Assembly: GCA_020849095.1 (NCBI GenBank)
Contig: JADLGX010000366.1
Location: 1 to 32,699, forward strand
Direction of reading: 5' to 3'
DNA from: Candidatus Eiseniibacteriota bacterium
GTDB taxonomy: Bacteria > Eisenbacteria > RBG-16-71-46
DNA length: 32,699 nt
Each line of letters starts with the position of its first letter. Within the stretch, counting starts at the first letter, position 1. The notes beneath the pieces were generated by a model. It worked only from the letters and a program-made list of their open reading frames with translations. It made no database searches and was not told the DNA's origin. Position numbers and translations under genes: made by a program. Positions 1 to 32,699 of this stretch are shown piece after piece.

Positions 1-2
1 GG

Positions 3-1199
3 CCGGGGCAGTCGGCGTCGCTCGTGCGGCCCGGCGAGTCGGGCATGCTGGTGGTGCGCCACAAGGGCGACGCGCTGCAGGTGGCGCTGCGTCGCGCGGA
101 CGGCAGCATGCAGGAGCGGCCCACGCGAAAGCTCGCGGACCTGGCGCGCGAGGAGACGCGCGTGTGTGTGACGGGAGGTGATGGCTCGCGCCGCGCGTTC
201 GTGGTTCGGGGCGGCGCCGTGGCGTGGACCGACACCGCGGGCCCGGTGATGAACATGTTCGCGGGCAAGCTGCCGTTCGCCCTGAACGACGGCGACTGGA
301 TCGTGCAGACGGAAACCTGGCAGCGCCCGCTCGCCGCCGCGCCGGCGGGCCGCATGGCGCTCGAGCGCGGCCGCTACCTGACGGCGCTCGCCACGCTGCC
401 CGGCGGCGGGCGCGGGACGTTCATCGTGGACCTGGGCGCGGCCGAGAGCGTGGTGTCGCGCGCGTTCGTGCCGGAAGGCCAGGCGATCGAGCCTTCGGCG
501 ATGACCGAGTACTCCTCGCGCGGCACGCGCCTGCTCGACTACCAGGCCGGAGGCGCCACCGGCCCCGCGCCGGTCGCGCTCGGGCACACGGTGTTTCCCG
601 TGATCTCGCTGGGCGGCGTCGCGGTGGATTCGCTCGAGGCGCAGGTGACCGACCTGCCGCGCGGACTGGGCGAGGGCGTGGTGGGCATTCTCGGCATGGA
701 CGTGCTGCGTCGCTGCGCGCGCGTGCGGCTCTCGGTGCCGGCCGCGCACGGCGCCGCGTCGTTGGAGTTCGATCCCGTCGCGCCGCTGTCGCGGCCCGCG
801 GGCGAGTGCGCGTTCAGCTGGGTGTCGTCGCACGCCGTGCTGCCGGGCGAGATCGCGGGGCGCGCCGCGCGCTGGATCGTGGATTCGGGCGCGCCGGAGT
901 CGTTCGTGGATTCGGCGGCGGTGGCCGGCGAGGGCTGGGCGCGCGCGGCGGCGCCGTCGCACACCGTGCATGGCGCGGGCGGACAGGACGCGCGCACGGC
1001 GAAGGCGGTCGCGCCCACCGCCCGCGTCGGTTCGGCCGCCGCCTGGAAGGCGCTGCCGGTTCGCGTCGCCCGCCTGGCGCCGCTCGAAGCGCTGCGCGTG
1101 GACGAGCGTGTGCCCGCGCTGCTGGGCTTGGGCGAACTGGCGCGCATGGGCACGCTCGAGCTGGATTTCGGCAGCCTGCGCGCCCGCTGGGTGCGCTGA
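3..1199 (+). CDS. aspartyl protease-like protein with two retropepsin-type lobes (5' end probably outside window)
   Basis: Frame is open to the window start. Two Asp-motif segments, FIVDLGAAESVVSRAFV and WIVDSGAPESFVDSAAV, are each followed by a hydrophobic-Gly segment (GILGMDVLRR, ALLGLGELARMG). Confidence 0.8.
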   Translation, partial: PGQSASLVRPGESGMLVVRHKGDALQVALRRADGSMQERPTRKLADLAREETRVCVTGGDGSRRAFVVRGGAVAWTDTAGPVMNMFAGKLPFALNDGDWIVQTETWQRPLAAAPAGRMALERGRYLTALATLPGGGRGTFIVDLGAAESVVSRAFVPEGQAIEPSAMTEYSSRGTRLLDYQAGGATGPAPVALGHTVFPVISLGGVAVDSLEAQVTDLPRGLGEGVVGILGMDVLRRCARVRLSVPAAHGAASLEFDPVAPLSRPAGECAFSWVSSHAVLPGEIAGRAARWIVDSGAPESFVDSAAVAGEGWARAAAPSHTVHGAGGQDARTAKAVAPTARVGSAAAWKALPVRVARLAPLEALRVDERVPALLGLGELARMGTLELDFGSLRARWVR

Positions 1200-1342
1200 G
1201 CATTTCACGCACTCCGCGCGGCCCGGGTACGGGAGCGCGTGCTATCGTGCGCCCGTCCCGAAGCGGCCGGACCATTTCATGTCCGCGCTCCGTCTGGGAC
1301 ACTTGCCCATTTCGACGGCGATTCCCGTTCAGGAGACTGCGC

Positions 1343-2401
1343 ATGATCAAGCTCATGCTGTTCATCGACGGCACGTGGCTGTATTCCAACACCCCGCGCC
1401 TGGTCGAAGCCTCGGGCGAACCGGGCTTCATGCTCGACTTCGGCAAGCTGCCGCGCGTGCTGGCCGACGAAGTCTCGCGCCAGCTGGGCCACCTCGAGTA
1501 CACGGTGGTGCGCACGCACCTGTTCGGCAGCTACGCCGACAACGTGGACCCGCGCGACAACGAGCCCGTGCAGCGCCGGCTGAACTTTTTTTCGATGCTG
1601 CGCCAGCAGCACCACTACGAGATCGAGGCGTTCCCCATCAACTACCGGGGCAACCGCCTGCGCAAGACCGACCGCGACCCCGCCGGCAACTTCGAGCCCA
1701 AGGAAAAGTGCGTCGACATCGCGCTGGCCACGTCCATGCTGTTCAACGCCGCCATGCCCAACGCGTACGACGTCGCCATCGCGGTGCTGGGCGACCAGGA
1801 CTTCAAGCCCGTGCTGCAGAGCGTGCGCCGCCTGGGCAAGCGCGTGGCCATCGCCAGCGTGCAGGGCGCCTGCTCGAGCGAGTACTCCGATCCCTCCGAC
1901 CAGGTGCGCGTGCGCGACCTCGACCTCATCTGGCTCGAGGACCTGCTGCCGCGCCTCGCGCGCCGCTACGATCCGCATCCGCTCGAATGCCAGTCGCCCA
2001 CGCACAAGGGTGAGCGCACGGTGATGACCACCTACTATCCCAAGCGCGGCGAGAAGTTCTACTGCGAGGCCTGCCGCGACGCGTTCTCACGGATCAAGCA
2101 GGACACGGGCGAGGCGGCGCAGGAGGCGCGTCCCATCCGCTGGGCGCCCACCGGAACCGCTTTGTCGGGCCTGGTGAGCCACAAGCGCATGGACAAGGGC
2201 TACGGGTTCATCCGCGTGGAAGGCTGCGGCGAGTGGGACGGCCCCGAGTACTTCTTCCACGACTCGGACATTACCGACAACATCTCGTTCCTCGAGCTGC
2301 CCGAGGGCGAGCGCGTGGACTTCGAGGTCAAGGCCGAGCCCCCCGCAGGCAAGGCGCCGCCCGCGCGCAACGTGCGGCGGACGGGGGCGGGACCGGCTTG
2401 A
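1343..2401 (+). CDS. NYN (PIN-like) domain protein with C-terminal cold-shock-like domain
   Basis: ATG at 1343 with AGGAG upstream (1331). N-terminus LMLFIDGTWLY...KEKCVDIALATSML...VAIAVLGDQDFKPVL matches NYN/LabA-type acidic motifs. C-terminus LVSHKRMDKGYGFIRVEG...YFFHDSDI...GERVDFEV matches a cold-shock domain. Confidence 0.85.
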   Translation: MIKLMLFIDGTWLYSNTPRLVEASGEPGFMLDFGKLPRVLADEVSRQLGHLEYTVVRTHLFGSYADNVDPRDNEPVQRRLNFFSMLRQQHHYEIEAFPINYRGNRLRKTDRDPAGNFEPKEKCVDIALATSMLFNAAMPNAYDVAIAVLGDQDFKPVLQSVRRLGKRVAIASVQGACSSEYSDPSDQVRVRDLDLIWLEDLLPRLARRYDPHPLECQSPTHKGERTVMTTYYPKRGEKFYCEACRDAFSRIKQDTGEAAQEARPIRWAPTGTALSGLVSHKRMDKGYGFIRVEGCGEWDGPEYFFHDSDITDNISFLELPEGERVDFEVKAEPPAGKAPPARNVRRTGAGPA

Positions 2402-2426
2402 CGCTGCCTCGCACCCGCCGCGTGTT

Positions 2427-3608
2427 TCAGCCCACGCGAGAGGCGACCGCCTCGGCCAGCCGCTCGTAGTCGCCCGGCTCGTTGTAGGCCTGCGCGCACA
2501 CGCGCACGTGCAGCCCGTCCTTCAGGCACAGCACCGGCGCCTCGATGCAGTCCTCGAACAACAGCGCGCTGCGCAGGCGCTGCGCGTCCTCGGGGCTGCT
2601 GCCGGCGGACTCGGGCAGGCGCACGGTGGCCATGCAGCCGATCATCTCCTCGGGCGTCTCGAACGCCGTGCCCCAGCGCGCCGCCAGCACGTGCGCGCCG
2701 CCCCACGCCAGCATGTGGTTCCACTTCCAGAGCGCATCGAGCCCGAGCGACTCGAGAAACGCGAAGCCCGCGGGCGCGGCCAGCCACGGTGACGGATCGC
2801 GCGTGCCCATCCAGTCGAACTCCATCGTGTAGCCCCGGTCGAGCCCCCACGACAGCACGGGTGCGTGCATCGCGGCCTGGCGGTGCACCGGCGTCCACAG
2901 GATCCCGCAGCTGCGCGGCGCCATCGCCCACTTGTGCAGGTTGGCCACGTACCAGTCGGCGCCGATCGCCCCGATGTCGAGCGGCATGGCGCCCGGCACG
3001 TGCGCTCCGTCCACCAGCACCGGCACGCCGCGCTTGCGGCACTCGGCCACGATGCGCTCGATCGGCAGCACCAGCGCGCTGCCCGAGGTGACGTGGTCCA
3101 CGATCGCGAGCCGGGTGCGCCCGCCGATGCCGCGCGCGATCGCGTCCACGAACGCATCCGGCCCCGCCGCTGCGCGCGACAGGTCCACCGTGCGCACCAC
3201 GCCGCCCGCGCCGCGGATGACGCCCTCGGCCGCCAGCGCCAGCGCGCCGTAGCCGTGGTCGGTCACCAGCACTTCGTCGCCCGGTCCCCACGGCAGCGAA
3301 CGCAGCACCGCGTTCGCGCCGGCGGTCGCGTTGTCCACGAACACCAGGTCGTCGCCGGCCGCGCCGATGCGCGCGCCCACCGCGGCGGCCGCGGCGCGCA
3401 GGCGCGGCTGTTCGGGCTCCGGCATGTCGTGCAGGTGCGCGAGCTCGCGAATGAGGTAGCGCGCGGGCTGGCGTTCGATCTCGTCACGAATCGCCTGCTG
3501 CGCCGCCATCACGGCGCGCGGCGTCACGCCGACGGTGCCGTGGTTCAGGTACGTGATCTCGGGATCGAGCGGCCAATCCTCGAGCCGGGCGCGGCCGAAC
3601 TGGGTCAA
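2427..3608 (-). CDS. aminotransferase class V (isopenicillin-N epimerase-like PLP enzyme)
   Basis: TYLNHGTVGVTP, DGAHVPGAMPLDIGAIGADWYVANLHKWAMAP (PLP lysine region). Probable TTG start at 3608 with GGAGG upstream; the ORF extends to an ATG at 3701. Confidence 0.85.
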   Translation of the reverse strand: MTQFGRARLEDWPLDPEITYLNHGTVGVTPRAVMAAQQAIRDEIERQPARYLIRELAHLHDMPEPEQPRLRAAAAAVGARIGAAGDDLVFVDNATAGANAVLRSLPWGPGDEVLVTDHGYGALALAAEGVIRGAGGVVRTVDLSRAAAGPDAFVDAIARGIGGRTRLAIVDHVTSGSALVLPIERIVAECRKRGVPVLVDGAHVPGAMPLDIGAIGADWYVANLHKWAMAPRSCGILWTPVHRQAAMHAPVLSWGLDRGYTMEFDWMGTRDPSPWLAAPAGFAFLESLGLDALWKWNHMLAWGGAHVLAARWGTAFETPEEMIGCMATVRLPESAGSSPEDAQRLRSALLFEDCIEAPVLCLKDGLHVRVCAQAYNEPGDYERLAEAVASRVG

Positions 3609-3829
3609 GAACACCTCCGGGTGATCGTGAGCGCGCAAGGTAGCGCAGGAGCCGCGCCGCGAAAAAGGAGCGGCAGGCTCGGGAGTGCGTGTCGAGGGCA
3701 CCCGTCGCCTGCCGCCATCCGCCCGGTCGGGCGAAGGTCAACCCAGTGAGGTATCGGGTTCGCCGCGGGAGCGCCGATGGTTCCGCCACATCGAGCGCTT
3801 CCCGGCCCGCGGCTCACCCTTCACGAACG

Positions 3830-6109
3830 TCACAACTGCCACAGGTAACTCGCCTTCATGAAGAGGCTGTGGTTCTCCGCGCTCAGCGGGCCGGTGTCGC
3901 CACCCGTGAAGCGCGCGCCGTAGCCCAGGTACACGACCGTCCCCGGGCGCAGCAGGTAGGAGACGAGCAGGTCCTCGGTGAGCGTGCGGTCGCGCTCGAC
4001 CTGCGCGTCGTTCGCGTCGTAGAGCCGGCGGTCCACCCACTCGGTGGTCCAGCGCAGCGAGATCTCGCGCGAGAACTGGTAGCTCAGCCGCACGCGCGGA
4101 ATGATCGCCTCGGCGAAGCGCGAGTCGTTGGACGAGCGCCGGATGCGCACGCCGGTCACCGAGACGCCGCCGTCGAAGCGCTCGCTCAGCCGAACATCGC
4201 CCCAGACCTCGGGGTTGATGCTCGTGCCCGGCGCCGCCTCTTCGTAGATCACCTCGGAGCCGCGGCTCACGAAGAAGCCGGGGCGCAGCGTCCGCCAGCG
4301 GCCGGTCTCGGCCCACGCGAACTGGCGCCACCGCGGCTCGAACGACACGCCGTCGTACCACGTGGACAGCCGGTTGAAGCCCGCCGCCACCGCGGTGCTG
4401 CCCGCCATGTGCAGCACCAGCTCGGGGCGGGCCGAAAAGTCGGTCATGCGGCCGGTCACGCCCTGCTCGCCGTGGTCGTACAGCTGCTGCACGCCGAGCC
4501 GGCTTTCGATCGACTCGTACCAGCCGCCCTTCTTGCCGTACTTGCGCCCCTGGAACCAGTGAAACACCTCGAAGGTGCCGGGACGGCTCACGAAACCCGC
4601 GTCGGTCTGGAAGTCGCGGGTGACGTCCTCGAAGTTGGTGTTCCACGAGAACACGCGCGAGCTGTAGGCGATGTTCGCGCGGTGCGCGAAGCCTTCGCGG
4701 CGGCTGCCGTCCAGCGCGCGCACGCGGCCCGGCACGTTGATCGCGGTCGCGGAATCGAGTCCCGCGATCACTCCCGACAGGTCGGGGTCGGCGCTCCACG
4801 TGCGCACGGTCTGCCCGCTCAGCGTCCACTTGCCGCGGAAGGTCCAGCGCCCGTCGAACGCCGCCACGCGGTTGAACGCGTCCTCGTGCGAGCGGCTGGT
4901 GCCGAGCACACCCAGGCTGAGCCTGTCGCTGAAGTCGTGCCGCGCGCGCGCCACCACGAACTGCGCGTCCCGCTCGAAGTACGGGTTCATGGGATTCGGA
5001 ATGCCGCGCATGCCGTGGGCCGCGCTGCGGTCGGCGGCGTTGAGGATGCCGACCGCGGTCTTGCCCACCTTGCCCGTCAGCTTGACGCCGTAGAGCGGGT
5101 CCACGATGCGCCGCGTGTACACCAGATTGAGCGGAGTCGAGAAGATGTCGGCGCCCTCCAGGAAGAACGGGCGCTTCTCCGAGAAGAAGATCGCGAACCG
5201 CTCGTTCACGTCGAGCACGCCGGCGTCGGCTTCGACCTGGCTGAAGTCGGGCGTCACGGTGACGTCGGCGGTGAGCGCGCTCGTGACGCCGTACTTGAGC
5301 CCGAAGCCCTGGCGGTTCACCGGCTCTTCCCAGGTCATCCCGTCGGGACCGCGCGAAGCGCCGCTCGCGCCGGTGACGTAGGGGTTCACCTCCAGGTTGC
5401 GACCCGGCCGGATGCCGCTCATGCCCGTGAAGTCGCCCAGCTGGCGGTGGTAACCGGCGATGTTGCGCGTGATCGGCGCCCAGTACATGTGCGCGCCCGT
5501 GCGGCGCTGGTCGCGGATGGCGTTGAACCCGAACGTCACCGGATCGGCCGGAGGAAAGCGCAGAGACTTGAACGGGATCGCGAACTCCACCTCGAAGCCC
5601 TCGTCCGTGACCCGGCCCTCGCTCGTGAACTGGAAGTCGGGCGACATGTCGGTGTCCACGCCCTCCTGGTCCACGCCGTCGGCCTGCACGCCCTGCGGGT
5701 TGGCCCCGATGAAGTAGGAGTGCTGGCGGTCGTGGTAGGAGTCGATGCTCACGCCCACCCAGTCGCCGGACCAGATATTGTCGCGGTTGGAGATGGGCGC
5801 CTGCACCATTCCGGGCAGCTCGCGGCAGCGGAAGGCCACGTACAGGTTCTTGTCGTCGTAGCCCACGAAGCAGGTGGTGCCGAGCGAATCGCGCACGCCC
5901 TCGATGGGCCGGCCGTGTGTGAAGCCCTCCAGCTGGGCGGCCGCGCTCCACTCGGATGCATCCACGCGCCCGTCCACGACCGGGGCCTGCCCCAGGCGGG
6001 GTGGCGACAGCTGGATCTGTTTCTCGTGCCCGAGGAACGGCGCGGCGGCTGCCGTGGTGGCGGTGAGTGCGGACAGCAGGAGCAGCGTCGGGGCGAGCTT
6101 CCGGGGCAT
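3830..6109 (-). CDS. DUF5916 / CBM9-like N-terminal, outer-membrane beta-barrel-type protein
   Basis: Signal peptide MPRKLAPTLLLLSALTATTAAAAP. APVVDGRVDASEWSAAAQLEGFTHGRP, LYVAFRC, FFSEKRPFFLEGADIFSTP and a C-terminal aromatic beta-strand pattern typical of DUF5916. Confidence 0.85.
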   Translation of the reverse strand: MPRKLAPTLLLLSALTATTAAAAPFLGHEKQIQLSPPRLGQAPVVDGRVDASEWSAAAQLEGFTHGRPIEGVRDSLGTTCFVGYDDKNLYVAFRCRELPGMVQAPISNRDNIWSGDWVGVSIDSYHDRQHSYFIGANPQGVQADGVDQEGVDTDMSPDFQFTSEGRVTDEGFEVEFAIPFKSLRFPPADPVTFGFNAIRDQRRTGAHMYWAPITRNIAGYHRQLGDFTGMSGIRPGRNLEVNPYVTGASGASRGPDGMTWEEPVNRQGFGLKYGVTSALTADVTVTPDFSQVEADAGVLDVNERFAIFFSEKRPFFLEGADIFSTPLNLVYTRRIVDPLYGVKLTGKVGKTAVGILNAADRSAAHGMRGIPNPMNPYFERDAQFVVARARHDFSDRLSLGVLGTSRSHEDAFNRVAAFDGRWTFRGKWTLSGQTVRTWSADPDLSGVIAGLDSATAINVPGRVRALDGSRREGFAHRANIAYSSRVFSWNTNFEDVTRDFQTDAGFVSRPGTFEVFHWFQGRKYGKKGGWYESIESRLGVQQLYDHGEQGVTGRMTDFSARPELVLHMAGSTAVAAGFNRLSTWYDGVSFEPRWRQFAWAETGRWRTLRPGFFVSRGSEVIYEEAAPGTSINPEVWGDVRLSERFDGGVSVTGVRIRRSSNDSRFAEAIIPRVRLSYQFSREISLRWTTEWVDRRLYDANDAQVERDRTLTEDLLVSYLLRPGTVVYLGYGARFTGGDTGPLSAENHSLFMKASYLWQL

Positions 6110-6356
6110 GAAGTCCTCGAAACGGGAGGGGCGGCGATTCGGATGGCCGGCAGGTTCGCCCGGAAAGACGGGGCCAGTCGCCGATAAGTTGACGAGGGCG
6201 CACGCACGATGGACCGGCGCGGCCCTCGCATGCACCAGCGCAGGCTCGCGGCCCCATTCCGCACGACACATCGGCCCCAAGCTTGGCTTACGCTGTGCCG
6301 AAACCTCCCGGGCCCCGTCCCGACCCTTCCGCCTTCCGCACCCACCGGAGCACGTA

Positions 6357-9065
6357 TTGGACGCCGAAGCGACCCGACTCGAGGAAGACGCCGCACGAGC
6401 GAAGAACTGGAAGCGCTGGGGTCCCTACCTGTCCGACCGGCAGTGGGGAACGGTGCGCGAGGACTACTCGGCCGACGGTGACAGCTGGTCCTACTTTCCG
6501 CACGACCATGCACGCAGCCGCGCCTACCGCTGGGGAGAGGACGGCCTGCTCGGCCTGTGCGACCGTGAGGGCCGGCTGTGCTTCGGCCTGGCGCTGTGGA
6601 ACGGGCGCGATCCCATCCTCAAGGAGCGGCTGTTCGGGGTCAGCGGGCACGAGGGCAACCACGGCGAGGACGTGAAGGAGGAGTACTTCCATCTCGACTC
6701 CACGCCGACCCACTCGTATCTGAAGGCGATGTACAAGTACCCGCACGCCGCGTTTCCGTACGACCAGCTGGTGGCGCAGAACAAGGCCCGCAGCAAGACG
6801 CAGCCCGAGTACGAGCTGGCGGACACGGGCGTGTTCGCCGAAGACCGCTGCTTCGACGTGACCGTGGAATACGCCAAGGCGTCGCCCGACGACGTGCTGG
6901 TGCGCATCACGGTGGCCAACCGCGGACCCGAGAGCGCGACGATCCACGTGCTGCCGCAGCTCTGGTTCCGCAACACGTGGAGCTGGAACCGCACCGGCGA
7001 GGCGTATCCGCCGCGCCCGCGGCTGCGCGCGGACGGCGCGGGATCGATCGTGGTGGAGCACGGCACGCTGGGCCGGCTGCACTTCGACGTCGAGCCGGGA
7101 CCCGGCGGGGCGCCGGAGCTGCTGTTCACCGAGAACGAGAGCAACCAGCAGCGGCTCTACCGCACCCCCAACCGCCAGCCGTACGTGAAGGACGCGTTCC
7201 ACGAGTACGTCGTCCACGGCGGCAAGGGCGCCGTGCGCGCCGAGCGCTTCGGCACCAAGGCGGCCGCCCACCACGTGCTCACGCTGGCGGCGGGCGAGGA
7301 ACGCGTGCTGCGCGCGCGGCTGACCGCCGAATCCGAGGCCAAGGCGCAGCCGTTCGCCGAGGAGTTCGACGCCACCTTCGCCGCGCGCGTGGCCGAGTGC
7401 GACGCCTACTACGCCACGGTGATCCCGGCGGAGCTGAGCGCCGAGGAGCGCCGCGTGGCGCGCCTGGCCTACGCGGGCCTGCTGTGGAGCAAGCAGTTCT
7501 ACTTCTACGTGGTCAAGGAGTGGCAGGAGGGGGACCCCGTCATGCCCGCGCCGCCGGCGGCGCGCAGCCGCGGGCGCAATCGCGACTGGACGCACCTGTA
7601 CAACCGCGACGTGATCTCGATGCCGGACAAGTGGGAGTACCCCTGGTACGCGGCGTGGGACCTGGCGTTCCACATGCTGCCGTTCGCCCGCGTGGACGTG
7701 GAGTTCGCCAAGCAGCAGTTGGTGCTGTTCACGCGCGAGTGGTACATGCACCCGAACGGCCAGCTGCCCGCCTACGAATGGGCGTTCGACGACGTGAACC
7801 CGCCCATGCACGCGTGGGCGGCGTGGCGCGTGTACAAGATGAGCGGTCCGCGCGGACGGCGCGACCGGCTGTTCCTGGAGCGCGTGTTCCAGAAGCTGCT
7901 GCTCAACTTCACGTGGTGGGTCAACCGCAAGGACCTCGACGGCAACCATCTGTTCGCCGGCGGCTTCCTGGGCCTCGACAACGTGGGCGTGTTCGACCGC
8001 AGCAAGCCGCTGCCCGGCGGCGGGCGGCTGGAGCAGGCCGACGGCACCGCGTGGATGGCGTTCTACTGCGGCACCATGCTGAGCATCGCGCTCGAGCTGG
8101 CGAGCGGAGACCCGGCCTACGAGGACCTCGCGAGCAAGTTCTTCGAGCACTTCGTGGCCATCGCCGACGCCATGAACCACTTCGGCGGCACCGGGCTGTG
8201 GGACGACCACGACGGCTTCTACTACGACCGCCTGCACCTGAACGGGCAGGTCACGCCCATGCGGTTGCGCTCGGCGGTCGGGCTCATTCCGCTCATCGCG
8301 GTCGAAGTGCTGGAGCAGGAGGTGATCGACCGCCTGCCCGGGTTCAAGCGCCGCATGCAGTGGTTCGTCGAGAACCGCAAGGACCTCGCGCACCACATCG
8401 CCTATCTCGACCGCGACGGCGACGGCCGCCCCGACGCCACCGGGCTGCGGCTGCTGGCCATCCCGTCGCGCGAGCGGCTGGAGCGCGTGCTGCGCGTGAT
8501 GCTGGACGAGCGCGAGTTCCTTTCGCCCTACGGCATCCGCTCGATGTCGCGCGCGTACGCCGACAAGCCCTACGAGTTCGCGGTGGACGGGCAGACGCAC
8601 CGCGTCAGCTACTCGCCGGCCGAAAGCACCAGCGGGCTGTTCGGGGGCAACTCCAACTGGCGCGGGCCGGTGTGGTTCCCGCTCAACTTCCTGTTGATCG
8701 AGGCGCTCGAGCGCTACCACTACTTCTATGGCGACTCGCTGCGCGTGGAGTGCCCGACCGGCTCCGACCGCTGGCTCGACCTGCGGCAGGTGGCCGGCGA
8801 ACTGTCGGCGCGGCTCACCGGGCTGTTCCTGCCCGACGAGCAGGGCGTGCGGGCGTTCGCCAACGGCGACGCGCGCTTCGCCACGAATCCGCACTGGAAG
8901 GACCTGGTGCTGTTCCACGAGTACTTCGACGGTGACCACGGGCGCGGGATCGGCGCCAGCCACCAGACGGGCTGGACCGCGCTCGTCGCCAACTGTTTCG
9001 AAAAACAGGCGCGTGACCGCGCGGCGGCCGCCGCCGGCACGTTGCACTCCGGAGGACTCCGATGA
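6357..9065 (+). CDS. MGH1/GH63-like glycoside hydrolase (glucosidase family)
   Basis: Probable TTG start at 6357 with GGAG at 6347. [78 protein letters not shown] and other strongly family-like stretches. Confidence 0.85.
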
Positions 9066-9877
9066 TTCGCCGCATGCTCACCGCCATCGCGCTCGCCGCA
9101 GGACTGTCCGCCGCACCGGCCGCCCTCGCCCAGGAGTCGCCGGTCGAGCCGCCCGCGGGTCCCGCGACCGCCGCCGCGCACCTGCACGACGATTGGGACG
9201 CCATCCTGCGCGCGCACGTGAGAGGTGACCGTGTGGACTACATGGCATTGGCGGGCCGCGACCTCGGCAAGCTCGACCGCTACCTGCTGCGGCTGGCCGC
9301 CGTGAACGCCGACACGCTGCCCGCGCCGGACCGTGTGGCGTTCTGGCTCAACCTGTACAACGCCACCGTCGTGCGCGCGGTCTGCGCGCGGTGGCACGAG
9401 GGCTGGCGGCCCGACGCCGATGCCTTCGCGCTGTTCAAGGCGCCGCTCGTGCGGATGAAGGCCGGCGAGATCACGCTCGACATGCTCGAGCACAATGTGA
9501 TTCGTCGCCGCATGATGGATCCGCGCATCCATGCCGCGCTGTGCTGCGCCGCGGTGTCGTGCCCGCCGCTGCAGCCGCGCGCCTACCTCGGCGCCACCGT
9601 GGACTCGCTGCTCGAGGTGGACATGCGCACGTTTGTGATGGACCGCACGCGCAACCGGTTCGATCCCGCGACGCGAACCGCGAATCTGTCGCAGGTGTTC
9701 GAGTGGTACGTGCGCGACTTCGGCGGCGAGGCGCGCCGCGCCGAGATCCTCGATTCGTTCAGCGGCCTGGACACCAAGGGCTGGACGGTGAAGTACCTGC
9801 CCTACGACTGGGCACTCAACATCGTCGGGTCCGCCGCGGCGCCGGCCGGCAAGCCCGGCAAGGGAAAGCAGAAGTAA
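9062..9877 (+). CDS. DUF547 domain-containing secreted protein
   Basis: Signal peptide. VDYMALAGRDLGKLDRYL...RVAFWLNLYNATVVRAV...CAAVSCPPLQPRAY matches DUF547. Start overlaps the preceding stop. Confidence 0.85.
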   Translation: MIRRMLTAIALAAGLSAAPAALAQESPVEPPAGPATAAAHLHDDWDAILRAHVRGDRVDYMALAGRDLGKLDRYLLRLAAVNADTLPAPDRVAFWLNLYNATVVRAVCARWHEGWRPDADAFALFKAPLVRMKAGEITLDMLEHNVIRRRMMDPRIHAALCCAAVSCPPLQPRAYLGATVDSLLEVDMRTFVMDRTRNRFDPATRTANLSQVFEWYVRDFGGEARRAEILDSFSGLDTKGWTVKYLPYDWALNIVGSAAAPAGKPGKGKQK

Positions 9878-9916
9878 CGCGGGATCCCGAGACGATCGCT
9901 CTACGGCACAAAGTAC

Positions 9917-9946
9917 TTGACGGTGGCTCTGCGCGCCCCGCAGAAT
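9917..9946 (+). promoter_or_regulatory. sigma70-type promoter TTGACG-N18-CAGAAT
   Basis: -35 TTGACG at 9917-9922, -10 CAGAAT at 9941-9946, 18-nt spacer. ATG of the next gene at 9955, 8 nt after the -10 box. Confidence 0.6.
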
Positions 9947-9954
9947 CCGCCCCC

Positions 9955-10572
9955 ATGAGTCCCACCGAGCCCGAGCCCCGCCCGGCCCCGCCGGATCCCA
10001 TCCCGCTGCACCGGCACGCCGAAGCCGACCTGCGCTACATCCGCACGGCCATCGAGCGCGCCCACGAGTTCACGTCCATCTCGGGCTGGGGCCAGGTGCT
10101 CGTGGGCGTCACCGCGATCGGCGCCGCCCTGCTGGCGCCCGCCGATCTGTCGACCGACCGCTGGGTGGCCATCTGGCTCGGCGAGGCGCTGGTGGCCGCC
10201 GCGATCAGCGTGAGCAGCGCCGCGCTCAAGGCGCAGCGGCTGGGACTGCCGCTCTTCGGTGTGGCCGGCCGGCGCTTCCTGCTCGCCTTCGCCACGCCTG
10301 CCGCGGCCGGCATCGCGCTGACCGCCGCGATGGTGCGCGGCGACGCCAACGCACTTCTGCCCGCCACGTGGCTGCTGCTGTACGGCGCGGCCGTCACCGG
10401 CGGCGGCGCGTTCTCGGTTCCCAGCGTGCCCGCGATGGGTGCGTGCTTCATGGCGCTCGGCGTTCTCGCGGCGTTCGCGCCGCCCGAGTGGGCCAACGCG
10501 ATTCTCGCGCTCGGCTTCGGCGGAGTGCACCTGGTTTTCGGAGCATGGATCGGACGGAGGCACGATGGCTGA
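9955..10572 (+). CDS. multi-pass membrane protein of unknown function
   Basis: ATG 9955 in frame. Several hydrophobic helices. Overlaps the start of the winged-helix gene. Confidence 0.75.
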   Translation: MSPTEPEPRPAPPDPIPLHRHAEADLRYIRTAIERAHEFTSISGWGQVLVGVTAIGAALLAPADLSTDRWVAIWLGEALVAAAISVSSAALKAQRLGLPLFGVAGRRFLLAFATPAAAGIALTAAMVRGDANALLPATWLLLYGAAVTGGGAFSVPSVPAMGACFMALGVLAAFAPPEWANAILALGFGGVHLVFGAWIGRRHDG

Positions 10573-10936
10573 ACCCGCACGCAAGAAAGCCGCGCGGCGC
10601 GCACCGGAGGCGGCCAAGGCCTCGTCCCCGGCCACGTCGGCGAACCATTCGCTCGATCGCGTCATTCACGAACGCGTGCGGCTGGCCATCGTCAGCGCGC
10701 TCGCGGTGACGCCGGCGATGTCGTTCAACGACCTCAAGAAGCTGCTGCGCATCACCGACGGCAACCTGAGCGTGCATGCCCGGCGGCTCGAGGAGGCCGG
10801 TTACCTGGAGTGCCTCAAGTCGTTCGAGGGGCGGCTGCCGCGCACGGAGTACCGGCTGACGCCGGCCGGCAAGCGCGCACTGCAGGGCTATCTCGATCAC
10901 ATGGAAGCGCTGATCCGGGCGACGCGCGCGCGCTGA
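10565..10936 (+). CDS. winged-helix transcriptional regulator (HTH_34/MarR-like)
   Basis: IHERVRLAIVSALAVTPAMSFNDLKKLLRITDGNLSVHARRLEEAGYLECLKSFEGRLPRTEYRLTPAGKRAL is a classic winged-helix. Confidence 0.85.
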   Translation: MAEPARKKAARRAPEAAKASSPATSANHSLDRVIHERVRLAIVSALAVTPAMSFNDLKKLLRITDGNLSVHARRLEEAGYLECLKSFEGRLPRTEYRLTPAGKRALQGYLDHMEALIRATRAR

Positions 10937-11062
10937 CGGCGCGCCTTCGCCCTGAACTCGCACTTTACTTCGCAAAGGGCCCGGCCGATGACAGCCACAT
11001 CCGCTCGTCCGTGGCCTGGCCGCCCTGGCGAACCGTCCCGACACTCTCCGGAGACACCGACC

Positions 11063-11224
11063 ATGAAGCGCACGAAGCGAGTCCGCCGTGACTCCCGCAC
11101 CACGTCCGTTCCCCGCCGTACCGAACTCCGCCGGCTGAACGACTCGTGGCCGCTGGCCGGCCGCGTGGCCGTGGCCGTGCTGGGCGCCGTGGGCCGCCTG
11201 GCCCGCCGGCTCGGCCCGGCGTAA
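11063..11224 (+). CDS. small basic protein, 53 aa, unknown function
   Basis: ATG 11063 with CCGGAG upstream. MKRTKRVRRDSRTTSVPRRTELRRLNDSWPLAGRVAVAVLGAVGRLARRLGPA: basic N-terminus and a hydrophobic patch. Confidence 0.45.
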   Translation: MKRTKRVRRDSRTTSVPRRTELRRLNDSWPLAGRVAVAVLGAVGRLARRLGPA

Positions 11225-11316
11225 CGACCCTGCGCTGAGCCCCGCGCGGCCCGCGCCAGTCCCCCCGGCCGCCGCGCCCGGAGGCGCGCTCTTTCGCCAG
11301 GTCCCGGTCCGCCTCC

Positions 11317-11340
11317 AACCTTTGGACCGTTCCCGCCGTC
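11317..11340 (+). promoter_or_regulatory. ECF-sigma-like promoter AACC-N16-CGTC immediately upstream of the ECF sigma gene
   Basis: CCAACCTTTGGACCGTTCCCGCCGTCCTATCC; AACC 11317-11320, CGTC 11337-11340, ATG at 11353. Confidence 0.4.
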
Positions 11341-11352
11341 CTATCCGGTGCA

Positions 11353-11949
11353 ATGGAAGTCACGGCCACCTGGCAGTTGCGCCCTTTCATCACGGAAACC
11401 AGAGCCCTGTCCCCGATCCTCGAGACCAGTGACGTGGCGGCTGCCGCGCGCGGTGATGCGCGGGCTTTCGCGCGCCTCTACGAGGAGCACAAGGACCGGA
11501 TCTACGGACTCGCGGTCCGCATGGCGGGCTTCGACCGCGCCGCCGAGCTGACGCAGGACGTGTTCGTCCGGGCCTGGCAGAAACTGGGTTCCTTCCGGGG
11601 CGATGCGCAGTTCTCCACCTGGCTCCACCGGCTCGCGGTCAACTGGATCATCAGCCGGCGGGCCGCGTGGTCGACCGAGCGCATGCGGTTCCTCGATTCC
11701 GAGGAGGCGCTCGACGGCCTCACGGCGCGGCCCTCGCAGCGCGACCTGTCCATGGACTTCGAGACGGCGATCGCGCGGCTTCCCGAGGGAGCGCGCATGG
11801 TGTTCCTGCTTCACGATGTCGAAGGCTACCGCCACGAGGAGATCGCCAAGCTGCTGGGGGTCACCTCGGGCACCACCAAAGCGCAGCTGCATCGAGCCCG
11901 GATGATGTTGCGCACGGTCCTTTCACCGACGGAATCCCAGTCATCATGA
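11353..11949 (+). CDS. RNA polymerase sigma-70 factor, ECF subfamily
   Basis: ARLYEEHKDRIYGLAVRMAGFDRAAELTQDVFVRAWQKLGSFRGDAQFSTWLHRLAVNWI (region 2) and LPEGARMVFLLHDVEGYRHEEIAKLLGVTSGTTKAQLHRARMMLR (region 4). Confidence 0.95.
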   Translation: MEVTATWQLRPFITETRALSPILETSDVAAAARGDARAFARLYEEHKDRIYGLAVRMAGFDRAAELTQDVFVRAWQKLGSFRGDAQFSTWLHRLAVNWIISRRAAWSTERMRFLDSEEALDGLTARPSQRDLSMDFETAIARLPEGARMVFLLHDVEGYRHEEIAKLLGVTSGTTKAQLHRARMMLRTVLSPTESQSS

Positions 11950-12626
11950 GCGACCGCTGGACGGACACGCTTTCCGAATACCTCGACGGCGACATGCCGG
12001 CGACCGAGGCGCGCGAACTCGAACGCCATCTCGAGTCGTGCGAGGAATGCCGGCTCACACTCGAACAACTCCGCGGAGTCATGGCGGGCGCGCGTGCGCT
12101 CGTGGACCCGCCGGCGCCGGACGATCTCTGGGCGGGGATCGCGTCACGAATCGGCACGGCGGGATCCACCAGCGCATCGCGCGGCAAGGTGCTCGAGCTT
12201 CCGTTCCACATGCGCAGCGTCGCGCTGCCCTGGGCGATGGCGGCGGGTTTCGCGCTGCTGCTCGTGGGCGCGGCGGGCATGTGGTTCGTGATGCGGGGCC
12301 CCGCGCCCTCGCCGGGCTCGATCGCGCAGCGCGACGCCGACACGCCGGCCAACGGCGGCGTGCAGTTCGCGTCGTTCGACGCGGCGCAGGTCGAGACCGA
12401 GATCGCGCAGCTGCAGTCGGCGCTCGATCACGGCCGCGAGCGCCTCGATCCCAAGACGGTCGAGGTGCTCGAGAAGAACCTCACCATCATCCGGCAGGCC
12501 ACCGCCGACGCGCGGCTCGCGCTCGCGAAGGATCCGGCCAACCGGGAGCTCCAGACCTACTTCGCGGGCACGGTCGGCCGCAAGCTCGACCTCGTGCGCC
12601 GCGCGGCCACGCTCGCGGGAGTCTGA
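11946..12626 (+). CDS. zinc-finger anti-sigma factor, membrane-anchored
   Basis: Overlaps the sigma gene stop. LSEYLDGDMPATEARELERHLESCEECRLTLEQL (ZAS motif H-x3-C-x2-C) and a TM segment AMAAGFALLLVGAAGMWFVM. Confidence 0.9.
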   Translation: MSDRWTDTLSEYLDGDMPATEARELERHLESCEECRLTLEQLRGVMAGARALVDPPAPDDLWAGIASRIGTAGSTSASRGKVLELPFHMRSVALPWAMAAGFALLLVGAAGMWFVMRGPAPSPGSIAQRDADTPANGGVQFASFDAAQVETEIAQLQSALDHGRERLDPKTVEVLEKNLTIIRQATADARLALAKDPANRELQTYFAGTVGRKLDLVRRAATLAGV

Positions 12627-12630
12627 CGCC

Positions 12631-13779
12631 ATGCGCCGCTTCGTCCTGCTTTCGGTATCGCTCACGCTCGCGGTCACGCTGGTGACCTCGGCCGGGGCGC
12701 GCGAGCGCGAGGAACGCCAAGTTCGCGTGTACCGGCTCGCGCCGGCGCCGGCGCCCGCTCCGGCCGCCTTGCCGGTGCCGCCGCAGTCGCGCGAGAGCTA
12801 CGCGCCCACGCCGGATGCGCCGGCGTCCCCGCCCGAGTACTGGGAGTTCACGTTCGGCGCCGGCCCGCGCACGTTCGAGGCCCGGACCGACACGATCATC
12901 ATGGTTCCCAAGGGCACCGCGCTGGCGCTGAGCAACATGGTCGGCGACATCAGCGTGGAGAGCTGGAAGAAGAACGCGGTCCGGCTGCGCGCGCAGCACG
13001 CGCGGCGCGACCGCTTCGTGCTGTCGATCAAGCACGGCGTGCTCACGATCGAGGCGGTCAACCGCCGCGGGATGCCCCCGTTCGTGGACTACGACCTGGT
13101 CGTGCCCGAATGGATGGCGCTGCGCCTGTCCGGCATCGAGACGGACATCCGCATCGACGGCATGGATTCCGCCGTCCAGGCGGAATGCATGCGGGGCGAC
13201 ATCACCGTGACCAACAGCGAGGGCCCGCTCCAGCTCAGCTCGATCGAGGGCTCGGTGATGGTGACCGACGCGCACGACGTGAGCGCCACGTCCATCAACA
13301 ACAACGTGCAGCTCGAGCGCATCGGCGGGCAGATCGAGGTCGAGAGCGTGAACGGCGACATTCGCCTGGGCGAGGTGCGCTCCGGCGACGTGCAGGCCAG
13401 CTCGATGACCGGCTCGGTGGTCTTCTCGGGCGCCTTTCAGCCGCGCGGCCGCTACCGGCTCACTTCGCACACGGGCAACCTTCAGGTGGGGGTTCCCGTA
13501 AACGCACAGGTCGACGTGAGCGTGGCTTCGTACAACGGCGCGTTCCAGAGCTCGTTCCCGCTGCAGGTGGGGCGCCAGCGCAACGGCCGCAGGTTCAACT
13601 TCACGCTCGGCACCGGCGGCTCGCTGCTCGAACTCGAATCGTTCCAGGGGTTGATCCAGCTGATGCGCCCGGGAGCGCTCGAGCCGGCCCAGCCCGCCAA
13701 GGCACCCAAGCCACCCAAGGCGCAGAAGGCGCCTCGGGCGCCACAGACTCCGGCCCGGCCGGAAGGGGAGAACCGATGA
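12631..13779 (+). CDS. DUF4097-type putative adhesin, secreted
   Basis: Signal peptide. Repeated beta-strand units GDISVESW, GDITVTNSEGPLQLSSIEGSVMV, GQIEVESVNGDIRLGEVRSGDVQASSMTGSVVF. C-terminal Pro/Lys/Ala-rich tail. Confidence 0.75.
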   Translation: MRRFVLLSVSLTLAVTLVTSAGAREREERQVRVYRLAPAPAPAPAALPVPPQSRESYAPTPDAPASPPEYWEFTFGAGPRTFEARTDTIIMVPKGTALALSNMVGDISVESWKKNAVRLRAQHARRDRFVLSIKHGVLTIEAVNRRGMPPFVDYDLVVPEWMALRLSGIETDIRIDGMDSAVQAECMRGDITVTNSEGPLQLSSIEGSVMVTDAHDVSATSINNNVQLERIGGQIEVESVNGDIRLGEVRSGDVQASSMTGSVVFSGAFQPRGRYRLTSHTGNLQVGVPVNAQVDVSVASYNGAFQSSFPLQVGRQRNGRRFNFTLGTGGSLLELESFQGLIQLMRPGALEPAQPAKAPKPPKAQKAPRAPQTPARPEGENR

Positions 13780-14594
13780 ACGACCTGATCCGCACCCTGC
13801 GTTCCGCGCGGCTGCTCGTCGCGGCGGGCGCCACGCTGATCGCGCTGAGCAGCGGAACCTCGTCGTGGGCGGGGGAGCACGGCGGCAAGCACGAGAGCTG
13901 GAGCTGGCAGGGCGCCGCGCCGGCCACGGGCAAGCTCGCGATCCACGGGGTCAACGGCCAGATCTCCGCCGAACCCGCCACGGGCAACCGCATCGAGATC
14001 ACCGCCGACAAGCACGGCCGCAAGCAGGATCCCTCCACGGTCGAGATCAAGGTGGTGCAGGACTCCGACGGCATCTCGGTGTGCGCGGTATATCCCGACG
14101 GCGGCAGCCCCTGCACGGGCCGCGGCAACATGCACCGGAACACGCGCAACAACGACGTGCAGGTGGACTTCACGGTGCGCGTTCCCGCCGGGCTCACGTT
14201 CGACGCGAACACGGTCAACGGCGCCGTGCGCGCGATCGGGCTGAACGGCCCGGTGCGGGCGCACACGGTCAACGGCGAGTGCGAGATCGAAACCTCGCAG
14301 AGCGGCGAGGCTTCCACCGTCAACGGTGGCGTGCGCGCCACGATCGGCAAGGTGGGCGCCCGCGAGAAGCTCGACTTCAACACCGTCAACGGCAGCATCA
14401 CGCTGCTCCTGCCCGACGGCATCGACGCACGGCTCGACGGCAGCACGGTGAACGGCTCGATCCAGTCCGACTTCCCGGCCAAGGTGTCGGGCAAGTGGGG
14501 GCCGCGCTCCATGACCGCCACGCTGGGCGAAGGTGGCGCGCGGGTGAACGCCTCGACCGTGAACGGATCCATCCGGGTGCGCCGCTCGCAGTAG
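13776..14594 (+). CDS. DUF4097-type putative adhesin with TVNG repeats
   Basis: ATG overlaps the upstream stop. Signal peptide. NTVNGAV, HTVNGEC, STVNGGV, NTVNGSI, STVNGSI, STVNGSI beta-solenoid-like turns. Confidence 0.8.
   Translation: MNDLIRTLRSARLLVAAGATLIALSSGTSSWAGEHGGKHESWSWQGAAPATGKLAIHGVNGQISAEPATGNRIEITADKHGRKQDPSTVEIKVVQDSDGISVCAVYPDGGSPCTGRGNMHRNTRNNDVQVDFTVRVPAGLTFDANTVNGAVRAIGLNGPVRAHTVNGECEIETSQSGEASTVNGGVRATIGKVGAREKLDFNTVNGSITLLLPDGIDARLDGSTVNGSIQSDFPAKVSGKWGPRSMTATLGEGGARVNASTVNGSIRVRRSQ
14211..14570 (+). repeat. six degenerate AC(C/G)GT(C/G)AACGG units encoding (N/H/S)TVNG
   Basis: Units at 14211, 14265, 14316, 14382, 14445 and 14556; a seventh related GVNG near 13948. 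Confidence 0.8.
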
Positions 14595-14646
14595 CGCCCG
14601 AAGAGTTGCACCTCCTGCCCGGACGCGAACCCCGGGCTGGACACCA

Positions 14647-14698
14647 CCGCGGGCCCGCGTCTACTGGGTGTCGACGCCGGGTCCGCGGCTTTTCTTTT
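14647..14698 (+). terminator. intrinsic terminator at the end of the ECF operon
   Basis: CCGCGGGCCCGCGTC-(loop)-GACGCCGGGTCCGCGG followed by a CTTTTCTTTT tract. Confidence 0.85.
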
Positions 14699-14780
14699 CG
14701 GCGCCGTGACCGCCGGCGCCTCGGGGCCGTGTTAGCATTCGCGCGCCGTGCACGCCGCCGTCCACTCCGGAGCCCTTCGC

Positions 14781-15260
14781 ATGCGTTCCACCCCGACGAA
14801 CCTCGTTCTCGCGCTCGCGCTGGCCCTCGCGGCCGTGGCCGCGTTTCCGGGCGCAGCGGGCCGGGCCTGCGCGCAGGGCGCGTCGCGGTTCACCTGAGTG
14901 CCGGACATGGTCCCGTCGGGACCAGTCGTGGATTCGGAGTTCGCGCTCTTCCACATGCAGCGCGCGCTGTGGGACCCCGTGGACCCCGACCGCCTGGGCT
15001 CTCTGGCGGACACGCTGCAGTACCGCGTGAACGGCGAGGTGTACCGCTTCGCCGACGAGCGCACGCTGCACCGCTTCGTGATGGCCCCGGCCCTGTACTG
15101 CGGGCTGGTGCGCGATCCGGTGAACGGCAGGCGGTTCCATCCCTCCACGCGCACGCCGGCCGCCTACTGGATCGGCGGCCCGTACTTCTTCTCGCACGAC
15201 TCCACCAAGGCCGCGTTCGTGGACGATCCGAAGAAGTACGAAGTGCTGCGCGCGTTTTGA
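14781..15260 (+). CDS. secreted YHS-like domain protein read through an in-frame TGA (14895-14897); candidate selenoprotein, otherwise disrupted gene
   Basis: ATG 14781 gives signal peptide MRSTPTNLVLALALALAAVAAFPGAAGRACAQGASRFT. TGA follows, then in the same frame VPDMVPSGPVVDSEFALFHMQRALWDPVDPDRLG...YRVNGEVYRFADERTLHRFVMAPALYCGLVRDPVNGRRF...PYFFSHDSTKAAFVDDPKKYEVL. Confidence 0.6.
14904..14927 (+). promoter_or_regulatory. bSECIS-like stem-loop just downstream of the TGA
   Basis: GAC-(A)-TGGTCCC-GTC-GGGACCA-GTC: 7-bp perfect upper stem, bulged A, 3 bp lower stem, 3-nt loop starting with G at 14915. 17 nt separate TGA and loop G. Confidence 0.5.
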
Positions 15261-15262
15261 TC

Positions 15263-16483
15263 ATGTCGCCCGGCCGCATCGCCCGCGCGGCGGCCGCCGC
15301 GGTGTTCACCCTGCTGCTGGCCGGGTGTGCCGGCGGGCAGGAGGCGCTGCCCGCGTTCTACCGCACCCGCCCCGTGTTCGAGCAGCCCTTCGCCCACCAG
15401 CGCGTGCCGCGCGGGCTCAAGACGCTGTCGGCCGCCGAGTGCGGCAGCTGCCACGTGCAGATCTACCGCGAGTGGCGCCAGTCGGTGCACGCGCAGGCGT
15501 GGGCCGACCCGCAGTTCCAGGGCGAACTGCACAAGCAGCCCGGCGTCAGCTGGCTGTGCATCAACTGCCACACGCCGCTCGTCAATCAGCTCGACTCGCT
15601 CGTCGTGAGGCTGCAGGACGGCGACGTCGAGCGCCCGGTGAAGGTGCGCAACGCGCGCTACGACGAGTCGCTGCGCGACGAGGCGATCACCTGCGCCAGC
15701 TGCCACGTGCGCGACGGCGCGGTCGAGGGGCCGTTCGGCGACACGCGCGCCCCGCACGCCGTGCGCAAGAGCGCGGCGTTTCGCAGCGCCGAGCTGTGCC
15801 TGCGCTGCCACCAGGCGGTGCAGACCTATCCGGGTAAGTCGTTCACGTGCACGTTCGACACCGGCAACGAGTGGAAGGCGGGCCCGTTCGCGGCGAACGG
15901 CGTGGTCTGCCAGGACTGCCACATGCCGCCGGTCGAGCGTGCGCTGGTCGAGGGCGGGCCGGTGCGCCGCGTGGGCATGCACGGCTGGATCGGCAGCCAC
16001 CTGCGCAAGGGCGGCGAAACGCTGCCGGCGCTGTGGGACTCGCTCGCCGCGCGCCGCCCGCCGGGCATCGAGCTGCGCGCGGACTCCGTGCGGGCCGCCT
16101 CGCCCGGCGCGGCGGTGGAGTGGACGGTGCGCGCGGTCAACGCCAACGCCGGGCACATGCTGCCCACCGGGGACCCCGAGCGCGCGGTGATCGTCACGCT
16201 GGCGGCGCTGTCGGCGGCGGGCGACACGCTCGCGCGCGAGGACGTGCGGCTGGGCCAGCGCTGGGAGTGGTGGCCGGCGCCGCGCAAGCTGGGCGACGAG
16301 CGGCTCGCGCCCGGCGCCGAGCGCGCGATCACGTTGCGCCTTCGCGCGCCCGCGGGCGCGTGGACGCTGGGGGCGCGTGCGGTCAACGAACGCATCAGCG
16401 ACGCGAACGCGGACTTTCACCGGCTTGCCGAAAGCTATCCGCGGCGCACCGAGGTGGCGCGCGTGGCGGTGCGCCCGCGCTGA
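15263..16483 (+). CDS. multiheme (five CxxCH) c-type cytochrome lipoprotein, cytochrome c554-like
   Basis: Lipobox LLLAGCAG. Heme motifs CGSCH, CINCH, CASCH, CLRCH, CQDCH. C-terminal GHMLPTGDPERAVIVTL segment. Confidence 0.9.
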   Translation: MSPGRIARAAAAAVFTLLLAGCAGGQEALPAFYRTRPVFEQPFAHQRVPRGLKTLSAAECGSCHVQIYREWRQSVHAQAWADPQFQGELHKQPGVSWLCINCHTPLVNQLDSLVVRLQDGDVERPVKVRNARYDESLRDEAITCASCHVRDGAVEGPFGDTRAPHAVRKSAAFRSAELCLRCHQAVQTYPGKSFTCTFDTGNEWKAGPFAANGVVCQDCHMPPVERALVEGGPVRRVGMHGWIGSHLRKGGETLPALWDSLAARRPPGIELRADSVRAASPGAAVEWTVRAVNANAGHMLPTGDPERAVIVTLAALSAAGDTLAREDVRLGQRWEWWPAPRKLGDERLAPGAERAITLRLRAPAGAWTLGARAVNERISDANADFHRLAESYPRRTEVARVAVRPR

Positions 16484-16566
16484 GCATTTCGCCGCTGCGG
16501 CCGGGCCGTGCGCCGGACTAGACTGCGCGCGGTGCCTGAAGTGATTCCATCCCACTCGGAGGTTCC

Positions 16567-17085
16567 ATGGCCAGCCGTGAGTACGAGCAGTTCCTCGCCA
16601 CCTGGGCGTTCGAAGCCCAGCGCAACGCGCAGCTGATGCGCGCCCTGCCCACCGCGCAGTACGACTTCCGTCCCGAGAAGGACTGGCGCTCCATTGGTGA
16701 GCTCGCCTGGCACCTTGCCGAGGGCGATGCCTACATGGCCGACGCCGCGGCCAAGGGACAGTTCGACTTCGAGAGCAAGATTCCCGGGCTCGAGCGCCCC
16801 AAGACGATCGCCGAACTCGCGCCGGCCTACGAGCGCGTGCACGCCGACGCGATCGCCAAGGTGCGCGCCCTGAAGCCCGAGGACTTCGACCGCACGCTGA
16901 CCGACTTCGACGGCAAGCAACTGCGCATCGGCGACATGCTCTGGGCCTACCTGCTGCACCACAACATCCACCATCGCGGCGAACTGGTGCTCATGTGCCG
17001 CATGGCGGGCGGCGTGCCGCCGGGGCTCTACGGCCCGAACCGCGAAGAGATGAAGGCCATGATGGAAGCGCGCGCCAACGGTTGA
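16567..17085 (+). CDS. DinB family protein
   Basis: SIGELAWHLAEGDAYMAD... and LLHHNIHHRGELVLMCRMAGGVPPGLYGP; conserved His pattern of DinB. Confidence 0.85.
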   Translation: MASREYEQFLATWAFEAQRNAQLMRALPTAQYDFRPEKDWRSIGELAWHLAEGDAYMADAAAKGQFDFESKIPGLERPKTIAELAPAYERVHADAIAKVRALKPEDFDRTLTDFDGKQLRIGDMLWAYLLHHNIHHRGELVLMCRMAGGVPPGLYGPNREEMKAMMEARANG

Positions 17086-17110
17086 ACGCGGCGCGAGCCA
17101 CAGGCGGAAA

Positions 17111-17153
17111 CGGAAGCGGGCGCCCGGTCTCTCAGGACCGTGCGCCCGTTCCG
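17111..17153. terminator. bidirectional terminator-like hairpin between convergent genes
   Basis: CGGAA-(G)-CGGGCGC-C-CGGTC-TCTCAG-GACCG-T-GCGCCCG-TTCCG; 17 paired bases with one bulge and one mismatch. Confidence 0.7.
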
Positions 17154-17193
17154 TCTCCCACCGGACCCCTCCGGCAGTCGTGTCTCCGGCCCG

Positions 17194-18072
17194 CTACGAG
17201 CCGAAGTATTCCTCGCCCACGGGCGGCGGAGCGCCCACGAGGATCGGAAGGATCCACGTGCGCGAGTCCGCCGGAGCCGCCGGGTCGTAGACGCTGGCGC
17301 GCGAGAACACCGTCACGCCGATGGACTGGAGCCGGGTGCCGCCGTCCAGCTGCAGCGCCACCTGGAAGTGCGCTTCGCCGTCCGACCGTGCGGCGAACGA
17401 GCGGCCGTTGGCGAACACGGTCACGACCGCATCGCGGGCAACGCCGCTCACGAACACGCGCACGCTGTCGCCCGGCGCCGTGACGGCGCAGGTCTGCGGA
17501 TGCACCGCGAGCTCGTCGAGGTCCGACAGCACGCTCAGGTAGCCGCTGCTCACGCGGCTGGTGTTCAGGTCCACGAGCGGCAGCTGGGTGCGGCCGCCGG
17601 TGGAGGCGAGCACCTGCGCGCTCATGGTGGTCACGCGCCAGCGCCGGCCGTCGCGGCGCAGCGTCACCTGGCGGTAGGCGTCGTCCTCGACCTGCTTGGT
17701 GGTGAAGCGGTCACGGCCAAGCAGGTCGCGGCGCTCGATCTCGAGCGAGCCGGCGAGGTGCCGCGTGATGCGGACGGTGGCTTCCTTCGCGAGGCCCGAG
17801 GCGTCGCGCGACTCCCACGCGACCGACACCTGGGGCTCGCTGGTGCGAAGCCGGTGGGTGATGGTCACGTCGCCCAGCGTGGTGACCGCGCCCGAGAGCG
17901 CGACCGGGTCGGCCAGCAGCCCTTCCTGCTCCAGCGTGGCCCGCACACTCGCGAGCGCGGCGTCGTCTCCGGAGTCCGCGGACGCCGGGCGGGCCAGCAT
18001 CGTGGCGGACAGGGAGGGCGCGAGCAGCAGCGCGAAGACGAAGAGTCGGGCGAGGCGCCTCGAAGCGGACAT
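17194..18072 (-). CDS. secreted protein of unknown function
   Basis: Signal peptide [32 protein letters not shown] at ATG 18072. Coherent protein to [23 protein letters not shown]. Confidence 0.7.
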
Positions 18073-18350
18073 GGCAGGTCTCCGGCAGGAACGCTGGTGC
18101 GGGACGACCGCAGGGCGGCGGATCGTCCGGGGACTCCGAGGTGCGGATTCCAGTCGCATCGCATGTGCCACGCGCGTCCCGCGGTCCGCTCACGCCCTTG
18201 CCGCCACTTGAACGCCCGGTCCCGCGGCCGGTTCGCGAGGGCCGCGCATCCTGCCATGCGACGAGTTGCGTTTTGCGCTATACATGCCCGGTCCCGAACG
18301 CCGCACCACCGCGATTTCCGCGCCTTTCGCGCAGCCGTCCCGAGGGCCTG

Positions 18351-19958
18351 ATGGAACGTCTCGAGTCGCATCTCGATCCGAACAGTGCCGAATTCCAGGC
18401 CAACGCCGCGCACCATCGGGCGCTGGCGGCCGACCTCGCCAAGCGCCTCGCGGCGGTCGCGCAGGGCGGCGGCGCCGACGCGGTGGCGCGCCACACGTCG
18501 CGCGGCAAGCTGTTCGTGCGCGAGCGCATCGAACGCCTGCTCGATCCGGGCACGCCGTTTCTCGAGCTGTCCCCGCTCGCCGCGACCGGGCTGTACGGCG
18601 ACGAAGCGCCCGCCGCGGGCGTCGTGACCGGCGTGGGCGTGGTGCACGGCCGGCAGGTGATGGTCGTGGCCAACGACGCCACGGTGAAGGGCGGCAGCTA
18701 CCTGCCCATGACGGTCAAGAAGCACGTCCGCGCGCAGGAGGTTGCGCTCGAGAACCGGCTGCCGTGCGTCTACCTGGTGGACTCGGGCGGCGCGTTCCTG
18801 CCGCTGCAGGCCGACGTGTTTCCCGACCGCGATCACTTCGGGCGCATCTTCTACAATCAGGCGCGCATGTCGGCGCAGGGCATCTCGCAGATCGCCGTGG
18901 TGATGGGCTCGTGCACCGCGGGCGGCGCGTACGTGCCGGCCATGAGCGACGAGACGGTGATCGTGAAGAACCAGGGCACCATCTTCCTGGGCGGCCCGCC
19001 GCTCGTGAAGGCGGCGACCGGCGAAGAGGTGACGGCCGAGGAGCTGGGCGGCGGCGACGTGCACACGCGCATCTCCGGCGTGGCCGACCACCTGGCCGAC
19101 GACGACGCGCACGCGCTCGAGATGGCGCGCGAGATCGTCGCTCACACGGGCGCTGCCCGCCGTGCTCCGCTGGATCTTCGTGCTCCGGAGCCGCCGGCCT
19201 ACGACCCGTCCGAGATCTACGGCGTGCTGCCGCGCGACGCGCGCACGCCCTACGACGCGCACGAGCTGATCGCGCGCCTCGTGGACGGCTCGCGCCTGCA
19301 CGAGTTCAAGGCGCGCTACGGCACCACGCTGGTCACCGGCTTCGCCCACATCCACGGCATGCCCGTCGCCATCCTGGCCAATCAGGGCATCCTGTTCAGC
19401 GAGTCGGCGCAGAAGGCCGCGCACTTCGTGCAGCTGGCCTCGCAGCGCGGCACGCCGCTGCTGTTCCTGCAGAACATCACCGGGTTCATGGTGGGCCGGC
19501 AGTACGAGCACGGTGGCATCGCCAAGGACGGCGCCAAGATGGTCAACGCCGTCGCCAACGCGCCCGTGCCCAAGATCACGGTCATCGTCGGCGGCAGCTT
19601 CGGCGCCGGCAACTACGGCATGTGCGGCCGCGCCTACCAGCCGCGCTACCTGTTCATGTGGCCCAACAGCCGCATCTCGGTCATGGGCGGCGAGCAGGCG
19701 GCCAGCGTGCTGGTGACGGTCAAGCGGGCGCAGCTCGAGGCCGCGGGCAAGGCGCTGTCCGAGGCGGAAGAGCGCGCCATCCGCGAGCCCGTGCTGGCCA
19801 AGTACGAGGAGGAGGGCAATCCCTACTTCTCGACCGGCCGGCTGTGGGACGACGGCGTGATCGATCCCGCGTCCACGCGCGACGTGCTGGGCCTGGCGCT
19901 CAGCTCGTGCCTGAACGCGCCGATTCCCGAACCGAAGTTCGGCGTCTTCCGGATGTGA
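18351..19958 (+). CDS. acyl-CoA carboxylase carboxyltransferase (methylcrotonyl-CoA carboxylase beta-like)
   Basis: [79 protein letters not shown] and a [38 protein letters not shown] signature. Confidence 0.95.
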
Positions 19959-21601
19959 GCCGGTCCAAGCCGGCAAAGTCCGCCGCTCGCTCGCGCACGC
20001 CCTTCGTCACGCCGCTGCTGGCGGCCGTGGCGGCGGCGATTGCCGCGTGGCTTCACCGCGGCGCGCTGGCCACCTTCTTCACGACCGACGACCTCATCCT
20101 GTTCGAGCGCGCGCGCGGGATCGCCGAGTACCCCGCCACGCTGTGGCGCGTCATTCCCGGGCGGCTGTGGTTCCAGGGACTGATTCCCTTCTTCAGCACC
20201 AACCCGGGACCGTGGCACGCGGCCAGCCTGTTCCTGCACGCGGCCGCCACCGCGCTCGTGGTGGCATGGGCCCGCCGCATGGGCGCGTCGCGCGCCGCGG
20301 CGTTCCTGGCCGCGCTTCTCTTTGGCACCGCGGCGCGCGCGCGCACCGCGGTGTGGCCCGTCTCCGGCGCGGGCGAGCTGCTGGCCACGCTGCTGCTGCT
20401 GGTGACGCTGCTCGCGTTGACGGACGAGGGCCGGGACGAACGCCGCGCGCGGCTCTCGAAGATCGTCGCCGGCCTCGCGCAGGGCATCGCCATGTTCTGC
20501 AAGGAAACCGTGGCGCTCGCGCCGCTGGTGGCCTGGCTCGCGCCGCCGCCCGGCGCCGCGCGCCGCGTGCCGTGGGTGCCGCTCGCCCTGGGCGCGGCCA
20601 TGTGGGCGTACGTCGCGATCACGCGCGGCAGCACGGGCTCGCTCTCGGGCGACGCCTACGCGCTCGGCGTCGGCCCGCACGTGCTGAACCACCTGCTCAC
20701 GTACGTCATCTGGTCGAGCGACTTCCTGCACCTTTTCGGCGCGGTGGCGCCGCCGCTGACGGGCGCGCAATCGGCGCTGGCCGCCGCGCTGCTCGTCTCG
20801 CTCGCGTTCGCCGCCTGGAAGAGCGGCTCGCGCGCCGCGCAGGCCGGGCTGTGGCTCTGGCTGCTGCTCCTGTTGCCCGTGCTGCCGCTGCGCAACGCGG
20901 TGTACGACCACTACCTGTACGCGCCGCGGCTCGGCTGGGCGCTGGCGGTGGCGGCGCTGCTCGATCGCGCGGTGCGCGGCGCGGCGGTTGGCGCGGCGGC
21001 GCCGGCGTGGCGGGCGACGGCCGCGCGGAGCGTCGCGGCCGTCGTGGCGCTGCTGCACGTGGTCACGGCGCTGTTCTTCCTGGCCGCCGCCGAGGGCTCG
21101 CGCATCGAGTCGGTGGGGCTGCCGCGCGACACGTTCCTGCGCAAGATCGAGGTGGCGCGCAACGCCGCCGTCTCGCTCGAGGGCGCGCTGCGCCCCGAGG
21201 ACCGGAGCGTCGTCATCTACGAGGCGGCCGAGGGGGGGCAGGTGCTGAGCGTGCGCGAAGGGGACGTGGTGAGCGGGGAGGCGGGCGGCCCGTCGGTCCG
21301 GCAGCGCCTGCTGGGCAGCGTGCTGGACCAGGGCCGGGGGCTGCGCGCGCTGTTCCCGCGGCTCGAATCCGTCCGGATCGGCACCAGCGTCGAGCCCGCC
21401 GATCGCGACGGCGCGCTGTTCGTGGCCAACTCCGACGGGCGGCTCATTCCCTGCGGGCGTGGCCCCGAGGGCCACCTCGAGGTGGCGCGCCTGTGGGAAA
21501 GCGTCGGGCTGGCCGCCTCCGCGAAGCTGCATCTGGCGCAGGCTTCGGCGCTCCATCCGGGCCTCGAGTCGCTCGCGCTCGAGGGCGAAAGCGCCCCCTG
21601 A
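19955..21601 (+). CDS. multi-pass membrane protein, GT-C glycosyltransferase-like
   Basis: GTG start overlapping the upstream stop (GTGA). Many TM helices, [11 protein letters not shown] near the N-terminus, soluble C-terminal domain. Confidence 0.75.
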
Positions 21602-21836
21602 GCCCGGTGGCGGTCGCGTCGGTGGGCATCCCCCGGGTTCCTCCGGACGACCGCGCCCGGCATTTTCTTGCAGAAATCTGCGACGAGGATGGGCGAAACC
21701 GGCCGATCTGGGGATAGAATCTCACCCACCTGCATCCTCTGGTTCGCGCACCCGGCCCAATGGCGGCTTCGCTCCGCACGAGAAGGGCCGCTTGCACCCC
21801 CGGCAATCCCCTCGCCCCATCTCATCTGGAGCCGTC

Positions 21837-24800
21837 ATGACGTCGAAGCCCCCGCTTCTTCTTGCCGCCGCGATTGCGCTGGCGGTCCTCGTTTCCGTCC
21901 CGGGCGCCTACGCGCAGCCGGGCGCCGAGGCCCCCGTGCTCTCCGCCACCTCCACGGGCGCCGTGGGCATTCGGGAGAGTGTCTCCGACCTGGCGGCGCG
22001 CCAGGCGCAGAAGGACCTCACCCACCCGCGCATCATCCGCAACGCGGAGAAGAAGAGCGAAGGCAAGCAGAAGCGCGACCGGCGGGACCTGCCGCTGAAC
22101 CCGGAGTCGCCCCACTTCGCCGCCACCGGCGAAGGGCTGCGCGCGGTCGCTCCGCTTTCGCGCATCACCCAGCCGCTGGCCCCGCAGACGATCGGCACCA
22201 GCTTCACCGCCGCGACGCTCTCGGGCACCAACCCGACGCTGTCGTTCCCGCCCGACAACATGGGCGCCGTGGGACCGACTCAGTTCGTCACGTTCGTGAA
22301 CGGCCGCCTGGTCACGTTCAACAAGACCACCGGCGTCGCCGACGCCGTGCTCAACGTGGACCCCGACGTGTTCTTCGCCAGCGTGGTCAACGGTTCCAGC
22401 ACCAGCGATCCGCGCGTGCGCTACGACCGGCTCACCGGCCGCTGGTTCCTGCTCATCATCAATGTGTCCACGCCCAACCGCATCCTGATCGCGGTGAGTG
22501 ACGCGGCCAGCGCCGGAGTGATCTCGGGCAGCACGACCTTCACCTACTTCTTCATCAACATCGCCACCACGCCGCCGGCCATCGCGAACACCTGCTTCGC
22601 GGACTACCCGACGCTGGGCATCGACGCCAACGCGCTCTACGTGGGCACCAACAACTTCTGCGGCTCGCCCAGCCAGACCTACAACAGCACCGACGGCTAC
22701 GTGATCCGCAAGACGTCCATCCTGGGCGCGGGCCCCATCGTGCTGACCACGTTCCGCGGCCTGGTCGCCAACAGCGGGGCCGCCGGCCCCTACACGCCGC
22801 AGGGCGTGGACAACCTCGACGCGAGCGCCACCGAGGGCTACTTCATCGGCGTGGACAACCAGGCCTACGGCCTGCTCCAGATGCGCCGCGTCACCAATCC
22901 TGGCGGCACGCCGGCCATCTCGGCGAACATTCCCATCACCGTCTCGGCGACCGCCGCTCCCATCAATGTCGAGCACCAGGGCAACACCGGTGGTGCCAAC
23001 GGCCGGCTGAGCTCGCTGGACGACCGGCTGTTCGCCGCCACGATACGCGGCGGCAAGCTGTGGACCGCGCACAACATCGGGGTCAACAACACCGGCGTCT
23101 CCTCGGGCACCAGCACGCGCAACGGCTCGCGCTGGTACGAGCTCAACGTGCCGGTCGGCGGCACGCCCACCGTGGTGCAGTCCGGCACGGTGTTCACCGC
23201 CAGCGCCAGCAACGTGACGACCGAGCGCAGCTACTGGGTGCCGTCGGTGATGATTTCCGGCCAGGGCCACGCCGCCATGGCGCTGTGCGCCGCCGGAACC
23301 AACGACCGCGCCAACGCCGCCACCGTCGGCCGGCTCGCCGGCGACGCCGCGGGCACCATGCAGGCGCCCACGCTCATCACCGCCAGCTCCACGGCGTACA
23401 ACCCGCCCAGCGATCCCGGCGGCGCCGGCATCGGCCGCCGCTGGGGTGATTACACGTACACGAGCGTCGATCCGCTCGACGACATGACCATGTGGACGGT
23501 CTCGCAGTTCACCAACGCCACGAACTCGTACGGCGTGCGCGTGACCAAGCTCATCGCGCCGCCGCCCGCCACGCCCAGCGTGCTCGCCGACATCACCGCC
23601 GGCCAGGCCACGGTCAACGTCACGCTCACTGGCGCGGTGGTTTCGGGTTCGGGTTTCTTCGACCCGGGCGCCAACCTGCCGGGCGTTCCGGCGTTCAACC
23701 ACCTCTCGGCCGCCATCACCAACGGCTCGGCGACGGGCACGCCGCCCACCGTCGTGTCGGCCACCTACGTGAATCCCACCACGGTCAACCTGGTGCTCAA
23801 CGCTTCCAGCGCCACGGCGAACGTGGGCGCCGAGAAGTACACGCTCACCATCACCAACCCCGACGGCCAGGCCACTTCGGCCGCGGTGGTGCACGTGGTG
23901 GGCGGCACGCCGGTCGCGAGCATCAACAGCGTCTCGGCTACCGAGACCAACTCCGGCACCACGACGTTCGCGTTCACGGTGTCGTTGTCGCAGACCTCGG
24001 CCTCGCCGGTGTCGGTCAACTTCGCCACGTCGGACGGCACCGCCACCACCGCGGACGGCGACTACGTGGGCGCCTCGGGCACGCTGAACATTCCGGCGAA
24101 CCAGCCCTCGGGCACCATCAACGTCACGGTGAACGGCGACACCAAGCACGAGGCCGACGAGACCTTCACGGTGACGCTGTCGTCGCCGGTCGGCGTCACG
24201 CTCGGCACGGGCACGGGCACCGGCACCATCACCAACGATGACGCCGTCCCGTCGGTCACGGTGAGTGGGGTCACGGTCGCCGAGGGCAATGCCGGCGCCA
24301 CCACGGCCTCGTTCACCGTCTCGCTGTCGCAGGCGAGCGGGCTGGCCGCGAGCGTCGGCTACGCGACCGCCGACGGCAGCGCCACCGAAGCCGACGGCGA
24401 CTACACCGCCGCCGCGGGCACGGTCAACTTCGCGCCGGGCGCCACCAGCGTCACGGTGGACGTGAACGTGACCGGCGACACCAAGCACGAGGCCGATGAG
24501 GCCTTCTCGCTCATCCTGTCGAGCCCCACGGGCGCCGGGTTGGGCGTGCAGTCCTTCGCCGACGGCACTATCACCAACGACGACGCGGCGCCGACGCTGG
24601 TGCTGAGCGGATTCGTGACGGCCGAGGGCGACGCGGGTTCGCACACGGCGAACTGCGTGCTGACGCTGTCGGCCGCGAGCGGCTTGCCGGTGAGCGTGGA
24701 TTTCGCGACCGACGACAGCACCGCGACGATCGCCAATGGCGACTACGCCTCGGGAGGCGGCACCGCCACGTTCACGCCCGGCGAGACCAGCAAGAACCTG

Positions 24801-25874
24801 GGCGTGCTCGTTTACGGTGACGTCACTTTCGAGCCCACCGAGTTGCTGCTCGTGCGGCTCTCGAACGCCACGGGCGCGCTCATCCAGACGCCCTCGGCGG
24901 CCTGCGGCATCCTGAACGACGACTCCGGCCCCATCGTCACGGTCGGCGCGGGCTCGATCACCGAAGGCGACGCCGGCACGGTCGTGATGCAGTTTCCGGT
25001 CACGCTGAGCAACGGCAGCTCGCTGCCGGTGTCGTTCGACTGGGTGACGGCCGATGGCACCGCGAACGGCGGCACGGACTACGTCGCGGCGACCGGCACG
25101 CTCACCGTGGCGGCCAAGACGTTGTCCGACACGATCGAGGTCACGGTGAACGGCGACCTGTGCGACGAAGCGCACGAGACGTTCACGCTGCAGCTCTCGA
25201 ACGAGGCGGGCGGCACGCTCGCTTCGACGAGCGCCACCGGCACGATCGAGAACGACGACAACACGGTCGCCCCGACGGTGGCGGTGACGTCGCCCAACGG
25301 TGGCGAGACGCTCACCACCGGAACGAGCGCGACGCTCACCTGGACGGCGACGGACGATGTGGCCGTGGCGAACGTGAAGATCGAGTTGTCGCGCGACGGC
25401 GGCGCGACGTTCTCCGAAGTGATCGCGGCGAGCGCACCGAACACGGGCTCGTACAACTGGACCGTGACCTCGCCCGCGGTGGCGACGGCGACGGTCCGCG
25501 TGACCGCCGAGGACGTGAACTGCCACACCAGCGCGGACACGAGCGACGCGGTGTTCGCCATCCAGGACCCGACGACGGGCGTGCCCGGCGGTCCGGTGAC
25601 GGCCTTCGCGCTGGGCGCGATCGTCCCGAACCCCACGCGTGGCGCGATTCAGTTCGAGTACGCGCTGCCGCGTGACGCGCGCGTGCGCGTGAGCGTGCTC
25701 GACGTGCAGGGCCGCGAAGTTGCGGTGCTCGCGAGCGGCGTGGAGAACGCCGGCCGTCATTCGGTGCAGTGGGCCGGAGCCCGCGCCGGCGCCGCGGTGC
25801 CGCGCGGTCTGTACTTCGTCCGCTTCGAGGCGGGCGGCAAGGTGCTGAGCCGGCGCTTCACGATCATCCGGTGA
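21837..25874 (+). CDS. large secreted protein: N-terminal beta-propeller-like region, four Calx-beta domains, Ig-like domain and FlgD/Por-type C-terminal tail
   Basis: Signal peptide. Four units ending in ITNDD/ILNDD/IENDD. C-terminal VPNPTRGAIQFEYALPRDARVRVSVLDVQGREVAVLASGVENAGRHSVQWAG...PRGLYFVRFEAGGKVLSRRFTIIR. Confidence 0.9.
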   Translation: MTSKPPLLLAAAIALAVLVSVPGAYAQPGAEAPVLSATSTGAVGIRESVSDLAARQAQKDLTHPRIIRNAEKKSEGKQKRDRRDLPLNPESPHFAATGEGLRAVAPLSRITQPLAPQTIGTSFTAATLSGTNPTLSFPPDNMGAVGPTQFVTFVNGRLVTFNKTTGVADAVLNVDPDVFFASVVNGSSTSDPRVRYDRLTGRWFLLIINVSTPNRILIAVSDAASAGVISGSTTFTYFFINIATTPPAIANTCFADYPTLGIDANALYVGTNNFCGSPSQTYNSTDGYVIRKTSILGAGPIVLTTFRGLVANSGAAGPYTPQGVDNLDASATEGYFIGVDNQAYGLLQMRRVTNPGGTPAISANIPITVSATAAPINVEHQGNTGGANGRLSSLDDRLFAATIRGGKLWTAHNIGVNNTGVSSGTSTRNGSRWYELNVPVGGTPTVVQSGTVFTASASNVTTERSYWVPSVMISGQGHAAMALCAAGTNDRANAATVGRLAGDAAGTMQAPTLITASSTAYNPPSDPGGAGIGRRWGDYTYTSVDPLDDMTMWTVSQFTNATNSYGVRVTKLIAPPPATPSVLADITAGQATVNVTLTGAVVSGSGFFDPGANLPGVPAFNHLSAAITNGSATGTPPTVVSATYVNPTTVNLVLNASSATANVGAEKYTLTITNPDGQATSAAVVHVVGGTPVASINSVSATETNSGTTTFAFTVSLSQTSASPVSVNFATSDGTATTADGDYVGASGTLNIPANQPSGTINVTVNGDTKHEADETFTVTLSSPVGVTLGTGTGTGTITNDDAVPSVTVSGVTVAEGNAGATTASFTVSLSQASGLAASVGYATADGSATEADGDYTAAAGTVNFAPGATSVTVDVNVTGDTKHEADEAFSLILSSPTGAGLGVQSFADGTITNDDAAPTLVLSGFVTAEGDAGSHTANCVLTLSAASGLPVSVDFATDDSTATIANGDYASGGGTATFTPGETSKNLGVLVYGDVTFEPTELLLVRLSNATGALIQTPSAACGILNDDSGPIVTVGAGSITEGDAGTVVMQFPVTLSNGSSLPVSFDWVTADGTANGGTDYVAATGTLTVAAKTLSDTIEVTVNGDLCDEAHETFTLQLSNEAGGTLASTSATGTIENDDNTVAPTVAVTSPNGGETLTTGTSATLTWTATDDVAVANVKIELSRDGGATFSEVIAASAPNTGSYNWTVTSPAVATATVRVTAEDVNCHTSADTSDAVFAIQDPTTGVPGGPVTAFALGAIVPNPTRGAIQFEYALPRDARVRVSVLDVQGREVAVLASGVENAGRHSVQWAGARAGAAVPRGLYFVRFEAGGKVLSRRFTIIR
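23910..25259 (+). repeat. four tandem Calx-beta-encoding units (~333-342 nt each)
   Basis: Approximate units 23910-24242, 24243-24584, 24585-24923, 24924-25259, each TAEG/TEGD...DGTAT..DY...G.L...NDD. Confidence 0.85.
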
Positions 25875-25898
25875 TCGATCGGCACAGGTAGCAACATG

Positions 25899-25928
25899 AG
25901 CGGGCGGGCCTTTCGGGGTCCGCCCGTT
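25899..25928 (+). terminator. terminator-like hairpin
   Basis: AGCGGGCGGGCC-TTTCGG-GGTCCGCCCGTT, about 12 pairs with G-U, directly after the 25874 stop. Confidence 0.55.
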
Positions 25929-25987
25929 CGTCTATTGGGGCATGAAGGCGCCGAGAGTGAAATACGACAAAGTAGAATTGTCTTGCC

Positions 25988-28180
25988 ATGGGGGGGGGCG
26001 GCGGGAGTAATGCTCGTGGCAATTGGGACGACGAAACCGGAATCGAGTCGTTCACCTGCCGCGAGGTTCGCATGTCGAGCACGATCTACCGCTATGATGG
26101 CGCTGAGTTCTTGAGCAATACACCTGAGGCCGATCCGGCCTCAGGCGCCTTTGTGATTCCGTATCGCAGGAGTGCCGTGGTGTCGCAGTGGACCGAGCTG
26201 CTCGAACAGGAGACGGTCGAAGTGCCCGTGACAGACGCCGGTGATGTTGTGGCGGGCGACCTGCTTCGAATCTGGGGAAGGGATTACCCCGACTACCAGC
26301 TCAGTGTGGTCTCGGTGAATGCGTCACGCACCGTGCTCACGATCCAGAACTACGGTGCCCACGTGGGGCTCGCATCCGGTGAGCTGCTGCTGCCGCCGAC
26401 GGATCCGCCCGTGCTCTATCGGGACGCAAATCTGAGCCACCCCTATGGTCAGGTTCTGCCGCGAACGGATAACGCAGGTCGCTGGGATTTCTACGCCGCA
26501 GTCCCGGCGTTGGATCTGGTCATTGGCGGTGGCGGGCTCTCGGCCGAGCTCCTTCAGCACGATCGTTCGGGCTTTCGGGTCGTTCGTGCGTCGTCCACGC
26601 GCGACGCTCGCGACTACGCCTCCATCCAAGCCGCCATCGACGCGCTGCCACCAGAGGGCGGAACGGTGTTCATCCCGGCCGGAATCTGGTATCTGACGCA
26701 GACTCTGTACACGCCGTGTGATCGCCCCTGCCACCTGCTCGGCGAGGGCTCGAATCACGAGGGCGACAAGGGTACGGTGCTGGTGTGGACGACGAACACT
26801 GGGATGCTGAGGCTGCGAGGGAACGACTCGACTGCGCGCAAGATCGTGCTGAGGAATGACTCCACGGGTGAGTCGAGTGCGGAGCACGAGGGCTATGGAG
26901 TCTCGATCGGGCGTCGCAATCGCACGGACGAGCACCCTCATCCCGGCACGAGTGCGACGCAGACCGAGTACGAGAAGGGTGGTTTCCTGCCACTGCGCTC
27001 GGTCGTCCTCGAGGACCTGACGATCAAGAATGCGCCCGGCTGGGGCTTGAGCATTCCCGGGCACGGGCACCAGTCCGACGGCAGCACGGAAGAGCTCTAC
27101 GCGTCTGCTCCGAGCGGCCAGCACGGCGGCACGCTCTCGTTCTGGGTGACGGTGAATCGGGTCAGGATCATCGAGTCGCGAAAGTTCGGCGGGATCTTCA
27201 CCGGGCTCGGATGCACGACGGTGTTCTTCTCGGAGGGCGCATCGCTCGCGCATGGTGTCGGGCAGTCAAACGCCCCGGCCTACTACGCCTACATCCGCGG
27301 CGTCACCCATCCGTCTTTTCACAAGTGGACGTTCGAAGGGACGAGTCCGGAGGGGAATGCAGACGGAACGAGCCGGCCATGGGTGAAGTTCGTCGGCTGT
27401 GAAGCCGTCGTGCTGGATACGGTGTATTTCGAGAACGACATGCATATTTCGGATCTGGAGCCCGCCCCGGGGGCGTCCTACCACGCCCAGTACTTCCTCG
27501 CGTTCTCACAGCGCAATCGTGCAGTGTCGGTGCGCAACATGTTCTTCGCGCGACATGGTGTGTCGAGCGGCAAGCTCAGGTGTATCTACTGTGAGAAGGA
27601 TGGCGTGCGGGGACTGCACATCGAACAGCCTTGCGCAATGTCGAGTACGGCACTTTCGGCACAGATCGGTGGCCAGTGGACTCCCCACGACCGTGAAGCG
27701 ATCGTGCTCAATGCGGACGGGACCGCCACCCACGACAACGAGCACATCGTTCTGGCTGGCGCGGGAGTCGCGCGAGACGCCACGCAGTCCGACGGTGGGG
27801 TGTTGGAGTTCCCACCCCTCACTCACGCCAAGATCCCGCTGACGACGCACGTCCTCGGAACACGCGGTTTGACCGTGCCGCGCTCCACGCCTGCAACTCG
27901 CACGGCAAACGTTCTCGACAATCAGGCCATGCTCACTCGCGAAGGCGCGATCGTCGTGGAGGCGTTGACTTCGGACGCATCCGGCCCACACGGACTGGTC
28001 TATTCGACGGGGCCGGACTCGGGTTGGCGACACATCGGGAACGTTCCCACCCTGACCGAAACACAGCGTGGCCAGTGGTCGGGTTGGCAGCAGGGCGACA
28101 TGGTGATCGACCCTTCCGTTCCGAAGCTCCTCATGTACGTCGAGGGCCAGTGGCAGACCGTCAAAGTGTTCCCGTACTGA
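25988..28180 (+). CDS. pectate-lyase-3 / phage tailspike-like right-handed beta-helix protein (alternative start 26072)
   Basis: DYASIQAAIDALPPEGGTVFIPAGIWYLTQTLYTPCDRPCHLLGEGS is the Pectate_lyase_3 entry motif. N-terminal VLYRDANLSHPYGQVLPRTDNAGRWDFYAAVPALDLVIGGGG resembles tail-fibre collar sequences. Confidence 0.8.
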   Translation: MGGGGGSNARGNWDDETGIESFTCREVRMSSTIYRYDGAEFLSNTPEADPASGAFVIPYRRSAVVSQWTELLEQETVEVPVTDAGDVVAGDLLRIWGRDYPDYQLSVVSVNASRTVLTIQNYGAHVGLASGELLLPPTDPPVLYRDANLSHPYGQVLPRTDNAGRWDFYAAVPALDLVIGGGGLSAELLQHDRSGFRVVRASSTRDARDYASIQAAIDALPPEGGTVFIPAGIWYLTQTLYTPCDRPCHLLGEGSNHEGDKGTVLVWTTNTGMLRLRGNDSTARKIVLRNDSTGESSAEHEGYGVSIGRRNRTDEHPHPGTSATQTEYEKGGFLPLRSVVLEDLTIKNAPGWGLSIPGHGHQSDGSTEELYASAPSGQHGGTLSFWVTVNRVRIIESRKFGGIFTGLGCTTVFFSEGASLAHGVGQSNAPAYYAYIRGVTHPSFHKWTFEGTSPEGNADGTSRPWVKFVGCEAVVLDTVYFENDMHISDLEPAPGASYHAQYFLAFSQRNRAVSVRNMFFARHGVSSGKLRCIYCEKDGVRGLHIEQPCAMSSTALSAQIGGQWTPHDREAIVLNADGTATHDNEHIVLAGAGVARDATQSDGGVLEFPPLTHAKIPLTTHVLGTRGLTVPRSTPATRTANVLDNQAMLTREGAIVVEALTSDASGPHGLVYSTGPDSGWRHIGNVPTLTETQRGQWSGWQQGDMVIDPSVPKLLMYVEGQWQTVKVFPY
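26123..26145 (+). repeat. perfect 10-bp inverted repeat, 3-nt loop
   Basis: CCTGAGGCCG-ATC-CGGCCTCAGG inside the 5' part of the tailspike-like CDS. Confidence 0.9.
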
Positions 28181-28206
28181 CAGAGCGCTTCCCCAGGAGC
28201 CACTGC

Positions 28207-30201
28207 ATGATCTCGCGTCTTGCCTGCCCGTCGACACTCCTGCTCCTTGCCGTCGCGCTGATTGCGGTCTCGCGCGTGCGAGAGGCATCCGCTGCCTGGC
28301 CGGCGCAGGCGAGTGTGGGCGGAGTGGTCGTCTGCGACACCACAGGCGACCAGGAGGAGTTTCGCATTCTCTCGGATGGCGTGGGCGGCGTTTACTGCCT
28401 TTGGGCAGATGTTCGAACCGGATTCGGAGAGGTCCGCCTGAAGCGATTCAATGCTTCGGGCCTGGCCGCAGGTTGGCCGGAACAGGGCTTGCGGATCGCG
28501 GACAGAACGATTGGCGCCTCTGTGCTGACACTTGCACCCAATGGTGCGGGAATGATCGTCGCGACTTGGTGGTCGTCGCCTGACTCCAAGGTCAAGTCGC
28601 AGTGCTTCGACTCGACCGGTGCCGCGTTCTGGACGCCTGGCGGCGCGATCCTCGCCAATCATTTCATCGACCTCTACAATGGCGTGGCGGTGTCTCCCGA
28701 CGGCAGCAGGGTCTATGCGGGCGTCACCGGGACGGCCAATGGGCCGACGATCGCAGCGATTCGTCAGCGTCCAGATGGTTCGCTCGCATGGCCCGCCCCG
28801 ATCGGGTTGCGCGAGTCCTTCCAGCCCGTCTACGAGCCCGTGATCTGCGCCATCACCGACAGTACGGTTGCGATCACATGGCGAGACGACCGAACGGGTG
28901 CTCCCGGTATCTACGGTCAGAGTCTCGACCGGAATGGCAATATCCTCTGGGGCGATGGCGGCAAGCGCCTCATGCCGACACCTGCCACCGAGGGAAGGCT
29001 GTCGCCAAATGGCCTCGGCGGGCTGAGCGGTTGCTACCTCTCTCTCGTGGATGATCCGACTTTCGGCGACTTCCGCCTGTTCAATGTGGATGCGAACGGC
29101 GACACCCTGCGGCACTGGCCTTCTGGCGGCCTGCCCTACATCACGGAACCCAACCAGAACCCGGGTGGATTGCCTGCGGTGACCTTTACCGACATCCCGG
29201 GCGAAGTCCTGCTCGGCTGGCGGGACACCTACGACACCCCGAACGGCATCTTCCGCGTCCAACGTTTCGACACGACTGCGACACCCTTGTGGCCCGGCCG
29301 CGGGCGGATCGCTTATCAGGCGACGTCGCCCACGGGCGACACGCACGGTTGGCCCGACGGAAAGGGCGGCTTCTGCGTCAGCGTGCTCGGCAAGTCGCCG
29401 GGCTACGACGTGTTCGGGCAGTATGTGCGGCCCGACGGTTCGGCGAAATGGCTGACACCCTTCGTACCGGTCTGCACTGCGGCAGGCGTACAGGATCGCG
29501 GCACCTATACGGCGCAACTCGTGACTCCCGATTCCTCCGGCGGCGCCTTCTACTGCTGGGTGGACTATCGCAACGCCTCGACGGCTTCCGACCTCTACAT
29601 CCAGCACGTGAACGCCGACGGCACTCTCGGTGGAGTCGTCACTGCTACCGAGGCGTCGGCCGTCTCTGCGACCTTCCTCGAAGGCTGCGCGGAGGTGCGG
29701 TGGCACGCGTCGGTGGACCCCGGCGTTTCGTTCACCTTGCAGCGCCAGCCCGAGGACGGCGAGTGGGTCGCCATCGGCGTGCCTGCCGACGAGGGCGAGG
29801 ATCTCTGGGCGGCGCGTGACTGCGCTGTCGAACGAGGCGCGCGCTACGCCTATCGGCTCGAATGGTCGCAGGACGGCGAACTTCGGCACTCGGCCGCCAT
29901 CTCGCTCGCGATCCCGCTTCAGCCGCAGTTCGCCTTCTCCTCGCCGTGGCCGAATCCAGTGCGCGACCGGATGTCGTTCGACTACTCGCTGTCGCGTTCG
30001 GGTGCGGTGCGCGTGAGCCTGCTGGACCTCTCGGGGCGCGAGGTGTCGCTGATCGAGTCGGGTGTTCGCGATGCCGGCGAACATCGCGTCACATGGCGAG
30101 CCGGCGGCCGCGGTGGTGGAGTGCTGCGGCCGGGCTGCTACTGGGTCCAGCTGGAGGCCGAGGGCCAGAAGCGTTCGCGGCAGATCGTCGTCGTGAAATA
30201 G
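28207..30201 (+). CDS. secreted propeller-type protein with FlgD/Por-type C-terminal tail
   Basis: Signal peptide. WRDDRTGAPGIYGQSLDRNGNILWGDGG-like repeats. Tail PWPNPVRDRMSFDYSLSRSGAVRVSLLDLSGREVSLIESGVRDAGEHRVTW...CYWVQLEAEGQKRSRQIVVVK. Confidence 0.85.
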   Translation: MISRLACPSTLLLLAVALIAVSRVREASAAWPAQASVGGVVVCDTTGDQEEFRILSDGVGGVYCLWADVRTGFGEVRLKRFNASGLAAGWPEQGLRIADRTIGASVLTLAPNGAGMIVATWWSSPDSKVKSQCFDSTGAAFWTPGGAILANHFIDLYNGVAVSPDGSRVYAGVTGTANGPTIAAIRQRPDGSLAWPAPIGLRESFQPVYEPVICAITDSTVAITWRDDRTGAPGIYGQSLDRNGNILWGDGGKRLMPTPATEGRLSPNGLGGLSGCYLSLVDDPTFGDFRLFNVDANGDTLRHWPSGGLPYITEPNQNPGGLPAVTFTDIPGEVLLGWRDTYDTPNGIFRVQRFDTTATPLWPGRGRIAYQATSPTGDTHGWPDGKGGFCVSVLGKSPGYDVFGQYVRPDGSAKWLTPFVPVCTAAGVQDRGTYTAQLVTPDSSGGAFYCWVDYRNASTASDLYIQHVNADGTLGGVVTATEASAVSATFLEGCAEVRWHASVDPGVSFTLQRQPEDGEWVAIGVPADEGEDLWAARDCAVERGARYAYRLEWSQDGELRHSAAISLAIPLQPQFAFSSPWPNPVRDRMSFDYSLSRSGAVRVSLLDLSGREVSLIESGVRDAGEHRVTWRAGGRGGGVLRPGCYWVQLEAEGQKRSRQIVVVK

Positions 30202-30216
30202 GTCGCCGCGTTTCGT

Positions 30217-30252
30217 GCGAAGCGGGCGAGCCTCCGGGTCCGCCCGCTTCGC
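30217..30252 (+). terminator. terminator-like hairpin
   Basis: GCGAAGCGGGCG ... CGCCCGCTTCGC, 12-bp perfect stem, after stop at 30201. Confidence 0.65.
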
Positions 30253-30296
30253 GTTGGGGCCCGCCACCGGCGCCATATGCGGTACCGTGGGCTCCC

Positions 30297-31166
30297 ATGA
30301 CTCTCCTCACGCTCGCGCTCGTGCTGGCTTCGGCTGTGATTCACGCCAGCTGGAACCTGTGGGCCAAGCAGATCGGCGCCACCGCCCGGCAGGCGGCGCT
30401 CATGTGGCTGCTCACGGGCATCTCGAGCTTGGCGTACGCGCCGCTGGCCGTGTGGCTGTACCTGCACGGCGACTGGCGGCCCTCGCCGCTGGCGCTCGGC
30501 GTCACCATGGCGAGCGGCGCGGTGCATATCGTGTACTTCCTGCTGCTGCTGCGCGGCTATCGCGTGGGCGACCTGTCGCTCGTCTATCCCGTCGCGCGTG
30601 GCACCGGACCGCTGCTGGCGTTCGGCGGAGCGCTCGCGCTGTTCGGGGAGGCGCTCACGCCGGCGGCGCTGGCCGGAGCGCTGCTCATCGCGCTCGGCGT
30701 GCTGGTGCTGACGGCTGGCGCGCCCATCGCCGATCGCAGCAAGCTGGCGCCGGGCCTGCGCTACGGGCTCGCGACCGGAGTGCTGATCGCCACCTACACG
30801 CTGTGGGACGGCTGGGCGGTGAAGGGCGCGCACATTCCGCCGCTGCTCTTCTACTGGGGCGGCGAGGTGACGCGCGTGCTGCTGTTCACGCCCGCGGCCA
30901 TGGGACAGCGTGACGAGATCGCGCGGCTGTGGCGCGACGAACGCCCGCGCGTGCTGGGCATCGCGCTGCTCTCGCCGCTCAGCTACATCCTGATCCTGCT
31001 CGCCATGAGCACGGGCGCCGTCAGCCGCATCGCGCCCGCGCGTGAGGTGGGCATCCTGGTGGGCGCGTACCTGGGTGGCCGCGTGCTGGGCGAGGGGCAG
31101 CGCCGGCGGCGGCTGTTCGCCGCGGCCGCGTTTGCGGCCGGCGTGATCGCGCTGGCGGTGGGGTAG
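30297..31166 (+). CDS. EamA/DMT-family transporter
   Basis: About ten hydrophobic helices. ASAVIHASWNLWAKQ, RGYRVGDLSLVYPVARGTGPLLAFGGALALFGE, paired EamA pattern. Confidence 0.9.
   Translation: MTLLTLALVLASAVIHASWNLWAKQIGATARQAALMWLLTGISSLAYAPLAVWLYLHGDWRPSPLALGVTMASGAVHIVYFLLLLRGYRVGDLSLVYPVARGTGPLLAFGGALALFGEALTPAALAGALLIALGVLVLTAGAPIADRSKLAPGLRYGLATGVLIATYTLWDGWAVKGAHIPPLLFYWGGEVTRVLLFTPAAMGQRDEIARLWRDERPRVLGIALLSPLSYILILLAMSTGAVSRIAPAREVGILVGAYLGGRVLGEGQRRRRLFAAAAFAAGVIALAVG
31139..31166 (+). repeat. 28-bp direct repeat, copy 1 (3' end of EamA gene)
   Basis: CGGCGTGATCGCGCTGGCGGTGGGGTAG; identical to 32081-32108. Confidence 0.95.
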
Positions 31167-31181
31167 CAGCCCCCGCGGTGG

Positions 31182-31898
31182 TCACCGGAAGAGCGACTTG
31201 ATCCGGCCCCAGGTGGACGGCTTCGCGCCGGTCGAGGCCCCCTGCAGGAACCGGTACTGCGTGATCTCGGCGTGTGCGTTGGACGCGCCGGTGCCGTCGC
31301 CCAGCGTGAGCCGGTTGGCCACCTGGCCAAAACCGGCGCTGTTCGTCGAGATGAGAGTGCCGTCCACGTAGTAGCGAACGGACGATGGCGGCGTCCACTC
31401 GAGCCGGTAGTCGTGGAACTGCGTGTTGTCGTAGGCGCTCGACAGGATGACGCCGTTGACGTTGCGGATCTGGGTGGGCGAGATGCCCATCATGTAGTAC
31501 GTCGCGCCCTGTGCGAACCCGAACGAGAACCCACCCCCGACGAAGCTGTTCGTGAAGTCCCCCTCGAACTGGATCACGCGGCCGCGCATGGTGATCACGA
31601 TGGGTTCGAAGTTGTTGACCACGCCGGTGTGCGTGTAGAGCGCCGAGGTGCCGGCGCCCGTGAATCCGAAGGCCATCGAGTTGAGCGTCAGCACGCCGCT
31701 GCCCAGCGAAAACGTCTGCGCCTCGGTTGCGACGGGCGAGCCTCCGCTCACGAAGGTCCAACCCTGGGCCGATGGCAGCGAGCCGAAGTCGAGCGCGATG
31801 TCGGTGGCGAGCGCGGCGGCGGGCCAGAGGACGAGCAGCAGCGTTGCGGCGGCGGCGAACGCCGCCGACGAACGGCGGAGGGCGGGATTCGAGGACAT
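31182..31898 (-). CDS. secreted LamG/concanavalin-like protein with TWGRIKSLFR C-terminus
   Basis: Signal peptide MSSNPALRRSSAAFAAAATLLLVLWPAAALA. FHDYRLEWTPPSSVRYYVDGTLI is typical of LamG/GH16-like jellyrolls. Confidence 0.75.
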   Translation of the reverse strand: MSSNPALRRSSAAFAAAATLLLVLWPAAALATDIALDFGSLPSAQGWTFVSGGSPVATEAQTFSLGSGVLTLNSMAFGFTGAGTSALYTHTGVVNNFEPIVITMRGRVIQFEGDFTNSFVGGGFSFGFAQGATYYMMGISPTQIRNVNGVILSSAYDNTQFHDYRLEWTPPSSVRYYVDGTLISTNSAGFGQVANRLTLGDGTGASNAHAEITQYRFLQGASTGAKPSTWGRIKSLFR

Positions 31899-32080
31899 GG
31901 TTCACGGCCTTCGGATGAGAGGTGGCGGCGCACCTCGGCCGCGGACGAACCCGCGAGCCGGGTGCGCAATTCTCGCCAGCCGGTTCGATCCGTCGCAAGG
32001 GGAAAATCGGGGCGAAGGCCCTGCCCTGTGAGCGAGAATGGAGTCGCGGCCGCTCTCATTGCCCGGGGTACGGGACCACT

Positions 32081-32108
32081 CGGCGTGATCGCGCTGGCGG
32101 TGGGGTAG
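32081..32108 (+). repeat. 28-bp direct repeat, copy 2 (just upstream of GNAT gene)
   Basis: CGGCGTGATCGCGCTGGCGGTGGGGTAG; identical to 31139-31166. Confidence 0.95.
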
Positions 32109-32119
32109 GATTCCCGCCC

Positions 32120-32635
32120 ATGACCATCCAACGCCTGACCCCGGCCCACGCGAGCGCCTACCGTTCGCTCATGCTCGAGGCCTACGACACGCGGCCTGTG
32201 GCATTCGGCACCACGTCGCACGAGGCGGCCGGGTTCCCCATGTCGTGGTGGGAGACGCGCACCCACGACGCGCCCGACTCCACCTGCCTCGTCATGGGCG
32301 TGCTCGACGGCGACGCGCTCATGGGCGCCGCCGGCCTGCTGTTCGAGGCCCGCGAGCGCGCCTGCCACCGCGCCACGCTGTTCGGCATGTACCTGCGCCC
32401 CGTGCTGCGCGGCGCCGGGCTGGGGCGCATGCTGGTCACGGCCACGCTCGACGCCGCGCGTTCGCGGCCCGGAGTGCGCGTGGTGCAGCTGTCGGCCATC
32501 GAAGGCAACGAAGGCGCGCTCCGGCTGTACGAGAAGTGCGGGTTCGTGCGCTACGGGCTGGAGCCCATGTGCTTTTCGTCCGACGGCGGCTGGCTGTCGC
32601 GTGTCCACATGTGGCGCGAACTGGAGGCGCGATGA
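32120..32635 (+). CDS. GNAT family N-acetyltransferase
   Basis: LFGMYLRPVLRGAGLGRMLVTATLDAARS...VVQLSAIEGNEGALRLYEKCGFVRYGLE. Confidence 0.92.
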   Translation: MTIQRLTPAHASAYRSLMLEAYDTRPVAFGTTSHEAAGFPMSWWETRTHDAPDSTCLVMGVLDGDALMGAAGLLFEARERACHRATLFGMYLRPVLRGAGLGRMLVTATLDAARSRPGVRVVQLSAIEGNEGALRLYEKCGFVRYGLEPMCFSSDGGWLSRVHMWRELEAR

Positions 32636-32699
32636 GCGACGGCGACCTGGGGTTCACGTGGCGGGCGCGCAAGAGCGGTGACGTCGAGGTGCTGCACCA
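32632..32699 (+). CDS. truncated CDS of unknown function (runs off window)
   Basis: ATGA overlap with GNAT stop. MSDGDLGFTWRARKSGDVEVLH..., open to the window end. Confidence 0.55.
   Translation, partial: MSDGDLGFTWRARKSGDVEVLH

What the first reader, a model, noticed from the sequence alone, without database searches (positions are those of the whole stretch)
14781..15260. Candidate new selenoprotein: signal peptide joined in frame to a YHS-like domain across a single TGA
Seen directly: ATG 14781 encodes a textbook signal peptide ending ...GRACAQGASRFT. A TGA follows at 14895-14897, and the same frame continues as VPDMVPSGPVVDSEFALFHMQRALW... to 15260. Without readthrough the signal peptide is a functionless 38-mer and the YHS-like protein has no export signal. 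The TGA falls where YHS/metal-binding proteins commonly have a Cys near the N-terminus, which fits a Sec/Cys exchange. The next gene is a pentaheme cytochrome lipoprotein, so a redox context is plausible. Other genes in the window use TGA as an ordinary stop, so global TGA recoding is unlikely.
Basis: partly seen in the sequence, partly recalled or inferred. Interest (0 to 1): 0.9.

Follow-up and report, generated by a model that had tools for sequence, protein, structure and literature searches.

The report
New exported YHS-domain selenoprotein family
This gene reads through an in-frame UGA to make an exported metal-domain-like protein with the rare amino acid selenocysteine near its mature N-terminus; relatives in 15 genomes share the UGA, most with a matching RNA hairpin, and it matches no listed selenoprotein type.

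Summary
ATG 14781 opens a signal peptide; TGA 14895-14897 follows in frame; the frame continues to a second TGA at 15258. All homologues found in 15 Candidatus Eisenbacteria genomes (aligned readthrough products 42-78% identical) have TGA at the same codon, in the motif (R)FT-U just after a diverging signal peptide. A seven-base-pair hairpin starts 10 nt after the UGA (10 loci tested), shows compensatory changes, partly at synonymous sites, and fits the published bacterial SECIS model. The genome has tRNA-Sec, SelA and a SelD that is itself a selenoprotein (SCAGU). SelB is missing from this fragmented assembly but present in close relatives. A sister family (three YHS-like units, FCUxxC) places its Sec at the same alignment column. 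It reaches four genomes outside the phylum and has TGC in four members, so Sec/Cys exchange is seen directly. The one YHS selenoprotein listed in the literature (NF041384, GxU motif) is another family with Sec elsewhere; the window protein scores 15 bits against its cut-off of 70. This is therefore a new selenoprotein subfamily. Function is inferred only: a periplasmic selenolate for redox or soft-metal chemistry. The cytochrome neighbour is not conserved.

The parts
14769..14772 (+). GGAG, probable ribosome-binding site 8 nt before ATG 14781
   Evidence: read directly from the sequence
14781..14894 (+). signal peptide and mature N-terminus before the UGA (MRSTPTNLVLALALALAAVAAFPGAAGRACAQGASRFT); likely cleavage after A-C-A
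   Evidence: translation; the same arrangement in homologues, ending in (R)FT before TGA; cleavage site judged by eye
14895..14897 (+). in-frame TGA read as selenocysteine (residue 39)
   Evidence: TGA in all 15 genomes with a homologue; TGC at the aligned column in four sister-family members; Sec machinery
14908..14924 (+). SECIS-type hairpin: 7-bp stem TGGTCCC/GGGACCA, loop GTC at 14915-14917, loop 17 nt after the UGA
   Evidence: fold; covariation, 98.6% of cells paired; synonymous-shuffle test; bacterial SECIS model in PMC13188914
14898..15257 (+). rest of the protein: spacer with two YHS-like units, the second being Pfam YHS at 15111-15239 (25.3 bits, under the 30.3 cut-off)
15258..15260 (+). 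true stop codon, also TGA
15263..16480 (+). multiheme cytochrome gene downstream; neighbour, not shown to be a partner
   Evidence: Pfam; adjacent only here and in the closest relative

Best explanation
The locus encodes an exported selenoprotein of a family not listed so far. SelB with GTP and Sec-tRNA(Sec) recognises the hairpin that starts 10 nt after the UGA and inserts selenocysteine at residue 39; translation goes on to the second UGA, which stops it. The signal peptide sends the product across the inner membrane, leaving Sec about 7-8 residues from the mature N-terminus of a small protein with two YHS-like units. Shown here: conserved UGA, covarying hairpin, most of the Sec machinery, and Sec/Cys exchange in the sister family. 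Inferred: actual Sec insertion, export, and function. The most likely function is a periplasmic selenolate that does thiol/selenol redox chemistry or binds a soft metal such as copper (about even odds between the two). It derives from a YHS metal site whose Cys ligands have been lost in this family, while the neighbouring Sec was kept.
For: TGA at the same codon in all 15 homologue genomes, downstream identities 45-87%. Hairpin 98.6% paired with five cells changed on both sides and covariation above all 500 shuffles; all seven pairs form in 9 of 10 loci, each improbable under synonymous shuffling; fits the bSECIS model. tRNA-Sec with anticodon TCA beside a selD encoding SCAGU, SelA 543 bits, SelB over the cut-off in three of four same-genus relatives and partial in the fourth. 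Sister-family Sec falls in the same column by MAFFT, with TGC in four members, and is found with TGA and tRNA-Sec in four genomes outside the phylum.
Against: No SelB in the window's own assembly; the MAG is 93% complete in 629 contigs and also shows no EF-Tu-like hit of the usual strength in that search, so the gap is weak evidence. No Cys form exists within family 1 itself; the exchange is seen only in the sister family. In the 1b subgroup (L028-L031) the hairpin is not in the same register and no common fold was established. No experiment; the structure model was too poor to use (pLDDT 39).
Confidence: 0.95

Rival explanations
1. The UGA is a real stop: a short signal peptide ORF is followed by a separately started cytoplasmic YHS protein (GTG 14898 or ATG 14907).
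For: In the window GTG directly follows the TGA and an ATG follows at 14907; the ORF listing default finds the 120-aa ORF.
Against: No start codon is conserved: G019 (L020) has none in the first 25 codons, and many have only a GTG at codon 10-11. Signal-peptide frames upstream are kept in register with (R)FT before the TGA. No Shine-Dalgarno is seen before GTG 14898.
Confidence: 0.02
2. Pseudogene or sequencing error at one base.
For: A single in-frame stop is the usual look of both.
Against: The same TGA in 15 separately assembled genomes at protein identities of 42-78%, with third-position changes dominating downstream.
Confidence: 0.01
3. UGA is read by another route (near-cognate suppression, or a lineage-wide reassignment to Trp, Gly or other).
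For: The frame is open under any code that reads UGA.
Against: The same gene ends in TGA; the codon is TGC, not TGG or GGN, in sister-family members; the Sec machinery is present and a SECIS-type hairpin covaries.
Confidence: 0.02
4. It is a member of the known YHS selenoprotein family NF041384.
For: YHS-type domain, secreted, weak NCBIfam match.
Against: 15.1 bits against a cut-off of 70; two true NF041384 genes occur elsewhere in the same genome, with Cys; the listed motif is GxU and here it is FTU.
Confidence: 0.03

Closest known systems
YHS domain-containing (seleno)protein, NCBIfam NF041384 (GOS 'YHS domain protein'; PMC2398784, PMC13188914 Table 1)
   Same: YHS-type domain, signal peptide, Sec/Cys at a position tied to the domain
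   Different: Sec motif is GxU; members in this same genome carry Cys in GGYCPVAY at the start of the domain. Here Sec follows F-T or F-C, and the score is far below the family cut-off.
YHS/TRASH metal-binding domains (e.g. M. phlei adenylyl cyclase, PMC4626032)
   Same: The sister family keeps a Cys before PV and FC-x3-C, matching the D/C, C, C, C ligand pattern described there
   Different: Sec stands directly after the first Cys of the pair; in the window's family that Cys is Thr and the other ligands of that unit are gone.
Bacterial SECIS elements (bSECIS model)
   Same: Loop of 3 nt starting with GU, 7-bp stem, 17 nt from UGA to loop, MFE -21.8 kcal/mol
   Different: Not compared in sequence with the E. 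coli formate dehydrogenase elements; the review says that lack of sequence likeness is common

Membership tests
Bacterial selenoprotein | In-frame UGA conserved in homologues | tested here: met
   15 of 15 genomes
Bacterial selenoprotein | Cys homologues at the Sec site | tested here: met
   TGC in four sister-family members at the same alignment column; none within family 1
Bacterial selenoprotein | SECIS hairpin just after the UGA | tested here: met
   not established for subgroup 1b
Bacterial selenoprotein | selA, selC, selD in the genome | tested here: met
   (selD named from its sequence, not by a family search)
Bacterial selenoprotein | selB in the genome | tested here: inconclusive
   absent from this assembly; over the cut-off in three of four same-genus genomes, partial in the fourth
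Bacterial selenoprotein | Selenium in the protein | not testable with these tools
   needs 75Se labelling or mass spectrometry
NF041384 YHS (seleno)protein | Score over the curated cut-off (70 bits) | tested here: not met
   15.1 bits
NF041384 YHS (seleno)protein | Sec in a GxU motif | tested here: not met
   motif here is FTU
Pfam YHS domain (PF04945) | Score over gathering cut-off 30.3 | tested here: not met
   25.3 bits full product, 26.8 bits downstream part, E 5e-6: YHS-like, below the curated cut-off
YHS/TRASH metal site | Four ligands (D or C, then three C) | tested here: not met
   family 1 lacks them; the sister family has the Cys pattern

The most novel reading that the evidence does not exclude
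A metal-binding YHS unit has been pared down until only its selenocysteine is left: family 1 dropped most of the first YHS unit and its Cys ligands but kept Sec, now next to the mature N-terminus, as an exposed periplasmic selenolate with a chemistry of its own rather than as a helper to a metal site.
Probability: 0.45. Interest if true: 0.7.

Novelty: new variant of a known kind. Interest (0 to 1): 0.62.

Why it matters
It adds an exported selenoprotein subfamily with a new Sec position to a 2026 review's list of 119 families/subfamilies. It indicates that Candidatus Eisenbacteria commonly use selenium. Gene callers will cut this gene at the UGA or start it late, so it is probably misannotated. 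It gives a concrete case where Sec outlives the metal ligands it stood beside, which can be tested.

Tried and rejected
AlphaFold model from the four sequences allowed: mean pLDDT 39, not used and no fold search run. PDB profile search: only a weak YHS-like stretch in adenylate kinase 9 and a ciliary protein. Conserved operon partner: none across family 1; neighbours differ between genera. Cytochrome as partner: rejected for lack of conservation. Rfam on the region: no credible hit. Regex search for NF041384 members gave nothing; replaced by ORF listing. Papers with Eisenbacteria and selenocysteine: none in the held library.

Full report
Observation. The sequence is as described: ATG 14781, signal peptide, TGA 14895-14897, frame open to TGA 15258-15260. 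A GGAG stands 8 nt before the ATG. The window lies on contig C367 of a metagenome-assembled genome of 4.48 Mb in 629 contigs, 93% complete; its nearest relatives in the named collection are Candidatus Eisenbacteria.

Conservation of the UGA. A search of 47 genomes of the phylum with the readthrough product, and inspection of the loci, found family 1 in 15 genomes, all of one taxonomic family (f1); every one has TGA at the same codon. The aligned readthrough products are 42-78% identical to the window's; over the part after the UGA the range is 45-87%. The upstream peptides diverge as signal peptides do but end in FT, FS, IT or FV before the TGA. No downstream start codon is conserved, and one genome (G019) has none in the first 25 codons. 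One locus (G035) has an additional TAG further on, in a genome of 80% completeness; it was not pursued.

SECIS. In ten family 1 loci a seven-pair hairpin starts 10 nt after the UGA. On the alignment 98.6% of cells pair; the outermost pair is CG, GC or UA, and the fourth is UA, UG, CG or GC; the covariation score exceeded all 500 shuffles, and slid registers lose it. The 3' partners of both varying pairs are third codon positions (of a Pro and a Gly codon), so the covariation is not forced by the protein. With codons shuffled synonymously, all seven pairs form with probability 0.003-0.04 in each of nine loci; the tenth has six pairs, 0.11. Loop GUC, 17 nt between UGA and loop, and MFE -21.8 kcal/mol meet the bacterial model given in PMC13188914. 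These tests ignore relatedness of the sequences, and the hairpin was found on the window sequence first. In subgroup 1b (L028-L031) no hairpin in the same register was found.

Machinery. The genome has tRNA-Sec (68.8 bits; ARAGORN anticodon TCA) next to selD. Read with UGA as Sec, that SelD has the SCAGUAAKLGP loop, which from general knowledge is its active site, so a second gene in this genome uses Sec. SelA scores 543 bits and lies at a contig end. SelB was not found: the own hits are below the cut-off and look like other translation GTPases. The same search shows SelB over the cut-off in 37 of 47 genomes; in the same genus three are over the cut-off and the fourth, G022, is a partial 202-bit match. 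In the phylum 39 of 47 genomes have tRNA-Sec over the cut-off at E 1e-8.

Sister family. More distant homologues have an extra N-terminal YHS unit with the motif GFCUxxC. MAFFT puts their Sec in the column of the window's Sec without guidance. Nine Eisenbacteria genomes have TGA there and four have TGC (G044, G038, G019, G035). G044 has TGC while two genomes of its own genus, G045 and G046, have TGA, and it still has the hairpin; this looks like a recent change from Sec to Cys, though the direction is inferred. The other three Cys members show 5, 4 and 2 of 7 pairs. The family also occurs in four genomes outside the phylum, all with TGA and tRNA-Sec. Its hairpin was tested apart; the support is weaker, because the protein sequence itself favours the pairs. 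In the tree family 1 is one group with 100/100 support.

What it does. YHS and TRASH domains bind metals through D/C, C, C and C (PMC4626032). The sister family keeps that Cys pattern with Sec right after the first Cys of the C-x3-C pair. Family 1 has Thr (once Ser, once Val) for that Cys and lacks the others in that unit, yet never loses Sec. A Cys in [YW]CG before the last unit is present in nearly all family 1 members but is Ala in L023, so a Sec-Cys pair cannot be the whole answer. I infer a periplasmic selenolate for redox or soft-metal chemistry. The gene neighbourhood does not help: the cytochrome is adjacent only in G000 and G020, and neighbours in other genera are unrelated to each other. 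The sister family in f11 sits by an M3 peptidase and a divergent thioredoxin-NHL gene.

Known or not. The 2026 review lists 119 selenoprotein families or subfamilies and counts a different Sec position as a separate subfamily. Its only YHS entry is NF041384 with GxU. The window protein scores 15.1 bits against that model's cut-off of 70, and the genome has two separate NF041384 genes, both with Cys. I call this a new variant of a known kind. The NCBI protein database itself was not searched.

Noticed in passing
L047:7204-8400 (G000 contig C576): selD is itself a selenoprotein gene (SCAGU) and lies next to tRNA-Sec; a default ORF call starts it after the UGA.
   Followed up: partly
L039 (G044:C29): TGC replaces TGA in the sister family while the hairpin remains, and two genomes of the same genus keep TGA: a likely recent Sec-to-Cys change.
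   Followed up: partly
SelB hits: In the window's family f1 the SelB match mostly ends near profile position 345-380 of 581, whereas families f8 and f11 mostly match to about 577: the C-terminal part that reads SECIS may have diverged there.
   Followed up: no
G000:C562:470-802 and G000:C221:2357-2689 (L142, L144): Two NF041384 YHS proteins with Cys, near-copies in similar neighbourhoods; possibly a duplication or two strains in the bin.
   Followed up: no
L028-L031: Subgroup 1b has UxxxxC after the Sec and a possible different, closer GC-rich hairpin (by eye), with the loop about 12 nt from the UGA, under the 16 nt of the model.
   Followed up: no
L104, L106-L108, L110, L111: The sister-family gene keeps a conserved neighbourhood: M3 peptidase, divergent thioredoxin/NHL protein, CNNM-CBS protein.
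   Followed up: partly
L026 (G035:C286): A TAG in the last YHS unit of this copy; pseudogene or assembly error.
   Followed up: no

What the first reader, a model, noticed from the sequence alone, without database searches (positions are those of the whole stretch)
14895..14927. Strong stem-loop at bacterial SECIS spacing right after the TGA
After TGA, 14904-14927 folds as GAC-(bulged A)-TGGTCCC-[GTC]-GGGACCA-GTC: 10 pairs and a triloop whose first base is G. As I recall the bacterial SECIS consensus, it is a short stem, a small apical loop with G among its first two bases, and roughly 16-37 nt between UGA and that G; here it is 17 nt. The hairpin lies inside coding sequence, as bacterial SECIS elements do.
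Basis: partly seen in the sequence, partly recalled or inferred. Interest (0 to 1): 0.8.

Follow-up and report, generated by a model that had tools for sequence, protein, structure and literature searches.

The report
Selenocysteine signal in new secreted selenoprotein
A "stop" codon in this uncultured bacterium's gene is almost certainly read as the rare amino acid selenocysteine, directed by a small RNA hairpin just behind it, and the gene belongs to a family of secreted selenium proteins that I did not find in current catalogues.

Summary
Confirmed. TGA 14895-14897 lies in frame between an ATG-started signal peptide (14781) and the rest of a 159-residue protein (stop 15258-15260). A 7-bp hairpin (14908-14914 / 14918-14924, loop GUC) sits 17 nt behind it and meets every published constraint of the bacterial SECIS model. 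All 15 homologues found, one per species in one family of Ca. Eisenbacteria, have TGA here and none has Cys. In 11 the hairpin stands at the same place, and both variable pairs change on both sides; four divergent species lack it. The host genome carries selA, tRNA-Sec(UCA), and selD and fdhA with in-frame TGA and similarly placed hairpins. SelB was not found in this draft but is common in the phylum.

A distant sister family with three YHS-like repeats gives the missing TGA/Cys pair (9 TGA, 4 Cys members). The hairpin is present in all 9 TGA members and degraded in 3 of the 4 Cys members. Neither family matches a curated model or a 119-family inventory. The SECIS is ordinary; the protein family appears new. 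Its role is unknown; a secreted redox or metal-binding selenoprotein is my best guess.

The parts
14781..15260 (+). Selenoprotein gene: ATG 14781, Sec codon 39, stop TGA 15258-15260; 159 residues with N-terminal signal peptide and two YHS-like halves
   Evidence: Reading with TGA=U; 15 homologous species with the same architecture; weak Pfam YHS match, 25.3 bits against a cut-off of 30.3
14781..14876 (+). Signal-peptide segment (MRSTPTNLVLALALALAAVAAFPGAAGRACAQ); exact cleavage site not determined
   Evidence: Seen in the sequence: hydrophobic N-terminal segment in frame upstream of the TGA, present in homologues although its sequence diverges; no signal-peptide program was available
14895..14897 (+). 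In-frame UGA read as selenocysteine (Sec39, motif R-F-T-Sec)
   Evidence: TGA in 15 of 15 species, whereas the terminal stop is TGA in only 8 of 14 (Fisher p = 0.006); aligned with the Sec/Cys site of the sister family
14908..14924 (+). SECIS core hairpin: UGGUCCC-[GUC]-GGGACCA, 7 bp, loop G at +18 from the UGA
   Evidence: Folding, covariation, codon-preserving null, same geometry in SelD and FdhA of the same genome
14904..14927 (+).
   Evidence: 5 or 6 of 11 species cannot form each basal pair
15263..16483 (+). Neighbour: lipoprotein-like multihaem c-type cytochrome starting 2 nt after the selenoprotein stop; adjacency not conserved, so probably not part of the system
   Evidence: Pfam MtrC/MtrF-like, C7, C554 matches; among the other genomes examined only congener G020 shows such a neighbour

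Best explanation
The hairpin is a bacterial SECIS element. SelB carrying Sec-tRNA(Sec) binds the apical loop (G at +18) while the ribosome has UGA 14895-14897 in its A site, and selenocysteine is inserted there instead of termination. The product is a secreted protein of about 127 residues after signal-peptide removal, with Sec39 on a short N-terminal tail ahead of two YHS-like (treble-clef related) halves. Shown: the conserved in-frame TGA, the covarying hairpin at SECIS distance, the Sec machinery in the genome (SelB only in relatives), other UGA-containing known selenoproteins with like hairpins in the same genome, and hairpin decay in Cys versions of a sister family. Inferred: actual decoding, SelB binding, export, and a redox or metal-binding role for the Sec, possibly with Cys107 as partner.
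For: TGA at this codon in 15/15 species, never Cys, TAA or TAG; terminal stops of the same genes vary. Conserved coding on both sides of the TGA: [S]RFT before it, PSGP-DSEFALFH-QRALWDPVDP after it. Seven-bp hairpin in 11 species with two-sided changes at both variable pairs. Host genome: selA, tRNA-Sec with anticodon TCA, selD with in-frame TGA, fdhA with in-frame TGA at the U-H-A-P motif; hairpins behind those two have loops starting at +17 and +19, and at +18 in the selD of most relatives. Phylum: selA matched in 26/26 better genomes, selB over the cut-off in 37/47 genomes. Sister family: hhalign probability 99.75%, with the window's U on the sister's U/C column; 9 TGA and 4 Cys members; Sec vs Cys hairpin energy p = 0.005; same contrast for SelD (12 vs 3, p = 0.003) and pooled (41 vs 8, p = 9e-6; sequences are related, so these p-values are optimistic). 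Published SECIS model met in full.
Against: No experiment. SelB was not found in the window's own draft genome (93% complete, 629 contigs), though three of four congeners have it over the cut-off. Part of the stem follows from the encoded PSGP motif (codon null p about 0.003-0.08 per core species). Four divergent TGA members lack this hairpin, and their alternative is only tentative. One homologue (L028) has an additional in-frame TAG. Only one phylum is represented, so the 15 species are not independent.
Confidence: 0.94

Rival explanations
1. The TGA is a true stop: a short signal-peptide-like leader ends there and a second, cytosolic protein starts just downstream (GTG 14898 in the mechanical ORF list), with the hairpin serving as an attenuator or pause element.
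For: The mechanical ORF list gives 14898-15260 as a 120-residue ORF starting with GTG; the hairpin is stable enough to affect ribosomes.
Against: No in-frame start codon is conserved: GTG at +1 exists only in the window and its nearest relative, and L023 has no ATG, GTG or TTG in the first 39 codons. Coding conservation runs without a break across the TGA, the stop is always TGA, and the sister family reads the homologous position as Cys in 4 members with open frames.
Confidence: 0.03
2. The hairpin is a by-product of the encoded Pro-Ser-Gly-Pro motif and high G+C, with no function; UGA is suppressed or decoded without it.
For: The codon-preserving null already gives 4-5 of the 7 pairs on average, and four TGA members do without this stem.
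Against: Codon-null p of about 0.003-0.08 in each of 11 species, two-sided covariation between nonsynonymous and synonymous positions, similar geometry in SelD and FdhA, and loss in Cys homologues of the sister family.
Confidence: 0.03
3. A nonsense mutation, sequencing error or pseudogene.
For: Short uncultured-genome contigs; one homologue (L028) does have an extra TAG.
Against: The same TGA in the genomes of 15 species, with the protein conserved at 43-86% identity in the alignment.
Confidence: 0.005

Closest known systems
Bacterial SECIS elements (bSECIS; E. coli fdhF type and consensus model, PMC13188914)
   Same: Stem-loop within the coding region right after the Sec-UGA; 7-bp stem, 3-nt loop, G-U at the first two loop positions flanked by a C-G pair, 17 nt spacing
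   Different: No E. coli-like bulged U below the loop (feature recalled, not looked up); no Rfam family matches
NF041384 YHS domain-containing (seleno)protein, GxU motif
   Same: YHS-related selenoprotein; weak local match in the second YHS half
   Different: 15-25.6 bits against a cut-off of 70 in the four window-family proteins scanned; the match lies away from the Sec (residues 128-154 in the window protein), and the Sec is in an F-T-U motif near the N-terminus rather than GxU
PF04945 YHS domain
   Same: Two YHS-like stretches; the sister family has YHS matches above the cut-off
   Different: The window protein scores 25.3 against 30.3 and lacks the cysteines seen in the sister family's first repeat; weak Foldseek similarity to the monooxygenase hydroxylases that top both lists (best E = 0.07)
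SelD and FdhA selenoproteins of the same genome
   Same: In-frame TGA and a hairpin whose loop begins at +17 to +19
   Different: Unrelated proteins, with FdhA loop GGUCU and SelD loop GGN (CGGGA in the window's genome) instead of GUC

Membership tests
Bacterial SECIS element | Hairpin downstream of an in-frame UGA, loop 3-9 nt, upper stem 4-16 bp | tested here: met
   7 bp, 3-nt loop
Bacterial SECIS element | G in the first two loop positions, usually G[G/U] | tested here: met
   GUC or GUU in the 11 core species
Bacterial SECIS element | 16-37 nt between UGA and apical loop; MFE at most -7.5 kcal/mol | tested here: met
   17 nt; hairpin alone -10.7 kcal/mol; model quoted from PMC13188914
Bacterial SECIS element | Compensatory conservation among Sec homologues | tested here: met
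   Both variable pairs changed on both sides in 11 species; not met in 4 divergent species
Bacterial SECIS element | Bound by SelB, directs Sec insertion | not testable with these tools
   Needs an experiment
Selenoprotein | In-frame UGA conserved among homologues | tested here: met
   15/15 species
Selenoprotein | Cys at the homologous position in some relatives | tested here: met
   Only in the distant sister family: 9 TGA, 4 Cys; none in the window family itself
Selenoprotein | Complete Sec machinery in the host genome | tested here: inconclusive
   selA, tRNA-Sec and selD found; selB not found in this draft but over the cut-off in three congeners
NF041384 YHS_seleno_dom | Score above the curated cut-off (70 bits) | tested here: not met
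   15-25.6 bits
PF04945 YHS | Score above the gathering cut-off (30.3 bits) | tested here: not met
   25.3 bits for the window protein; met by sister-family proteins

The most novel reading that the evidence does not exclude
Two related selenoprotein families of Ca. Eisenbacteria in which Sec replaced a Cys beside the metal-binding cysteines of a YHS treble clef. In the window family the first domain has shrunk to a Sec-bearing N-terminal tail that no longer tolerates Cys, giving a Sec-dependent secreted metal- or redox-handling protein of a new kind.
Probability: 0.3. Interest if true: 0.65.

Novelty: new member of a known kind. Interest (0 to 1): 0.55.

Why it matters
It adds what look like two selenoprotein families, found in neither NCBIfam nor a 2026 inventory of 119 families, in a phylum with no held paper naming both Eisenbacteria and selenoproteins. 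The window family has no Cys homologue of its own, and the authors of deep-Sep say their homology filter can discard such genes (PMC12013277), so it illustrates a blind spot. Gene callers that start at the downstream GTG or ATG would drop the signal peptide and the Sec and mis-predict a cytosolic protein.

Tried and rejected
Conserved operon as a clue to function: only G020 shares the downstream multihaem cytochrome. Rfam: no match in 14600-15300. Foldseek: no solved structure below E = 0.05 for either family model. Membership in NF041384: rejected on score. The alternative stem in L029-L032 (8 pairs with one bulge, loop CGUGCC from +30) has one two-sided change but is broken in L029, so it is left as tentative.

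Full report
WHAT IS THERE. The described bases are present at the stated coordinates. TGA 14895-14897 is in frame with ATG 14781, 38 codons upstream, and with a long downstream reading frame that ends at TGA 15258-15260. Read through, the product is MRSTPTNLVLALALALAAVAAFPGAAGRACAQGASRFT-U-VPDMVPSGPVVDSEFALFHMQRALWDPV...: a hydrophobic signal-peptide-like segment, Sec39, and two YHS-like halves (Pfam YHS 25.3 bits, below its cut-off of 30.3).

IS THE HAIRPIN MORE THAN CHANCE? The 51-nt stretch folds at -25.1 kcal/mol against a shuffled mean of -16.7 (z = -3.0). Because the encoded PSGP motif itself promotes pairing, I used a null that fixes the protein and redraws synonymous codons. The window's seven pairs then have p = 0.035 and its best hairpin p = 0.015; the other ten core species range from 0.003 to 0.08. 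The codon pool included the tested codons, which makes this null conservative.

HOMOLOGUES. A scan of one genome per species gave three clear relatives, all Ca. Eisenbacteria. A phylum-wide profile search of 47 genomes gave 15 species with the full family, all in one family of that phylum. Every one has TGA at this codon; the terminal stops of the same genes are mixed TGA and TAG (8 of 14 TGA). In 11 species the core hairpin stands at +11 to +27 with loop GUC or GUU; 9 keep 7/7 pairs and 2 keep 6/7. The two variable pairs are CG/GC/UA and UA/UG/CG/GC, each joining a second codon position to a synonymous third position. Four divergent species (L029-L032) lack this stem; a possible alternative lies at +22 to +44 with loop CGUGCC, which I regard as tentative.

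THE HOST DECODES UGA AS SEC. The genome has selA, a tRNA-Sec with anticodon TCA next to selD, a selD with in-frame TGA and an fdhA with in-frame TGA at the U-H-A-P motif. Behind these TGAs stand hairpins with geometry like the window's: GGGUC-[CGGGA]-GACCU for SelD here, GGGUCC-[GGN]-GGACCU in the selD of most relatives (loop from +18), and GUCGUC-[GGUCU]-GGCGAC for FdhA (loop from +19). SelB was not detected in this draft, but it is over the cut-off in three of four congeners and in 37 of 47 genomes of the phylum, so I read its absence as an assembly gap.

THE SISTER FAMILY SUPPLIES THE CYS TEST. Thirteen genomes carry a longer relative with three YHS-like repeats. At the motif FC[U/C]xxC, nine have TGA and four have Cys (L038, L040, L045, L047). 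Profile comparison aligns the window's F-T-U with F-C-U/C (probability 99.75%). The TGA members carry GGGUCUU-[CGUGC]-AAGACCC-type hairpins (6-7 of 7 pairs, G at loop position 2), with a two-sided change in L046 and one-sided or two-sided changes in L041. Of the Cys members three score no hairpin and one (L038) keeps a weaker remnant. Remnant SECIS in Cys descendants is a known pattern (PMC1794560). Sec versus Cys hairpin energy: p = 0.005 here, p = 0.003 for SelD, and p = 9e-6 pooled with the other families; relatedness makes these optimistic.

COMPARISON WITH WHAT IS KNOWN. The published bSECIS model (PMC13188914) asks for a 3-9 nt loop, a 4-16 bp stem, G in the first two loop positions, 16-37 nt spacing and MFE at most -7.5 kcal/mol. 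The window meets all of these. As an RNA element it is an ordinary bacterial SECIS. The protein is not: the only YHS selenoprotein entry in the 119-family inventory is NF041384 with a GxU motif. The four window-family proteins scanned score 15-25.6 bits against its cut-off of 70, and the sister family 15-19. I did not find either family in the inventory's table, in NCBIfam, or in the deep-Sep list of new families. Subscription papers and sequence databases beyond these tools were not searched.

FUNCTION. AlphaFold models are good for the sister family (pLDDT 88.8) and fair for the window protein (82.2, with the first 17 mature residues, Sec included, below 50). Foldseek matches to solved structures are weak (E = 0.07 and worse); the top hits are bacterial monooxygenase hydroxylases, with small ribosomal proteins further down. 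I recall both as carrying YHS/TRASH-like treble clefs. The gene neighbourhood is not conserved. In the sister family Sec lies beside the cysteines expected to bind metal; in the window family only Sec39 and Cys107 remain, the latter Ala in one species. A secreted redox or metal-binding selenoprotein is therefore the best guess, without direct evidence.

VERDICT. Observation confirmed, interpretation supported; a standard SECIS in an apparently uncatalogued selenoprotein family.

Noticed in passing
L033-L037, L039, L041, L042, L046 (TGA) and L038, L040, L045, L047 (Cys): A second, longer selenoprotein family with three YHS-like repeats and an FC[U/C]xxC motif, apparently also uncatalogued, with a SECIS-like hairpin GGGUCUU-CGUGC-AAGACCC.
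   Followed up: yes
L029-L032 (G033, G036, G024, G034): Divergent members of the window family with TGA, an extra Cys five residues after Sec, and no standard hairpin; possible alternative SECIS at +22 to +44 with a bulged base and loop CGUGCC.
   Followed up: partly
L028 (G035:C286): A homologue has an extra in-frame TAG (GGPY-TAG-FES) besides the Sec TGA: recent decay or an assembly error.
   Followed up: no
L094 (G000:C576) and L095 (G000:C342): The window's own genome has a Sec-containing selD, next to tRNA-Sec and lepA, and a Sec-containing fdhA besides a longer Cys-type paralogue (L088).
   Followed up: yes
G000 whole genome: No selB was found in the 93%-complete draft, although selA, selD and tRNA-Sec are present; probably an assembly gap.
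   Followed up: partly
window 15263-16483: A multihaem c-type cytochrome with a lipoprotein-like signal starts 2 nt after the selenoprotein stop; this arrangement was seen only here and in congener G020.
   Followed up: partly
L080, L081 (G031:C84 and C161): One genome has two contigs that both begin just before the Sec codon and continue into different flanks, suggesting two near-identical gene copies.
   Followed up: no
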